In this document: positions 1-64,000 of the stretch, piece after piece | Layout: each line of letters begins with the position of its first letter | How positions within the stretch are numbered: position 1 is the stretch's first letter | Assembly (NCBI RefSeq): GCF_001485535.1 | Contig: NZ_BCMZ01000001.1 | Location: 868,001-932,000 of the forward strand | Source of the DNA: Halobacterium sp. CBA1132 | GTDB taxonomy: Archaea; Halobacteriota; Halobacteria; Halobacteriales; Halobacteriaceae | Direction: 5' to 3' | DNA length: 64,000 bases | Translations under genes and position numbers: made by a program | The notes under the pieces: model-generated | The model's input: only the letters and a program-made list of their open reading frames with translations | What the model was told of the DNA's origin: nothing | The model's database searches: none

Positions 1-1411
1 CGCGCTGCTCGAAGTCGTCGTTGCCGGCGTTCCACTCGAACGCCGTCGAGTAGTCGAGGTCGCCGGTGCGCTGGTCGATACCCTCGATTTCCGCGATGAC
101 GCGGTTCCGGCGCACGCGCTCGCCGCCGACGTGCGTGAGCGTCTGCACGCACAGCACGTCGAGGCTCTGAATCATCGCCCGCGGGACGTTGATGGGTTCG
201 TTCTCCAAGCGATTGATGACCGTCTGGACGCTGTCGGCGTGCATCGTCGAGTACGTCGTGTGCCCGGTGTTCATCGCCTGGAACAGCGTCATCGCCTCGT
301 CGCCGCGCACCTCCCCGACGATGATGTACTCGGGGCGGTGCCGGAGCGCCGACCGCAGCAGGTCGTACATCGTGATGTCCTCGCCCTCGCCGGTGGACTC
401 CCGGGTGACCGAGGAGAGCCAGTTCTCGTGGAACAGCGTCAGCTCGCGGGTGTCCTCGATGGTGAGCACCTTCGAGCGCGGCGGCACGAACATCGAGATG
501 GCGTTCATCGACGTCGTCTTCCCGGACGCGGTGCCCCCCGCGAACAGCAGGCTCTTGTTGGACTCGATGGCGAGCCAGAGGTACGCCATCTGGTCGAGGT
601 CGAACGTGTTGTAGTCGACGAGCGTCGCGGGCGTGAACGGGTCCTCGCTGTACTTCCGAATCGTGAACGCCGACCCGCGCGGCGTGACCTCCTCGCCGAG
701 CGCGAGTTCCGCGCGGGAGCCGTCCCGGAGCGTCGTCTCCGACACCGGGTCACCGATGGAGATGTGGCGCCCGGACTGCTGGGCGAGGCGCACGACGAAC
801 CCGTCGAGTTCCGCCTGCTCGTAGGTGACGTTCGTCTCGATGTCCGTGTACTGGTCGTGGTAGACGAACAGCGGGATGCCGTAGCCGTCACAGGAGATGT
901 CCTCGATGTGGGGGTCGCGCATCAGCGGGTCCAGTTTCTCGAACCCCTCGAACGAGCGGTGGAGGTAGTAGAACAGCCGGTAGAACGCGTTCGCGTCGAT
1001 GTCGATGCCGTACTCCTCGACGAGCCGCTTCATCTGCTGTTTCAGCACGCCCTCCGGGTCGTCGGGTTCGTACTCGGCGTCGTAGATGAGCGCGTCCCGG
1101 ATGTCGTCGTACAGCGTCTCCAAGAGGTCCTTCTCGAAGTCGTCGAGCGCGGGTTCGACGACGTGGTAGCGGTACTCGTCGCTGTCTTCGTCGTGGCCGA
1201 CGAAGACGAAGGCGTACGGCGCGTGTACCCAGTAGCGGTCGACCTCCTCGTAGCCGTCGAGGCCGTCGAAGTCGACCAGCGAGCCGTGGGCGGCGGGGTC
1301 GTACTCGACGAGTTCGACCGTCGACCCGCGGACGACATCGACGACGCGTTCGGCGCGCTCTCGGAGCGTTTCGAACTGTCGTTCGAGGTCCGCGAGGAAG
1401 TCGTCGGGCAT
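1..1411 (-). CDS. Type IV pilus/secretion ATPase (PilB/ArlI/GspE family), C-terminus outside window
   Basis: The first 470 codons of a secretion ATPase lie on the minus strand; the end runs off the left edge. Such hexameric ATPases sit at the cytoplasmic face of the membrane and power assembly of type IV pili or archaella. The Walker A motif GGTASGKT is at about residues 292-299, followed by a Walker B-like region with TIEDTREL, an Asp box (RHRPEYIMVGEVRG) and a His box (GHTTYSTMHA), the standard order of the family. The N-terminal 200 residues form the usual acidic archaeal domain. The start is ATG at 1411, preceded by GGAGG and by a CTTTAAGG TATA-like box (about 1442-1449). The cognate membrane protein (PilC/ArlJ/TadC) would be expected beyond the left edge. 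Pilus versus archaellum use cannot be decided here. The 206-bp gap to the next gene (1412-1617) holds only this promoter and that of the neighbour. Confidence 0.93.
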   Translation of the reverse strand, partial: MPDDFLADLERQFETLRERAERVVDVVRGSTVELVEYDPAAHGSLVDFDGLDGYEEVDRYWVHAPYAFVFVGHDEDSDEYRYHVVEPALDDFEKDLLETLYDDIRDALIYDAEYEPDDPEGVLKQQMKRLVEEYGIDIDANAFYRLFYYLHRSFEGFEKLDPLMRDPHIEDISCDGYGIPLFVYHDQYTDIETNVTYEQAELDGFVVRLAQQSGRHISIGDPVSETTLRDGSRAELALGEEVTPRGSAFTIRKYSEDPFTPATLVDYNTFDLDQMAYLWLAIESNKSLLFAGGTASGKTTSMNAISMFVPPRSKVLTIEDTRELTLFHENWLSSVTRESTGEGEDITMYDLLRSALRHRPEYIIVGEVRGDEAMTLFQAMNTGHTTYSTMHADSVQTVINRLENEPINVPRAMIQSLDVLCVQTLTHVGGERVRRNRVIAEIEGIDQRTGDLDYSTAFEWNAGNDDFEQR

Positions 1412-1617
1412 CGATTACTACCTCCAACTTCGCCCGCGTCACCTTAAAGGCTGGCTGCCGAACCGCGGTCGGGCTACACCACGGCGTTCGCGAGCACCGC
1501 GCCGTCGTGTACTCTGTCGGGTCGGCGTCCGTCTTTGCCCGGGCGTCGAACTCGGGGGAGCGTCCGTCGCTCGCGTCGGAACGCGGGAACTAAGGCAGCC
1601 GAGTGCTACCACGACGC

Positions 1618-1857
1618 ATGGGCATCGTCAACAGGGTTTCGGCCGCGCTGTCGGGGAGCGTGGAGACGGGGATGGACGACGTGGAAGTCGACGCCTCGCG
1701 GGGCGCGTACTGGTGTGACGACTGCAGCGTCCGCCTCCGAGACGTGACTATCGAGGACGAGGGATTGGACCGCGACGAAGCGGGGACGCCGCTGTGTCCG
1801 GACTGCGGGGACCCGATGCGCTTCGAGCGCACGTACGCCGACGGCTACACTCACTAA
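1618..1857 (+). CDS. Small zinc-ribbon protein
   Basis: A 79-residue acidic protein with two CxxC knuckles (WCDDC at about residues 36-40 and LCPDCG near residue 59), the layout of a single zinc ribbon; the rest shows no other recognisable motif. The reading frame is open to a GTG 15 bases upstream, but the ATG at 1618 follows a CTAAGG box by about 25 bp and is preferred. Zinc ribbons of this size in archaea often contact nucleic acid or another protein, but nothing here fixes a role. It stands alone between the divergent pilus ATPase and a convergent cupin gene. Confidence 0.75.
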   Translation: MGIVNRVSAALSGSVETGMDDVEVDASRGAYWCDDCSVRLRDVTIEDEGLDRDEAGTPLCPDCGDPMRFERTYADGYTH

Positions 1858-1947
1858 CCGACCCGGTCGCGGGCTCGCGTCCGCAGCACGACCGCTGTCT
1901 CGTTCTCCGTGTCGGAGGGATCGTCCGGGAGCGCAGCGGCGTCCGCG

Positions 1948-2331
1948 TCAGTCATCCTCGCTGGGGTCGTACGCGACCGCGTCGTCGGGCGCCGGCGGCG
2001 AGCCGACGGCAAGCAGTTCGACGCGCTCGCTGGCGTCCTCGGGGTTGTGCGCGCGCTGCGGGCTCTTCGGGTCGACCGTGAACAGGTGGCCCTCCGGCAC
2101 CTCGTAGGTCCGCTCGGGTGTCTCCACGAACAGCGTGCCCGACAGCACGAAGAACGCCTCCTCTTGTTGTTCGTGGTAGTGGTACGCCAGCGGCACCTGC
2201 TCGCCGGGCGCCGCCCGGAACAGGTTCATCGCCATCTCGTCGAGGTCGCCGGCCTCGGTCAGCGAGCGGTACTCACAGGGTCGTCCCTCCGGCACTTCGA
2301 CGTCGTCGGGGTCGACGATTCGGTAGCCCAT
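1948..2331 (-). CDS. Cupin-domain protein
   Basis: A 127-residue single-domain cupin. The first cupin motif is visible as HYHEQQEEAFFVLSG (His, His and Glu as metal ligands), and the second as the segment around PKSPQRAHNPED. The fold is a small beta-barrel that usually binds one metal ion and serves as an isomerase, dioxygenase or sensor; substrate is unknown here. I chose the ATG at 2331 (MGYRIV) over one 15 bases upstream because a GTTAAAAG box on the coding strand lies 22-29 bp upstream, which suits leaderless haloarchaeal transcripts. Its 3' end faces the zinc-ribbon gene. Confidence 0.85.
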   Translation of the reverse strand: MGYRIVDPDDVEVPEGRPCEYRSLTEAGDLDEMAMNLFRAAPGEQVPLAYHYHEQQEEAFFVLSGTLFVETPERTYEVPEGHLFTVDPKSPQRAHNPEDASERVELLAVGSPPAPDDAVAYDPSEDD

Positions 2332-2421
2332 GCCTGTAGATACCACACGCGGGTTAAAAGCTCGTCGCGTCCGCGCCGCGCGGGCGGCAGAATTATGGCC
2401 GTTCGCGTGTGACTAGGGCGC

Positions 2422-2643
2422 ATGGAAGAGCAACAGCCGACCGAGGCGTGCGGCCGCTGCTCGATGACGACAGTCGTCGACGCCGTGGACGCCAACAGCG
2501 ACGAGGGAATGGCGGACCCCTTCGACGGCGAGCGCATCGAAGTCGAGGAGTCCGACGTGCGCCGCGTGTCGCCGGTCGCGTGGATGCAGAACGCGACGGC
2601 ACGGCTGAACGCGGCCGTCCAGCGGCTCACGTACGGCCAGTGA
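2422..2643 (+). CDS. Conserved small haloarchaeal protein, function unknown
   Basis: A 73-residue acidic protein, divergent from the cupin gene. It has two cysteines in an N-terminal CGRC motif (residues 10-13) and no membrane segment; the C-terminal third (residues 50-73) looks helical and amphipathic. GC-ending codons and a good start support real coding. I do not recognise a family and assign no function. A single CxxC could be a redox or metal site, or half of a dimeric zinc site. Confidence 0.6.
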   Translation: MEEQQPTEACGRCSMTTVVDAVDANSDEGMADPFDGERIEVEESDVRRVSPVAWMQNATARLNAAVQRLTYGQ

Positions 2644-2702
2644 CCGACACCCAGCCGGGGCGTTACGTTCATTTCCCCGTCTCCCCTATCCACGCGTAGG
2701 GA

Positions 2703-3173
2703 ATGCGCCGGGATTACTTCGAACTGGACGTCGCGAACGTCGATTGGGTCGACGAGGACGGTGACCCCGAGAAGCCGAACGTCACCATCGAGTTCACGGG
2801 TGCGGCCGCGGAACTCGAGGACAGGCTCACGGACCGAGACGGCGACCGCCTCGACGCCGGGGAGACCGACGCCACGTTCCGGCTGACGGACGACGTCGAC
2901 GACCCGGACGCGGGCGGCGTCGTCGCGGTCACGAACCGCATCACGGGAGAGTTCGTCCTCGAACTGAACCAGGACGCCGACGACGTCCTGCAGTTCGTGC
3001 GGGCGGCCCGCCGGTACGGTGAGGCGACCGGCGACGACGGCCAGTACCGCGTCGAGATTCTCGTCGACGGCGAACAGCTCGTCGTCTACGAGAAGTCGAC
3101 GTTCCTCGTCTACAGCGAAGACGGCGACCTGCTGCGCAGTCACAGCCTCATTCCGAGCGGCATCGAACTCTGA
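2703..3173 (+). CDS. Conserved haloarchaeal protein, DUF5793-like
   Basis: A soluble acidic protein of 156 residues opening MRRDYFELDV. Alternating beta-strand-like stretches (VTIEFTG, VVAVTNRITGEFVLEL, YRVEILVDGEQLVVYE) suggest a beta-rich fold. No signal peptide, membrane segment or catalytic motif is visible. From memory it resembles a haloarchaeal family annotated only as a domain of unknown function; I could not verify this. It precedes the sugar-phosphate mutase in the same direction by 54 bases and may be co-transcribed with it. Confidence 0.7.
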   Translation: MRRDYFELDVANVDWVDEDGDPEKPNVTIEFTGAAAELEDRLTDRDGDRLDAGETDATFRLTDDVDDPDAGGVVAVTNRITGEFVLELNQDADDVLQFVRAARRYGEATGDDGQYRVEILVDGEQLVVYEKSTFLVYSEDGDLLRSHSLIPSGIEL

Positions 3174-3227
3174 TTCTCGCGGCCGGGAAGGGCCGAACCT
3201 AAGTGAACGCGGCCGGTTTCCCCGCGT

Positions 3228-4586
3228 ATGGACCTCTTCGGTACGGCAGGGATTCGAGGGAGTGCGGCCGCCGACGTGACCCCGGAACTCGCGGTCGCTG
3301 TCGGCGCCGCGGCCGGCGCGGACGCTCGCGGCGACGACGAGGCGTTCGTCGTCGCGCGGGACGGCCGGGAGACGGGGCCGGCGCTGGCGGCGGCGATGAG
3401 CGCGGGCTTGCAGGCCGGCGGGATGCGCGTGCTGGACGCGGGCGTGTTGCCGACGCCGGCGCTGGCGTACGCCTCGCAGGGGAAACGCGGCGTTCAGCTC
3501 ACGGCGAGCCACAATCCGCCCGAGGACAACGGCATCAAACTGTTCGTGGACGGCTCCGAGTACGACCGGGAGCGCGAGCGCGCCATCGAGGACCGCGTGG
3601 ACAGCGACCCCGAGTACGCGTCGTGGACCGACTGGGGGAAGACCGAGTCCGTCGAGGTACTTCCGGACTACCGGGCGGCCGTCGCCGAGTACGCTAGCGG
3701 GCACGGCGCGCCGCTGGACGGCTTGACCGTGGCGGTCGACTGCGGGAACGGCGTCGCGAGCCTCGCCACGCCCCAGGTGCTGCGCGAGTTGGGCGCGCAC
3801 GTCGTCACGCTGAACGCGAACGTCGACGGCCACTTCCCCGGCCGGCCGAGCAAGCCGACGCCGGAGACGCTCGGCGACCTGATGGACTTTGTCGCGAACG
3901 GCGACGCCGCGTTCGGCATCGCCCACGACGGCGACGCCGACCGCATCGTGCTCGTGGACGGCGATGGCGAGGTCGTACACGAGGACACGGTGCTCGCGGT
4001 GCTCGCGGAACACTACACGCGAGACAGTGACGCCGACGACCCCGTGGTGGTGACGACGCCGAACGCGTCCGCGCGAATCGACGAGCGCGTCGAGGACGCC
4101 GGTGGACGCGTCGAGCGCGTTCGGCTCGGCGCGCTCCACGAGGGCATCGCGTCGGCCCGCGAGGACGGCGGCGACGTAGTGTTCGCGGCGGAGCCGTGGA
4201 AGCACGTCCACACCGCGTTCGGCGGGTGGATAGACGGCGTGGCGTCGGCGGCCGTCCTCTCGCGACTGGTCGCGGAGGCCGACGGACTCGCGGCGCTGCG
4301 CGACCCCGTGACCGAGCGCCCGTACCGGAAAGTCAGCGTCGAGTGCCCGGACGCCGCCAAGGACGCGGTGATGGCGAAACTCGGCGAGGACCTGCCCGCG
4401 GCGTTCCCGGACGCCGACGTGAACACCGAGTACGGCGTCCGCTTGGAGTTCCCGGACGCGTCGTGGACGCTCGTGCGACCCAGCGGCACCGAACCCTACG
4501 TTCGCGTGTACGCTGAGAGCGACGACGTCGACGAACTCGTGGAGTCCGTCTCTGGTGTCGTCGAAGACGCGGTCGCACAAGCCTGA
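3228..4586 (+). CDS. Alpha-D-phosphohexomutase family protein (GlmM/ManB-like)
   Basis: A 452-residue enzyme of the phosphoglucomutase/phosphomannomutase superfamily. The N-terminus has GTAGIRGS; the phosphoserine loop is TASHNPPEDNG with the catalytic serine at residue 94; the metal loop DGDADR is at residues 234-239; the C-terminal phosphate-binding loop is RPSGTEPYVRVY. All four expected regions are present and the length is normal. The usual annotation would be phosphoglucosamine or phosphomannomutase. Its position directly before a nucleoside transporter, cytidine deaminase and uridine phosphorylase raises the possibility that it converts ribose-1-phosphate to ribose-5-phosphate; that is inference from context only. 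The start ATG at 3228 is the first in frame after a short gap. Confidence 0.9.
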   Translation: MDLFGTAGIRGSAAADVTPELAVAVGAAAGADARGDDEAFVVARDGRETGPALAAAMSAGLQAGGMRVLDAGVLPTPALAYASQGKRGVQLTASHNPPEDNGIKLFVDGSEYDRERERAIEDRVDSDPEYASWTDWGKTESVEVLPDYRAAVAEYASGHGAPLDGLTVAVDCGNGVASLATPQVLRELGAHVVTLNANVDGHFPGRPSKPTPETLGDLMDFVANGDAAFGIAHDGDADRIVLVDGDGEVVHEDTVLAVLAEHYTRDSDADDPVVVTTPNASARIDERVEDAGGRVERVRLGALHEGIASAREDGGDVVFAAEPWKHVHTAFGGWIDGVASAAVLSRLVAEADGLAALRDPVTERPYRKVSVECPDAAKDAVMAKLGEDLPAAFPDADVNTEYGVRLEFPDASWTLVRPSGTEPYVRVYAESDDVDELVESVSGVVEDAVAQA

Positions 4587-4627
4587 CAACACGCCCACGT
4601 TTTGCCGCTATCCCCCACAAACGACGG

Positions 4628-4637
4628 CTTTATCACC
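4628..4637 (+). promoter_or_regulatory. TATA-like box of the nucleoside ABC operon
   Basis: CTTTATCACC ends 26 bases before the ATG of the BMP-family lipoprotein, the spacing expected for an archaeal TATA box and a short-leader transcript. No second clear box separates the lipoprotein gene from the three downstream transporter genes, apart from a weak AATTAAATTT at about 5816-5825 that is too close to the next start to be convincing. Confidence 0.5.
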
Positions 4638-4663
4638 GTACGAATGTCTCCTTTGACGCAAGT

Positions 4664-5803
4664 ATGTCCAACTTCGACAGGCGGGAGTTCATCAAGGCCA
4701 CGGCAGGCATCGGCGCAGTCGGACTCGCGGGGATGGCGGGCTGTACGGGCGGCCCCGCCAGCGACGACGAAGAGACCACAGAGGGGTCCGAGGGGACGAC
4801 CGAGGACTCCGAAGGGACGACTGCCGAGGAGTCGGACACGACCAACGTCGGGATGGTGTACGCGACGGGCGGCCTCGGTGACGGGTCGTTCAACGACCAG
4901 GCCCAGTCGGGCATCAAGCAGGCGAAAGAGGAGTTCGACCTCGAGTTCAGCGAGTCCCAGCCGGAGTCGGTCTCGCAGTTCGGCAACTACCAGCAGCAGT
5001 ACGCGAGTTCGACGAACCCCGACTACGACCTCGTCTCCTGTATCGGGTACCTGCACGCCGACTCGCTCGCGACGACCGCCGAGAACTACCCCGAGCAGAA
5101 CTTCCAGATTGTCGACAGCGCCGTCGACGCGGACAACGTCGGCAGCTACGTGTTCCGCGAGCACGAGGGCTCGTACCTCGTCGGCGTGCTCGCCGCGCAC
5201 CTCACGTCGATGAGCTTCGAGGCTGGCGCCGGCTCCACGCAGTCGGACTCCACGAACGTCGGCTTCATCGGCGGCCGCGAGAGTTCGCTCATTCAGAAGT
5301 TCGAAGCCGGGTTCACCGCCGGCGTGAAGGCCACCAACGACGACATCGACGTTCAGACGTCGTACGTCGGGAGCTTCAACGACACCACGGCCGGGCAGGA
5401 GGCCGCGCTGTCGATGTACAACTCCGGCAGCGACATCGTCTTCCACGCGGCGGGCAACACCGGAACCGGCGTCTTCCAGGCCGCACAGGACCGCGGCCGG
5501 TTTGCGGTCGGCGTCGACCGCGACCAGTCGGTCACGAAGAGCAGCTACGCCGACGTCATCCTCGCGAGCATGGTCAAGCGCGTCGACACCGCTGTCTACA
5601 ACGCCGCGAAGGCGACCGTTAACGGCAACTTCGAGACCGGCACCACGACGACGCTCGGCCTGCAGGACGACGGGGTCGCCTGCGTCTACGGGCAGGAACT
5701 CGAATCCGACATTCCCGACGACGTCAAGACGGCAGTTAGCGAGGCCCGTCAGGCGATTATCGACGGTGACACCTCCGTCCCGCAGGACCCCTCCAACGTC
5801 TGA
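4664..5803 (+). CDS. BMP-family nucleoside-binding lipoprotein of an ABC transporter
   Basis: A 379-residue substrate-binding protein. The N-terminus carries a Tat signal (DRREFIK) leading to a lipobox ending in Cys26 (GLAGMAGC), so it should be exported folded and lipid-anchored. A Glu/Thr/Ser-rich linker (about residues 30-65) follows, then the PnrA/BMP fold with VGMVYATGGLGDGSFND, and VFHAAGNTGTGVFQAA further on. Members of this family bind purine or pyrimidine nucleosides. It is the first gene of a run with an ATPase and two permeases of the matching YufNOPQ/RnsABCD type, followed by cytidine deaminase and uridine phosphorylase, which supports nucleoside uptake as its role. Confidence 0.92.
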   Translation: MSNFDRREFIKATAGIGAVGLAGMAGCTGGPASDDEETTEGSEGTTEDSEGTTAEESDTTNVGMVYATGGLGDGSFNDQAQSGIKQAKEEFDLEFSESQPESVSQFGNYQQQYASSTNPDYDLVSCIGYLHADSLATTAENYPEQNFQIVDSAVDADNVGSYVFREHEGSYLVGVLAAHLTSMSFEAGAGSTQSDSTNVGFIGGRESSLIQKFEAGFTAGVKATNDDIDVQTSYVGSFNDTTAGQEAALSMYNSGSDIVFHAAGNTGTGVFQAAQDRGRFAVGVDRDQSVTKSSYADVILASMVKRVDTAVYNAAKATVNGNFETGTTTTLGLQDDGVACVYGQELESDIPDDVKTAVSEARQAIIDGDTSVPQDPSNV

Positions 5804-5833
5804 CGGCGGCGCCCGAATTAAATTTCTGCACGA

Positions 5834-7405
5834 ATGACACAAACGGATACGGCCGTCCGACTCGAAGACATCACGAAACGATTCCCGGGCGTCGTCGCCA
5901 ACGACAACGTCGACCTGCACGTCGAACAGGGGTCGGTCCACGCCCTGCTCGGCGAGAACGGCGCGGGGAAGACGACCCTGATGAACGTCCTCTACGGGCT
6001 CTACCAGCCGGAGTCAGGCAGCGTCGTCGTCGACGACGAGGTCCGCGAGTTCGGCTCGCCGCGGGACGCCATCGACGCCGGCATCGGGATGATTCACCAG
6101 CACTTCATGCTCGTGGACACGATGACCGTCGCTGAGAACATCGCGCTCGGCAACGAACCCCGGAAGTGGGGTGGCCTCGCCGTCGACCGCGAGGCCGCGC
6201 GCCGCGACGTCGTCGAACTCAGCGAGCGCTACGGGTTCGACGTCGACCCGGACCAGACCATCGCCGACGTCAGCGTCGGCGTCCAGCAGCGCGTAGAGAT
6301 TCTGAAGGCGCTGTACCGCGGCGCGGACGTGCTCATCCTCGACGAGCCGACCGCCGTGCTCACGCCACAGGAGGTCGAGGACCTCTTCGACGTCCTCGAC
6401 GAACTCACCGACCAAGGGAAGACGGTTATCTTCATCACGCACAAACTCGGCGAAGCGATGCACGCCGCCGACGATGTCACCGTCCTCCGGGACGGGAAGA
6501 ACGTCGGCACCGTCGACGCCGACGAGACCACTCGCGAGGAACTCGCGGAACTGATGGTCGGCCGCGAGGTCGTCCTCGACGTCGGCTCGACGCCGCCGGA
6601 TGTCGGCGACACCGTCCTCGACGTCGACGCGCTCTCCGTGCTCGACGACCGCGACGTGCCCGCCGTCACGGACGTCTCGTTCGTCGTCCGCGAGGGCGAA
6701 GTGTTCGGCGTCGCGGGCGTCGACGGCAACGGGCAGGCCGAACTCGTGGAAGCGATTACGGGGCTTCGCGACCCCGACGCAGGGACCGTCGAGTTCGACG
6801 GCGAGGACATCACCGACGCGCCGCGCCGCGAGCGCATCGACGGCGGGATGGCGTACATCCCCGAGGACCGCCAGGAACGCGGGCTCGTGATGGATTTCGA
6901 CCTCGTCGAGAACGGCATCCTCGGCAGCCAGCGCAACGAGGCGTTCTCGTCCGGCCCGACTATCGACTGGGACGCCTCCCGGTCGCACGCCGATGCCATC
7001 GTCGAGGAGTACGACGTTCGACCGCCGAACGCGGACAACGACGCGGTGTCGCTGTCCGGCGGCAACCAACAGAAGTTCATCGTCGGGCGCGAGTTCGAGC
7101 GCGACCCGCGACTCGTCGTCGCCACGCACCCGACGCGCGGCGTCGACATCGGCTCACAGGAGTTCATCCACGACCGCTTGCTCGAACTCCGCGACGAGGG
7201 CCGCGGCGTCTTCCTCGTCTCCTCGAAACTCGACGAAGTACAGGGGCTGTCCGACCGCCTCGCCGTGATGCACGACGGCGACCTGATGGCCGTCGTCGAC
7301 CCCGACGGCGTCACCGAGGAGGAACTCGGCCTGCTGATGGCGGGTGAGTACCCCGAGGGGTACGAACCCCGCAGTGAGCGCGACGCCGAGGGGGTGGCGC
7401 AGTGA
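5834..7405 (+). CDS. Nucleoside ABC transporter ATPase (duplicated ATPase domains)
   Basis: A 523-residue protein with two ABC domains in tandem, like RbsA or YufO. The first domain has Walker A GENGAGKTT (about residue 38), a signature VSVGVQQR and Walker B VLILDEPTAVL. The second has a degenerate P-loop (VAGVDGNGQAELVEA) but an intact signature LSGGNQQK; a weakened second P-loop is normal for this subfamily. It energises import through the two downstream permeases. Its TGA stop overlaps the GTG start of the first permease, indicating translational coupling in one operon. Confidence 0.95.
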   Translation: MTQTDTAVRLEDITKRFPGVVANDNVDLHVEQGSVHALLGENGAGKTTLMNVLYGLYQPESGSVVVDDEVREFGSPRDAIDAGIGMIHQHFMLVDTMTVAENIALGNEPRKWGGLAVDREAARRDVVELSERYGFDVDPDQTIADVSVGVQQRVEILKALYRGADVLILDEPTAVLTPQEVEDLFDVLDELTDQGKTVIFITHKLGEAMHAADDVTVLRDGKNVGTVDADETTREELAELMVGREVVLDVGSTPPDVGDTVLDVDALSVLDDRDVPAVTDVSFVVREGEVFGVAGVDGNGQAELVEAITGLRDPDAGTVEFDGEDITDAPRRERIDGGMAYIPEDRQERGLVMDFDLVENGILGSQRNEAFSSGPTIDWDASRSHADAIVEEYDVRPPNADNDAVSLSGGNQQKFIVGREFERDPRLVVATHPTRGVDIGSQEFIHDRLLELRDEGRGVFLVSSKLDEVQGLSDRLAVMHDGDLMAVVDPDGVTEEELGLLMAGEYPEGYEPRSERDAEGVAQ

Positions 7406-8739
7406 AGCTCCCCGACCGAGCGAACGACCTGCTCGGGCGCCTCGTCCGCGCGTCGGCGTTCGAGCGATTCCTCATCAGCACGTCCGCGCTCCTGCTGTCG
7501 GTGTTCATCGGCGCGCTCATCATTCTCGGCGCCGGCCGCATGACCGACTGCGCCAGCGCCGCGTACACGCTGGCGTTCCCCGGTGCGTTCGTCACGTCCA
7601 CGCTCCCCGGACTGGTGCCGGGTGTCGTGAAGTCCGCGCTCCCCGCGGGCCTGTGGCCGTCGCAGTCGCTGTTCGCGATGGGGTTCTGCTACGACCCGTT
7701 CGCGGTGTACGACCTGCTTTTCCTCGGCGCGCTCGGCAACGTCGTGAACGACCCGCTCAACGGCCAGTTCGCGACGACGCTCGCCGAGACCACGATTCTG
7801 ATGTTCACGGGCGTCGCGGTCGCAGTGGCGTTCCGTGCGGACATCTTCAACATCGGTGTACAGGGACAGCTCGTCGTCGGCGCGCTCACCACGGGCGTCG
7901 TGCTCTCGTTCCTCGCGCCGCCGCTGGCGAGCCTCGGTGTCGTCGCCACGCTCGTCTTGCTCCCGCTGGGCCTCTTGCTCGGCGGCATTTCGGGCGGCCT
8001 CTACGCCGCGATTCCCGGCGCCTTGAAGGCGTACGCGGACGCCAACGAGGTCATCACCACCATCATGCTGAACTTCGTCGCCACCTCCATCGCGCTCTTC
8101 TTGGTCTCCCGCGCGAAGTACTTCAAGGACCCCGAGAGCTTCGCGAACCAGACCGTCCCGCTGCCGGACATCGCGCTGTTCCCGTCGTGGCTGTTCCGCG
8201 CCCGCGACGACGCATCCATACTCGCGCTCGCGCTCGCTATCGCGGTGCTCGTCGGCATCTGGTATCTCCTCCAGCACACGCCGTTCGGCTACGACCTCCG
8301 CACGAGCGGTCTCCAGCCGGACGCCGCGGAGTACGGCGGTGTCGACGCCGACCGCACCATCGTCTCCAGCATGACGCTGTCCGGCGCGCTCGCCGGCATC
8401 GGCGGCGCCGTCTACGTGCTGATGGTGCTGGGGAACTTCCAGACCGGCGTCCCCGACTACGGCTTCGACGGCATCACCGTCTCCATCCTCGCCGGAAACA
8501 ATCCGCTCGGCATCGGCTTCGCGGCGTTCCTCTTCGGCGTGCTCAAGAGCGGGTCCATCGTCGTGCAGGTCGGTTCGGACGTTCCGCCGACGCTCGTCGG
8601 CGTGCTCCGCGGACTCATCATCCTGTTCGTCGCGATGCCCGAGTTCTTCCGGATGCTCGGCCGCAAGTTCGGTTCGTTCGGCTCGCCCGGCGAGCCAGTT
8701 GGCGCCGACGGCGCCACCGGAGGTGGGAGCGATGAGTGA
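7402..8739 (+). CDS. Nucleoside ABC transporter permease 1
   Basis: A 445-residue integral membrane protein of the BPD-transporter-2 (RbsC/YufP) type with about eight to ten hydrophobic segments. The N-terminal 130 residues are longer than in bacterial YufP. Conserved parts include ADIFNIGVQGQL, DANEVITTIMLNF and SGALAGIGGAVY, the last of which marks the loop that contacts the ATPase. GTG is taken as the start because it overlaps the stop of the ATPase gene (GTGA) and no good alternative exists. The C-terminus ends in a Gly/Asp-rich tail whose codons carry the GGAGGTGG ribosome site of the next gene. Confidence 0.93.
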   Translation: MKLPDRANDLLGRLVRASAFERFLISTSALLLSVFIGALIILGAGRMTDCASAAYTLAFPGAFVTSTLPGLVPGVVKSALPAGLWPSQSLFAMGFCYDPFAVYDLLFLGALGNVVNDPLNGQFATTLAETTILMFTGVAVAVAFRADIFNIGVQGQLVVGALTTGVVLSFLAPPLASLGVVATLVLLPLGLLLGGISGGLYAAIPGALKAYADANEVITTIMLNFVATSIALFLVSRAKYFKDPESFANQTVPLPDIALFPSWLFRARDDASILALALAIAVLVGIWYLLQHTPFGYDLRTSGLQPDAAEYGGVDADRTIVSSMTLSGALAGIGGAVYVLMVLGNFQTGVPDYGFDGITVSILAGNNPLGIGFAAFLFGVLKSGSIVVQVGSDVPPTLVGVLRGLIILFVAMPEFFRMLGRKFGSFGSPGEPVGADGATGGGSDE

Positions 8740-9895
8740 CGAACCCCCGGTCTTCGGCACCGTTCGTCGCGCCGCTGCCGCCACCTACGATTGGCTGTTC
8801 GTCGGTCGGAGCCACCTCCAGCAGTCGGTCATCAGCCTCGTCCTGCTCGCCGCCATCGGCCTCACCGCCGCCGGCGTGTTCGCGCCCGAATCCGACGCCG
8901 GCCGACTGTTCGCCGTGCTCACCGCCGACTCGACGCTCGCCGCGACGCTGCGACTCTCGGTCCCCATCGCGTTCGCCGCGCTGGGCGGTATCTTCGCGGA
9001 GAAGAGCGGCGTCATCAACATCGGTCTCGAAGGCCTGCTCATCATCGCCGCGTTCACCGGCATCTGGGCGACCGACGTGACCGGAAACGTCTGGTACGGG
9101 CTGCTCGGCGGCGTACTCGCGAGTACGCTGCTGGCGGGCCTGTTCGCCATCGTCTGCATCGAGTTCCGGGCCGACCAGATTATCGCCGGCCTCGCCGTGT
9201 GGCTCATCGCGCTCGGCCTCGCGCCGTTCCTCTCCTCGGTCATCTACGGGTCGAAAAACACCGTCAGCGTCGACACGTTCCCGACGCTCCCGCAGATGGG
9301 GATTCCGGTGCTCTCGGACGCGGTCGCGTCACCGATACCGTTCGTCGGCGTCGCGCCCGTCGACATCCCGTTCTTCGGCGCGCTGTTCGACGCCAGCCCG
9401 CCGGTCTACCTGATGCTGCTTGCCGTCGCGCTGTCGTGGTACACGCTCCACCGCACCGCGTTCGGGCGCTGGGTCGAAGCCAGCGGCGAGAACCCGAAGG
9501 CGCTGGACACCGCGGGCGTGAACGTCCACCGCGTCCGGTACGCGGCCGTCCTGCTGTCGGGCGTGCTTGCGGGCGTCGGCGGCGCCGCGCTCGCGCTCGG
9601 CGTCGGCCAGTTCACCGGAAACGGCCCGACGATGGTCAACGGCAAGGGGTTCATCGCCATCGTGGCGTACCTCTTCGGGAACTACCACCCCATCGGGGCG
9701 CTCGGCTCCACGATGCTGTTCGCGGGCCTCGACGCCACGCAGCTCACGCTGCAGGCGCGGGACGTCTTCCAAGTGCCGACGGAACTCGTGCGCACGATTC
9801 CGTACGTCACGGTCATCGTCGTCCTCGCCGTGTTCGGTCGCACTCGCATCCCCTCGGCGGGCGGCGAGCACTACGAGTCCGGCGAGGACGAGTAA
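8732..9895 (+). CDS. Nucleoside ABC transporter permease 2
   Basis: A 387-residue second permease of the same family (YufQ-like), with the hallmark EKSGVINIGLEGL, FRADQIIAGLAVWLIALG and SGVLAGVGGAALALG stretches and about nine membrane segments. The ATG at 8732 is chosen because it follows GGAGGTGG (about 8720-8727) by a few bases and overlaps the end of permease 1 by 8 bases; an upstream TTG in frame lies inside the first permease. The pair of permeases is expected to form a heterodimeric channel for nucleosides with the preceding ATPase and lipoprotein. Confidence 0.94.
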   Translation: MSDEPPVFGTVRRAAAATYDWLFVGRSHLQQSVISLVLLAAIGLTAAGVFAPESDAGRLFAVLTADSTLAATLRLSVPIAFAALGGIFAEKSGVINIGLEGLLIIAAFTGIWATDVTGNVWYGLLGGVLASTLLAGLFAIVCIEFRADQIIAGLAVWLIALGLAPFLSSVIYGSKNTVSVDTFPTLPQMGIPVLSDAVASPIPFVGVAPVDIPFFGALFDASPPVYLMLLAVALSWYTLHRTAFGRWVEASGENPKALDTAGVNVHRVRYAAVLLSGVLAGVGGAALALGVGQFTGNGPTMVNGKGFIAIVAYLFGNYHPIGALGSTMLFAGLDATQLTLQARDVFQVPTELVRTIPYVTVIVVLAVFGRTRIPSAGGEHYESGEDE

Positions 9896-9938
9896 CCGAA
9901 CGCGGCGGCTTTTTGTCGCGGCTGCTCGAAGCGTCTGT

Positions 9939-10334
9939 ATGGACGACGACGAACTTCTCGCTGCCGCTCGTGACGCGCTCGAAGAAGCCTACGTGCCGTA
10001 CTCGGAGTACCCCGTCGGCGCCGCAGTCGAGACCGCCGACGGCGAGGTGTACGTCGGCACGAACGTCGAGAACGCGAACTTCTCGAACAGCCTCCACGCC
10101 GAGGAGGTGGCGGTCGGGTCGGCGGTCCGCGACGGCCACCGCGACTTCGCGAAAGTCGTCGTCACGTCCGAAGCGCGCGACGCCGTGACGCCCTGCGGGA
10201 TGTGCCGGCAGACGCTCGCGGAGTTCTGCGACGACGACGTGCCCGTGCTCTGCGACACCGGCGACGGCTTCGAGCGCTACACCATCGGCGAACTCATTCC
10301 GGACACCATCACGCCCGAGATGCTCGGGCACTGA
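9939..10334 (+). CDS. cdd: Cytidine deaminase
   Basis: A 131-residue small homotetrameric-type cytidine deaminase that converts cytidine or deoxycytidine to the uridine form. The zinc and proton-shuttle signature is visible as NSLHAEEVAV (His-Ala-Glu replaces the common Cys-Ala-Glu) and TPCGMCRQTLAEF with two zinc cysteines. The N-terminal substrate region YVPYSEYPVGAAVET is typical. It sits 43 bases after the permease gene with its own GCTTTTTG box (9908-9915), so it may be both co-transcribed and independently transcribed. It feeds uridine to the phosphorylase encoded about 1 kb further on. Its last 26 bases overlap the convergent EamA gene. The His in place of the first zinc Cys occurs in some deaminases but should be checked. 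Confidence 0.93.
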   Translation: MDDDELLAAARDALEEAYVPYSEYPVGAAVETADGEVYVGTNVENANFSNSLHAEEVAVGSAVRDGHRDFAKVVVTSEARDAVTPCGMCRQTLAEFCDDDVPVLCDTGDGFERYTIGELIPDTITPEMLGH

Positions 10335-11217
10335 ACAGCGAGCGCAGCGCGCGCCGGTTCAACAGCGCGAACCCCGCTGCGATGATTGCGAACCCCGCGG
10401 CGGTTACCGGCCCGATTGCCCGACCGAGGAGCGCCCAACTGGAGACGGCGGTGACGACCGGGACGGCGTAGGAGACGAGGTTCGCGCGTACCGGTCCGAC
10501 GGCGTCGATGAGCTCGAAGTACAGCGGGTACGCAAGCGCCGTCGAGACGACGCCCGTGTACGCGATTGCGGCGAGCAGCGGCCCGGACGCCGGCAGCGTC
10601 TGGGGGTCGCCCGCGAGTACGCTGGCGATGTGTGCGAGCGCGGCGCCGAACGCCAGCCCCCACGCCGTCTCCGCGAGCGCGTCGAGGTCGCTACTGATTC
10701 GGTCGACGACCACGCTGCCCAGCGCGAGGCTCGTCGCACCCCCGAGCAACAGCAGTTTCCCGGTCGTCCCGTCGGCGAGCGCGCCCGACGACGGCCGCAC
10801 GACGACGGCGACGCCGGTGAGCCCCACCACCAAACCGACCGCTTCCACGGCGTCGAGGCGCTCGGACGGCGACACCGCGGCCGTCAGCCCCGCCGCGATG
10901 ACGGGGTTCGTGGAGAACAGCACCGACGCGACCCCGCCCGTGGTGTACTGCTGGCCGACGAACAGGAACGCGTTCGTCAGCGCGACGACGAGCGCGCCGT
11001 TGACCGCCGCGCTGGCGACTTCCCCGCGAGTCCGCGGGGCGAAGCGCTCGCAGACGACGTACGCCGCCGGCAGCGCGACGACGGCCGCAGTCTCCAGCCG
11101 GTACGCCGCGAACAGCAGCGCCGGCAACTCCCGCAGGCCGACGTCGATGGCGACGTACGACCCGCCCCACGCTATCGCGACCACCGCGAACAGGACCGCG
11201 ACGCGACTCCGATGCAC
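10309..11217 (-). CDS. EamA/DMT-superfamily transporter
   Basis: A 302-residue membrane protein with ten hydrophobic segments in two EamA repeats (AIAWGGSYVAID at the start of repeat one; a related SYAVPVVTAVSSWALLG near the end of repeat two). These proteins export or import metabolites such as amino acids or nucleobases; the substrate is unknown. The GTG start at 11217 gives the usual family length, while longer starts would add an unlikely Arg/Ser-rich extension into the uridine phosphorylase leader. It is transcribed against the nucleoside genes, interrupting the run, and overlaps cytidine deaminase at the 3' end by 26 bases. Confidence 0.88.
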   Translation of the reverse strand: MHRSRVAVLFAVVAIAWGGSYVAIDVGLRELPALLFAAYRLETAAVVALPAAYVVCERFAPRTRGEVASAAVNGALVVALTNAFLFVGQQYTTGGVASVLFSTNPVIAAGLTAAVSPSERLDAVEAVGLVVGLTGVAVVVRPSSGALADGTTGKLLLLGGATSLALGSVVVDRISSDLDALAETAWGLAFGAALAHIASVLAGDPQTLPASGPLLAAIAYTGVVSTALAYPLYFELIDAVGPVRANLVSYAVPVVTAVSSWALLGRAIGPVTAAGFAIIAAGFALLNRRALRSLFSARASRA

Positions 11218-11302
11218 GGCGGACGAACGGCCCGCGGAGCGAAGTGCGTTCGGCTTCCGGAAACACGAAGACACTTTGCCCGTCGCCGGCCAACTCGGTG
11301 GC

Positions 11303-12124
11303 ATGCCCGGCGACAGCGAGGACCCAAACGACGAGGTCCAGTATCACGTCGAACTCGCTTCCGGCGACGTCGCGGACGCCGTGTTGCTCCCCGGCAACCC
11401 CGAGCGCCTCGACAAAATCACGCCGCTGTGGGACGACCACGACGAGGTCGCACACCACCGCGAGTACCGCACCGCCACCGGCAGCTACGACGGCACGCCG
11501 ATTTCGGTCACCTCCACCGGTATCGGGTCGCCGTCGGCCGCCATCGCCGTCGAGGAACTGGCGCGAATCGGCGCGGACACGTTCATCCGCGTCGGCTCCT
11601 GCGGCGCGCTTCAAGCCGAGATGGACCCCGGCGACCTCGTCATCACGAAGGGCGCGGTCCGCCAAGAGGGCACCAGCGGCGAGTACGTCCGCGAGGACTA
11701 CCCCGCGGTCGCCAGCCACGAAGTCGTCTCCGCGCTCGTCGCCGCCGCCGAACGCCTCGGCCACGACTACCACGTCGGCCTCACGATGAGTTCGGACTCC
11801 TTCTACGCGGGACAGGGCCGTCCCGGGTTCGAGGGGTTCGAGGCCGCCGGCAGCGACGACCTGATTCAGGAACTCAAGGACGCCAACGTCGCGAACGTCG
11901 AGATGGAGGCGTCGGCCATCCTCACGCTCGCGAACGTCTACGGCCTCCGCGCGGGCGCGGTCTGTTCGGTGTTCGCGAACCGCGAGACCGGCGAGTTCCT
12001 CACCGAGGGCGAGTCCAACGCCGCTGAGACCGCGAGCCTCGCGGTCCACCTGCTCGCGAAGATGGACGAGAAGAAAGCACAGGCGGGCGTCGATCAGTGG
12101 CACGCCGGCCTGAGTTTGGAGTGA
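11303..12124 (+). CDS. udp: Uridine phosphorylase-like nucleoside phosphorylase
   Basis: A 273-residue PNP/UDP-family phosphorylase that splits uridine with phosphate to uracil and ribose-1-phosphate. Diagnostic segments are VLLPGNPERLDKI (phosphate site), STGIGSPSAAIAVEEL, IRVGSCGALQ and VANVEMEASAILTLA, the last giving the ribose and base contacts. Length matches bacterial Udp, and it is the expected downstream enzyme of the cytidine deaminase. The ATG at 11303 starts divergently from the EamA gene, 85 bases away. The exact base preference (uridine versus others) cannot be read from sequence with certainty. Confidence 0.9.
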   Translation: MPGDSEDPNDEVQYHVELASGDVADAVLLPGNPERLDKITPLWDDHDEVAHHREYRTATGSYDGTPISVTSTGIGSPSAAIAVEELARIGADTFIRVGSCGALQAEMDPGDLVITKGAVRQEGTSGEYVREDYPAVASHEVVSALVAAAERLGHDYHVGLTMSSDSFYAGQGRPGFEGFEAAGSDDLIQELKDANVANVEMEASAILTLANVYGLRAGAVCSVFANRETGEFLTEGESNAAETASLAVHLLAKMDEKKAQAGVDQWHAGLSLE

Positions 12125-12158
12125 CACTACTCCCCCGAAACTTTCTTCTGCGGTAACA

Positions 12159-12183
12159 CGTGACTGGGATGACGTGAGTCACG
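12159..12183. repeat. Inverted repeat, possible operator
   Basis: Perfect 7-bp arms CGTGACT (12159-12165) and AGTCACG (12177-12183) separated by 11 bases lie 7 bases before the ATG of the following membrane-protein gene. The size and spacing fit a site for a dimeric regulator with half-sites about 1.7 helical turns apart, although a transcript hairpin is also possible. Confidence 0.4.
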
Positions 12184-12190
12184 ATATCGC

Positions 12191-12790
12191 ATGTCACTGA
12201 CCAACGCGAGACGACCGACGAGCACGCGAGAGCGGTACCGCCTGATGGCTGACGCTGCCTCCCGACCGTTCGCCGTCGGCGCCGTCGCCCTGCCGCTCGT
12301 TCTGCCCGTGCTGGGGTACGCGTCCGGCGACGTCCGAATCATGTTCACCGTCCACCTCTTCCTCGGGGCGTTCTGGTTCGGGACCGGGGTGCTCGGCGCG
12401 GTGGTCCTCGGCCCCGTCATGGGTGGACTCTCCGAGACCGCCAACGAGGAGTTCGCCGCGGGCTTCGTCCCCAAGATGAACCTCCTCATGGAGCCCATCT
12501 CGGTGGGGGTCGTCGGCTCCGGCGTCGGCCTCGCCGCCATGATGGGGCTGTGGGCGTCCCCGACGCCGTCCCTGTGGGCTGCGAGCGCGCTCGCCGTCGC
12601 GCTGCTCGTCCTCGGGTTCGGGCCGCTGCACAAGTTCACGTCCGGGATGTTCGACGAAATCGCCGCCGACGACACCGACCACGAACGGCTCGCGGAACTG
12701 AACAAGAAGTACGGGATGTTGAGTCTGGTCGAACTCGCGCTCATGGTCGCCATCGTCGCCTCGATGTCCGGCCTCCGGTGGGGGCTCTGA
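12191..12790 (+). CDS. Integral membrane protein, function unknown
   Basis: A 199-residue protein with about five membrane segments (roughly residues 27-48, 52-78, 98-120, 124-144 and 176-197). The region between segments four and five is a short charged cytoplasmic or external loop (DDTDHERLAELNKKYG). The overall pattern of a small four- to five-helix protein with HLFLGAFWFGTG resembles proteins annotated as DUF2269 or copper-resistance-type membrane proteins, but I see no firm metal motif. ATG 12191 is used; a second in-frame ATG at 12245 would shorten the N-terminus by 18 residues and also keep all helices. An inverted repeat sits just upstream. Confidence 0.75.
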   Translation: MSLTNARRPTSTRERYRLMADAASRPFAVGAVALPLVLPVLGYASGDVRIMFTVHLFLGAFWFGTGVLGAVVLGPVMGGLSETANEEFAAGFVPKMNLLMEPISVGVVGSGVGLAAMMGLWASPTPSLWAASALAVALLVLGFGPLHKFTSGMFDEIAADDTDHERLAELNKKYGMLSLVELALMVAIVASMSGLRWGL

Positions 12791-12841
12791 GCCGTCGGCC
12801 GACTCCCGAAACGCTAAACCCGGCGCCGTCGTGGTCGGCGT

Positions 12842-13195
12842 ATGCGACCGATTTGGGACGACGACGGGCTCTCCTCGGCGTTCGTCTCGGCCTTCGAGGC
12901 GTGGGCCGACCGCAACGACGGCGACATCGAGGAGACCACCGAACAGACGCTGTTCTGCGAGTTCCCCCCGACCGACGAACAGATTCGGCTCCGCGTCGGC
13001 CTCTACGAGGCCGACGGGCGCCACCGACTGCGCTTCGAGACGGTCCGCGAGGAAGTCGAGTTGAAGCTACTGACGCGCTTCGAGACGACCGAGAGTAAAC
13101 TCATCCTGCAGTCCGACAAGGCCAGCCGCACGTTCCAACTGGACGTGCAAGCCGGCGAGTGGCGAATCCAGAAGCGACCCGTCGCCGACGTCTAG
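12842..13195 (+). CDS. Small soluble protein, function unknown
   Basis: A 117-residue acidic protein without membrane segments or cysteine pairs. It opens MRPIWDDDG, has a helical stretch SAFVSAFEAWADRN and then several predicted strands (IRLRVGLYE, HRLRFETV, SKLILQSD, RTFQLDVQ), suggesting an alpha/beta protein. I do not recognise a family. Its stop codon TAG forms a CTAG tetranucleotide shared with the stop of the convergent NDH-2-like gene. Confidence 0.65.
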   Translation: MRPIWDDDGLSSAFVSAFEAWADRNDGDIEETTEQTLFCEFPPTDEQIRLRVGLYEADGRHRLRFETVREEVELKLLTRFETTESKLILQSDKASRTFQLDVQAGEWRIQKRPVADV

Positions 13196-14361
13196 AGCGC
13201 GTCCCACGCCTTCATCGCGCGCGACCACGACGTAATCTTCGCGATCCAGCGCGCGGCCGCGCCCTTCTTCAGCATCTTCGCGGGCGTCCCGTTGAACGTA
13301 CGGACCGGCGAGGCGAAACCGTTCATCTGCACGTCGTGAGCGATGGCGGCCTCCCCGATGGAGACGAGCGTTCCCTGGTCGTCGTACGTCCACGTTCGCA
13401 GCGGCCGGTCGTCGATGGCGCGCGCGATGTTCTCGGCGGCGACGTCGGCGGCCTGCCACGCGGCCTGCGCGGTCGGCGGCGCGACTTCGTCGTCGGGCTG
13501 GTCGACCAGCGAGCAGTCCCCGACGGTGAACACGCGCTCGTTCCCGGTCTGGAGGTTCGAACCCGCCTGCAGGCGGTTGTGCTCGGCGTCGAGATCGACG
13601 TCCCCGAGTTCGCTGGGGCCGGTGACGCCGCCGGTCCAGAGGAACACGTCGTAGTCGAGGTCGTCGCGCTCGTCGAACTCGAGGTGGTCGGCGGTCGCCG
13701 CGGTGATGGGGTCGTCGGTGAGAATCTCGATGTCGCGCTTCTCGATGCGGTGGCGGAGCGCGCCCTGAATCTCGCTGTCGCCCGGCGGGAAGATTTCGGG
13801 CAGCGCCTCCACGAGCGTGACGTCGATGGGCGCGTTGTGGCGGTCGCGGAACTCCGCGAGTTCGCCCGCGCTCTGGATGCCCGAGAGCCCGGCGCCGCCG
13901 ACGACGACCTTCGCGGGGTCGTCCCGAGTGGCTTCTCGCGCCGCGGCCGTGACGTCCTCGTGGATTTCGATGGCGTCGTCGAGGCCCTTCAGCGTGTGCG
14001 GGTGTTCGGCCATCCCGTCGATGCCGTAGGTGGCCGTCTCCGACCCGATGCCGACGAGGAGGTAGTCGTAGTCGACGTCGTCGCCGTCTTCGAGTTCGAC
14101 GGTGCGGTCGTCGATGTCGACATCGACGACGTCGTCGTGGACGAACCGCGTCCCGCGGGACTTGATGTCTTCGACGGGAATCGTAATCTTGTCCTCGACG
14201 CCCGGGTCTCGGATGACGCGGTGGGCTTCGTGGAGGACGAGGTGGTAGTCGGTGTCGGATACCCAGACGAGTTCCGCGTCGGGGCCGAGTTCGTCTTCGA
14301 GTTTCGACACCGCGCCGGCGCCAGCGTAGCCGGCACCGAGAACGACGACTCTAGTTGTCAT
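13192..14361 (-). CDS. NAD(P)/FAD-dependent oxidoreductase, NDH-2-like
   Basis: A 389-residue pyridine nucleotide-disulfide oxidoreductase-fold protein resembling type II NADH dehydrogenase. The FAD-binding GxGxxG is at the N-terminus (VVVLGAGYAGAGA); the NAD-binding repeat is VVVGGAGLSGIQSAGELAE; the third conserved region is RVFTVGDCSLVDQ, which binds the FAD pyrophosphate. The C-terminal 50 residues are basic and amphipathic (KKGAAARWIAKITSW), as in monotopic NDH-2 enzymes that lie on the membrane. It should pass electrons from NADH to menaquinone without pumping protons. No paired redox cysteines are visible, which argues against disulfide reductase or sulfide:quinone reductase activity. 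A CCTTTGTATC box on the minus strand lies about 25 bp upstream. Confidence 0.87.
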   Translation of the reverse strand: MTTRVVVLGAGYAGAGAVSKLEDELGPDAELVWVSDTDYHLVLHEAHRVIRDPGVEDKITIPVEDIKSRGTRFVHDDVVDVDIDDRTVELEDGDDVDYDYLLVGIGSETATYGIDGMAEHPHTLKGLDDAIEIHEDVTAAAREATRDDPAKVVVGGAGLSGIQSAGELAEFRDRHNAPIDVTLVEALPEIFPPGDSEIQGALRHRIEKRDIEILTDDPITAATADHLEFDERDDLDYDVFLWTGGVTGPSELGDVDLDAEHNRLQAGSNLQTGNERVFTVGDCSLVDQPDDEVAPPTAQAAWQAADVAAENIARAIDDRPLRTWTYDDQGTLVSIGEAAIAHDVQMNGFASPVRTFNGTPAKMLKKGAAARWIAKITSWSRAMKAWDAL

Positions 14362-14410
14362 ACTGAGACCTGCGTCGCCCGGTGATACAAAGGCTTTGAA
14401 ACGTCGCGCG

Positions 14411-14944
14411 TCAGTGGTCGGGTTCTTCGGCCGGCGCTTCCATCGAGTCGATTTTCAGGATGAGAATGTTCGCAGTGTCGTCTTTGCCGTCGAGCGTTCC
14501 CTCGATGACGAGCTTCGACAGCGGCGTCGGACCGACGGTGACGCTGTCGCCCTCGTGGAACTCCCGGATGGAGCCGCGGAGGTGAATCTCGGCGCGGCAC
14601 AGCTCCGGGTGGTGGACGCTCGTCAACCCGACCTCCTCGACGTTCGCGTCTTCGAGGCGTTCGCCCTCGTGGCGCACGGGCACCTCGGCGGTCGTGTCGA
14701 GCTTCTGGATTTCCAGCGCCTCGTAGGCGTTGACGGTCGGCTTGTAGCCGCCCTTCGGGCCGGGGACGCCCTCGACGAGTTGGAGGGCTTTCAGGCTCTG
14801 CATCTGGTTCCGGATTGTACCGGGGTTGCGGTCGACCTCCTCGGCGATGTCCTCGCCTTTGACGGCCTGCTCGCGCTCCGTGTAGAGGTCTACGAGCGCG
14901 CGCAGTATCGTCTTCTGACTGGAGGTCAGTTCAATCGATGACAT
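14411..14944 (-). CDS. Winged-helix transcriptional regulator
   Basis: A 178-residue regulator. The N-terminal 70 residues form a winged helix: SSQKTILRALVDLY, then VKGEDIAEEVDRNPGTIRNQM as the recognition-helix region, then VEGVPGPKGGYKPT as the wing. This domain is the one found at the N-terminus of archaeal regulators that otherwise end in CBS domains (COG2524-type). Here the C-terminal half (about residues 85-178) is instead a beta-rich acidic domain (RAEIHLRGSIREFHEGDSVTVG) that I cannot name. The start at 14944 is supported by a GATTTATG box 25-32 bp upstream; the gene is divergent from the epimerase gene with about 100 bp between them. Confidence 0.8.
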   Translation of the reverse strand: MSSIELTSSQKTILRALVDLYTEREQAVKGEDIAEEVDRNPGTIRNQMQSLKALQLVEGVPGPKGGYKPTVNAYEALEIQKLDTTAEVPVRHEGERLEDANVEEVGLTSVHHPELCRAEIHLRGSIREFHEGDSVTVGPTPLSKLVIEGTLDGKDDTANILILKIDSMEAPAEEPDH

Positions 14945-15045
14945 ACGAATGGGTTGGCCGGTGTTTTCCATAAATCCCCCGATGGGGCGCCCGGAGACAG
15001 ACGGCGAAGCAGTAGGTTTTACGGCCCGACCGTCGATTCACGAAC

Positions 15046-15969
15046 ATGGACGGAAATCGCGTGCTGGTCACGGGCGGCGCTGGGTTCATCGGATCGAACC
15101 TCGCGAACCACCTCGCCGCCGACAACGACGTCGTCGCGCTGGACAACGGCTACCTCGGCACCCCGGAGAATCTCGACGACGCCGTCGAGTACGTTGAAGC
15201 GAACGTGCTCGACGACGACCTGCCGACTGAGGGTGTCGACGTCGTCTACCACCTCGCCGCGCTCTCGTCGCGACAGATGCTCGAAGAGAACCCACGCGAG
15301 GGCGCTCGCGTGAACATCGAGGGGTTCGTCAACGTCGTCGAACAGGCTCACGACGACGGCTGTAACACCGTCGTCTACGCGTCGACGTCCTCGGCGTACG
15401 GCAGCCGAACCGAACCCAGCCCCGAGGACATGGACCTCGAAGCCGCGACCGGCTACGACGCGTCGATGCTCGGCCGGGAGCGATACGCCGAGTACTACAA
15501 CAGCTTCTACGACGACATCACGTGTGCGGGGATGCGGTTCTTCTCGGTCTACCAGGGGTACGGCGGCAACGAAGGCCACAAGGGCGAGTACGCCAACACC
15601 GTCTCGCAGTTCGCGGACAAAATCGCGAACGGCGAGTCGCCCGTGCTGTGGGGCGACGGCTCCCAGACGCGGGACTTCACGCACGTCGACGACATCGTCC
15701 GCGGGCTGGTGACGACCGCCGAGCACGAACTCACGGGCGTCTACAACCTCGGCACCGGCGACGCCTACTCGTTCAACGAGATGGTCGACCTCATCAACGA
15801 CGCGCTCGGCACGGACGTCGAACCCGAGTACGAGCCCATCCCGCTGGAGAACTACGTCCACGACACGTGCGCGGACATCTCCAAGATTCACGAGGCGACC
15901 GGCTGGGAGCCCCAGATTTCGTTCGCGGAGGGCGTCGAGCGCGTCGTCGAACCGTACCGCGAGGACTGA
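15046..15969 (+). CDS. NAD-dependent epimerase/dehydratase-like SDR with altered catalytic motif
   Basis: A 307-residue extended SDR resembling UDP-glucose 4-epimerase and related sugar-nucleotide enzymes. The NAD-binding motif GGAGFIGS is at residues 10-17, YHLAALSS follows, and YASTSSAYG holds the catalytic Ser region. The usual YxxxK active site would lie at GYDASMLGRERY, where Tyr is present but the Lys position is Met (codon ATG near 15466). Substrate-side elements FFSVYQGYG, WGDGSQTRDFTHVDDIVRG and YNLGTGDAYSFNEMV are normal. The protein may be catalytically altered or inactive, or another residue may serve. A GTTTTACG box lies about 24-30 bp upstream. The neighbouring divergent regulator could control it. 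Confidence 0.85.
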   Translation: MDGNRVLVTGGAGFIGSNLANHLAADNDVVALDNGYLGTPENLDDAVEYVEANVLDDDLPTEGVDVVYHLAALSSRQMLEENPREGARVNIEGFVNVVEQAHDDGCNTVVYASTSSAYGSRTEPSPEDMDLEAATGYDASMLGRERYAEYYNSFYDDITCAGMRFFSVYQGYGGNEGHKGEYANTVSQFADKIANGESPVLWGDGSQTRDFTHVDDIVRGLVTTAEHELTGVYNLGTGDAYSFNEMVDLINDALGTDVEPEYEPIPLENYVHDTCADISKIHEATGWEPQISFAEGVERVVEPYRED

Positions 15970-16036
15970 TTCTGCGGTGTCGGCTTCGCGGTCGTGGAAC
16001 CACACGCACTAAGGACTGCTCGCCGTAGCTACGGGC

Positions 16037-16942
16037 ATGACCAAGACCGTCCACGTCATCGGCGCACCGATGGACTACGGCTCGGACCGACGCGGCGTCG
16101 ACATGGGGCCGTCGGCGATTCGCTACGCCGACCTCGCCGCGGAACTGGACGCGGCGGGCGTCGACGCCGTCGACACCGGCGACCTCGCGGTCCCCCGGGC
16201 GGAGGAGCGCGAACCGAGCGACGGGCGCGCGAAGTTCCTCGACGAAATCGAGGACGTCTGCACGCGCCTCGGCGACGAGGTCGCGGACACCATCGCGGAC
16301 GACGCGTTCCCGCTGGTGCTCGGCGGCGACCACGCGGTCGCCATCGGGTCGCTGTCGGGGAGCGCGCGCGACGCAGAAATCGGCGCGCTCTGGCTGGACG
16401 CCCACGGCGACTTCAACACGCCCGCGACCTCCCCCAGCGGGAACGTCCACGGGATGCCGCTGGCGGCGGCGCTGGGCCGCGGCGAGTTCGCGGACACGGA
16501 GTGGGCGAACGCCGCCGGCCTCCGCGAGGAGAACGTCGCGCTCGTCGGCCTCCGGAACCTCGACCCGTCCGAGCGCGAGGCCATCCGTGACAGCGAGATG
16601 ACCGCGTTCACGATGAGCGACATCGACGAGCGCGGCGTCAACAGCGTCGTCGACGAAGCCCTCGACATTGTGACCGCGGGCACCGACGGCGTCCACGTCT
16701 CGCTGGACGTCGACTGGCTCGACCCGGACGAAGCCCCCGGCGTCGGGACGCCGGTCCGCGGCGGCGCGACCTACCGGGAAGCCCACGCGGCGCTGGAGGC
16801 GATCGCACAACGGGACGCAGAAGAAGACCTCCTCCGCTCGCTGGAAGTCGTGGAAGTGAACCCGATTCTGGACGAGTCGAACCGGACCGCGGACATCGCC
16901 GCGGAACTGGCCGCGAGCGCGCTCGGGAAGCGAATCCTCTAA
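16037..16942 (+). CDS. Arginase/agmatinase-family ureohydrolase
   Basis: A 301-residue member of the arginase superfamily, binuclear manganese enzymes that hydrolyse arginine or agmatine to urea plus ornithine or putrescine. All metal ligands are in place: GGDH at residues 96-99, DAHGD at 121-125, and SLDVDWLDP starting at residue 222. The stretch NTPATSPSGNVHGMPLA after DAHGD (Asn and Ser-Gly-Asn-x-His) is the pattern of true arginases, which use these residues to hold the alpha-amino and carboxyl groups, so arginase is preferred over agmatinase. It is preceded by a short gap after the epimerase gene and faces gyrA across a hairpin-rich intergenic region. Confidence 0.88.
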   Translation: MTKTVHVIGAPMDYGSDRRGVDMGPSAIRYADLAAELDAAGVDAVDTGDLAVPRAEEREPSDGRAKFLDEIEDVCTRLGDEVADTIADDAFPLVLGGDHAVAIGSLSGSARDAEIGALWLDAHGDFNTPATSPSGNVHGMPLAAALGRGEFADTEWANAAGLREENVALVGLRNLDPSEREAIRDSEMTAFTMSDIDERGVNSVVDEALDIVTAGTDGVHVSLDVDWLDPDEAPGVGTPVRGGATYREAHAALEAIAQRDAEEDLLRSLEVVEVNPILDESNRTADIAAELAASALGKRIL

Positions 16943-16948
16943 ACGTAC

Positions 16949-16993
16949 CTTTTGCGCTGCGCTCGGCGGCTTCGCCGCCGAGCTCGGCAAAAG
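16949..16993. repeat. Nested hairpin between arginase and gyrA
   Basis: GCTCGGCGGC (16961-16970), a TTC loop and GCCGCCGAGC (16974-16983) form a perfect 10-bp stem, flanked by an outer pair CTTTTGC (16949-16955) and GCAAAAG (16987-16993). It lies just after the arginase stop and could act as a bidirectional terminator for the two convergent genes. The rest of the 216-bp gap (to 17158) is rich in short TCGCTTCGCTCG-like repeats and has no supportable gene. Confidence 0.5.
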
Positions 16994-17158
16994 CTACGCT
17001 AAAAGCACTCCTCCTTCGGTCCGTTCGCTACGCTCACTCTCCCTCAGTCGTCGGCCTGCGCTCACTCGCTTCGCTCGTTCGCGCAGTGAACCGCGTCGCT
17101 CGGGTCCGTTGGACCGCTCGCTCGCGGATGCGATTTCGATAGAAAAGTTGGTGGGCCG

Positions 17159-19651
17159 TTACTCGTCGGCTTCGCTCTCGTCTTCCTCCTCGCCGTCCTC
17201 GCTGGGGCGGTAGACGGAGACGTCGGCGACCTCGTCGCCTTCCTCGACGCCCATCACTTTCACGCCCTTCGTGTTCCGGCCGACCGTCGAGATCTCGTCG
17301 ACGGGGAGCCGGATAATCTGGCCCTCCGCGCTCATCGCGACCACGTCGTCGTCCTCAGTCACCGTTTCGATAGACACGACGTTGCCGTTCCGTTCTTCGG
17401 TCTTGATGTCGACGAGCCCATATCCGTACCTGGACTGCGGTCGATACTCGGTCACCAGCGTTCGCTTCCCGTACCCGTTTCGGGTGACTGTCAAGAGACT
17501 CCGGTCGTCGTTCTCGTAGGTCGCCGCGAGGCCGGCGACGTGGTCACCGTCCCGGAGCTTCACGCCGTTGACGCCTTTCGTAGCGCGACTGGTCGACCGG
17601 ACCTCGGCTTCGTCGAATCGAATCGTCATCCCGTGTTCCGTGCCGATGACGAGGTCCATCTTCCCGTCAGTTACCTCGACGTCGACGAGCTCGTCGCCGT
17701 CGTTCAGCCGGATTCCGATGATGCCAGTCGAGAGGACGTCCTCGTACTCGGTTGCGGGCGTCCGCTTAGCGATGCCGTTCTTGGTGACCATCGTGAGGTA
17801 CTCCCCGTCCCCGAAGTCGTCCGTGTTGACGATGGAGGTCACTTCCTCCCCGTCGTCGAGGTCCAGAATATTCACGGCGGACGTGCCGCGAGCAGTCCGG
17901 GACATCTCGGGAATTTCGTACGTCTTGAGCTGGTAGACCTGCCCCTGGTTCGTGAAGCAGAGCAAGTAATCGTGCGTGCTCGCGGTGAACACCGCGGAGA
18001 CGCGGTCCTCGTCTTTGAGGTCCGTGCCGATGATGCCCTTGCCGCCGCGGTGCTGGGCGTCGAAGGTGTCCGCGGGCACACGCTTGATGTAGTCGCTCTC
18101 GGTGAGCACGACCACGACGTCCTCCTCGGGGATGAGGTCCTCGTCGGTGACCGTGCCGGTGTCCTCGATGAACGACGTGCGGCGCTCGTCGGCGTACTTG
18201 TCTTTGACTTCCTGGAGTTCGTCTTTGATGACCGAGAGGAGTTCGTCCTCGCTGCCGAGAATCTCCTCGAGGCGCTCGATGCGCGCGGTGACGTCCTCGT
18301 ACTCGGACTCGATTTCCGCGGTCTCCATCGACGTGAGGCTGCCGAGTTGCATCCGCACGATGTGGTCGGCTTGCGCCTGCGTGAACCCGAAGTCGTCTTT
18401 CAGGGCTTCCTTGGCGTCGTCGCGGTCCTCGGCGTCCTGGATGGTTTCGACCACGTCGTCGGCCTGCTCCAGGGCCTTTAGGCGGCCTTCGAGGATGTGC
18501 GCGCGGTCCTCGGCCTCCGCGAGGTCGTGCTCGGAGCGCCGCCGCACTACTTCCTTGCGGTGGGCGACGTACTCTTCGAGCATCTCCTTGAGCGTGAGGA
18601 CTTTCGGCTGGCCGTCCACGAGCGCGAGGTTGATGACGCCGAACGTGCGTTCGAGGTGGGATTCGAGCAGGTGGTTCTCGACGACGTCCGTGTTCGCGTT
18701 GCGCTTGAGTTCCACGACGATGCGGATGCCGTTCCGGTCGGACTCGTCGCGGAGGTCCCGCACGCCGTCGAGGTCGCCGTCGCGGACGTCGTCCGCGATG
18801 CGCTCGACGAGCTTGGACTTGTTCTGCTGGTAGGGGAGCTCCGTGATGACGATGCTGTCACTCGAATCCCCCTCCTCGACGTGGTACTCGGCGCGCATCC
18901 GGACGCGGCCCCGGCCCGTCTGGTAGGCCTGCTTGACGTCCGAGCGCCCGACGATGTTCCCCGCGGTCGGGAAGTCCGGCCCCTTCACGTAGTCCATCAG
19001 GTCGATGACTGTACAGTCGGGGTTGTCGATGAGGTGGACTGTCGCGTCCACGACCTCGCCGAGGTTGTGCGGCGGGACGTTCGTCGACATCCCGACCGCG
19101 ATACCCGACGACCCGTTCACGAGCAGGTTCGGGAACGCCGACGGCAACACCTTCGGCTCCTGCAGGCGGTCGTCGTAGTTCGACTGGAAGTCGACGGTGT
19201 CCTTCTCGATGTCCGTCAGCAGCTCCTCCGCGATGGGTGCCATGCGGGCTTCCGTGTACCGCATCGCCGCGGCGGGGTCGCCGTCGACGCTGCCGAAGTT
19301 CCCCTGGCCGTCTACGAGCGGATGCCGCATCGAGAAGTCTTGGGCCATCCGCACGAGCGCGTCGTAGATGGCGGAGTCGCCGTGCGGGTGGTAGTCCCCC
19401 ATCGTGTCCCCGACGATGTTCGAGGACTTCCGGTGGCTGGACCCGCTAGTGACGCCCGCCTCGTGCATCGCGTAGAGGATGCGTCGGTGGACGGGCTTGA
19501 GGCCGTCCCGGACGTCCGGGAGCGCGCGGCCCGCGATGACGCTCATCGCGTAGTCGATGTACGACTGCTCCATCTCCTCGTCCACGCGGACGTTCTTCAC
19601 TCGGTCCGCGACTTCCTCGGGTGCGTCTGGGTCTGGTGCGTCCGAACTCAT
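17159..19651 (-). CDS. gyrA: DNA gyrase subunit A
   Basis: An 830-residue GyrA. The DNA-cleaving tyrosine is Tyr132 in [10 protein letters not shown]; the quinolone-determining region [19 protein letters not shown] precedes it. A GyrA box is recognisable as QHRGGKG near residue 533, separating the winged-helix/tower core from the six-bladed C-terminal DNA-wrapping domain, so the enzyme should supercoil rather than only relax or decatenate. The C-terminus is a short acidic tail ([13 protein letters not shown]). It lies one base downstream of gyrB and must be co-transcribed with it. Gyrase in haloarchaea is of bacterial type and is the target of novobiocin and quinolones. Confidence 0.98.
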
Positions 19652-19652
19652 G

Positions 19653-21737
<2,085 letters not shown>

Positions 21738-24140
21738 ATGACGTCCTTCCAGTCGACACTCGGCGAGGAGGAGGGCATCGCGGAGGAGCTCGCCGCGAGC
21801 CAGCGCGAGATCTCCATCGCCGAGTTCTTCGAGAAGAACAAGCACATGCTCGGCTTCGACAGCGGCGCCCGAGGGCTGGTCACGGCCGTCAAGGAGGCCG
21901 TCGACAACGCCCTCGACGCCACCGAGGAAGCCGGCATCCTGCCCGACATCTACGTCGAAATCGAGGAGGGCCGGGACTACTACACCCTCGTCGTCGAGGA
22001 CAACGGCCCCGGCATCACCAAAGACCAGATTCCGAAAATCTTCGGGAAACTCCTATACGGCTCGCGCTTCCACGCACGAGAGCAAAATCGCGGTCAGCAA
22101 GGAATCGGGATTTCAGCGGCTGTATTGTACTCTCAGTTGACTTCCGGGAAGCCGGTGCGCATCGAGAGCCGCACGCAGGACTCCGGCGTGTCGAACTACT
22201 ACGAGCTCATCATCGACACGGACACCAACGAGCCCGAAATCAGCGTCGAGGAGGAGCTCTCCGCGGCGGAGAGCGACCTCCGGGGGACCCACGGCACGCG
22301 CATCGAGATGGACCTCGAAGCGAACATGCGCGCCCGCGGCCAGCTCCACGACTACGTGAAGCACACCGCGGTCGTCAACCCCCACGCGCGCATCGAACTG
22401 CAGGAGCCGAAGGGCGAAATCAAGGCCGAGCGCGCCGAGGGCGCGGGCCTCCCCGAGGAGACCGAGGAGATTCGCCCCCACCCCCACGGCGTCGAACTCG
22501 GGACGCTCATCAAGATGCTCGGCGACACCGACTCGCACTCCGTCTCCGGGTTCCTCCAGTCGGAGTTCACCCGGGTCGGGAAGAAGACCGCCGACGGCAT
22601 CGTCGACGCGTTCCGCGACCGCCACTACGGCCGAGAATTACGGTGGCGGCCGCCGGGCATCGACTCCGAAACCGACCTCGAAGCCGCCGTCGTCGACGCC
22701 GTCTCGAACAAGGGCGCCGACGACACCGCGGCGTTCGCCGAGCGCGTCGCCGACGCCGTCGAGGACGCCGAGCGCGTCGCGTACTCCGAACTCGAAGCGC
22801 TCGTCGCCGACGCCGCCACCGACTCCGAGGAGTCCTCCGGAACGACGTTCGGTGACACCGTACAGGAACACGTCGTCGACGCGGTGTGGGCCGCGCTCAC
22901 TGAGGACCGCGCGGCGGACGTCTTCCACGCAGTCGACGCCGCGACCACCGTCCAGAAGGACGACGCGACCGTGCGCGGGCTCGCCGAGCGCATCGCCGAC
23001 AAATTCGGCAGCGACACGCCCCGCGACCGCGTGACGCGCGCCGAATTGGCGGAGTTCGTCTACCGCGCCGCCGAGATGACCGAGGAGGTCGAGGACGCCA
23101 CGGTCGGCGACACCGCCCGCGAGAACGTCGTCGAGGAACTCTGGACCGACATGGCGACCGTCCCCGACGACCTGCCGAAGACCAAGGCCGTCGCGAGCGA
23201 CCGCGACACCGCCAGCGAACTGCTGGACGCGATGGCGACCGTCGACGTGATGGCGCCGCCGACCTCGTGTCTCTCGCCCATCGAGGCCAACCTCGTGGAG
23301 GCCGGTCTCCGCAAGGAGTTCGACGCCGAGTTCTACGCCGCGGCGACCCGCGACGCCGAGGTCCACGGCGGCGACCCGTTCATCGTGGAAGCCGGCATCG
23401 CGTACGGCGGCGAACTCGAAGACCAGGGCGGCGTCGACCTGCTGCGGTTCGCGAACCGCGTGCCGCTGGTCTACCAGCGCGGCGCGTGCGCGACGACGAA
23501 CGTCGTCAAGGACATCGGCTGGCGGAACTACAACCTCGACCAGCCCGGCGGGAGCGGCCTCCCGCAGGGGCCGGCGGTCATCATGATTCACGTCGCGTCG
23601 ACGAACGTCCCGTTCACCAGCGAGTCCAAGGACGCCGTCGCGTCCGTCGAGGAAATCGAGGACGAAATCGAACTCGCGGTGCGGGAGGCCGCCCGCGAAC
23701 TGAAGTCGTTCCTCAACAAGCGCCAGTCGATGCGCAAGCGCCAGCAGAAACAGAACGTCATCATGGACATCCTCCCCACCATGGCGGAGAAAGTCTCGGA
23801 GATGACCGACAACGAGCCCCTCGACGTCGACGACTCGCTGGCGCGCATCATGAACAACGTCCTCGTCGAGCGCGAACTCGACGACGGCGAGGTGACGCTG
23901 CGCGTCGAGAACCACGGTAGCACGGCCGCGGACGTCGACATCACGGACATCGTCACCGCCGAGCCCGCGGACGCCTCCGACGGGAACGTCGTGGAGATGG
24001 ACGGCGAGTGGTTCGTGAAGTGGTCGCCGTCGGTCTCCGGCGGCGACACCGCGGAACTGACGTACAGCGTGGACGAAGACGCGGAGTTCGACCTCTCCGT
24101 GCAGGGCGTCGAGGACGCCCGCCTCACTGTCGACCAATGA
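21738..24140 (+). CDS. top6B: DNA topoisomerase VI subunit B
   Basis: An 800-residue GHKL ATPase subunit of type IIB topoisomerase VI. The ATP site is seen in [31 protein letters not shown] and [18 protein letters not shown] (lid and P-loop-like G2 box). The transducer and a helical insert follow, with a conserved stretch [24 protein letters not shown] in the last third, and a C-terminal beta-sandwich-like domain. A long acidic insertion (about residues 310-500) is common in haloarchaeal forms. The codons at 22074-22142 are unlike the rest of the gene (13 of 23 end in A or T). The start follows its TATA-like box by about 30 bp. Its TGA stop overlaps the ATG of top6A (ATGA). Confidence 0.97.
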
Positions 24141-25246
24141 GCGACGCAAACACCCCAGACACCCCGAAGGGCGACGACGCCCGCGACCAGCTCGTCGAGC
24201 TGGCCGAACAGTTCTACGACCAGTTCGCGGACGGCGACGTCCCGAAGATGACGCTGCCGACGCGCTCGAAGTCCAACATCGAGTACGACGAGGGCGCCGA
24301 CGTGTGGGTGTACGGCGACCGCACCAGCACGCGCTCGGCGAACTCCGTGCGGGGGGCGCGCAAACTCCTGAAGTCCATCTACACAATCGACTTCCTCGCC
24401 CAGCAGCTCGACGAGAACCGTTCGTCGACGCTGCGTGAACTGTACTACCTCTCCGAGTCGTGGGACGAGGAGGAGGCCCAGTTCAACGACCAGAGCGAGT
24501 CCGACAAGCTCGTCGAGGACCTCGAAATCGTCTCCGGCGTGAAACGCGAGGACTTCCACATGCGCCCCGAGGAGTCCGGCGCGAAGGTGATGGGGCCGCT
24601 GCGCATCCGCGAGCAGACCAACCGCGGCGACCGCGAGATTCACTGTCAGGACGACGTCGGGCAGGGCGGCTACCAGATTCCGAACAACCCCGACACCATC
24701 GAGTTCATGGAGAGCGACGCGGAGTTCGTGATGTGCGTCGAGACCGGTGGGATGCGCGACCGCCTCGTCGAGAACGGCTTCGACGACGAGTACGACTGCC
24801 TCGTCGTCCACCTCGGCGGCCAGCCAGCGCGGGCGACTCGCCGGCTCACGAAGCGCCTGCACGACGAACTCGGCCTCCCGGTCACCGTGTTCACTGACGG
24901 TGACCCGTGGTCGTACCGCATCTTCGGCTCCGTGGCGTACGGCTCCATCAAGTCCGCGCACCTCTCGAAGTACCTCGCCACGCCGCAGGCGCAGTTCGTC
25001 GGTATCCGCCCGCAGGACATCGTCGACTACGACCTGCCGACGGACCCGCTCAGCGACTCCGACGTGAACGCCCTCGAATCCGAACTGGAGGACCCGCGCT
25101 TCCAGAGCGACTTCTGGACCGAGCAGATCGAGCTCCAACTGGACATCGACAAGAAGGCCGAACAGCAGGCGCTGGCGTCCCGCGGCCTCGACTTCGTGAC
25201 CGACACCTACCTCCCGGAGCGCCTCTCCGAGATGGGCGTCATCTAG
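24137..25246 (+). CDS. top6A: DNA topoisomerase VI subunit A
   Basis: A 369-residue Spo11/Top6A protein, the DNA-cleaving subunit that partners with Top6B in an A2B2 enzyme. The catalytic tyrosine is in [12 protein letters not shown] within the winged-helix CAP domain; the TOPRIM domain shows [13 protein letters not shown] (catalytic Glu) and [22 protein letters not shown] (DxD). The start ATG overlaps the top6B stop, so translation is coupled. Together they relax and decatenate DNA with a two-base stagger; the antagonistic gyrase genes are transcribed in the opposite direction from the shared promoter region. Confidence 0.97.
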
Positions 25247-25304
25247 CGGGTCGCGGTTTGCCGCGTGGGATAGAGGCAAGGCAGTGCAGTAGCACGTCGG
25301 AACT

Positions 25305-26489
25305 ATGGACTCCCGACCGGCGCTCTCCGAGCACCCGCTCGTCGTCGCTTCCGTCCTCCTGACAGCCGTCGCGTCGGGCGCTTTCGAAATCGTGCCCGCG
25401 AGCACGACGCCCGTGCTCGCCGACCACCTCGGCGCGAGCGCCGCGGAAGTGAACTGGCTCGTGAGCGTGATGCTCGGCGTCGCCGTCGTCGCCAGCGTCC
25501 CCGCGGGCGCCGTCGTCGACCGCTTCGGCGCGGCGCGGAGTTTCACGTTCGCGACGTGCGTGTTCCTCGTCGGCGGCCTCGCTAGCTGGCAGTTCGCTCA
25601 GCGGGGCGCGTACTGGCCGGTGCTGTACGCGCGCGTCGTCGCCGGCCTCGGATTCGTGCTCATCTGGAACACCGGCCTCACGGTGTTCGGGCAGTTCCAG
25701 AACGCCGCCACCGCAACGGGGTTGTTCACCGCCAGCGGCCCCGTCGGGTTCGCCGTCGGCCACCTCACGGGGCCGACGATTGCCAGCGAGTACGGCCCCG
25801 CCGCCGTCTTCCTCGTCTATCCGCTGTTCTTCGTGCCCGCGCTCGCCGGCATCCTCGCCGGCTGGGAGTCGGACCTCGCCGGCGGCGGCACCGGCGAGAT
25901 TCCGTCGCTGTCGAGCGTGGTCGGCGTCGCGCGCAACCGCACCGTCCTGCTGGTGTGCGCGCTCGGGTTCGTGTCGTACTCGCTGTACCTCTTCGTGAAC
26001 AGCTGGGTGCCGACGTACCTCACCGCGGAACTGTCGCTGTCGCTCGCGCAGAGCGGCGCGCTCACCGCGATGTTCCCCCTGCTCGGCGCGGCGGCGCGCG
26101 CCAGCGGCGGCGTCGTCACCGACCGCCTGCTCGGCGGCCGCACCCGCCCGGTCGTACTCGTATCGCTGGTCGTCTCCGGCGTCGCGCTCGCGGGTATCGC
26201 CGCCTCCTCGACGTACCTCGTGGTCGCCGCGTTCCTCCTCGTCGGCGGCTACTTCGTGCAGTTGAGCCTCGGCCTGTTCTACAGCGTCGTCCCCGGCGTC
26301 GTCGACGACGCCGACGTCACCACCGCCGTCGCGCTGCTCACCAGCGTCGGCCTCTTCGGCGCGTTCAGCGCGCCCCTCGTCGCCGGCGAAATCATCGCGG
26401 CGACCGGAGCCTACCTCGCGGCGTTCGGGTACGCGCTCGCGCTCACCGTCGTTGGCCTCGTGCTGGCGCTCGCGTACTTCGAGGACTAG
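25305..26489 (+). CDS. Major facilitator superfamily transporter
   Basis: A 394-residue protein with about twelve membrane helices. The MFS motif between helices two and three is recognisable as AGAVVDRFGAARS, and a related motif GGVVTDRLLGGRTRP appears in the second half. Substrate cannot be inferred. The start ATG at 25305 lies 58 bases after the top6A stop with no strong TATA box, so read-through from the topoisomerase operon is possible. Its TAG stop forms a CTAG shared with the convergent HAD gene. Confidence 0.88.
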   Translation: MDSRPALSEHPLVVASVLLTAVASGAFEIVPASTTPVLADHLGASAAEVNWLVSVMLGVAVVASVPAGAVVDRFGAARSFTFATCVFLVGGLASWQFAQRGAYWPVLYARVVAGLGFVLIWNTGLTVFGQFQNAATATGLFTASGPVGFAVGHLTGPTIASEYGPAAVFLVYPLFFVPALAGILAGWESDLAGGGTGEIPSLSSVVGVARNRTVLLVCALGFVSYSLYLFVNSWVPTYLTAELSLSLAQSGALTAMFPLLGAAARASGGVVTDRLLGGRTRPVVLVSLVVSGVALAGIAASSTYLVVAAFLLVGGYFVQLSLGLFYSVVPGVVDDADVTTAVALLTSVGLFGAFSAPLVAGEIIAATGAYLAAFGYALALTVVGLVLALAYFED

Positions 26490-27265
26490 TCCAGCAGGCC
26501 GGGCACGTCCGCGAGCGAGTCGCAGACGTAGTCTGGTCGCACGTCGCTGTCCGCGAGGTCCGCGTCGCCGCTGACGCCGGTCCGCACGAGTACCGTCGTC
26601 ATCCCTGTGCGTTCGCCCATTTCGATGTCCGTGTCGAGGCGGTCGCCGACGAGCACGCACTCGTCGCTGGGTACGCCGATGCGGTCGGCGGCGAGGCGCG
26701 CGGTCGTGGCCGACGGCTTCCCGAGGACGGCGTCCGGCTCCCGCTCGGTCACCCCTGCGACCGCGCGGATAATTGCCCCGGAGCCCGGCGACCGGCCGTC
26801 CTCCGTGGGAATCGTCGTGTCGCGGTCCGTCCCGACGAACGCCGTCTCGTCGTCGAGCGCGTCCAGCGCGGCTTGTAGGTCCCGGAAGTGGAACTCGCGG
26901 TGGTAGCCCGCGACGACCACGTCGGCGGCGTCGGGGTCGTCGGTCAGCGGGACGTCGGCGTCCCGGAGCTGGTCGACTATCGAGGCCTCCGCGATGGGGA
27001 ACGCGCGCTCGTCGCCGTGGTTCTCGCGGAGGTACGCGACGGTCGCGTCCGTGGACGTGAGCACGTCCCCTGCGGTCGCGTCGATGCCCAACGCTCGGAG
27101 TCGCGCGGCGTACTCTCGGGGCGCGATTGTGGGGTTGTTCGTCAGGAAGAGCACGCGACTCACGCGCTCCCGGAGCGCCGCGATTGCCTCGCGGGCGCCC
27201 GGAATCAGCGTCTCGCCGCGGACGACGGTGCCGTCGAGGTCCACGACGGCGCCACGGACGTTCAT
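26486..27265 (-). CDS. HAD-superfamily phosphatase, NagD-like
   Basis: A 259-residue HAD hydrolase of subfamily IIA. Motif I is VVDLDGTVVRGE (Asp nucleophile and general acid) near residue 9, motif II is LFLTNNPT, motif III is the lysine in VLGKPS, and motif IV is LVGDRLDTDIEMG. The C2-type cap lies between motifs II and III. Such enzymes dephosphorylate sugar or nucleotide phosphates, p-nitrophenyl phosphate or phosphoglycolate; the natural substrate is not evident. It is convergent with the MFS gene and starts about 40 bases downstream (on its own strand) of the DNA ligase stop. Confidence 0.88.
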   Translation of the reverse strand: MNVRGAVVDLDGTVVRGETLIPGAREAIAALRERVSRVLFLTNNPTIAPREYAARLRALGIDATAGDVLTSTDATVAYLRENHGDERAFPIAEASIVDQLRDADVPLTDDPDAADVVVAGYHREFHFRDLQAALDALDDETAFVGTDRDTTIPTEDGRSPGSGAIIRAVAGVTEREPDAVLGKPSATTARLAADRIGVPSDECVLVGDRLDTDIEMGERTGMTTVLVRTGVSGDADLADSDVRPDYVCDSLADVPGLLD

Positions 27266-27304
27266 ACCACTCTTTGGACGGCTGGCGTGTTCAACGCACC
27301 GGCG

Positions 27305-28972
27305 TCAGCCCTGCTGGTCGGCGAGGCGCTCGACGCGCTCGATGGTGTCCGCCGTCTCCGGGGTCTTGTCCTCGCGCACGGAGACGAACCGCGGGAACCG
27401 GAGCGCGTACCCCGACCCGTACGTCGGCGACGTCTGAATCTCCTCGTAGCCGACCTCGAAGACGACCGCGGGTTCGAGGTCGACCGCCTGGCCGTCCTCC
27501 GAGCGAACGTGTGGCTCCAGTAGTTCCGTGAGGTCCGCGAGCTCCTCGTCAGTGATACCGGTGGCGACCTTCCCGATGGTCTCGAACTCGTCGTTCTCCT
27601 CGTCGCGCGCGGACAGCGCGAACGTCCCGAGGAAGGAAGCGCGCCGGCCTTCGCCCCACTCCGCGCCCGTCACTACCAAGTCCAGCGTCTCCACGTCGGG
27701 CTTGCGCTTCAGCCAGTGCTTCCCGCGGTCGCCGGGCGTGTACGCCGCGTCCGGGTCCTTCAGCATGATGCCCTCGTGGCCGGCTTCGAGGGCGTCCGCC
27801 TCGAAGGCCGCAATCTCGTCGGCGTCGTCGGTGACCAGAATTTCCGAGACCGCCGACTCGTCGTCGACGACCTCCCGGAGGCGCTCGTGGCGCGCCCGGA
27901 ACGGCGCGTCCAGCAAGTCTTCGCCCTCGGCGTGCAGGCAGTCGAAGGCGTTCAATTCGACGCGAATCTCGTCGCGCATCTGTGCGACGTCGTGCTTGCG
28001 GCGGAACCGCTTGAGAATCTCTTGGAACGGCAGCGGGTCGCCGTCGTCGTCGACCGCGACCGCTTCGCCGTCCAGAATCACGGGCGCGTCGACGTTCCCC
28101 TCCACGAACTCCACGAGTTCCGGGAGCGCGCTCGTCACGTCCTCCATGTTCCGCGAGTACAGCGACACCTCGTCGCCGTCCCAGTGGACTTGAACGCGTG
28201 CGCCGTCGAACTTCGTCTCCACGGCGGCCTCGTCCCACTCGTCGAGGGCGTCGGCGACCGTGCCCGCCTGCGCGAGCATCGCCTGCACGGGCCGCCCGAC
28301 TTCGAGGTGTATCTCGTCGAGGCCGGCCTCGCCCTCGTCGCGGGCGGTGACGGCTACGAGGCCGTAGTCGTTCGAGACTTGGAGCGCGCGCTCGGCGGCC
28401 GCCACGGGCACGTCGAAGGCCGCCGCGATGGCGTCCCGGACCGCGCCCTCGCCGACGCCGATGCGCATCTCCCCGAGGACGAGCCGCGCGAGGTACCGGG
28501 CTTCCTCGCCCGAGCAGTCGTTGAACAGTCCGAAGAGGAGGGTCACCTTCTCGTCTTGGCTGCCGTCGCCCTCGGCGGCCGCGAGCGCGGTCAAATCCTC
28601 GTACACGTCCGCGACCGTCAGGCCGTCGTCGGCGTCCCCGCTTGCGAACGCGCCCAGTCCCGCCTGCCCGCCGAGGTCGAGACTCGCCGCGACCTCGCCG
28701 ATGTCGCCCGTCTCCGCGAGGCGCTCCTCGACGTCGTCGACGGTGACGTTCGTCGACGCCGCGCGCGCCAGCGCCTCGTAGCAGAGGCGCGGGCCGATGT
28801 CGAGTTTCGTCTCCGAGTGCGCCGGGAACACTCGCCCCTGTACGAACCGCGCGACCACTGCGAGGTCGTCGCCCGCCTCGGCGAGCAGGTCGGCGACCTT
28901 CGCGACGACGTCGAGGTCCGCGTCAGTCGCCTCCACGTCGGCGGCGCGCGCGGCGAACGAGCCGAATTCCAT
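27305..28972 (-). CDS. lig: ATP-dependent DNA ligase
   Basis: A 555-residue replicative-type ligase. An N-terminal DNA-binding domain (about residues 1-220) precedes the adenylation domain with the nucleotidyl-lysine Lys254 in ETKFDGARVQ, then motifs such as ILDGEAVAV and GIMLKDPDA, and an OB-fold with WLKRKPDVETLDLVV. The lysine and first two motifs mark it as ATP-dependent; bacterial NAD-type domains (zinc finger, BRCT) are absent. The ATG at 28972 is preferred over the adjacent GTG three bases upstream; a minus-strand GTTTTATC box lies 26-33 bp before it. It is divergent from the glutamate-cysteine-ligase-like gene. Confidence 0.95.
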   Translation of the reverse strand: MEFGSFAARAADVEATDADLDVVAKVADLLAEAGDDLAVVARFVQGRVFPAHSETKLDIGPRLCYEALARAASTNVTVDDVEERLAETGDIGEVAASLDLGGQAGLGAFASGDADDGLTVADVYEDLTALAAAEGDGSQDEKVTLLFGLFNDCSGEEARYLARLVLGEMRIGVGEGAVRDAIAAAFDVPVAAAERALQVSNDYGLVAVTARDEGEAGLDEIHLEVGRPVQAMLAQAGTVADALDEWDEAAVETKFDGARVQVHWDGDEVSLYSRNMEDVTSALPELVEFVEGNVDAPVILDGEAVAVDDDGDPLPFQEILKRFRRKHDVAQMRDEIRVELNAFDCLHAEGEDLLDAPFRARHERLREVVDDESAVSEILVTDDADEIAAFEADALEAGHEGIMLKDPDAAYTPGDRGKHWLKRKPDVETLDLVVTGAEWGEGRRASFLGTFALSARDEENDEFETIGKVATGITDEELADLTELLEPHVRSEDGQAVDLEPAVVFEVGYEEIQTSPTYGSGYALRFPRFVSVREDKTPETADTIERVERLADQQG

Positions 28973-29067
28973 CACGCTCGGGTAGCCAGTACCCGCAGAT
29001 AAAACGCGCGAACCGCGTCCGCCCCACCCACCGCGCTTATTAGGTGCGGGGCGACAAAGCCCACCTC

Positions 29068-30597
29068 ATGACAGGCCCGGACCTCGTGGAGCGAGTGCGC
29101 GACACCCTCGACGTGGACGCGGCGGCGTTCCAACAGCGGGTCCGAGAGGACGCCGAAGTCGTGAAAACCGAAGTCGCAGCGGGCACGTTCGACAACCCGC
29201 AGGCCATCGTCGGCCTCGAATACGAGTTCTACGCGGTCAACGACGAGGGGTCGCTGGCGCGCGTGCCGCGGCGCGTGCTGGAGTTCGTCGGCTTCGAGAA
29301 GGAACTGGGCCTCCACAACGCGGAGATGACGACCAGCCCGCAGCCGCTGAACGAGCACGGCCTGCGCGCCCAAGAGATGGAGGTCCGGGCGAACCTCGAC
29401 GCGGCCGAGGAGCCGATGGACGCGGAGGGACTGCACCTCGTCAGCGACGGCATGTGGACAATTCCGCCGGAGGGCGAGACTGCTCGCGACTACCTCACGG
29501 ACAGCGTCACCCGCGAGGGCGCCGAGATAGCGACGAACATGTCGGCGTCGGCGCGCTACCACGCGATGGCCAACACCGACCAGCCGGCGGGGATGCGCCT
29601 CGACGCCCCGCACGTCTCCCTGGAGGCGGACACCGTGATGCCGGAGGCGCTCATCACGTCCATCCAGCCCCACTATCAGGTGCCCCAAGCCGTCGACCTG
29701 CCGACGTACTTCCGGTACGCGCTCCGGTTCGCGGCGCCGCTGCTGGCGCTGTGCGTGAACTCGCCGCTGTTCCCGCCGGACCTCTACGACGAGGACGCCA
29801 CGTCCGAGGAGATTCTCGTCGACGGCTGGCAGGAGTCCCGCATCGACGTCTTCGAGACGGTGCTGAACGTCCCCGGCGAACAGCAGAAAGTCCGGTTCCC
29901 CGAGGACTTCGAGAGCGTCGCGGACGCCGTCGACCGGGTGGCCGAGGACAACACCATCGTCCCGATGCCCGTCTCGGGGAGCGGCCGCTTCGACGACGAG
30001 TTCGCGCACTGGCGGCGCAAACACGGCACGTTCTGGCGGTGGGTGCGGCCGGTGTTCGGCGGGTCCTCCAAGGAGGACGCCAACGCGCGCATCGAGTTCC
30101 GGCCCATCGCCGGCCAGCCGACGGTCCGGGACACCATCGCGGTGCAAGCGGCGTTCGCGGGCCTGCTGGAGAACCTCCCGCGGACCGAACACCCGCTGTA
30201 CGACCTCGACTGGGAGACCGCTCGCGAGGGCTTCTACGACGCCGCGAAAAACGGCTTGGACGCGGACCTCGCGTGGCTGACCAGCGACGGCGACCGCGTG
30301 ACCGACACCGACGAGATTTACGCGGACCTCTTCGAGCAGGCCGAAGCCGGCCTGTGTCGGCGCGGACTCTCCGAGGAGCAGGCCGCGAAGTACCTGTGGC
30401 CGCTGCGCCAGCGCGCCCGCCACGGGACCACGCCCGCGTCGTGGAAGCGCGAGCGCGTCCGGGGCGCGCTCCGCGAGGGCAACTCCTTCGAGAACGCGGT
30501 GTACGCGATGCAGTGCGAGTACATCGAGAACCAGCGCGAGACGCTGCTGTCGGGGAGTTTCGCGGACTGGCTCGGGCGCGGCGACGGCCTCGACTGA
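29068..30597 (+). CDS. Glutamate-cysteine ligase-like (GCS2-type) carboxylate-amine ligase
   Basis: A 509-residue protein with the fold signature of gamma-glutamylcysteine synthetase type 2 proteins: VGLEYEFYAVND near residue 52 (metal-binding Glu pair), HNAEMTTSPQPL, MSASARYHAM, NARIEFRPIAGQPTVRDTIAV and a C-terminal helical part. It is longer than the roughly 360-residue haloarchaeal GshA I recall, so it may be a paralogue with a different substrate. Haloarchaea use gamma-glutamylcysteine instead of glutathione, which makes a role in thiol synthesis possible but not shown. ATG 29068 is preceded by a CTTATTA box at about 26-32 bp. The next gene, psmB, is convergent, 63 bases away. Confidence 0.7.
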   Translation: MTGPDLVERVRDTLDVDAAAFQQRVREDAEVVKTEVAAGTFDNPQAIVGLEYEFYAVNDEGSLARVPRRVLEFVGFEKELGLHNAEMTTSPQPLNEHGLRAQEMEVRANLDAAEEPMDAEGLHLVSDGMWTIPPEGETARDYLTDSVTREGAEIATNMSASARYHAMANTDQPAGMRLDAPHVSLEADTVMPEALITSIQPHYQVPQAVDLPTYFRYALRFAAPLLALCVNSPLFPPDLYDEDATSEEILVDGWQESRIDVFETVLNVPGEQQKVRFPEDFESVADAVDRVAEDNTIVPMPVSGSGRFDDEFAHWRRKHGTFWRWVRPVFGGSSKEDANARIEFRPIAGQPTVRDTIAVQAAFAGLLENLPRTEHPLYDLDWETAREGFYDAAKNGLDADLAWLTSDGDRVTDTDEIYADLFEQAEAGLCRRGLSEEQAAKYLWPLRQRARHGTTPASWKRERVRGALREGNSFENAVYAMQCEYIENQRETLLSGSFADWLGRGDGLD

Positions 30598-30660
30598 CGG
30601 CGGACGCGGGGCTGGTGACCGAGAGAAAAACGGAGGAGATGAAAGCGGAGTGAGAGCCGA

Positions 30661-31392
30661 TTACAGGACGTCGTCGACGTCCTTGTGGCCGATGATTTCG
30701 ACGTTCTCGCGGGTGATCTTCGTGACGTGGATACCGTTACCGGACGCGGTGTCGCGCTCGCTGGCGGAGTCGATGGCCTGTGCGGCCACCTGCACGGCCT
30801 CGTCGGTGCTGAGGTCGTCGCTGAACTCCTGTTCGAGCACACCGAGCGCGTACGGCATCCCGGAGCCCTGCGCGGTGTAGTTGTCCGAGAGCGAACTCCC
30901 CGAGGGGTCGAGGCTGAAGACGTGGCCGCCGTCGTCGTCGACGCCGCCCAGAATCGGGACGACGCGGAAGAACGGACCGCCGCGGAGGAGGTTCGACGCC
31001 ATCGTCGCGAGCGCGTTGACGTTCATGTACTCGCCGCGGCGGGCCTCGTAGAGGTTCGCTTCCGCGCGCAGCGAGCGGATGAAGCTCTGCGCGCCACCGA
31101 CGGAGCCGGACATCGACAGCGCCGCGTTGGGCTGAATCTCTTCGACCTTCTGGACGTCCTTGTTGGAGACGACGCGGCCGCCGAGGCTCGCGCGCATGTC
31201 GGAGGCCATCACGACGCCGTCGTCGGTGGTGAGGCCGACGATGGTGGTGCCGGTCTTGTTGACGTACTCGTCGTCGGCCGCCGAGCGGTCGCCATCGGGG
31301 AGAGAGCCGACTTCCGGCTCGTAGGGGTTCTGGGTGCCGCCGAACCGCGCCTGGTTCCGGGCGAACTCCGTGCCCTCGTTGCTGTTGAACAT
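30661..31392 (-). CDS. psmB: Proteasome subunit beta
   Basis: A 243-residue N-terminal-nucleophile hydrolase. The propeptide ends at Gly48 and the mature chain starts at Thr49 (NKTG followed by TTIVGLTTDDGVVMASDMRAS); the catalytic Thr, Asp and Lys-equivalent positions are in the expected region, and GSGMPYALGVLEQEF marks the C-terminal half. It forms the inner rings of the 20S proteasome, with alpha subunits encoded elsewhere. The propeptide is unusually acidic. A GTTTTATC box (plus-strand 31418-31425) lies 26-33 bp upstream of the ATG. Confidence 0.97.
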   Translation of the reverse strand: MFNSNEGTEFARNQARFGGTQNPYEPEVGSLPDGDRSAADDEYVNKTGTTIVGLTTDDGVVMASDMRASLGGRVVSNKDVQKVEEIQPNAALSMSGSVGGAQSFIRSLRAEANLYEARRGEYMNVNALATMASNLLRGGPFFRVVPILGGVDDDGGHVFSLDPSGSSLSDNYTAQGSGMPYALGVLEQEFSDDLSTDEAVQVAAQAIDSASERDTASGNGIHVTKITRENVEIIGHKDVDDVL

Positions 31393-31417
31393 TACCAGAC
31401 GTTACCAGTCCGGGACT

Positions 31418-31425
31418 GATAAAAC
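31418..31425 (-). promoter_or_regulatory. TATA-like box of psmB
   Basis: The minus strand reads GTTTTATC, 26-33 bp before the psmB ATG. A 7-base direct repeat TTACCAG occurs at 31393-31399 and 31402-31408, between the box and the start, and would lie in the leader. Confidence 0.5.
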
Positions 31426-31488
31426 CATCTTTTCCGGGGATTCGCGACGCGGGAGAATCGGGTGATAGCGGCCGTCTCCGCCGGATGT

Positions 31489-31662
31489 TCAGTTCGCAGC
31501 GCGGGCCTCGTACGCTTGCTCGGTGCGCTCGACGAGGCGGGCGACGGGGAGCGTGACGCCGGCGCGGCGCGCGAGCAACGCGACGGGCAGCAACGCGATG
31601 CCGAGGGCGAGGACGGACTGGTACAGCGTGAACAGCGCGAGTCGGGTGGTGCGGTCGAGCAT
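31489..31662 (-). CDS. Small membrane protein, function unknown
   Basis: A 57-residue protein (MLDRTTRLALFTLY at the start) with one clear hydrophobic segment at about residues 7-30 and a charged helical C-terminus (RLVERTEQAYEARAAN). It is encoded upstream of psmB in the same direction. A strong TATA box (TATTTATA on the minus strand) 29-35 bp before the ATG supports the start and expression. No family recognised; the segment could be an anchor or a one-helix regulatory peptide. Confidence 0.65.
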   Translation of the reverse strand: MLDRTTRLALFTLYQSVLALGIALLPVALLARRAGVTLPVARLVERTEQAYEARAAN

Positions 31663-31689
31663 CGGGATGATGTCCGCGAAGGCGTATCC

Positions 31690-31698
31690 GTATAAATA
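31690..31698 (-). promoter_or_regulatory. Strong TATA box of the 57-residue membrane protein gene
   Basis: Minus-strand sequence GTATTTATA matches the haloarchaeal TATA consensus well and ends 28 bases before the ATG at 31662. It is the best-looking TATA element in this part of the window. The remaining gap up to the next gene on the plus strand (31699-31837) contains no supportable gene. Confidence 0.6.
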
Positions 31699-31837
31699 CT
31701 TTCCGGAGGGGTGGCCGGGACCAACGCGCCGCTGTCTTGCGATTATCGTTTCGGGCGGTTCACTCGATTGATGACGCCCGCAGAGGCTGCGCGAATCGTA
31801 ACCGCGCCGTCGCTGTGTCGGGACCACTCCATAAGTT

Positions 31838-31918
31838 ATGAAGACGTTTCGCGTCACGTCCGCCCGGGACGGCCAAACCACAAAGCACGACATTCCGCGC
31901 CCCCTTGAACGGATATGA
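31838..31918 (+). CDS. Candidate 26-residue leader peptide/small ORF
   Basis: ATG at 31838 opens a 26-codon frame (MKTFRVTSARDGQTT at the start, ending RPLERI) whose TGA overlaps the ATG of the UPF0212 gene as ATGA, the arrangement used elsewhere in this window for coupled genes. Codons are mostly G/C-ending at first, less so later (ACA, CTT, ATA). A TATA-like ATAAGTTA at 31831-31838 is inconsistently placed, since transcription from it would begin inside the frame. It may therefore be a chance frame in the leader. Confidence 0.3.
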   Translation: MKTFRVTSARDGQTTKHDIPRPLERI

Positions 31919-32289
31919 GCAACTACGTCGTTGCGATGGAAGCCGCCTGGTTGGTCCGTGACGTCGAGAACTCCGACGACGCCATCGGCGTCGCCGTGAG
32001 CGAAGCCGGCAAACGACTGAACGACCAAGACCTCGACTACGTGGAAGTCGAGGCGGGCGTCACAACGTGTCCCGCCTGCGCCGAACCGCTGGACGCCGCG
32101 TTCCTCGCGGCGAACACCGCGCTCGTCGGTCTCGTCCTCGAACTCACCGTGTTCAACGCGGACAGCGTCGAGCACGCCGAGCGCATCGCGAAGAGCGAGG
32201 TCGGCGGCGCGCTCCGCGACGTCCCCCTCGAAGTCATCGAAGTCGTCGAGGAGGGCGGCGAGGAGGAAGCCGAGCGAGAGAACGAATAA
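31915..32289 (+). CDS. UPF0212 (DUF555) family protein
   Basis: A 124-residue member of a small archaeal family of unknown function. It starts MSNYVVAMEAAWLVRDVE, has a CPAC motif at about residues 52-55, a helical segment AFLAANTALVGLVLELTVFNADSVEHAERIAKS and an acidic tail. The CxxC may bind metal or be redox-active. No partner is suggested by its neighbours; the next gene downstream is an XRE-CBS regulator with its own promoter. The family name is from memory of the sequence pattern. Confidence 0.8.
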   Translation: MSNYVVAMEAAWLVRDVENSDDAIGVAVSEAGKRLNDQDLDYVEVEAGVTTCPACAEPLDAAFLAANTALVGLVLELTVFNADSVEHAERIAKSEVGGALRDVPLEVIEVVEEGGEEEAERENE

Positions 32290-32300
32290 CCTCCCGAACC

Positions 32301-32310
32301 TTTATTAATA
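32301..32310 (+). promoter_or_regulatory. TATA-like box of the XRE-CBS gene
   Basis: CTTTATTAAT lies 21-30 bp before the ATG at 32331 and supports that start over the TTG nine bases upstream. Confidence 0.5.
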
Positions 32311-32330
32311 ACTGTTGGTAATTGCGGCGT

Positions 32331-32870
32331 ATGCGTTTGCCGACGCCGAAGGACTTGCGCGAACGCCGCACCTCCCTTGAGCTCACGCAGAGCGCCCTCG
32401 CCGAGCGCGCGGGCGTCTCACAGCCGCTCATCGCCCGCATCGAGGGCGGCGACGTCGACCCGCGACTGTCGACGCTGCGCCGCATCGTCGAGGCGCTGGA
32501 CGAAGCCGAGGGCGACGTCGTCCGCGCGAGAACACTCATGCACGAGGACGTCATCAGCGTCGCTCCCGAGGACGCCGTCAGCGACGCTGTCGAGAAGATG
32601 CAGAACGCCGGCTACTCACAGCTCCCGGTCATCACGAACGGCGTCCCAGTCGGCTCGATAAGCGACAGCGACGTCGTCCACGCCGGCGAGGACGTCGGCG
32701 ACCACCCCGTCCGAGACGTGATGAGCGAGAGCTTCCCCACCGTCTCCGAGGACGCCACGCTCGACGAGATTTCGAGTCTGCTCGACCACTACAAGGCCGT
32801 CATGGTCACCCACGACGGCGAGACGGTCGGCATCATCACGCAGGCCGACGTCGCCGCGCGCATCAGCTAG
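32331..32870 (+). CDS. XRE-type helix-turn-helix regulator with two CBS domains
   Basis: A 179-residue protein. Residues about 8-62 form an XRE helix-turn-helix (LRERRTSLELTQSALAERAG then SQPLIARIEGG), and residues about 70-179 hold two CBS repeats (LMHEDVISVAPEDAVSDAV; VMSESFPTVSEDATLDEI, ending VGIITQADVAARIS). CBS pairs bind adenine nucleotides such as AMP, ATP or S-adenosylmethionine, so DNA binding could respond to energy or methylation state. It lies head to tail with purM (convergent), their stops sharing CTAG. Purine control is an attractive but unproven idea. Confidence 0.9.
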   Translation: MRLPTPKDLRERRTSLELTQSALAERAGVSQPLIARIEGGDVDPRLSTLRRIVEALDEAEGDVVRARTLMHEDVISVAPEDAVSDAVEKMQNAGYSQLPVITNGVPVGSISDSDVVHAGEDVGDHPVRDVMSESFPTVSEDATLDEISSLLDHYKAVMVTHDGETVGIITQADVAARIS

Positions 32871-33853
32871 AGCGACAGTCCGCGAATCTCGACGCTCGAC
32901 TCGTCGCTCTCCGCGACGTCACCGATTTTCTCGCCGTCAGTCGCGGCGACGAGCGCGTCCGCATCCGCCGGGTCGACGGCGACGACGAACCCGGTGCCCA
33001 TGTTGAACGTCCGGTGCATCTCCTCGTCGCTGACGTTGCCCGCGTCCTGCACGAACTCGAAGACGACCTGCGCCGGCAGCGGGTCGGTCACGTCGTAGCG
33101 GTGGGCGCCCATGCGTTCGAGGTTCGTCCACCCGCCGCCCGTGACGTGGGCCGCGGCGCGCACGTCGTATTCGTGCAGCGCATCGAGCAGGTACGTGTAG
33201 ATGCGGGTCGGCTCCAGCAGCGCCTCGCCCACGGTGTCGTACTCGTCCCCGGGGAACGGCTCGTCGAAGCCGCCCGCACGGTCCGCCGCTTCACGCGCGA
33301 GCGTGAGCCCGTTCGAGTGGATGCCCGACGACGCGAACCCGACGAGCACGTCGCCTGCCCGTGCTTCACCGGCGAGCAAGTCGTCGTCGGTCGCGATGCC
33401 GGCGACCGTGCCCGCGAGGTCGAAGTCGTTCACGACCTCCGGCATCACGGCCGTCTCGCCGCCGACGAGCGCCACGCCCGCCTCTTCTGCGCCCGCTGCC
33501 AGTCCCTCGCCCAATTCGGCAGCGCGCGTCTCGTCGGGCACGTCCACGGCGAGGTAGTCCACGAACGCCGCGGGCTCGACGCCCGCCGCCACGAGGTCGT
33601 TGACGTTCATCGCGATGCAGTCGATACCCACCGTCGAGTAGTCCTCCATCGCGACCGCTACGAGTAGTTTCGTGCCGACGCCGTCGGTCGCGAGCGCGAG
33701 GTACTGGTCGCCGAGGTCCACCAGTCCCGCGTACTCGGTGGTGTCCCCGACCTCGGAGACGGCGCCGACCAGCGCCGCGGTCGCCGCCTCGCTGTCCTCG
33801 ATGTCCACGCCAGCCTCGGCGTACGTGAGTTCGTCGTCGCTCCCGTCGCTCAT
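32867..33853 (-). CDS. purM: Phosphoribosylformylglycinamidine cyclo-ligase (AIR synthetase)
   Basis: A 328-residue PurM of the ATP-grasp-unrelated PurM/SelD/HypE fold. It converts FGAM and ATP to aminoimidazole ribonucleotide in purine synthesis. Conserved parts: TDGVGTKLLVA, GIDCIAMNVNDLVAAGVEP, LVGGETAVMPEV, GFASSGIHSNGLTL, HVTGGGWTNLERM and FNMGTGFVVAVDP. Length and order are normal. The other purine gene in this window is purL (45.4 kb). The start is the ATG at 33853; a 3' CTAG is shared with the XRE-CBS gene. Confidence 0.96.
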   Translation of the reverse strand: MSDGSDDELTYAEAGVDIEDSEAATAALVGAVSEVGDTTEYAGLVDLGDQYLALATDGVGTKLLVAVAMEDYSTVGIDCIAMNVNDLVAAGVEPAAFVDYLAVDVPDETRAAELGEGLAAGAEEAGVALVGGETAVMPEVVNDFDLAGTVAGIATDDDLLAGEARAGDVLVGFASSGIHSNGLTLAREAADRAGGFDEPFPGDEYDTVGEALLEPTRIYTYLLDALHEYDVRAAAHVTGGGWTNLERMGAHRYDVTDPLPAQVVFEFVQDAGNVSDEEMHRTFNMGTGFVVAVDPADADALVAATDGEKIGDVAESDESSVEIRGLSL

Positions 33854-33906
33854 ACACGACCGTGTGTAAGTCGGGGCGAAAAGCGTGCCGGTCTATGCGC
33901 GGACGA

Positions 33907-34500
33907 CTATATACCGAGGAAGAACACCAGCGCCGGCCCGATCGTAATCACGGCAGCCACCGCGTACACGGGCTTGCTCCACTGGAGGACGGTCGCGCCG
34001 TCCAGCGGCCCGAACGGAATCATGTTGAACCCCGACAGCAACACGTTGATGTAGAGCGCGCGCCACCCGGCGTCGGGCGCGACGGTCAGCAGCAGGCCCA
34101 GTGAGACCACTGCGAGCGCGACGTTCGTCAGCGGTCCCGCGAGCGCGATGAGGCCGTGTTCGCGGGGCGTAATGCGGCCCCGGTGGTGGACCGCGCCCGG
34201 CGCCGCGAACAGGAACCCCGCGAGCCCGCCCGCGACGGCGAGCGCGAGCATCCCGAAGTCCGCGCGGAACTCCGCGTGCTGGCCGAAGCGCACCGCGACG
34301 ACCTTGTGCGCGAGTTCGTGCAGGAGGAACGCGACGCCGACGGTCGCGAGGCTCAACGCGAACTCTTCGAGGAACGGCGCGCTCGCCAGCACGTCCCCGA
34401 TGGTCGTCACGGAGACGCGCACGGACAGCAGGCTGAACGCCAGTCCGAGCGCCAGCCACGCGACGAGCAGGTCCCGGAGTTCGCGGTTACTGAAGTTCAT
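33907..34500 (-). CDS. Site-2 protease-like zinc metalloprotease (M50 family)
   Basis: A 197-residue membrane protein with about five or six helices. The zinc motif HELAH is near residue 61 (AFLLHELAHKVVAVRFGQ), and a second conserved element NVLLSGFNMIPFGPLDGATVL carries the Asp of the NPDG-type motif. Such proteases cleave transmembrane substrates within the bilayer, often to release regulators; no anti-sigma-like substrate is encoded nearby. PDZ or CBS domains present in some relatives are absent. Its ATG overlaps the stop of the upstream TraB gene by 4 bases, so the two are probably translated together. Confidence 0.88.
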   Translation of the reverse strand: MNFSNRELRDLLVAWLALGLAFSLLSVRVSVTTIGDVLASAPFLEEFALSLATVGVAFLLHELAHKVVAVRFGQHAEFRADFGMLALAVAGGLAGFLFAAPGAVHHRGRITPREHGLIALAGPLTNVALAVVSLGLLLTVAPDAGWRALYINVLLSGFNMIPFGPLDGATVLQWSKPVYAVAAVITIGPALVFFLGI

Positions 34501-36005
34501 CGCACCAGCCCCCAGATGGCGTCCGCGCTGTTCTGCGCGCCCCGGACCATCGCGTCAGTGACCGCGCCGACGCTGTCGAAGGGGCCGCCGATGAGCGGCA
34601 ACACGACGAACGGGAACAGGACGCTGGCGACGATGCTGCCGATGTTCGTCATCGCGACCACCGCGATGAGTCGGAACAGCGGCACGTCTATCATCTGGCC
34701 GAGCAGGTCCCGAATCGGCGTCTCCTGGTCGTCCATGAGTTCGTTCAGCGTGCCGATGTCGGCGACGCGCACGGAGAGGTAGCGCAGTTCGACGTAGCCC
34801 GCGAACCACCCGGGCGCGAGCAGCGGATTGATGCTCGTCAGCCACGCCACCGCGCCGCCGACGCCCGCGCTCGTCCAGTGTGCGCCCGCGAGTTTCGCCG
34901 CGGCCAGCGAGATTAGGCCGTTGAATAGAAACCACGCGCCGAACACCTGCAGGAGGACGGTGTTGTCCACACCCGCCATCACCAGCAACACGAAGAACGC
35001 GAGGAAGCCGACCGTAATCAGCAGGCCGAAGACGCGCGCGACCGAGAACCGCTTGCTCTGCGTCCCGGTCAGTGACTCCATCGGCGGGAGGTCCTCGGGG
35101 TGGTCGAGGTAGTGTTCGACGCCCTCGCGGTGGCCCGCGCCCAGCACCGCGACGACGTGTTTGCCCTGCGCGCGCAACGCGACGAGGTTGTGCGCGATGT
35201 AGGCGTCGCGCTCGTCGATGAGCGCCTGCGCACCGGCGGGGCTGAACCGCCGGAACTCCTCCATCATCGCCGACACCACGTCGGCGTCCGTCAGGTCGTC
35301 CATCGTGAACTCCTCGATGTCCTCCTCTGGCGCGGCCCGCGCGAACAGCGCGACGAACACCGCGCCGAACACGAGTGCGCCGACGCCCGCGAACAGCACG
35401 GCTTCGGCCAGCCCCGACAGCACGACCAGCGCCGTCTCCACGACGCCGATGGTCGCGGGCGGCGGCGGCAGCAGGAACGGCCCAGCGATGAACTCCGCGG
35501 CGACGCCAACGACGAAGCCGACGAACGCGCCGAAGCCCAGGCCGAGCGTCCTGCTGTCGGTGACGCCGAGCGCGAGTTCCCCGACCAGTCTGAGCTTCTC
35601 GACGCCAGTCATGCGCGCCCAGAAGCGCTGAATCGTCACCTGGATGTCGCGGTCGACGAGCGCCACGTCCGCGCCGATGCGCTCGGCGGCGTCGATGCCC
35701 GCCTTCATGTCCGCCCCGGGTTCGATGCCGAACTTGTCGCCGAGGCGCTGCTGGACGTACGACAGCAGCCAGTACGCCAGGAACTGGAACGCCATGCTCC
35801 CCTTCAGGAGGTCGCTGGCGTCGAGGTCCTCCGGCGCGTCGCCCTGCATCTGCCGGTAGCGGCCCTCGTCCAGTTCGACGGCGACCGTGTCCGGGTTCTC
35901 CTCCTCGACCACCCGCTCGACCTCCTCGACGCTGTCCGCGGAGACGTGGGCGGTCCCGACGACCCGAACGGAGCCCTCGCGGGTCGCCGCGGATTCCTCA
36001 CTCAT
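34497..36005 (-). CDS. TraB/PrgY/Tiki-family membrane protein
   Basis: A 502-residue protein with an N-terminal soluble TraB domain and a membrane C-terminal half (about seven helices). Motifs: VVGTAHVS near residue 15, VAVELDEGR, VDRDIQVTIQRFW, and later VAVLGAGHREGVEHYL. The two GxxH-type motifs plus conserved acidic and Arg residues form the putative metallo-active site of the Tiki/TraB superfamily, whose eukaryotic members are proteases; archaeal substrates are unknown. It forms an overlapping pair with the M50 protease gene, suggesting a shared membrane-protein processing task. Confidence 0.88.
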   Translation of the reverse strand: MSEESAATREGSVRVVGTAHVSADSVEEVERVVEEENPDTVAVELDEGRYRQMQGDAPEDLDASDLLKGSMAFQFLAYWLLSYVQQRLGDKFGIEPGADMKAGIDAAERIGADVALVDRDIQVTIQRFWARMTGVEKLRLVGELALGVTDSRTLGLGFGAFVGFVVGVAAEFIAGPFLLPPPPATIGVVETALVVLSGLAEAVLFAGVGALVFGAVFVALFARAAPEEDIEEFTMDDLTDADVVSAMMEEFRRFSPAGAQALIDERDAYIAHNLVALRAQGKHVVAVLGAGHREGVEHYLDHPEDLPPMESLTGTQSKRFSVARVFGLLITVGFLAFFVLLVMAGVDNTVLLQVFGAWFLFNGLISLAAAKLAGAHWTSAGVGGAVAWLTSINPLLAPGWFAGYVELRYLSVRVADIGTLNELMDDQETPIRDLLGQMIDVPLFRLIAVVAMTNIGSIVASVLFPFVVLPLIGGPFDSVGAVTDAMVRGAQNSADAIWGLVR

Positions 36006-36123
36006 TGCGTTGACGTTAGTCGTGGCGGCCTTACGCTTGTCGGATGGGCGACGTGCCGGCCTCCCTCGGCGGGTTCGTCCCTACTCGGAAGCATTCAAGC
36101 CGCCCGCCACAGAACCACGAGGC

Positions 36124-36579
36124 ATGACCGAATCCGCGCGCCTGATGGACTCCTACACGGAGATGACGGAACTGCTGTTGCCCAACGACACGAACAACCT
36201 CGGCCGCGCGCTCGGTGGCGCGGTCCTGCACTGGATGGACATCTGCGCGGCCATCGCGTCGATGCGGTTCTCCGGCCGACAGTGCGTCACCGCGTCGATG
36301 GACCACGTCGACTTCATCGCGCCAATCGAGATGGGGGAGGTCGCCGTCGTGGAGGCGTTCGTCTTCGACGTCGGTCGCTCCAGCATCGACGTGAAGGTCG
36401 AGGTGCGCGCCGAGGACCCCGTGGAGGGAACCGAGCGCAAGACCACGACGTCGTTTTTCACGTTCGTCGCGCTCGACGACGACGGGAAGCCCACGGACGT
36501 TCCGCGGTTGGCCTGCGAGACGGAAGCCGAGGAAGCGCTCCGGCAGGACGCGCTCGACGCGCACGCCGAACAGCAGTAG
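36124..36579 (+). CDS. Acyl-CoA thioesterase (YciA-like hotdog fold)
   Basis: A 151-residue single-hotdog protein. The active-site region NDTNNLGRALGGAVLHWMDICAA carries the Asn/Gly helix-cap and catalytic Asp pattern of acyl-CoA thioesterases of the YciA/BACH type. FIAPIEMGEVAVVEAFVFDVGRSS is the usual second half. Such enzymes hydrolyse medium- or long-chain acyl-CoA; in archaea without fatty-acid lipids the substrate may come from beta-oxidation or polyhydroxyalkanoate turnover. Start at ATG 36124. It ends one base before the convergent histidine kinase gene's stop. Confidence 0.85.
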   Translation: MTESARLMDSYTEMTELLLPNDTNNLGRALGGAVLHWMDICAAIASMRFSGRQCVTASMDHVDFIAPIEMGEVAVVEAFVFDVGRSSIDVKVEVRAEDPVEGTERKTTTSFFTFVALDDDGKPTDVPRLACETEAEEALRQDALDAHAEQQ

Positions 36580-38259
36580 TCAGTCGTCGAGGCGCGGCAC
36601 GTCCAGCGTGACGACGGTGCCCGTCGGCTCGTTGTCCGCGAACGTCACGCGCCCGCCAGCGATGTCCGTGCCCCAGTGAATCAGCCACAGGCCGAGGCCG
36701 CTGGCGTGGTGCAGGGGTGTCTCGGTCCCGCGCTCAAGGGCCGCGTACTCGCTCTCGTCGACGCCGGGTCCGTTGTCGGTGACGCGAATCTCGACGCGGT
36801 CGGCTCCCACTTCGACGTCGACATCCACGTGCGGGTCGTCGCTGGTGTTGTGCTCGGCGGCGTTCTCGAGGACGTTCCAGACGACGGCTCCGAGCGTCGC
36901 CGGCAACTGGCAGCCCGGCGGGAACGCCGAGACATCGACAGTCACGTCGGGGTACGTGTCGCGGAGTCGCCGCACGCGGCCGTCGAGCAGTTCGTCGAGG
37001 TTCGCCGGCACCTGTGTGTCCTCCTCGCGTTCGAGGAGGTCGACGATGACGCGCGCCTTCTCGCCGAGCGCTCCGATTCTAGCCGCGCGCTGCTCGATAA
37101 TGTCGACGGCTTCGCGCTCCTTGTCGGAGTCCGGGGAGAGCTGGCTCGCGTACCCGAGAATCATCTGGGTGTCGGTGCGAACGTTGTGTCGGAACGCGCG
37201 GTTCAGGACTTCGAGGCGCTGCTTCTGCCGGAGGTACCGACTGACGTCGTGGAACGTGACGACGCGCCCGATGAGCCGGTCGCGGATGTCGTGGACGGGC
37301 GTCACGGACGCGTCGAACGGTGTCGGGTCGCCGTCGACGTCGATGGTGACGTGCTCGGGCCGGCAGTCCGCGTCGAGCGGGCCGAGCGACGGCAGCATCG
37401 AGGACACCGACTCCCCGATGGCGTCGGCGCGCGCGCGGCCCAACAGCAGTTCCGCGCTCTCGTTGGCGTCGACGACGTAGCCGTGACTGTCGACGACGAG
37501 CGCGGCGTCGTCCATCCGCTCGAAGACGAGTCGGCGCGCCCGCCAGTTCGGCGCGGGGATCTTGCTGAAGAGGTTGAACTGCGTGAGCGCGCCGAGGAAC
37601 GCCACGCCGGTGGCGGCGAACGCGATTGGCGTGGGGTCGAACTCGGGCAGCGGGAGCAGGCCCGCGACCGAGAGGATGTTCGTCACCCACGGCGTCAGCG
37701 ACCCGAACAGGAGGGCGGCGCTCTGCCCGCGGAACAGCATCGCGTTGCTCCGAATCAGCCCGACGAGCGGGATGAACCCGAGCACGCCGAGCACGTACGT
37801 GTATGCCGCGACCACCCAGTACCACGGCCCGCCGGTGCGGTAGAGTAACTCGAGGTCGCCGTAGGAGACCACGCTCGTCGACTGGTAGAGCAGGTCGTGG
37901 GAACTGCTGGTCGCCGCCAACAGCACGGTGACGGCGGGTACGACGGCGAGTCCGGCGACCACCTGCGGGCGCACGTACTCGTCGCGGCCGGTGTACGCGA
38001 GCGTGAACAGCAGCCACGAGAGGGGGATGACAACCACGCCGACCCACTGGACGTCCGACCAGAGCATCTTCCGCGCGACGGATTCCGCCTGCAGTTCGAA
38101 CACGAGGAATCCCGCCCACCAGACGACGCCGCCGAGCATGAGGACCAGCGCCGACGCGCCCGGCTCGGGGCGTTCCCGCCACGCCAACAGCGCCGCGGCG
38201 ACGCTCACTGCGACGCTGACCAGCAGCACTGCCGTCAGGGCGTCGGTGACCCCAATCAC
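36580..38259 (-). CDS. Sensor histidine kinase with 7TM N-terminal domain and PAS
   Basis: A 559-residue kinase. The N-terminal 215 residues hold about seven hydrophobic helices (His_kinase_N_7TM type), then a PAS domain (about 235-340; DDAALVVDSHGYVVDANESAELLLGR), a DHp helix with the phospho-accepting His in FRHNVRTD (about residue 354) and a HATPase with VVWNVLENAAEHN, VTDNGPGVDESEY and HASGLGLWLIHWG. It senses an unknown signal through the membrane part. No response regulator lies beside it, so its partner is elsewhere, as is common for haloarchaeal kinases. Confidence 0.92.
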   Translation of the reverse strand: MIGVTDALTAVLLVSVAVSVAAALLAWRERPEPGASALVLMLGGVVWWAGFLVFELQAESVARKMLWSDVQWVGVVVIPLSWLLFTLAYTGRDEYVRPQVVAGLAVVPAVTVLLAATSSSHDLLYQSTSVVSYGDLELLYRTGGPWYWVVAAYTYVLGVLGFIPLVGLIRSNAMLFRGQSAALLFGSLTPWVTNILSVAGLLPLPEFDPTPIAFAATGVAFLGALTQFNLFSKIPAPNWRARRLVFERMDDAALVVDSHGYVVDANESAELLLGRARADAIGESVSSMLPSLGPLDADCRPEHVTIDVDGDPTPFDASVTPVHDIRDRLIGRVVTFHDVSRYLRQKQRLEVLNRAFRHNVRTDTQMILGYASQLSPDSDKEREAVDIIEQRAARIGALGEKARVIVDLLEREEDTQVPANLDELLDGRVRRLRDTYPDVTVDVSAFPPGCQLPATLGAVVWNVLENAAEHNTSDDPHVDVDVEVGADRVEIRVTDNGPGVDESEYAALERGTETPLHHASGLGLWLIHWGTDIAGGRVTFADNEPTGTVVTLDVPRLDD

Positions 38260-38339
38260 TGTTCATTCAGATAGGTCCTGTGATTGTAAAAGCCGTGACG
38301 GTCAGCGAACGTTGCCGCATGTGGCGCCGACGCGGCCGA

Positions 38340-39275
38340 CTACATCACGGCGACCACGGCCAGTACCGCGCCGACGACTACGTACTCGAACTCGGGCGCG
38401 ACCGTCAGCCACGGATGGTCGGCGTAGCGCACCAGCAGGGTCGTGACGACCAGCGAGTACGCGAGGCCCGCGCCGAGCGCGAACGCGACCACGAGCGAGA
38501 GGTAGCCCGCGGTGACGGCGTACGCGAGGAGCGCCGCGGTGGCGACGTCGACGGCGTAGAGCGCGAGTCGTGTGCGTTCGACGCCAATCACGACTGGGAG
38601 CGTGCGGACGCCGGCCTCCCGGTCGCCCGCTCGGTCGCGGACGTTCGGGAGTTCGGTGTCGACGAACGACCGCAGGAAGAAGTACGCGAACACGACCACG
38701 ACGGCGGGGGTCACGCCGCGGTCCGCGAACGCCACCGGCAGGAACGTCAACGACACCGCCCACGCCAGCGCGACGACGGCCGTGTTGACGAGGAGGACGT
38801 CTTTCAGTCGCCGCAGCCCCGCGCCGATGCGCGGCAGCCAGTCGCTGGCGTACAGCACCCAGAACGCGCCCGGGAGCAGCGCCAGCGCGAGCGCCAGCGG
38901 TCCGCCGAGCATCGCGAGCGCGACGGCGACGCCGTACGCGAGCGCCGCCGCGGCGTACAGCGTGCCCTCGTAGCGGCGCACGAACGCGGCCTGCCCGGGT
39001 TTGTCGATTTCGTCGTCGTCGACGTCGGCGATGCGGTCGTTCGCGTAGACCGCGAACGCCACCAGTCCGACCACCGCGGGCGCGGGACTCGGTGGCAGCG
39101 ACAGCACTGCCATCGCGATACCCACCTCGACGACCGTAATCACCGAGAGGTACGCCGAACTGTAGAACAGGAGCGTCCAGAGTCGTTTCACGCCCGCGAG
39201 AACGCGAGCGAACTGTACGAGCAACCACGCCGAGTCGCCGGGGAACATCGCCCGGCGGTCTTCTTTCTGTGACAT
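38340..39275 (-). CDS. UbiA-family prenyltransferase
   Basis: A 311-residue integral membrane protein with about eight or nine helices. The first Asp-rich motif is YANDRIADVDDDEID (about residue 78) and the second is PNVRDRAGDREAG (about residue 207); they bind the magnesium-diphosphate of a prenyl donor. Family members attach prenyl groups to quinone precursors, glycerol-phosphate lipids or carotenoids (lycopene elongase). Context does not choose among them. ATG 39275 is preferred over an upstream GTG at 39323, because the upstream extension is Arg/His-rich and non-conserved in appearance. Confidence 0.88.
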   Translation of the reverse strand: MSQKEDRRAMFPGDSAWLLVQFARVLAGVKRLWTLLFYSSAYLSVITVVEVGIAMAVLSLPPSPAPAVVGLVAFAVYANDRIADVDDDEIDKPGQAAFVRRYEGTLYAAAALAYGVAVALAMLGGPLALALALLPGAFWVLYASDWLPRIGAGLRRLKDVLLVNTAVVALAWAVSLTFLPVAFADRGVTPAVVVVFAYFFLRSFVDTELPNVRDRAGDREAGVRTLPVVIGVERTRLALYAVDVATAALLAYAVTAGYLSLVVAFALGAGLAYSLVVTTLLVRYADHPWLTVAPEFEYVVVGAVLAVVAVM

Positions 39276-39337
39276 CGGTTGTGTCGCCGGGCGGCTGTGC
39301 CGTCCGGCGTGGAACGTAACCACACACTCCCGCTTAG

Positions 39338-39380
39338 TAGTGTTTTCATTTAGTCAAATATCAAACTAGAAAATACCTAT
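39338..39380. promoter_or_regulatory. AT-rich intergenic element between the UbiA gene and a small gene
   Basis: About 43 bases of markedly AT-rich DNA (for example TTTTCATTTAGTCAAATATC) stand out in this GC-rich sequence. They lie upstream of both divergent genes (UbiA at 39275 on the minus strand and the small gene at 39431), so they may hold promoter or operator sequence for either. I see no perfect inverted repeat. Confidence 0.4.
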
Positions 39381-39430
39381 CGTGACCCGCGACGCGCAGG
39401 TTTTTCCGCGACGACGGTGTACCGCCGACT

Positions 39431-39880
39431 ATGGCTCTCGACGCGCCCGCACCCGACCCGCCCGAACTGGAGGGCGACCCCGACGAGTACGACGACGTGA
39501 CCGTGCAGGGCACCGACTACCACCGCGACGACCTCGAAGCGTTCCTCCGTGACGGCGCGTGGGAGGAGGCCTTCGAGTCGTGGGCGGCGGAGACGGATTT
39601 GAGCCGCGAGGCGTTCGACGTCGCCGTGGACCTCGCGCTCTTCGACCGCTTCGACTTCTTCTGGGACGACTTCGCGGACCGCGTCGGCTACCACGCGCCC
39701 GGCCTCCCGGAGAACTGGCGCGAGCGCAACATCCACCCCGAACTGAACTCGTGGGAGACCGTCTCCGCCATCAACGCGTCGCTGGCGGAACTCGGCGCGG
39801 AAGCCTCGCGACTGCTCAAGGAGGAGTACGTCGACTGGGAGGCGGAGTACGACGCGCCCGACGACCTCCCAGAGTTCTAG
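39431..39880 (+). CDS. Conserved acidic protein, function unknown
   Basis: A 149-residue very acidic protein with many aromatic residues (FDRFDFFWDDFADRVGYHAPG around residues 73-93 and LPENWRERNIHPELNSW). It is probably alpha-helical, with no signal or membrane segment and no cysteine. No family recognised. It opens MALDAPAPDPPELEGDPDEYDD and its last codons share CTAG with the convergent membrane-protein gene. Confidence 0.7.
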   Translation: MALDAPAPDPPELEGDPDEYDDVTVQGTDYHRDDLEAFLRDGAWEEAFESWAAETDLSREAFDVAVDLALFDRFDFFWDDFADRVGYHAPGLPENWRERNIHPELNSWETVSAINASLAELGAEASRLLKEEYVDWEAEYDAPDDLPEF

Positions 39881-40164
39881 CGGTCGTTGCTAGAACGGGC
39901 CCACCGGTACAGCGTAGCGGCGAGAATGGCCACTCCGTAGAGGTACACCGCTAAGAAGACCGTGTACGCCCATCCGGTGAGGCCGGGGAGGAGCGGATTC
40001 TGTATCAGGTCGGACCCGGCAATCAGTAGGTAGCCGGGAATCTGGACGAACTGCACCTGCACCAGCGTCGAGACGGCGACAAGGGCGACTGCAACCACGA
40101 AGGCACTCAAGACATCTCCCCCGATGAACCGGTCCGAGGCCCGACTGGAGGCGCTGACAGCCAT
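39877..40164 (-). CDS. Small two-helix membrane protein with relaxed codon use
   Basis: A 95-residue protein with hydrophobic segments at about residues 20-43 and 62-86 and a short Arg/Asp tail. ATG 40164 (MAVSASSR) is preferred; the frame is open 20 codons further upstream. Its third-position use is looser than that of its neighbours (codons such as GGA, GAT, GTT, GCA, CTA, ATA and TTA appear), suggesting either weak constraint or recent acquisition. No family recognised. Confidence 0.6.
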   Translation of the reverse strand: MAVSASSRASDRFIGGDVLSAFVVAVALVAVSTLVQVQFVQIPGYLLIAGSDLIQNPLLPGLTGWAYTVFLAVYLYGVAILAATLYRWARSSNDR

Positions 40165-40260
40165 AGAGAAAGCTACGTGAGGCGACAATGTATGTCTACC
40201 GGCTGAACCGACCGGCTGTTTCACTCAGGCCGAGAATACCGCGTCGAAAGCGCTGCTACG

Positions 40261-41583
40261 TCAGTCCTCGACCGCAGCCGCGGCGTTGATAATCGTCTCC
40301 TCGCCGAACGCGGGGCCGACCAACTGGAGGCCGACGGGGAGGCCGTCGGACTCGCCGGCGGGCACCGAGATGGCGGGGAGGTTCGCGAGGTTCACGGGCG
40401 TCGTGTTCGCGTCCGCGAGGTACATCTTCAGCGGGTCGTCGAGGCTCTCGCCCAGCTCGGGCGGGAGAATCGGCATCGTCGGCGAGGCGAGCACGTCGAC
40501 GTCCTCGAACGCCTCGTCGAAGTCCTGTTTCACCCACGCGCGGGCCTCTTGGGCCTGCTTGTAGTACTTGTCGTGGTAGCCCGCCGACAGGGCGTACGTT
40601 CCGAGGAGGACGCGGCGTTTCACCTCGTCGCCGAAGCCCTCCGAGCGCGCTTCGGCGAACGACTCGTTCCAGTTGCCGTCGTATCCGCCGCTGTTGCCGT
40701 ACCGGACGCCGTCGAAGCGCGCGAGGTTCGAGGACGCCTCCGACATCGCGATGACGTAGTACGCCGCGACGGCGTACTCGACCGACGGCAGGCTGACTTC
40801 TTCGACGCTCGCGCCCTGCTCGCGGAGGTCGTCGATGGCCGCGTCGAACGCTTCCACTACGCCGTCTTCGGCGCCCTCCACGAGTTCCGTGGGCACGCCA
40901 ATCGTGAGGCCGTCGACGTCACCGTCGGCGGCGCTCGCGAAGTCCGTGTCCGCGCCCTCCTCGCTCGTCTCGCGGGCGTCGCCCGCTCGACCGTCCGAGG
41001 TGCTGCGCACCTCGCGGGTGGTGCCGTCGTTCTCGTCCGGCCCCGCGATGACGTCCAGAAGCGCCGCGGCGTCCTCGACGGTCGGCGCGATGGGACCGAT
41101 TTGTTCGAGGCTGTTCGCGTACGCGACCAGTCCGTACCGGGAGACGAGCCCGTAGGTCGGCTTGATGCCGACGACGCCGCAGAACGCCGCGGGACACCGA
41201 ATCGACCCGCCAGTGTCCGTGCCGAGCGCGAGGTCCGCGTCGCCCGCCGCGACCGCCGCCGCGCTGCCGCCCGAAGAGCCACCGGGAACGTGGTCCTCGT
41301 CGACGGGGTTCTTCGTCGCGCCGAAGTACGACGTCTCCGTGGTCGTCCCCATCCCGAACTCGTCCATGTTCGTCTTCCCGGGGATGGTCGCGCCCGCGTC
41401 TTTGAGGCGTTCGACGACGGTGGCGTCGTACGGCGGGACGTACGCTTCGAGCATCTTCGACCCGCAGGTCGTCCGGACGCCCTCCGTGGAGATGTTGTCC
41501 TTGACGGCGACGGTCTTCCCGGCGAGCGGGCCGTCGTCGCTGCCCTCGATTTCCTCGTCGGTGATGTACGCGTTCAGGCTCAT
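40261..41583 (-). CDS. gatA: Aspartyl/glutamyl-tRNA amidotransferase subunit A
   Basis: A 440-residue amidase that supplies ammonia to GatB for converting misacylated Asp- or Glu-tRNA to the amide form. The Ser-cisSer-Lys triad is intact: Lys28 in VAVKDNIS, Ser103 in GGSSGGSA and Ser127 in GTDTGGSIRC. An acidic insertion (TREVRSTSDGRAGDARETSEEGADTD, about residues 180-215) is a halophilic embellishment. The ATG at 41583 overlaps the gatC stop, marking a gatCA operon; gatB is not in the window. Confidence 0.97.
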   Translation of the reverse strand: MSLNAYITDEEIEGSDDGPLAGKTVAVKDNISTEGVRTTCGSKMLEAYVPPYDATVVERLKDAGATIPGKTNMDEFGMGTTTETSYFGATKNPVDEDHVPGGSSGGSAAAVAAGDADLALGTDTGGSIRCPAAFCGVVGIKPTYGLVSRYGLVAYANSLEQIGPIAPTVEDAAALLDVIAGPDENDGTTREVRSTSDGRAGDARETSEEGADTDFASAADGDVDGLTIGVPTELVEGAEDGVVEAFDAAIDDLREQGASVEEVSLPSVEYAVAAYYVIAMSEASSNLARFDGVRYGNSGGYDGNWNESFAEARSEGFGDEVKRRVLLGTYALSAGYHDKYYKQAQEARAWVKQDFDEAFEDVDVLASPTMPILPPELGESLDDPLKMYLADANTTPVNLANLPAISVPAGESDGLPVGLQLVGPAFGEETIINAAAAVED

Positions 41584-41858
41584 TACGACACCTTCGGGCC
41601 CTTGAAGCGCCCGTCCTCGCTGTCGTCGGCGTTCTGCAGGGCCTGCTCCTGCGTGAGGCTGTCCTCGACCTCGTCGCTGCGCATCACGTTCACGAGGTCG
41701 GGTTCGGCCTCGACTTCGGGCACCTCTTCGAGTGCTTCGAAGTGTTCGAGGATGTCGCCGAACTGGTCGGCGAACTGCGCGCGCTCCTCGTCGTCGAGGT
41801 CCACGCGCGCGAGGTCCGCGACGTGCTCGACCTCGTCGGCGTCCACAGAATCGCTCAT
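41583..41858 (-). CDS. gatC: Aspartyl/glutamyl-tRNA amidotransferase subunit C
   Basis: A 91-residue small subunit that wraps around GatA and stabilises it on GatB. The family signature is visible in VEHVADLARVDLDDEERAQFADQFGDILEHFEAL. The ATG at 41858 (MSDSVD) follows a weak TATA-like sequence on the minus strand. Stop and gatA start overlap by one base. This gene is divergent from tfb with a 150-bp gap. Confidence 0.95.
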   Translation of the reverse strand: MSDSVDADEVEHVADLARVDLDDEERAQFADQFGDILEHFEALEEVPEVEAEPDLVNVMRSDEVEDSLTQEQALQNADDSEDGRFKGPKVS

Positions 41859-42008
41859 GTCTCCGGAGTCGCGCGTGGCGTCGGTAAGCGTTTCGATGCC
41901 CCACGACCCCGGGGCGTGTGCGACTTTCTGCCACAGTCCTTTTGTGCGGTCGGCCCTACTGTCTACGCGTATTAGACCCTTCCTCGACCACAGAAACCCA
42001 AATGCTCC

Positions 42009-42992
42009 ATGAGTGACACCACGCGAACCCGCGACGTGCGCGAGGACGCCGAGAGCGAAACCGAAGACGAGCGCGAAGCCGTCGACGAGGAACTCCACTG
42101 CCCCGAGTGCGGTGGCAACCTCGCCGTCGACGACGAGCGCGGGGAGACCGTCTGCGAGGACTGCGGCCTCGTCGTCGAGGAGGATAGTATCGACCGCGGC
42201 CCCGAGTGGCGCGCGTTCGGCAGCGAGGAGAACGACCAGAAGTCCCGCGTCGGCGCGCCGACGACGAACATGATGCACGACAAGGGGCTGTCGACGAACA
42301 TCGGCTGGCAGGACAAAGACGCCTACGGCAACTCCCTGTCCAGCAGTCAGCGCCAGAAGATGCAGCGCCTCCGCAAGTGGAACGAGCGCTTCCGCACGCG
42401 AACGTCGAAAGAACGGAATCTGAAGCAAGCGCTCGGCGAAATCGAGCGGATGGCCTCCGCGCTCGGCCTCCCGAAGAACGTCCGCGAGACGGCCTCCGTC
42501 ATCTACCGCCGCGCCCTCGACGAGGACCTGCTGCCGGGTCGCTCCATCGAGGGCGTCGCCACGAGCTCCCTGTACGCCGCCGCTCGGCAGGCCGGCGCCC
42601 CTCGGAGTCTCGACGAGGTGGCGAACGTCAGCCGCGTCGAGCGCGACGAAATCGCGCGCACGTACCGCTACGTCGCCCGCGAACTCGGCCTCGAAGTCGC
42701 GCCCACGGACCCCGCGAGCTACGTCCCGCGGTTCTGCTCGGACCTCGGACTCACCGACGAGGTCGAACGACGCGCCCGCGACCTCCTGGAGAGCGCCGAA
42801 AAGGCAGGCCTCTACTCCGGGAAATCCCCCGTAGGGCTCGCTGCCGCGGCGGTGTACGCCGCCAGCCTGCTCGTCGACGAGCGCATCACGCAGAGCCAAG
42901 TCAGCGACGTCGCGAACGTCAGCGAAGTCACCATCCGCAACCGCTACCACGAGATTCTGGAGGCCGGCGGGGAGGCGAACGTCGAAGCCTGA
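42009..42992 (+). CDS. tfb: Transcription initiation factor IIB (TFB)
   Basis: A 327-residue general transcription factor. An N-terminal zinc ribbon (HCPECGGN and VCEDCGLVVEE, about residues 31-57) is followed by the B-reader/linker (PEWRAFGSEE) and two cyclin folds (about 120-215 and 220-315), ending with a region containing VANVSEVTIRNRYHEIL, which reads the BRE upstream of the TATA box. Haloarchaea carry several TFB paralogues, so this is one of a set and I do not assign a letter. A TATTAGA box lies at 33-39 bp before the start. Confidence 0.97.
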   Translation: MSDTTRTRDVREDAESETEDEREAVDEELHCPECGGNLAVDDERGETVCEDCGLVVEEDSIDRGPEWRAFGSEENDQKSRVGAPTTNMMHDKGLSTNIGWQDKDAYGNSLSSSQRQKMQRLRKWNERFRTRTSKERNLKQALGEIERMASALGLPKNVRETASVIYRRALDEDLLPGRSIEGVATSSLYAAARQAGAPRSLDEVANVSRVERDEIARTYRYVARELGLEVAPTDPASYVPRFCSDLGLTDEVERRARDLLESAEKAGLYSGKSPVGLAAAAVYAASLLVDERITQSQVSDVANVSEVTIRNRYHEILEAGGEANVEA

Positions 42993-43038
42993 CGCCCCCG
43001 GAGCGTAACCCCTATCTGCCGCGTCGCGAACCTCCGCT

Positions 43039-43509
43039 ATGGAGACGACGCGTCACTTCACCGCCACCGTCTACGTCGTCAACGACGGCGCCACTGCGCT
43101 CCACGAACACGACCGCCTCGGCCTCACGATTCCGCCGGGCGGCCACGTGGACCGCGACGAACTCCCGCACGAAGCCGGCAAACGCGAAGTCGAGGAGGAG
43201 ACCGGCTTAGAGCCGACGCTGCTCGGGGAAGCGCCGGACGTGCCCGCGCCCGACGGCTTCGCGCTGCCGTCGCCGCGCTACCAGCTCTGCTACGACATCA
43301 ACGTCCACGAGGACGGCACGGTCGGCCACCAGCACATCGACCACGTCTACTTCGCGACCGTTCCCTCACGGGACATCGACCCCGCGGACGGCGAAGCGGG
43401 CGTCGACGCGTGGACGTGGTACGACCCCACGGACCTCCGCGAGAGCGACCTCGACGCCGACACTGTCCAAATCGCGCTAGAGGCCATCGGCGCTGCCAGC
43501 GACGCGTAG
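43039..43509 (+). CDS. NUDIX hydrolase
   Basis: A 156-residue NUDIX protein. The NUDIX box is recognisable as GGHVDRDELPHEAGKREVEEETGL (Gx5Ex7REUxEExGU; here Gly46-like start, catalytic REVEEE). Such enzymes cleave nucleoside diphosphates linked to another group, including oxidised nucleotides or sugar nucleotides. The position before the asparagine-synthase-like and PHP genes is convergent, so no operon link is implied. The stop lies immediately before the stop of that gene. Confidence 0.9.
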   Translation: METTRHFTATVYVVNDGATALHEHDRLGLTIPPGGHVDRDELPHEAGKREVEEETGLEPTLLGEAPDVPAPDGFALPSPRYQLCYDINVHEDGTVGHQHIDHVYFATVPSRDIDPADGEAGVDAWTWYDPTDLRESDLDADTVQIALEAIGAASDA

Positions 43510-44573
43510 TCAGCCTAGCCGGTTCCGGATGTACTTCGTGACGTGGTCGTCCATCCGGCGCTTGAACCCCGCCCGCCGCGCGAGCCGGTCGACCTCGCGG
43601 GCGACGAGGCTGCCGTACTGGACGGCCTTCTTCTCGCGGTCGCAGACCGCGTCCGGGAGTCGCTCGCGCGCCGCCCCCCGGAGCGCGCGCTTCCGCGTCT
43701 CTCCCGACACCAGCCACTCCTCGGGGAGTTCCAGCGCCGCGCGCACGACGTCGTCGTGGAGCAGCGGCGTCACCGGTTCGACGCCCGCCGCACGCACGGC
43801 GCGCACGTCTCGCTCCAGTTGCTCGGGCAGCGTCTCCAGCACCTCGCGGCGCGCCTCTCGGACGGTGTCGGCGTCCGTCCGCGGGTCGTCGGGTGCAGCC
43901 GCGACCTTCGCGTACCCGCCGAACAGTTCGTCTGCGCCCTGTCCGAGTGCCAGCCGAGAGAAGCCGTCGCTGGCGGCGCGCTCGGCGACGAGATAGATGG
44001 GGAGCGCGATTTGGACGGCCATCGCGTTCGTGCGGCCGATTGCGCGCGCCACCTTGGGAATCGCGGCTTCGATGTCGTCCAGCGTCACCTCGTGGACGCG
44101 CAGGTCGTCGGCGCGCCCCATCGCCGCTGCCGACTCCCGCGCCGCCTCGATGTCCGCGCAGCCCTCGTATCCGACGACGTACAGCGGCGCGTCGAGGCCG
44201 ACGGCGACGAGCGCGGAGTCCACACCCCCGAGAACGCGACCGCGAGGCCGTCCTCGGACACGTCGAGCGCCCCGTCGAGCGCGTCTCGAACGGTTCCCAC
44301 GGGGTCGTCGGCGCTCGCGGGCGGGTCGGGGAGTTGCCACGCGCGCCGCGTCTCGCCGTTCTCGCGGACGTGGCCGGCGGGCAGCAGCGTCGGGTCGTCG
44401 AGGTCGCTGGGGTCACTGCTCCACGCCCCGCCGTCGACGTAACAGAGGTCGCGCCCGAGCACGTCCCGGATGAGGCGGCCGTCAGCGAGGCGCCCGGCGA
44501 ATCCGTCGGTGCCGGGGAGCGGATTCTCGTCGTCGAGCGCCCTGTGGACTGTCGCGTCGAGGGCGTCGTCCAT
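43510..44573 (-). pseudogene. Asparagine synthase-like protein, frameshifted in the PP-loop
   Basis: Two overlapping frames join into one 354-residue protein if one base is restored. The upstream frame (44573 leftwards) runs MDDALDATVHRAL and ends at AVAFSG; the downstream frame (to 43510) continues with GVDSALVAVGLDAPLYVV. Together they give FSGGVDSA, the ATP-pyrophosphatase PP-loop of asparagine synthetases. The break is at a run of five C on the plus strand (44225-44229), where six would keep the frame. The remainder (GQGADELFGGYAKV, VEPVTPLLHDDVV, EKKAVQYGS, YIRNRLG) is well preserved and GC-ending. There is no N-terminal Cys glutaminase domain, so the intact protein would be an ammonia-using or other PP-loop enzyme. 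A sequencing error and a genuine mutation are both possible. Confidence 0.85.
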
Positions 44574-44576
44574 CCG

Positions 44577-45260
44577 TCAGAAGAACTCCGCGAGGCGGTT
44601 CTTCACGCGGCGCTTGGCGCCGCCCGCCGCCTGCCGGAAACTGATGCGCCACGGCGTGCGCTTGCCCTCCACGCTCGTCCGGCCGTCCCGGATGGCGTCG
44701 AGGATGCCGTCGAGCGAGCGCTCGTCGGCGCCGACGCGGGTCACCGCCTGCCCCACCATCTCCGCGATGTGGGCGTCGCTGCCCGCGGTCATCGGGAGGT
44801 TGTGGGTGCGCGCGAACCGCTCGGCTTTGCGGTTCGCGCGGCCCGTCAGCAGCCGCGAGTTGTACACCTCGATGGCGTCGGCGGACGCCAGCGTCGCCGT
44901 CGAGATGTTCGGCGCGACGCCGCTTCGCGAGGACTGGAACGGGTGGGGGACGACGGCGAGACCGCCGCGGTCGCGAATCTCGTCGAGCGTGTCCACGAAC
45001 GGCTCGCCCGACGGCACCGCCTCCTCGACGCCGAGGGCGAGGACGTGGCCGTCAGCGCTGGTCACCTCCATCCCGGGGATGCCGACGAGGCCGTACTCCT
45101 CGGCGAGGTCGGCGGCCCGGAGGCTCGCCTCGATTTCGTCGTGGTCGGTGACCGCGAGCGCGTCGAGCCCCACCGCCTGCGCCTGCTCTAAGAGCATCTC
45201 GACGGGGTCGCGGCCGTCGTAGGAGAGTTCGGAGTGCGCGTGGAGTTCGACGGAAAGCAC
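44577..45260 (-). CDS. PHP-domain phosphoesterase
   Basis: A 227-residue PHP-family metallo-hydrolase. Motifs: VELHAHSELS at the N-terminus (HxH), ALAVTDHDE (TDHxE), VVPHPF and SDAHIAEMVG, giving the trinuclear metal site of phosphatases or nucleases of this family. The GTG start at 45260 gives MLSVELHAHS, the family's usual beginning; longer frames add an Arg-rich stretch that looks non-coding. The gene ends 3 bases before the start of the asparagine-synthase-like gene, so the two form an operon with a possible shared pathway. It is divergent from purL. Confidence 0.87.
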   Translation of the reverse strand: MLSVELHAHSELSYDGRDPVEMLLEQAQAVGLDALAVTDHDEIEASLRAADLAEEYGLVGIPGMEVTSADGHVLALGVEEAVPSGEPFVDTLDEIRDRGGLAVVPHPFQSSRSGVAPNISTATLASADAIEVYNSRLLTGRANRKAERFARTHNLPMTAGSDAHIAEMVGQAVTRVGADERSLDGILDAIRDGRTSVEGKRTPWRISFRQAAGGAKRRVKNRLAEFF

Positions 45261-45391
45261 GCCTGCAGGTAACGCGGGGGTGGCCAAAAGCGCCCCGGTA
45301 CGGGCTCGTTCGGCCGACGCCCCACGCAGATAGTGGGCACGTCCGTGCACATGGAAACGACTAAACGCTCGCGGAAGGACCACGAAGGTGA

Positions 45392-47542
45392 ATGCCACTC
45401 GCCGAATCGGACCGACGCCTCGTCGAAGCGGAACTGGGACGGGACCCGACGCGGGCGGAGGCCGCGCTGTTCGAGAACCTCTGGAGCGAGCACTGCGCGT
45501 ACCGCTCCTCGCGCCCGCTGTTGTCCGCGTTCACCACCGACAGCGACGACGTCGTCGTCGGACCGGGCGACGACGCCGCCGTGGTGTCGGTCCCCGGCAC
45601 GGACCAGTTGGTGACGTTCGGCGTCGAGAGCCACAACCACCCCTCCTACGTCGACCCCTACGACGGCGCGGCGACGGGCGTCGGCGGCATCGTCCGCGAC
45701 ACGCTCTCGATGGGCGCGTACCCCATCGCGCTCGCCGACGCGCTGTACTTCGGGGGCTTCGACCGCGACCACTCCCGCTACCTCCTCGACGGCGTCGTGG
45801 AGGGCATCAGCGACTACGGGAACGCCATCGGCGTCCCCACGGTCACGGGGAGCACGCAGTTCCACGACGGCTACGAGGGCAACCCGCTCGTGAACGTCGC
45901 GTGCGTCGGCCTCGTCACCGAGGACCGCCTCGTCACCGCCGCCGCGAAAGAACCCGGGAACAAGCTCGTGCTCGTCGGGAACGCGACCGGACGGGACGGC
46001 CTCGGCGGCGCGAGTTTCGCGAGCGAGGACCTCGCTGAGGACGCCGAGACGGAGGACCGGCCCGCGGTGCAGGTCGGCGACCCGTACACGGAGAAACTCC
46101 TCGTGGAGGCCAACGAAGCGCTCGTCGACGAGGGCCTCCTGCAGGCTGCCCGCGACCTCGGCGCGGCGGGACTGGGCGGCGCGTCCTCGGAGTTGGTCGC
46201 GCTCGGCGGCCTCGGCGCGCGCATCGACCTGAACGAGGTCCACCAGCGCGAACCGAACATGAACGCGCTCGAAATCCTGCTCGCCGAATCCCAGGAGCGG
46301 ATGTGCTACGAGGTCCGCCCCGAGGACGTCGAGCGCGTGCGGGAAATCGCGGAGCGCTTCGACCTCGGCTGCTCGGTCATCGGCGAAGTCACCGACGGGA
46401 ACTACGTCTGCGAGTTCGACAGCGAGGCGCAAGGCGCCTCGGAAGACGCGAGCGGCGACAGCCGCGAGCCAGAGACCGTCGTGGACGCGCCTGCTGAGTT
46501 CCTCGCGGACGGCGCGCCGATGAACGACCTCGAACGCGAGGAGCCGACCGAACCTGAGACGGACCTGCCCGACGCCGCCCTCGGCGAGGCGTTCGACGCG
46601 GTGCTGTCGAGTCCGAACACGGCGAGCAAGCGCTGGGTGTACCGCCAGTACGACCACGAGGTCGGCAACCGGACGCTCCGGCGGCCCGGCGAGGACGCGG
46701 CCGCGCTCACCCTCCCAGAAGCCGACGGGGAGACCGCGCTGGCGTTCTCCGCGGGCGCGAACCCGAACTGGACGACAGCGTCGCCGTACCGGGGCGCGTA
46801 CGCGACGGCCGTGGAGAACGCGACGAACCTCGCGGCCGTCGGCGCGGAGCCGCTGGCGGCGGTGGACTGCCTGAACGGCGGGAACCCCGAGAAGCCCGAC
46901 GTCTACGGCGGCTTCGCGGCGGCCGTCGACGGTCTCGCGGACGGCTGTCGCGCCGTCGACGCGCCGGTCGTCGGCGGGAACGTCAGCCTCTACAACGACT
47001 CGGTTGCGGGTCCCGTGCCGCCGACGCCGACGCTCGCGATGATCGGCGTCAGGCAGGGCTACGACGCGCCCGGGATGGCGGCCGCGGGCGATGGAAGTCT
47101 CGTACTCGTCGGCGGCCACGACGAGACGCTCGGCGGGAGCGAGTACCTCGCGCAGTTCGACGGCAGCGCGCCGTTTCCGGAAGTCGGGGCTGCGGGCGTC
47201 GCGGGCGTCCGGACGGCCGCGAATCACGACGCGACGCTCGCGGTTCACGACGTCAGCGACGGCGGCCTCGCGGTGACGCTCGCGGAGATGGTCGACGAGG
47301 ACGCTGGCGTCGCTGTCGACGTGCCCAGCATCGACGCGCTGTTCTCGGAGGCACCCGGCCGTGCAGTCGTGGAGACGACCGACGCGGACGCGCTCCGTGA
47401 GGCCATCGACGCGCCCGTCGTCGACATCGGCGAGGCGACTGGCGACGGCGCGCTGGCGCTCGCTGTGGCTGGGCAGTCCGTCGACTACGACTTCGCGGAA
47501 ATTGTGGACGCGCGAAGCGTCCTCGAACGCGAGCTCGACTAG
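45392..47542 (+). CDS. purL: Phosphoribosylformylglycinamidine synthase subunit PurL
   Basis: A 716-residue PurL of the small type that works with PurS and PurQ to turn FGAR, glutamine and ATP into FGAM, the step just before PurM. Recognisable parts: [59 protein letters not shown]-like [20 protein letters not shown] and DVSDGGLAV. An acidic insertion around residues 350-385 ([14 protein letters not shown]) is haloarchaeal in style. A GACTAAAC box lies at about 26-33 bp before the ATG. Its TAG shares CTAG with the 50-residue gene on the other strand. Confidence 0.97.
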
Positions 47543-47691
47543 AAGAACGCCGGCACGAAGTACGCTACTGCGACGCCGACGAGCAGCACGAGAAAGCCCG
47601 TGCCGACCTGACCCGTCGAGTAGTCCTGCATCGGTGACGTGACGCGACCCGCGTCGTCCGCGTGGTCGTCGTGAGCGTGGTCGTCTGCCAT
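47539..47691 (-). CDS. Small single-helix membrane protein
   Basis: A 50-codon frame: an N-terminal His/Asp-rich part ([15 protein letters not shown]), a short link ([10 protein letters not shown]) and one hydrophobic helix ([18 protein letters not shown]) ending the protein. Codon use is GC-ending throughout, and the gene's stop is the shared CTAG with purL. The alternation of His and Asp could bind metal ions, but the role is unknown. Small proteins of this layout recur in haloarchaea, so I consider it real. Confidence 0.65.
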
Positions 47692-47739
47692 GCGCGGCGG
47701 TTGCACGCGGCCCTACTTGGCAGTACCGAACCCGCGCGG

Positions 47740-48177
47740 TCAGTCGCGGGTGTGTCGGACGATGTGGACGTCGTAGCGGTCGTCCGCGGAGACGTTCTGT
47801 CCGACGGAGGTGATGCCGCCGACCATCCGCCCGGCGTTGTCGCTGCCGATGAACACGACCGTCGCGTCGTGTTCGACCGCGAGGTCGCGGACCGCGCGAC
47901 TGACTCGGCCGCGCGGCGCGTACTTGTCCACCACCCGGTAGTCGAACCCGACGTCGGGGTCGAAATCCGTGACGTTCTCGGTGAGATTCTGTGCGACCTG
48001 TTCGACGCTGAACGTCTCGTCGCCGCCCAGCCAGCCGCGTTCGCGCGCTTCCGTCGAGTCCCGCGGAATCGCGGTGACCGCGACCACCGCCTCCCCGGTC
48101 GCTCTGGCGAACGCGACCGCGCGGTCGAGCGCGGCCTGCGAGAGCGGCGAGTTGTCGAACGCGACAACGTACGTCAT
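47740..48177 (-). CDS. Universal stress protein (UspA family)
   Basis: A 145-residue UspA-fold protein starting MTYVVAFDNSPLSQAALDRAVAFA. The C-terminal nucleotide loop is VFIGSDNAGRMVGGITSVGQNV, close to the Gx2Gx9G(S/T) pattern of ATP-binding members but with changes, so ATP binding is uncertain. The ATG at 48177 is preferred over a GTG six codons upstream. It is divergent from hisF with a 74-base gap. Typical roles are stress resistance or sensing energy state; none is shown here. Confidence 0.9.
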   Translation of the reverse strand: MTYVVAFDNSPLSQAALDRAVAFARATGEAVVAVTAIPRDSTEARERGWLGGDETFSVEQVAQNLTENVTDFDPDVGFDYRVVDKYAPRGRVSRAVRDLAVEHDATVVFIGSDNAGRMVGGITSVGQNVSADDRYDVHIVRHTRD

Positions 48178-48251
48178 GACGTATCCCTCACGCACGGTTG
48201 TTGGATGCCGGAGACGAAACCACTATCGGAGGGTCCGTCGAACTGAAGCGT

Positions 48252-49061
48252 ATGCTGACCAAGCGCGTCATCCCGTGCGTCGACGTCGACTTAGACGACG
48301 ACGGGAACGCCGCCGTCTACACGGGCGTGAACTTCGAAGACCTCGAGTACACGGGCGACCCCGTAGAGATGGCGAAACGGTACAACGAAGCGGGCGCCGA
48401 CGAGTTCGTCTTCCTCGACATCACCGCGAGCGCGGAGGGCCGGGAGACGATGCTGGAGACCGTCGAGCGCGTCGCCGACGAGGTGTTCATCCCGCTGACC
48501 GTCGGCGGCGGCATCCGCGACAAAGCCGACATCAAGGAGACGCTGCGCGCGGGCGCCGACAAAGTCTCCATCAACACGGGCGCGCTCGAACGCCCCGAAC
48601 TCATCACGGAGGGCGCGAAGGCGTTCGGCAACCAGTGCATCGTCATCAGCGTGGACGCGCGGCGGCGCTACGACGAGCAGGGCGAGCACTACGAGCAAGT
48701 CGACGGGGAGTCCTGCTGGTTCGAGGCGACCGTGAAGGGCGGCCGCGAGGGGACCGGCCGGGACGTCGTCGAGTGGGCAGCGGAGGCGGAGGAGCGCGGC
48801 GCGGGCGAGCTGTTCGTGAACTCCATCGACGCCGACGGCACGAAGGACGGCTACGACCTGCCGCTGACGGGCGCGGTCTGTGACGCCGTCTCGACGCCCG
48901 TCATCGCGTCCTCGGGGTGCGGTTCGCCCCAAGACATGGTCGACGCCTTCGACGCCGGCGCGGACGCGGCGCTCGCCGCCTCGATTTTCCACTACGGCGA
49001 GTACACAATCGAGGAGACCAAGCAGTACCTCGACGACCACGACGTCCCGGTCCGACTGTAG
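48252..49061 (+). CDS. hisF: Imidazole glycerol phosphate synthase cyclase subunit
   Basis: A 269-residue (beta/alpha)8 barrel that, with HisH, forms IGP and AICAR in histidine synthesis; AICAR also feeds purine synthesis. Catalytic Asp residues are in IPCVDVDLD near residue 11 and [16 protein letters not shown], with phosphate loops [13 protein letters not shown] and [17 protein letters not shown]. The ATG at 48252 ([13 protein letters not shown]) is the family start. Other his genes are not adjacent, as usual for haloarchaea. Confidence 0.97.
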
Positions 49062-49138
49062 GAGCGACGACTACGGGAGCGTTATTTCCCACCGAACGCT
49101 ACGAATGATTTATCATCGAAGCCTCATACATTAGTGAT

Positions 49139-49543
49139 ATGTCTCACTCTGGCGTGCCCGGGTCGGGGGACCCGGGAACGACCCCCTGTCCGGCCGACGG
49201 ACCGCTCGACCCGGGTCGCTCGGCGGTGGAAGCCGTCGAGTGTAACTCCGCGCGATTCGTGAACCTCGCGCACTCGTCTCGGGGCGTGCAGCCGACGTAT
49301 CTGGTGTTGACCGACAGCGACGTCGACGGCACGCAGCTGTCGCTCACGGACGTGCTGTCGATGCCCGAGATACAGAACGCCGTCGCGTACTTCGGCGCGG
49401 ACACGGACAGCGTCCGCGTTCGCACGCAGTCCGGTCGTCGCAAGGCCCTCGAAGAACACGTCGACGCGCTCGCCGAACGCAGTTCCGCGCCCGCCTTCGA
49501 GTTCGGGGACCGCTGCTTCGAGTTGTCCGTCGTCCTCGGTTAA
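49139..49543 (+). CDS. Conserved haloarchaeal protein (HalX-like C-terminal region), function unknown
   Basis: A 134-residue soluble protein with a Gly/Pro-rich N-terminus and a compact C-terminal half ([34 protein letters not shown]). A TATA-like ATTTAT box lies at about 26-31 bp before the ATG. Nothing in it points to a catalytic role. The stop TAA shares TTAA with the convergent rpoL gene. The name given is descriptive; I do not recognise a defined domain with confidence. Confidence 0.6.
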
Positions 49544-49824
49544 GCCGCCGCTTCGAACGCGTCCGCGAAGTCCCGGAGTTCGTCGCCCATCAGCGTCGCC
49601 GCCGACTGGAGGGCGTCGAGGGGGTCGGTGCCGTCCTCGGTCTTGATGGTGAGCACCGGTTCGGTCTGTCCGCCGGACTGCTCGGGGTTCATGTCGTACG
49701 AGGCCGCGGCGACGCCGTCGGTCTCGATGAGCGAGCCCTTCAGCCCGTTCATGAACGTGTGGTCTTCCCCGGCAATCTCGATAGTGAGTTCCGCGTCTCC
49801 CTTCTCGATAACCCGCAGGTCCAT
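49540..49824 (-). CDS. rpoL: DNA-directed RNA polymerase subunit L
   Basis: A 94-residue RpoL (Rpb11/RpoA-like alpha partner). Its D/L heterodimer with RpoD nucleates polymerase assembly. The signature is [15 protein letters not shown] followed by [25 protein letters not shown]. Length and sequence are standard. ATG at 49824 is taken; the frame is open for 67 codons upstream, but that part is Arg/Ser-rich and non-coding in appearance. Its minus-strand promoter region overlaps the upstream leader of the rhomboid gene. Confidence 0.96.
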
Positions 49825-49916
49825 GCGTGTAGATTCGCTCGTGGCGCGTTTCAACGTTTCGAACCGTCGGCTCGCGTGCGGACTGTTTATGCCGCCGGCG
49901 CGAGCCACGTGGACGT

Positions 49917-51686
49917 ATGAACGTCTCGCCGGTGGTCGTCGTCGCCGCGACGACACTCGCGCTCCTCGCGGTGACTGCCGCGGTGCCGCGGTTTCGTCGG
50001 TTCTCCGCGCTGGCTCGCGTCGCACCCGTCGCCGTGCTCGTCGGCATCGCTGGTGCTGCGGCGCTGCAACTGCTCGACATTTGGACCGCCGCCGCGTACG
50101 CGGCCGTCGTCGCGCTCGCCGCGACCGGCGTCGGTGTGCTCTCCGTCGGCGAGGGCCGCGCTGCGGTCCGGCGCGTCCGCAGTCGACTCTTGTTCGGGAT
50201 TCCGTGGGGGACGCTCTTAGTCGTCGCCGCCGTCGCCGCGTTCTACCTCGTCGTCCAGTTCGGCGCGACCGGACGACCGCTGGTCGTGCCGTTCGTCTCG
50301 TGGTCGTACTTCTACCCCGTCGGCATCGTCACGTCCCCGTTCGCGCACGCCAGCCTCGGCCACGTTACGGGAAATCTCATCGCGACGGTCGCGCTCGCGC
50401 CGCTGGCGGAGTACGCGTTCTCACACTACCCGACCGAGCGCGGCGAGACCTCTTTCGGGTCGTGGCGGACCAACCCCTACGTCCGCGCGCTCGTCGTCTT
50501 CCCCGCGGTTGTCTTCGGCGTCAGCCTGCTGACGGGCGTGTTCTCGTGGGGCGCGACAATCGGCTTCTCCGGCGTCGTGTACGCGTTCGCGGGATTCGCG
50601 CTCGTGCGCTTCCCGCTGGCGACCGTGCTGGCGGTCTCCGCTCGTGAAGTCCTGTCGCTGCTGTGGACGGCCGTCAACGACCCGATTACGTACGCCTCCG
50701 CGTCGCCGTCGTTCTCCTCGCCGTGGTGGGCGGGTATCTCCGTGCAGGGCCACCTGTTCGGGTTCCTCGTCGGCGCCGTGCTCGCCGCCGCGCTCGTCGT
50801 CCGCCGCCGGAACCGGCCGTCGGCCGCCCGCATCTGGTTCGGGTCAGTCGTGTTCGCGGCGTCGATGTCGCTGTGGGCGGTGTGGTGGTACGGCGCCGTC
50901 GACGAGTACGTGCTCTTCCGCGCGCTCGGCGTGCTGTTGGTCGTCGCGCTCGCCGCCCTCCTGACTGCGGTCGTGCGCGCCGACACGAGCACGCTGTTCG
51001 GCGACGTCTCCACGCGGAAGGTCGCGTTCGTGGTGTTGCTGTTGCCCGTCGTGACGATGTCGATGGTCGCCGTGCCGGTGAACCTCACCACCGTCGCGGA
51101 CGCCGACCTCCCGGGCGACCCCGTCGAGGTCCGCGGCTACGAGGTGACCTACGCCGAGGACGTCACCAACGAGCGCGTCGCTGGCGTGGACGTCCCGTAC
51201 TTCTCGCAGGCGACGAACGTCTCCGCCAGCGGCGTCATCGTCGCCAGCCCCGAGCGCGAAATCTGGACCGAGGAGGTGAGCGCGGGCAGCCTCGGCTTCT
51301 ACGGCGACCAGTCGGTCACCGTCGGCGGCGTCGGCTGGCAGGAGTCCGTCGGCGTCCACCGCCGCGGCTGGGTGCCCGCGGGCGCCAGCCCGGTCTACAA
51401 CGTCTACGTCACGCCGCCAGACAGTGCGACCCGCCACGTCTACAGCTCCGACAACGCCACCGCGGACCCGGTTGTCGCCGGGCGACAGGTGCGCGTGACA
51501 GCGAGCAGCGGCGGCTTCGACCTCGACGTCCTGCGCGATGAGCGCGTCGTCGACTCGACGGCGATTCCACAGCAGAACGAGACCACTAATGCGGGCGGGC
51601 TGACGTTCGTGCGCAACGGGAGCCGTGTGCTGGCCGAGCACGAGAACACGACTATCAGCATCGCGAGCCGGGAGTCCTACGAGTAG
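49917..51686 (+). CDS. Rhomboid-family intramembrane protease with large C-terminal domain
   Basis: A 589-residue membrane protein. The rhomboid catalytic Ser is in [14 protein letters not shown] (about residue 216) and the partner His is in [13 protein letters not shown] (about residue 278); the upstream [15 protein letters not shown] region is the typical oxyanion segment. About nine or ten helices reach residue 385; a soluble domain of about 200 residues follows, rich in beta-strand and Thr/Val (around [16 protein letters not shown]), probably outside the cell. Rhomboids cut membrane-anchored substrates; the extra domain may select them. Its 3' end overlaps the methyltransferase gene by 10 bases. 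Confidence 0.88.
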
Positions 51687-52297
51687 CCCGCCCACTCGAT
51701 GCGGAACGCTTCGACGTCCAGCACTTCTCGCTCGCTGGTGTGGAACTCGAACTGCTGTGCGACGTCCAGTTCCGCGGCGAACGCGTGGGTCACCTCGCCG
51801 CCCTCGTCGGCGGCGAACGACTCCACGAACGACTGGCTGCCGGCGTTGTGAATCGAGTAGGAGACGCCCGCGATGTCGGCGGCGGTGGCGAGGAACGCGC
51901 GGTCGGCGTGTTCGCTGCCGCGCTGCGCGCCGAACGGCGGATTCATCACGACCGTGTCGACGCTCGCCAGCGGCGGTCGCGTCGCGTCCCCGAGCAGCCA
52001 GTCGACGGCGACGCTCGGCTCGACGCGCGGTTCGTTCTCGCGCGCGACGGCGAGGGCGTCCGGGTCGCGTTCGACCGCGAGGACGCGCTCGGGGTTGCGG
52101 GTGGCGGCGCCGAGCGCGAGCATCCCCGTGCCGGTGCCGAGGTCGGCGACCGTGCGGCCGGCGAGGTCGCCGTGGAGGTCGGCGAGGTGGAGGAAGTGAG
52201 CCGCGAGGTCGGCGGGCGTGGGGTACTGTTCGAGCGCGGCGCTCGGGTCGTCGAACCCGTCGACCGCCGAGAGGCGCTGTTCGAGCGCGCGCTTCAT
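51677..52297 (-). CDS. METTL5-like rRNA adenine methyltransferase
   Basis: A 206-residue class I methyltransferase. The SAM-binding motif I is VADLGTGTGMLALGA (about residue 50), acid-turn is VLAVERDPDAL, and the catalytic motif is VVMNPPFGAQRGSEHADRAFL, the NPPF signature of N6-adenine methyltransferases. It matches the archaeal group related to human METTL5, which modifies one adenosine of small-subunit rRNA. The initial part LEQYPTPADLAAHFLHLA is also typical. No cofactor partner like TRMT112 is seen nearby. Confidence 0.9.
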   Translation of the reverse strand: MKRALEQRLSAVDGFDDPSAALEQYPTPADLAAHFLHLADLHGDLAGRTVADLGTGTGMLALGAATRNPERVLAVERDPDALAVARENEPRVEPSVAVDWLLGDATRPPLASVDTVVMNPPFGAQRGSEHADRAFLATAADIAGVSYSIHNAGSQSFVESFAADEGGEVTHAFAAELDVAQQFEFHTSEREVLDVEAFRIEWAGYS

Positions 52298-52348
52298 ATC
52301 CGAGCGGACGGCTCGGGGGGCGAAGAAAGCTCCGTCACGGCGAGACAG

Positions 52349-52735
52349 TCAGTTCAGCGAGAGACCGTCGACGTCGACGGCGAGGCCGTCCCGGCGGGCG
52401 CGCTCGGCGACGGCGGAGAGGGCGGGCCGGACTTTCTCGGGGGCGGCGGCCTCACGTACGTCGACAGTGAGGCGGTTCGCGCCGAGGAACGCGGCGTTCT
52501 CGACGAGTTCGCGGAGGCGGTCTGCTTCGCGCTGGGTGGCGAGCGAGCAGTCCTCGTCGAAGGCCGCGTCGACGGTGACTTCCGCGGGGACGTAGCCCTC
52601 GTCGGCGAGGTCGTCGGCGAGCGCGCGCAGGTCTTCGCGAGACGCGTCGGCGATGGTGTCGGCGTCGACGGTTACGGGAGTGGAGTCGGTGGGGCGACAG
52701 CCCTCGATGGGGCTGGTTCGGCGTGACGTGCTCAT
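52349..52735 (-). CDS. Conserved acidic protein, function unknown
   Basis: A 128-residue protein, mostly helical (DADTIADASREDLRALADDLADEG), ending KVRPALSAVAERARRDGLAVDVDGLSLN. ATG 52735 (MSTSRRTS) is supported by a CTTTTTGTATT box on the minus strand about 30 bp upstream; a longer frame begins 10 codons before. No signal peptide, membrane segment or catalytic motif is seen. It is divergent from the hybrid kinase gene. Confidence 0.65.
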   Translation of the reverse strand: MSTSRRTSPIEGCRPTDSTPVTVDADTIADASREDLRALADDLADEGYVPAEVTVDAAFDEDCSLATQREADRLRELVENAAFLGANRLTVDVREAAAPEKVRPALSAVAERARRDGLAVDVDGLSLN

Positions 52736-52849
52736 GCTGCTCACACATACATGGGGGAAATACAAAAAGGTTTGCTAATGCACAGTAGTAATTCTATTGG
52801 GGGGTGCCCGACCCCGTCGTTATTTGCTGGCGCGCACGTATGTGAGCGC

Positions 52850-55072
52850 ATGAACGGCGGGACGAACGCGACCAACGAGTCGATTCGCGTCCTCCACGTC
52901 GACGACGACGAGGCGTTCGGCGGCCTCGCCAGCACGTACCTCGAACGCGTCAACGAGCGCCTCGACGTCGCTACAGTCACCAGCACGACCGACGCACTCG
53001 ACCACCTCGCCGACCACGACGTCGACTGCGTCGTCTCCGACTACGACATGCCCGAGCAGAACGGCATCGAGTTCCTCGAAGTCGTCCGGGAAGACCACCC
53101 CGAATTGCCGTTCGTGCTGTTCACGGGGAAAGGCTCCGAGGAGGTCGCCAGCGACGCCATCTCAGCGGGTGTCACCGACTACCTCCAGAAGCAACGCGGC
53201 ACCGAACAGTACACCGTGCTCGCGAACCGCGTGCAGAACGCCGTCGAGAAACGCCGCTCCGAGCGCGCGCTCGACGAACGCAACCGCCGCCTCGAAACCC
53301 TCATCAGCAACCTCCCCGGGATGGTGTACCGCTGCCGGAACGACCCCGACTGGCCGATGGAGTTCGTCGGCGGCGAGTGCGAGCAACTCACGGGCTACGC
53401 CGCCGACGCCCTCGAATCCGGCGACGTCGTCTGGGGAGAAGCGGTTATCCACCCCGACGACCGCGAGGAGATGTGGGAGGTCGTCCAAGACGCACTCGCC
53501 GACGACGCCGCCTTCGAGGTCACGTACCGCATCCACACGCAGGGCGGCAACCGGAAGCACGTCTGGGAGCGCGGGCGCGGCATCTACGACGCCGACGGCG
53601 ACCTGCGCGGCATCGAGGGGTTCATCACCGACATCACGCAGCAACACGAGCGCCAGCAACGCCTCGAACGCACCTCCGAGCGCTTCCGGGCGCTGTTCGA
53701 GAACTCCCCGGACATGGTGAACATCCACGACGCCACCGGCACCATCGTCGACGCGAACCAGCGGTTCTGCGACGAACTCGGCTACGACAGCCGCGAAGTC
53801 GTCGGAATGAACGTCTGGGACATCGACACGATGGCCGAACCCGAGGGCGTCAAAGCGATGGAATCCAAGATGGACCACGGCGGCGTGCAGCGCTTCGACG
53901 CCGAGTTCGAGCGCGCCGACGGGTCGACGTTCCCCGTGGAAGTCCACCTCGCGAAACTGGACGTCGGCGGCGGCCCACAGTTCCTCGCCATCAGCCGCGA
54001 CGTCAGCGAACGCGAGGCCCGCGAAGCCGAACTCCGCCGCCTCAAGCGCCAGTACGAGACCGTCTTCGAGAACGCCCAAGACGGTCTCTTCCTCCTCGAA
54101 GTCCTCGGCGACGGGGACGACGTGGAGTTCGTCTACCGACAGCTCAACCCCGCACACGAGTCGATGAGCGGCCTCGACGCGGACGAAATCCGTGGGCAGA
54201 CCGAGACCGAAGCGTTCGCGTTCGACGAGAGCCTGAGCCGCAAGACGACGTCGTACCACCGCCAGTGCTACGAGCGCCGCGAGCCCGTGGAGTTCGAGGA
54301 AGTGTTCGAGTTCCCCGCGGGCGACGTCGCCGTCTCCGGGACCGTCTCCCCGGTCATCATCGACGGCGAAGTCACGCACCTCGTCGGTGTCACCCGCGAT
54401 GTCACCGAGTTCAAGGAACGCGAGCGCGCGCTCCGCCGCGAGCGCGACCGCTTGGAGGAGTTCGCGGACATCCTCAGCCACGACCTCCGCAACCCCCTGA
54501 ACGTCGCGGAGGGGAACCTCGAAATCGCCCGTGAGAGCTACGACAGCGAACGCCTCGAAACGGTCGCCGACGCCCACGACCGGATGCGCGCGCTCATCGA
54601 CGACGTCCTCGCGCTCGCCCGGCAGGGACGCACGGCGACCGACCTCGACGACGTCGCACTCGACGCTGCCGCCGAGCGCGCGTGGGCGTCCGTGGAGACG
54701 CGGGCCGCGACGCTCGTCGCGGACGCGGAACTGACGGTGCGCGCCGACGAGGGCCGCCTCGCCCAACTACTGGAGAACCTCTTCCGGAACTCCGTCGAAC
54801 ACGCCGCCGCGAACCCGCCCGAGGACTGCGTGACGGTCCGCGTCGGCGCTCTCGACGACGGCTTCTACGTCGAAGACGACGGCCGCGGCATTCCCGACGG
54901 GGACCGCGAGCGCGTCTTCGAGTACGCCTACTCGACGAACGACGACGGGACCGGACTCGGACTCAGCATCGTCGCGGAACTCGCGGACGCCCACGGCTGG
55001 GCGGTCGAAGTCACCGACGGAGAAACTGGCGGCACGCGCTTCGAGATTACGGGCGTCGAGCGCGTCGCGTAG
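52850..55072 (+). CDS. Hybrid sensor histidine kinase (REC, multiple PAS, HisKA, HATPase)
   Basis: A 740-residue soluble kinase. Residues about 10-125 form a receiver domain (phospho-acceptor Asp64 in CVVSDYDMP), followed by three PAS domains (about 145-265, 270-390 and 395-510), a HisKA with His544 in FADILSHDLRNPLNVAEG and a HATPase (LLENLFRNSVEHA, DDGRGIPDGDRERVFEYAYSTN, GTGLGLSIV). No membrane helix is seen, so it probably senses internal signals or partners. The start at 52850 follows a GTTATTT box at 25-31 bp and is preferred over the longer frame from 52751. No separate response regulator lies nearby. Confidence 0.93.
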   Translation: MNGGTNATNESIRVLHVDDDEAFGGLASTYLERVNERLDVATVTSTTDALDHLADHDVDCVVSDYDMPEQNGIEFLEVVREDHPELPFVLFTGKGSEEVASDAISAGVTDYLQKQRGTEQYTVLANRVQNAVEKRRSERALDERNRRLETLISNLPGMVYRCRNDPDWPMEFVGGECEQLTGYAADALESGDVVWGEAVIHPDDREEMWEVVQDALADDAAFEVTYRIHTQGGNRKHVWERGRGIYDADGDLRGIEGFITDITQQHERQQRLERTSERFRALFENSPDMVNIHDATGTIVDANQRFCDELGYDSREVVGMNVWDIDTMAEPEGVKAMESKMDHGGVQRFDAEFERADGSTFPVEVHLAKLDVGGGPQFLAISRDVSEREAREAELRRLKRQYETVFENAQDGLFLLEVLGDGDDVEFVYRQLNPAHESMSGLDADEIRGQTETEAFAFDESLSRKTTSYHRQCYERREPVEFEEVFEFPAGDVAVSGTVSPVIIDGEVTHLVGVTRDVTEFKERERALRRERDRLEEFADILSHDLRNPLNVAEGNLEIARESYDSERLETVADAHDRMRALIDDVLALARQGRTATDLDDVALDAAAERAWASVETRAATLVADAELTVRADEGRLAQLLENLFRNSVEHAAANPPEDCVTVRVGALDDGFYVEDDGRGIPDGDRERVFEYAYSTNDDGTGLGLSIVAELADAHGWAVEVTDGETGGTRFEITGVERVA

Positions 55073-55075
55073 CGC

Positions 55076-56113
55076 TCACCAGGTGCCGTGGAACGTGTCG
55101 AACGACAGGTCTTCGAGGGGCTTGTTGCCCACCGCAATCTCGTACTCGCCGGGCGTCAGCATCGGCTTGTGGAACTGCGGGCCGTCGTCGGTCGTGATGC
55201 GCGGACAGCCCGTGTTCACGAACGCGTCCATGTCGAAGTTCCGGAGGCGGTCCGGGGTCACCTCGTCCATCGTGATGAGGTAGGCGTTGTCGTTGTTCTC
55301 GACGATTTCGTTCGCCTGGTCCCAGCGACCCTGCCCGATTTTCGTACAGAAGATGACGCCCCACTTCTCGGCGCTCATCGCCTTGTGGACGGTGGCGTAG
55401 CGCTGCTTGAGGAACTTCTCCGTGTCCGCGACGTCGACGGTGTTGTTCACGGGGTCCGCGATGACGACTTTCTTGTCGGGGTGTTCCATCGCGAGACCGA
55501 GCGGGTGGAACTTCCCGCCGCCGACGTACAGCACTTGGTCGGCGTCGATGTCCGCGCTCGCGTAGTTACAACCGAGAACTTGGCCTTCGTGCGTGAGGCG
55601 GTCGTCGCCCTTCCGCGTGTGGACGTCGAAGTCGCGGGCTTCCAGCCACTCTTTCATGTCCTCGAAGAGGTTCATGTGCTGGGCGGTCGTGACGAGGCCG
55701 ACGTCGCCGATGTCCAGCTCTTCGAGGGACTGCTCCATGATGGGTTCGACGTCGACGTTCGAGAACAGCGGCACGTAGATGATTTTCTCGGACTCCTTCA
55801 TCGGGGAGTGCCCGAAGTGAACGAAGACGTCCGTCCGCCGCATCATGTACGTGTCGAGGTCGCAGGCGCCGTAACACGGCTGGCCCGAAATCATCACGCG
55901 CGTGTCGTCGGGGAGTAGCTTGCGGAGGTCGTCGGCGACCCCGGGCGCGCTTCGCTTCAGCCCCTCGGGGAACTGCATGCCGACCTTCTCCGCGTCGCGC
56001 TCCTCGACCGCGTCCACGATGCGGTCGAGTTCGTAGTCCCACGTCCGGTCGTGTTTCAGGGAGAGTCCGGTGTTCCGGAGGTCTCCGGCCGAACGTGTCT
56101 CTTCGTGACTCAT
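55076..56113 (-). CDS. dph2: Diphthamide synthase subunit Dph2
   Basis: A 345-residue radical-SAM-like (non-canonical) enzyme that transfers the 3-amino-3-carboxypropyl group of SAM to the histidine of elongation factor 2, the first step of diphthamide synthesis. The three Cys positions of its 4Fe-4S cluster are in SGQPCYGACD, VLGCNYASAD and NTGCPRITTDDGPQ. MQFPEGLKR near the start and YVGGGKFHPLGLA are typical. Start at ATG 56113 (MSHEETRS), with a GTTAAAC box about 30 bp upstream on the minus strand; the longer frame is not needed. Confidence 0.95.
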   Translation of the reverse strand: MSHEETRSAGDLRNTGLSLKHDRTWDYELDRIVDAVEERDAEKVGMQFPEGLKRSAPGVADDLRKLLPDDTRVMISGQPCYGACDLDTYMMRRTDVFVHFGHSPMKESEKIIYVPLFSNVDVEPIMEQSLEELDIGDVGLVTTAQHMNLFEDMKEWLEARDFDVHTRKGDDRLTHEGQVLGCNYASADIDADQVLYVGGGKFHPLGLAMEHPDKKVVIADPVNNTVDVADTEKFLKQRYATVHKAMSAEKWGVIFCTKIGQGRWDQANEIVENNDNAYLITMDEVTPDRLRNFDMDAFVNTGCPRITTDDGPQFHKPMLTPGEYEIAVGNKPLEDLSFDTFHGTW

Positions 56114-56268
56114 TGCACTCCGATACTGGCTTCGGTCGTTTAACCTCGGCGGTTTCACGGGTTCGACTGCAGTCCACTCGCATACGCGTTGCAGTGGCAT
56201 GCGAACCCGTCACAACAATCTCGACCCGAGCAAGCAAGGCTTTTCTGTGACATGCTGTTTGCTGGGGT

Positions 56269-57399
56269 GTGTCCGACACTGAACGAGGTTCCAGCGACGC
56301 ACAGCGTTCGAGTGATACCAGCCACTCGATGCCCTCGCGCCGAGGATTCCTCGGCGCGGTCGGCGCCGCATCGACGGGCGCTCTCGCGGGCTGTACGAGC
56401 CTCTTCGGCGGCAGCAGCCAGGACGTCCTCCGTGTCACTGCGTGGAGCGGGAACTACGGCGAGCGCTTCGAGAACGCCATCAAGCCGATCTTCGAATCCC
56501 GGTTCGACGCCGAACTCCGCGTGAACTTCGGCTGGAACGAGATTCTCGCGAACATCAAGGCCGCACCGCCGGACGACCCGCCCTACGACGTGACGGTCAC
56601 GTGCGAGCCCATCTACTACAACGGCCGCAAATCGGGGCTGTTCGAGCCGCTCCGATACGACGAGAACATCCCGAACATCGAGAACGTCATCCCCTACTAC
56701 CGGGATATCCGCCCCATCGAGTACGGGGCGCCGGTCGACGGCGCGCCGCTGTCCATCCTCTACCGGAACGACCTCGACGAGCCGGTCGAGACGTGGAGTG
56801 ACTTCACGGGGTCGACGGTCACCGAATCCAGCGGCGTCGGCGTCGACTCCGGGTTCTGGATCTACCCGCTGCTCGCGGCCGGCGTCGGCACCGACGCCGC
56901 GCCCAGCGCGCAGGAACTCTACCAGGAGCAGTACCACGAGGACATCTTCGACACCCTCGAAACGTGGCCCATCGAGGGCTGGGCGTCCTCCGGCACCGAC
57001 GTCTGGCAGCAGTTCGACAACGGCATCATCGACGCCGCGCAGTGGTACTTCGGCCAGATCTACTACGACATCGAGGACCACGACAACATCGACTTCGCGA
57101 TGCCGTCCGCGAACGCCGCCTACCTCGACAACTGGGCGGTCGTCCGCGGCACCGACCAGCGCACGCTCGGAGAGGAGTTCATCAACATGCTCCTCGACCC
57201 CGAAGTCCAGAGCAAGTGGTCCGAGGAGTCACCGACGCTGTTCACGACCGAGGACATGGAGTACGCCGGCGACCTCGGCGAGTACCTGCCGTCCAACGCG
57301 GAGGAAGCCCAGCAGTACGCCATCCCCCAGTGGGACGACCTCGCGGAGTACTCCGAGACGTTCTCCGAGAAGTTCCAGACGATGAAGACGCAGGGCTGA
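56269..57399 (+). CDS. PotD-like ABC transporter substrate-binding lipoprotein
   Basis: A 376-residue binding protein. It starts with GTG (MSDTERGSSD), has a Tat signal SRRGFLG and a lipobox ending ALAGC (Cys42), then a mature domain beginning VLRVTAWSGNYGERFENA, like the PotD/PotF spermidine/putrescine or related families. Ligand residues cannot be fixed from sequence alone. A GCTTTTCTG box lies 23-31 bp before the start. It leads a four-gene operon with ATPase and two permeases. The ligand may be a polyamine, thiamine, or another organic cation or acid. Confidence 0.9.
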   Translation: MSDTERGSSDAQRSSDTSHSMPSRRGFLGAVGAASTGALAGCTSLFGGSSQDVLRVTAWSGNYGERFENAIKPIFESRFDAELRVNFGWNEILANIKAAPPDDPPYDVTVTCEPIYYNGRKSGLFEPLRYDENIPNIENVIPYYRDIRPIEYGAPVDGAPLSILYRNDLDEPVETWSDFTGSTVTESSGVGVDSGFWIYPLLAAGVGTDAAPSAQELYQEQYHEDIFDTLETWPIEGWASSGTDVWQQFDNGIIDAAQWYFGQIYYDIEDHDNIDFAMPSANAAYLDNWAVVRGTDQRTLGEEFINMLLDPEVQSKWSEESPTLFTTEDMEYAGDLGEYLPSNAEEAQQYAIPQWDDLAEYSETFSEKFQTMKTQG

Positions 57400-57414
57400 C
57401 GCCCGGTGAACACA

Positions 57415-58542
57415 ATGGCAACAGTCACCCTCGACGACCTGACGAAGAAGTACGGCGACCTGACCGCAGTAAACGGCCTCGACCTCGATGTCGAGGACGG
57501 GGAGCTCCTCTGCCTCCTCGGCCCATCCGGGTGCGGGAAGTCGACGACCCTACGGATGCTCGGCGGCCTCGAAACGCCGACGGACGGCGACGTCTACATC
57601 AGCGACGAGCGCGTCACCGACACGCCCGCCTACGACCGGAACACGTCCATCGTCTTCCAGTCGTGGGCGCTGTTCCCGCACAAAACCGTCGCCGAGAACG
57701 TCGCGTTCGGCCTCAAGATGGACGGCGTCGACGAGGACGAACGACTCGCGAAAGCCCGCCGCGTCCTCGACATCGTCGAGATGGGAGAGTTCGAGGACGC
57801 CGACCCGGAGGACCTCTCCGGCGGACAGAAGCAGCGCGTCGCTCTCGCGCGCTCGCTCGCCGTCGAACCGGAGGTTCTGTTGCTCGACGAGCCGTTGTCG
57901 AATCTCGACAAACGGCTCCGCGAGCAGATGCAACTCGAACTCCGGAACATCCAGGCGGAAGTCGACACCACGTTCGTCCACGTCACCCACGACCAGAACG
58001 AGGCGTTCACGCTCGCCGACCGCATCGGCATCATGAACGACGGCCAACTCGAACAGGTCGGGGCGCCGCGGGAAGTGTACGACGACCCGAACAACCAGTT
58101 CGTCGAGGAGTTCCTCGGTGACACGAACCTCGTCTCGGCGACCGTCGACGAGCTGACCGCCGACGGCGTGGTCGCCGACGTCGAGTTCGGCACGACGATC
58201 GAGGTTCCGACGCCGACCGACGACCTCGAACCGGGTGACCCGCTGTCCGTCTCGTTCCGCCCGGAGATTCTGACCATCGAGCCCGCCGAGAGCGACGGCA
58301 CCGACGCGGCCGCTCACGACGACGGGTTCACGAACGAACTCGTCGGAGCCGTCACGGACGTCCTCTACCGCGGTTCCTCGGTCCGCTTCTACGTCGAAAT
58401 CGGCGACAGCAGCGTCTTCTTCGAGCAGAGTGTCGGCGCGGAGACCGACTTCGAGGTCGGCGACCGCGTCCGCGTCACGTGGGACCCGACCGACCTCCTC
58501 CTGTTCTCGGCGGGCGACCGCGTCGGCGGAGGTGGAACCTGA
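57415..58542 (+). CDS. PotA-like ABC transporter ATPase
   Basis: A 375-residue ATPase with one ABC domain (Walker A GPSGCGKST near residue 37, signature LSGGQKQR near 137, Walker B VLLLDEPLSNLD near 157) and a C-terminal TOBE domain (from about residue 240), as in PotA and other importers for small organic ligands. ATG 57415 is chosen; the open frame begins with a GTG nine bases upstream. The TGA stop overlaps the ATG of permease 1 (TGATG), so translation is coupled. Confidence 0.94.
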   Translation: MATVTLDDLTKKYGDLTAVNGLDLDVEDGELLCLLGPSGCGKSTTLRMLGGLETPTDGDVYISDERVTDTPAYDRNTSIVFQSWALFPHKTVAENVAFGLKMDGVDEDERLAKARRVLDIVEMGEFEDADPEDLSGGQKQRVALARSLAVEPEVLLLDEPLSNLDKRLREQMQLELRNIQAEVDTTFVHVTHDQNEAFTLADRIGIMNDGQLEQVGAPREVYDDPNNQFVEEFLGDTNLVSATVDELTADGVVADVEFGTTIEVPTPTDDLEPGDPLSVSFRPEILTIEPAESDGTDAAAHDDGFTNELVGAVTDVLYRGSSVRFYVEIGDSSVFFEQSVGAETDFEVGDRVRVTWDPTDLLLFSAGDRVGGGGT

Positions 58543-59444
58543 TGGCGGGTCACGTCGACTCCGTGTTCACGTGGTTCGGCGAGCGCATCAAAGACCAGGA
58601 CTCCACGGCGCTGTTCCTCCTGGTGCCAGTGACGCTGTTCGAAGTCGCGTTCTTCGTCGTTCCGTTCTGCATCCTCCTCCGGATGAGCTTCAACGCACAG
58701 TCGCCGAACGGCTTCTACGAGTCGGCGTGGACACTCGCGTCCTACCAGGAAGTCCTCCGGTCGGACCTGTTACACGACATCCTCCTGTTCTCGTTCAAGT
58801 TCGCCGTCATCGCCACGGTGCTGTCCGTGATTATCGGCCTGTTCTACGCGTACGCCGTCTACCGCGCCGACGGATTCAAGCGCTCCATCCTGCTGTTCGC
58901 CGTCGTCCTCCCGCTGCTGACGACGCTCGTCGTCAAGACGTACGCGTGGCGGCCGCTCCTCTCGCCGGACGGCGTGCTCAACAACGTCCTGCTCTCGCTC
59001 GGCGTCATCTCGACGCCAATCTCGTTCGCGCCGGGGCTGTTCGGCGCCGTCGTCGGCCAAGTGTACATCGTCGTTCCGTACAGCATCCTCTCGATTTACA
59101 GCGTGCTCTCGACCATCGACTGGGCGGTCGTGGAAGCGGCCCGCGACCTCGGCGCGTCCCGGCCGCGCTCGTTCGTCGAAGTCGTGCTACCCGAGGTGCT
59201 CCCGGGAATCGCGGTCGCGACCGTCGTCTCGTTCGCGTGGAGCGTCGGCGCGTACGCCGCACCCTCGCAGCTCGGGTCCGGCCAGCAGACGACGTTCGCG
59301 ATGTACGTCGAACAAATCATGCTCAACCAGTTCAACTGGCCGTTCGGCGCGGCGCTGTCGGTGGTCATGCTCGGATTGATGCTCGTGGTCTCGCTGGCCG
59401 CGTTCCGCCTGCTCGGCGGCAGTGGAGGTGTCGGCGATGTCTGA
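58542..59444 (+). CDS. PotB-like ABC transporter permease
   Basis: A 300-residue permease with six helices in the BPD-transporter-1 fold. The loop EAARDLGASRPRSFVEVVLPEVLPGI is the EAA motif that contacts the ATPase. The start ATG overlaps the ATPase stop and is preceded by GGAGGTGG within the ATPase C-terminus. It pairs with the next permease to form a heterodimeric pore. Confidence 0.93.
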   Translation: MAGHVDSVFTWFGERIKDQDSTALFLLVPVTLFEVAFFVVPFCILLRMSFNAQSPNGFYESAWTLASYQEVLRSDLLHDILLFSFKFAVIATVLSVIIGLFYAYAVYRADGFKRSILLFAVVLPLLTTLVVKTYAWRPLLSPDGVLNNVLLSLGVISTPISFAPGLFGAVVGQVYIVVPYSILSIYSVLSTIDWAVVEAARDLGASRPRSFVEVVLPEVLPGIAVATVVSFAWSVGAYAAPSQLGSGQQTTFAMYVEQIMLNQFNWPFGAALSVVMLGLMLVVSLAAFRLLGGSGGVGDV

Positions 59445-60252
59445 GAACGGCCTGACCCGCGAACGCGTCGAAGACCTGCTGTTCCAGGCCGGCTACTGGA
59501 CGGTGCTGGCGCTGATGTTGCTGCCCATCGCCGTCGTCTTCGTGACGTCCTTCCAGCAGGCTGACCTGCTGCAGTTCCCGCCGAAGGGGTTCAGCACGAA
59601 GTGGTACGCGCAGTTCTTCTCGAGCCCGCGCTGGCTCGGCGCGGTCGTCGACAGCCTCGTCATCGGCGTGGGCGCGTCAGCGGTCTCGACCGTGCTCGGC
59701 GTCGCCGGGTCGCTCGCCGTCAATCAATCGGACAGCCGGCTCGCGGACGTCCTGGTTCCGATCGTGTTGCTGCCGCTGCTCATCCCGCCGGTGGTCCTCG
59801 GGCTGACCTTCCTCATCTACTTCGAGACCATCGGCATCGGCAGCGACTACGTGCAGGTCATTCTCGCACACGCGTTGTGGGCGACGCCGCTGGCGTTCTT
59901 CATCATGCAGTCGGTGTTCTCCCGCTTCGACTGGAACCTCCGAGACGCCGGCATGGACCTCGGCGCGCGACCCCACCAGACGTTCTACCACGTCGTCCTG
60001 CCGAACGTGAAACACGGCGTCATCATCTCCGCGCTGGTGACGTTCATCATCAGCCTCCAGGAGTTCATCATGGCGCTGTACCTCACCGGGTTCGGCACGC
60101 GGACCATCCCGGTGCTGGCGTGGAATCAGCTCACGCAGTCGCTGACGCCGATGGTCAGCGTCGTCTCGACGTTCCTCATCCTGGCGTCCGTGCTCGCCGT
60201 GCTCGTCTCCACGGCGCTCATGAACATGGAGTGGCTGGCCGACCAGCTGTAG
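59437..60252 (+). CDS. PotC-like ABC transporter permease
   Basis: A 271-residue second permease of the same kind. The EAA-type loop is DAGMDLGARPHQTFYHVVLPNVKHGVI, and DLLQFPPKGFSTKWY and LAVNQSDSRLADVLVPIVLLPLLIPPVVLG show the usual PotC order. Start ATG at 59437 overlaps the previous gene by 8 bases and follows GGAGGTG. The operon order (binding protein, ATPase, PotB, PotC) differs from the E. coli potABCD order but has all parts. Confidence 0.93.
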   Translation: MSENGLTRERVEDLLFQAGYWTVLALMLLPIAVVFVTSFQQADLLQFPPKGFSTKWYAQFFSSPRWLGAVVDSLVIGVGASAVSTVLGVAGSLAVNQSDSRLADVLVPIVLLPLLIPPVVLGLTFLIYFETIGIGSDYVQVILAHALWATPLAFFIMQSVFSRFDWNLRDAGMDLGARPHQTFYHVVLPNVKHGVIISALVTFIISLQEFIMALYLTGFGTRTIPVLAWNQLTQSLTPMVSVVSTFLILASVLAVLVSTALMNMEWLADQL

Positions 60253-60308
60253 GTCGGTCGCCCGCCGGCTCCGGCACCTTCAAACCGTCCGAGCCCGAAC
60301 CGCGAAGT

Positions 60309-60707
60309 ATGAGCGTCGATTCCGATTCCGCGGCTGCGACTGGCACCACCAACGCCGACGACATCGCGCGCCAGCTCGGCGAAGCCATCGAGGAGTCCCC
60401 CGAGTACCAGCGCTACGAGGAGACGAAGGCCGCCGTCGAGGACAGCGAGGAAGTCCAGAATCTCATCGACGACTTCGAGGACCTCCGCCAGGAGTTCATG
60501 CTCGCGCGACAGACCGGCGACGCCACGCAGGAGGACGCGAAGAAGGTCGAGGACGCGCAGAACCGCCTCCACGACCATCCCGTGATGGCCGACCACCTCG
60601 ACGCACAGGACGAACTGGAAGCCAAATTCGAGTTCCTCAACGACCTCATCTCGGAGCCGCTGGACGTCGACTTCGTCGGCGAGTCCGGCGCGTGCTGTCA
60701 GGACTAG
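60309..60707 (+). CDS. YlbF/YmcA-like (DUF964) helical protein
   Basis: A 132-residue all-helical protein (IARQLGEAIEESPEYQRYEETKAAV, EVQNLIDDFEDLRQEFMLARQTG, VMADHLDAQDELEAKFEFLNDLI), the pattern of YlbF/YmcA proteins. It ends with the motif GACCQD, with two adjacent Cys at the C-terminus. In Bacillus these proteins form a complex with YaaT that carries Fe-S clusters and affects RNase Y; archaeal roles are unknown. The Cys pair may be related to such a cluster. It starts 57 bases after the permease and could be in the same transcript. Confidence 0.8.
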   Translation: MSVDSDSAAATGTTNADDIARQLGEAIEESPEYQRYEETKAAVEDSEEVQNLIDDFEDLRQEFMLARQTGDATQEDAKKVEDAQNRLHDHPVMADHLDAQDELEAKFEFLNDLISEPLDVDFVGESGACCQD

Positions 60708-60713
60708 CGACCG

Positions 60714-60904
60714 CTACTCGTCGTACTTCTCGCTGATTGTCGCTTCTTCGGCCGCGAGCGTCTCGATGCCGGTCTTCACGCCGTGCGTGAGGACGATGTG
60801 TCCGAGGTCCGTGAGCACGTAGTACGAGTACGGCTCGTCGGTACCCGTGTTCGGCTCGCGGCAGTCCCTTCCTCACCGTAGTCCCCGCCTTGCAGCACGT
60901 GCAT
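60714..60904 (-). pseudogene. Small conserved gene with an apparent one-base frameshift
   Basis: Two frames on the minus strand are joined by a missing base. The start (ATG at 60904) reads MHVLQGGDYGEEG; after a run of three C on the plus strand (60866-60868) coding resumes one frame over as DCREPNTGTDEPYSYYVL, running TDLGHIVLTHGVK and ending SEKYDE at 60714. Restoring one base in the run gives a 63-residue protein with GC-ending codons throughout. I do not recognise a firm family; the PYSYYVLTDLG part resembles the end of small winged-helix proteins. It may be intact in the organism if the deletion is a sequencing error. Confidence 0.5.
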
Positions 60905-60976
60905 CTGCCGTGCCTGCGTCCGCCGCCGCGTCGCGAACCCCGGGACGCTAAGGGGTTGCGCGACCCACGACGGGAT

Positions 60977-61819
60977 ATGGTTCACTCCGACTGGGGCGAC
61001 TGGCTGCCGACGGCCGTCGAAGCGGCGAACCCCGACGGCGTCGCGGTCTGGTATCTCGGCTGCAACGGCTTCGTGCTCAAGGGCGAGGGCGGGACGACGC
61101 TGTTCATCGACCCCTATCTGGGGACGGGTGACCCGCCGCGCACGATTCGGATGATTCCGGTGCCGTTCGACCCACGCGACGTCACGGAGGCCGACGCTGT
61201 GTTCGCGACACACGAGCACGTCGACCACGTTCACGGGCCGAGTCAAGCGCCGATTCTCGCCGAGACCGGCGCACAGTTCTACGCGCCCGACGACTCGCTG
61301 ACGGTGGCGCGCGGCGAGGAGTCGTGGGACGACAACTACGCCCTCGACACCGACCAGTACAACGAGGTCGAGGAGGGCGACACGTTCGAGGTCGGCGAGT
61401 TCACGGTCCACGTCGAACCCGCTCACGACCCGGACGCCACCCACCCCGTCTCGTACGTCATCGAGCACGACGCGGGCACTATCTTCCACGGCGGCGACAC
61501 CAAGCCCAGCGACGACTTCGAGCGCCTCGGAAGCGAGTACGACATCGATCTCGGAATTCTGGCGTTCGGCACCGTCGGCATGGTCCCGGACAAGCAGACC
61601 CGCGTGCCGAAACGTACGCGCTGGTACAACGACGAGAACCAAATCATCGAGGCCGCCAACGACCTCCAGTTCGACCGCCTGCTGCCCTCTCACTGGGACA
61701 TGTGGAAGGGCCTGACCGCGGACCCCACTGCCCTCCACCACCACGCCAACTCCTTCGAGTACCCGGAGCGACTAGACATCGTGGAAATCGGCGACCGCGT
61801 AGACGTGACAGGCGAGTAA
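60977..61819 (+). CDS. Metallo-beta-lactamase-fold hydrolase (UlaG-like)
   Basis: A 280-residue MBL-fold protein. The zinc motif ATHEHVDHVHG (HxHxDH) is near residue 79, with GGDTKPSDDF near 175 and PSHWDMWKG near 239 (third region His). FIDPYLGTGDPPRT and WYLGCNGFVLKGEGG at the N-terminus fit lactonase-like UlaG relatives that cleave sugar phosphate lactones; the substrate is not certain. ATG 60977 is used; the frame is open further upstream into the frameshifted gene region. Confidence 0.88.
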   Translation: MVHSDWGDWLPTAVEAANPDGVAVWYLGCNGFVLKGEGGTTLFIDPYLGTGDPPRTIRMIPVPFDPRDVTEADAVFATHEHVDHVHGPSQAPILAETGAQFYAPDDSLTVARGEESWDDNYALDTDQYNEVEEGDTFEVGEFTVHVEPAHDPDATHPVSYVIEHDAGTIFHGGDTKPSDDFERLGSEYDIDLGILAFGTVGMVPDKQTRVPKRTRWYNDENQIIEAANDLQFDRLLPSHWDMWKGLTADPTALHHHANSFEYPERLDIVEIGDRVDVTGE

Positions 61820-61900
61820 CTGGCAACGGGAGTCGGCGGGTAATTTAAGTCCTCGTCCGCGTACGTGGTCGTATGCACGACCAACCCGCGGGTGGTTCCG

Positions 61901-63250
61901 ATGAGTGACGAGACGGTCGTCGAGACCGACGGCGTCACCGTCAGCAAGTTCTTCAACGCCGAGGACTTCCCCGTTCCGGCGGTCGCCTTCGACGTCGACT
62001 CCTCCCGCGACGACGCGGTCACGCTCCGCATTGTCGACGAGATTCCCGACGAGTTCGGCATCGACCAGATCGGGTTCCACCCCGAGTACGGCAGCGAACA
62101 CTGGACGGCCAGCGGCGACGGCGTCGTTCGCTTCGAGCGCGAAATCGAACCCGGCGAGTCGTTCACCACGGTCTACGGCGTCCGCATGGAGGAAGGCCAA
62201 GACGAGACGCCGTTCCTCTCCGCGCCGACGGTCGAACTCGACGGCGAGGACATCGACGACGTGGTACCGCCGGAGTCCACGGACGTCGTCCGTGAACTCG
62301 CCGGCGGGGACCGCGACACGGTGCCGGGGCTGGAAGACGACGCCGAGGAGGCCGGCCTCGAAGCCGACATCGAGGGCAGCATCGAGTCCCTCGAAGAGGA
62401 GGACGCCGAAATCCTCGAGGGCGACGTCGACCTCGGCGACGAACCGAGCGACGACGAGGAGCTGGACACCGAGGACGAAGCGTTCGAGGCGGAGCCGGAG
62501 CCGTCGACCGAACCCGAGTCCGAGGGGTTCGGCGGCGAGCAGCCCGAACCGGACGCTGACGACGAGGAACCCCTCGCAGAGCCGGAAGCCGAGGGATTCG
62601 GCGAGGAGGAAGCCGACACCGAAGAGCCCGCGGAACTCGAACCGGAGCCCGCGCCGTCGTCGGTCGGATTCGACGCCGGCGACCTCGTGGCGACGCTCGC
62701 CGAGGCCATCCGCAACGACGAGGTCAGTGACGACGACCTCGAAACCCTGCAGGACGCCTTCGGCGGCGTCCCCAACAGCACGCAGGTCGAAATCGAGCAC
62801 CTCCAGAGCCGCGTCTCCGAACTGGAGGCGTACACGGACGCCCTCGAGGAGTTCCTCGACGAGGAGGGCACCGCCCAGCAGCTCGTCAGCGACGTCGAGG
62901 ACGAGGTCGCCTCGCTGTCCGCGGCGCTGGACGACCTCGACGACGAGCTCGGCGAGGTCGAAGCGAGCGTCGAGGACGCCGCGGGCGACCGCGAGCAGCT
63001 CCGCGAGCGCGTCGCGGACGTCGAAGCGGAAGTCGACGCCGTCGACGACCTCCACGAGGACGTCGAACGCCTCCGCGGGGACGTGGACGCAATCGACGAG
63101 CGCCTCGAAGACACCGAGGACGCCGTCATGGAGGTCGACGAACTCGAAGACGACCTCGACGACGTCAGCGAGGACCTCGAGGACCTCGAGGACCACGTCG
63201 ACGAGATCGAGGAGTGGCGCAGCCAGCTCTCCGACGTCTTCGGCGCGTAA
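61901..63250 (+). CDS. Acidic protein with long C-terminal coiled coil
   Basis: A 449-residue protein, about a third Asp/Glu. Residues 1-130 form a beta-rich domain (VSKFFNAEDFPVPAVAFDV, DEIPDEFGIDQIGFHPEYGSEH), then a long disordered acidic stretch with EPEPS- and EAEGFG-type repeats (about 140-260), and a heptad-like coiled coil (about 300-449) of repeated DVEDEV/DELDDLD-type units. The repeats resemble those of structural or chemotaxis-related scaffold proteins, but no known domain is evident. Start at ATG 61901 (MSDETVVE) is preferred over the upstream GTG. Confidence 0.75.
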   Translation: MSDETVVETDGVTVSKFFNAEDFPVPAVAFDVDSSRDDAVTLRIVDEIPDEFGIDQIGFHPEYGSEHWTASGDGVVRFEREIEPGESFTTVYGVRMEEGQDETPFLSAPTVELDGEDIDDVVPPESTDVVRELAGGDRDTVPGLEDDAEEAGLEADIEGSIESLEEEDAEILEGDVDLGDEPSDDEELDTEDEAFEAEPEPSTEPESEGFGGEQPEPDADDEEPLAEPEAEGFGEEEADTEEPAELEPEPAPSSVGFDAGDLVATLAEAIRNDEVSDDDLETLQDAFGGVPNSTQVEIEHLQSRVSELEAYTDALEEFLDEEGTAQQLVSDVEDEVASLSAALDDLDDELGEVEASVEDAAGDREQLRERVADVEAEVDAVDDLHEDVERLRGDVDAIDERLEDTEDAVMEVDELEDDLDDVSEDLEDLEDHVDEIEEWRSQLSDVFGA

Positions 63251-63316
63251 CGCCGCCGCAGCCGCCCGGCTGGGGGAATCACAACCGTTTTCGGCGCCCG
63301 CGGCCTCTACTCGACA

Positions 63317-64000
63317 ATGACAGCGCCGGTGCGCGTCGCCGTCCCGCGGAAGGGGCGGCCGCTGGAAGCCGTACTCGACAGATTCGCCGCTCGCGCCGAC
63401 GCGACTTCGGTCGCCGACGACGTGGTCTCGACGCTGCGCTACGAGAAGGCCGTCACGAAAGACGAGCAGTCCGCCGAGCGCGGCGTCTACGAGCGGCTCG
63501 CGGAGTACAGCGAGCCCGCCGAGCCCCACCAGCCGGACTTCACGCTGCTGCGGGACGCTCGCGCGGGCAAACCCCGGCGCGTCGTCTTCGACTCGCTGAC
63601 CCTCGACGTCGAGGGGACGCCCGTCCAACTGGTCGGCCGCGAGGAGCCGTTCCGCGCGCTGCGCACCCACGAGTTCGCGCTCGGGTTCGACAGCGCCGAC
63701 CTCGTGCTCGAAGAGGTCGTCCAGCTGGAGCCCGAACCGCTCTCGACCATCGCGGACCTGAACGACCGCATCGACCCCCACGACACGGACGTCCGCGTCA
63801 TCTCGGGGCTCGGGGACACGGTCTACCACACGCTGCTGGCGACGCCCGCCGCCAGACAGTCCGTCGGTGCCGACGAACTCGACCGCGCGTTCCTCGCCGC
63901 CTACGAGGGCGAGGTCTGCATCAGTCCGCGCTACGAGCGCCTCGTTCGTGCGGTCCTCGGTACGGACGCCACGGAGGGCGTGAAGTTCGTCTACCCCGAC
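63317..64000 (+). CDS. Conserved protein with HisG-like N-terminus, 3' end outside window
   Basis: The first 228 codons are in the window. It opens MTAPVRVAVPRKGRPLEAVL, which resembles the start of ATP phosphoribosyltransferase (HisG) phosphate-binding loops, but later parts (HEFALGFDSADLVLEEVV, VISGLGDTVYHTLLA) do not follow the HisG pattern closely. It is soluble and acidic. I treat it as an uncharacterised haloarchaeal protein with a possible periplasmic-binding-protein-like fold. The rest lies beyond the right edge. Confidence 0.6.
   Translation, partial: MTAPVRVAVPRKGRPLEAVLDRFAARADATSVADDVVSTLRYEKAVTKDEQSAERGVYERLAEYSEPAEPHQPDFTLLRDARAGKPRRVVFDSLTLDVEGTPVQLVGREEPFRALRTHEFALGFDSADLVLEEVVQLEPEPLSTIADLNDRIDPHDTDVRVISGLGDTVYHTLLATPAARQSVGADELDRAFLAAYEGEVCISPRYERLVRAVLGTDATEGVKFVYPD

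Follow-up and report, generated by a model that had tools for sequence, protein, structure and literature searches.

The window analyzed here is a 64,000-nucleotide stretch of the genome of Halobacterium sp. CBA1132 (termed G000 in the comparisons; 3,012,807 bases in 4 contigs, grouped with 12 other genomes of its genus), and it carries on its minus strand an asparagine-synthase-like gene recorded in two frames. The upstream half (44227–44573) extends from the ATG at 44573 to a C-terminal AVAFS at 44227, giving 115 residues that comprise a remnant of a class II glutaminase end and the strand leading into the PP-loop. The downstream half (43510–44229), i.e. the synthetase domain from GGVDS to the stop at 43510, gives 239 residues starting GGVDSALV and includes the motifs GQGADELFGGY and EKKAVQYGS. 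The frames meet at a five-base run at 44225–44229, ccccc on the plus strand and GGGGG on the coding strand, inside the SGGVDS codons; the frame thus changes within the SGGxDS motif of the PP-loop, which the orthologues carry in one frame. A sequence-only reading of this DNA had placed the junction of the two frames at this run and proposed that one added base would restore a 354-residue protein, and direct reading of the run and of both translations agreed on both counts (115 + 239 = 354). Its claim of good coding quality on both sides held as well, since the differences from the closely related genome G002 at the three codon positions (15, 16 and 31 in one half; 9, 11 and 58 in the other) showed a third-position bias in both halves, with a net shift of one base.

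A Pfam search assigned the downstream open reading frame (ORF) to Asn_synthase (PF00733; E-value 1.3e-28, 101.1 bits against a cut-off of 21) and returned no family for the upstream ORF. At close range, no second intact copy was found within the genome, the gene of the window being the sole close match, and the remaining PF00733 matches of this genome were short and weak. On the 3′ side the gene converges with a NUDIX hydrolase gene (43039–43509, plus strand), which is preceded by what is presumably a transcription factor B (TFB) gene (42009–42992, plus strand). Three bases upstream of the broken gene and on the same strand lies the intact open frame of a PHP-domain metallohydrolase of the CehA/McbA type (44577–45260, minus strand, the start at 45260 being approximate), followed by a gene that we take from its sequence to be purL-like (45392–47542, plus strand).

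Relationship to asparagine synthetases

Two intact orthologues (L035 and L006) matched PF00733 with 106 and 105.8 bits (cut-off 21), and scored 111.3 and 104.8 against TIGR01536, the family of glutamine-hydrolysing asparagine synthases, which is below its curated cut-off of 267.1. No GATase family was detected in either protein at E-values up to 1, nor an N-terminal catalytic cysteine with a glutaminase domain. When the Haloarcula salina orthologue was modelled with AlphaFold (mean pLDDT 93.5, pTM 0.91), the best structural match was E. coli asparagine synthetase B (AsnB; PDB 1CT9), with a Z score of 30.8, an rmsd of 3.2 and 349 aligned residues. Sequence alignment of the two brings together the GxGxDE and GVE motifs and the KK/KE lysine, whereas the model aligns only from AsnB residue 73, the front with the catalytic cysteine being missing in the haloarchaeal model. 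They also differ in the E of GEGSDE, which is replaced by Q, and in TTIR, which reads MDVQ in G002 and MAVQ in the window; we take TTIR and this E to be aspartate-side residues of AsnB, and neither is retained in the alignment. Beta-lactam synthetase (1MC1) and carbapenam synthetase (1Q19) share the two-part fold (Z scores of 28.2 and 25.5, respectively) but only 24% and 17% identity; the likeness seen is one of fold.

The haloarchaeal family profile (20 of its 23 rows being haloarchaeal and the rest two methanogen rows and the like) matched archaeal class II homologues from Methanosarcina, Thermococcus and Methanocaldococcus at 1.4e-62, and the GQGADELF and EKKAxQYG-type motifs are common to both. 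Unlike the haloarchaeal proteins, these homologues have an N-terminal glutaminase domain starting Met-Cys, and column 119 of their profile is where the alignment with the haloarchaeal profile begins. Since the alignments begin at AsnB residue 73 and at this column, respectively, the glutaminase front with its cysteine is gone. The earlier statement that the gene lacks a glutaminase domain therefore stands for the catalytic front but needs amending for the back end of the class II glutaminase, of which about 80 residues remain in the haloarchaeal protein. Taken together, the protein is predicted to amidate or ligate a carboxylate other than aspartate at the expense of ATP, the ammonia being free or supplied by a partner. 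It would adenylate this carboxylate with ATP and then amidate it with ammonia, which would not be self-made because the glutaminase end is truncated. The family can thus be described as synthetases widespread in haloarchaea whose glutaminase is reduced to a vestige, and it makes a fair target for biochemistry.

In the portions of the literature available to us, no description of the function of the haloarchaeal asparagine-synthase-like gene was found. The AsnC regulator is the only such name in the accessible text of PMC5198076, PMC2894021 and PMC8229911, while PMC10266531 names an AsnB of nanohaloarchaea and PMC6748925 describes the human enzyme. In PMC11665356, one asparagine synthetase gene per strain is listed by annotation for five Halobacterium salinarum strains, and this is perhaps the same gene as the one described here.

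Distribution and state of the gene among relatives

Among 194 genomes of the order, limited to those with a completeness of 95% or more, 175 gave a match to the gene (that in G036 being weak) and 19 gave none. The frame stays open for at least 200 residues past the motif in 87 of 89 motif-bearing haloarchaeal loci; in the other two, the frame runs into the contig end after the motif (L093) or changes about 20 residues after the motif, at about position 4066 of a metagenome scaffold with unread stretches (L094). The suggested search for the intact gene in sister strains was carried out across the 13 genomes of the genus, of which 8 were found to be intact, two showed frame changes (G000 and G009), and G004, G011 and G006 showed an insert, a deletion and a contig end, respectively. 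The deletion in G011 removes the orthologue cleanly, and its two ends have about 12 bases in common (L186, 10513–10524). The insert in the G004 orthologue is about 1.4 kb long (L136, about 7853–9284) and holds a 438-residue frame whose zinc-ribbon motif suggests a TnpB-like protein. The frame change of G009 lies in the synthetase domain at a GC dinucleotide repeat (L137, 8080–8086), and a synthetase-domain frame change in G118 (contig C2, about 439600) is located at another place than the G run.

A tree of five neighboring genes grouped G000, G002, G004, G009, G011 and G012 together, with G004 and G011 as sisters and a support of 0.31 for the node placing G000. The gene is broken or lost in four of these six genomes versus none of the six in the sister group (p = 0.06), which is no more than suggestive of losses being clustered in one clade. 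Broken copies accounted for 3/11 assessable Halobacterium genomes with the gene versus 2/164 genomes with the gene in the rest of the order (p = 0.0018), in a count made by hand in which the three include G000 itself and G009 (87% complete). A deletion of the gene in one sister species, an insert within it in another and the lack of a match in the 19 genomes of the order mark it as dispensable.

Association with the PHP-domain gene

The PHP neighbor scored 112.4 bits against NF038032 (CehA/McbA PHP metallohydrolase; cut-off 80) and is thereby a member of this family. Coupling of the broken gene to a PHP phosphoesterase gene, as proposed from the window, extends to haloarchaea in general, the PHP gene being directly upstream and on the same strand in 87 of 90 haloarchaeal loci. 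The three loci without this arrangement were L015, which is the part of the G004 copy beyond its insert, L059, with no PHP match in the stretch examined, and L094, whose best match starts late. Of 22 genomes without the asparagine-synthase-like gene (counting G011), 12 were examined for the PHP gene, and 9 of these 12 gave a full-length match with at least 70% identity; in the remaining three, the PHP gene was found in two pieces (G025), as a 56% match (G034) or not at all (G023). The two pieces of the G025 match (contig C125, 19527–20197) overlap and lie in different frames. The PHP gene is retained in genomes that lack the asparagine-synthase-like gene, and the pair is therefore not an obligate pathway; at the 19 non-haloarchaeal loci, no PHP match was found within the stretch examined around each. 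The further proposal that the intact pair forms a two-enzyme pathway is left unsupported by these two results. At a Methanomicrobiales locus and an ANME-2 locus, the homologue is found beside a GatA-like gene (L105, from 3627 and 4622; L107, from 2500 and 3846), and many haloarchaeal loci likewise have a GatA-like gene nearby.

Selective constraint and recurrence of the shifted form

The dN/dS ratio of the downstream half was 0.114 for G000–G002 and 0.115 for G000–G012, compared with 0.114 for the intact pair G002–G012, while the upstream half gave 0.41, 0.32 and 0.33, respectively, the G000–G002 value being the highest. No further lesion was present in the downstream half of the window gene, so that neither relaxed constraint nor additional lesions mark it as a decayed pseudogene. 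Constraint on the synthetase half appears undiminished, with the proviso that a very young lesion would leave no sign.

When 392 genomes of the order were scanned with a pattern that fixes most codons, so that other spellings of the shift escape it, the five-G form was located at the asparagine-synthase-like gene in two genomes (G000 and G177). It occurred once elsewhere, in G107, and this match was dropped as being without homology to the gene. The six-G form was present in 10 of the 392 genomes, six being placed at the gene by alignment (G169, G088, G252 and G237) or by position (G008 and G048) and the other four unplaced. Most relatives spell the PP-loop codons without a pure G run. The sequence-only reading had named homologues sharing the shifted arrangement as a finding that would speak against its account; one other genome among the 392 does share the shift, but the five-G form is sporadic and the shift site lacks the conservation among homologues that would be expected of a programmed frameshift.

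G177 belongs to another family and has the same five-G form of the PP-loop (L199, about 4100–4160), and its adjacent PHP gene shows a second frame change away from any G run. In comparisons with three relatives (13, 18 and 15 comparable genes), only the asparagine-synthase-like and PHP genes of G177 were frame-changed, and against the third relative only the former was.

Frame changes across the genome

The 475 called genes of an 800-kb stretch of G002 were compared with 1.2 Mb of G000 including the matching part. This gave 8 candidate rows for G000 (4 kept, 4 set aside) and 9 for G002 (5 kept, in 4 genes, and 4 set aside), the selection being made by eye after seeing the sequence. The rows set aside were B2_65, B2_86, B2_268 and B2_279 for G000, in which the additional stretch resembles sequence from ahead of the start, and, by eye, A0_481, A0_498, A0_540 and A0_631 for G002. 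Each of the four frame changes kept in G000 is the loss of a single base from a G or C run that now has five. They affect the asparagine-synthase-like gene and, outside the window on contig C1 (about 708574, 1053012 and 1169587), the genes of a T2SSF-domain protein, a DEAD/MZB helicase and a putatively secreted protein. The changes kept in the four G002 genes were four losses (1, 1, 7 and 11 bases) and one single-base gain, none of them at a G/C run of at least five. By genes, 4/4 in G000 versus 0/4 in G002 were at such runs (p = 0.029), which account for 0.46% of the G000 bases compared.

Coding G/C runs of six numbered 57 in G000 and 71 in G002, and those of seven 3 and 1, over 800 kb each. 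Long runs are neither grossly nor plainly depleted in the G000 assembly, and the error rate, if there is error, is therefore a few percent of runs. The kept G000 pattern is that expected from homopolymer under-calling, and cellular slippage could produce it as well. PMC9262707 names homopolymer indels as a reason why nanopore assemblies have required polishing.

Origin of the one-base difference

The sequence-only reading had offered very recent decay, a sequencing or assembly error, or slippage at the run as explanations; these three are the ones to be weighed, and the evidence favors error, with a recent real mutation ranking next and a working slippage site last. Probably, the gene is whole in the living organism and its record is one base short in the G run of the PP-loop, the assembly having under-called the homopolymer; an intact gene in the cell would thus have lost one base on record only. 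We infer the under-call from the pattern of frame changes and favor it because the four kept in G000 are all one-base losses at five-long G/C runs, to which are added the downstream dN/dS equal to that of the intact pair, the lack of any other lesion and the unbroken copies in 87/89 loci. Counted against it are the long runs that are not grossly short, the real loss of the gene in the sisters G004 and G011, the shift shared by G177, the choice of candidates by eye, the upstream dN/dS of G000–G002 and the fact that slippage in the cell also favors such runs. Were slippage at replication the cause, a real and very recent mutation would have inactivated a dispensable gene, with an upstream product that ends early and a downstream half without the start of the ATP loop. 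This main alternative appears less likely, although the same clade holds the clean deletion, the 1.4 kb insert and another frame change, 19 of the 194 genomes have no match with only a weak one in G036, and broken copies are enriched in Halobacterium. The three other kept G000 frame changes of the same homopolymer type argue against it, as cellular slippage would have had to hit a helicase gene and a T2SSF gene in the same strain too, and so does the lack of relaxed constraint in the synthetase half, although a very young lesion would leave no such relaxation.

A ribosome or RNA polymerase that slips by one on the G run would still make some full protein, leaving the gene working or switched. 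On the sequence, slipping back by one base on the GGG codon would restore the correct frame, and the strong constraint on the downstream half and the same five-G form in the distant G177 are consistent with this. It is nevertheless very improbable, as the run is not conserved and most relatives avoid a pure G run, five G is short for slippage, and the five-G spelling is limited to 2/392 genomes at the gene, with the six-G spelling in 10 and placed at the gene in 6. Equally far-fetched is the broader idea that the G run acts as a switch. In that view, the gene of an enzyme related to amidotransferases, which has lost its glutaminase and takes a substrate other than aspartate, would have been silenced repeatedly in haloarchaea, on two occasions through the same run lacking one base, with low-level slippage still yielding some enzyme. 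If under-calling is indeed the cause, the four breaks kept among 475 genes warn against inferring gene loss where this assembly changes frame at a G/C run.
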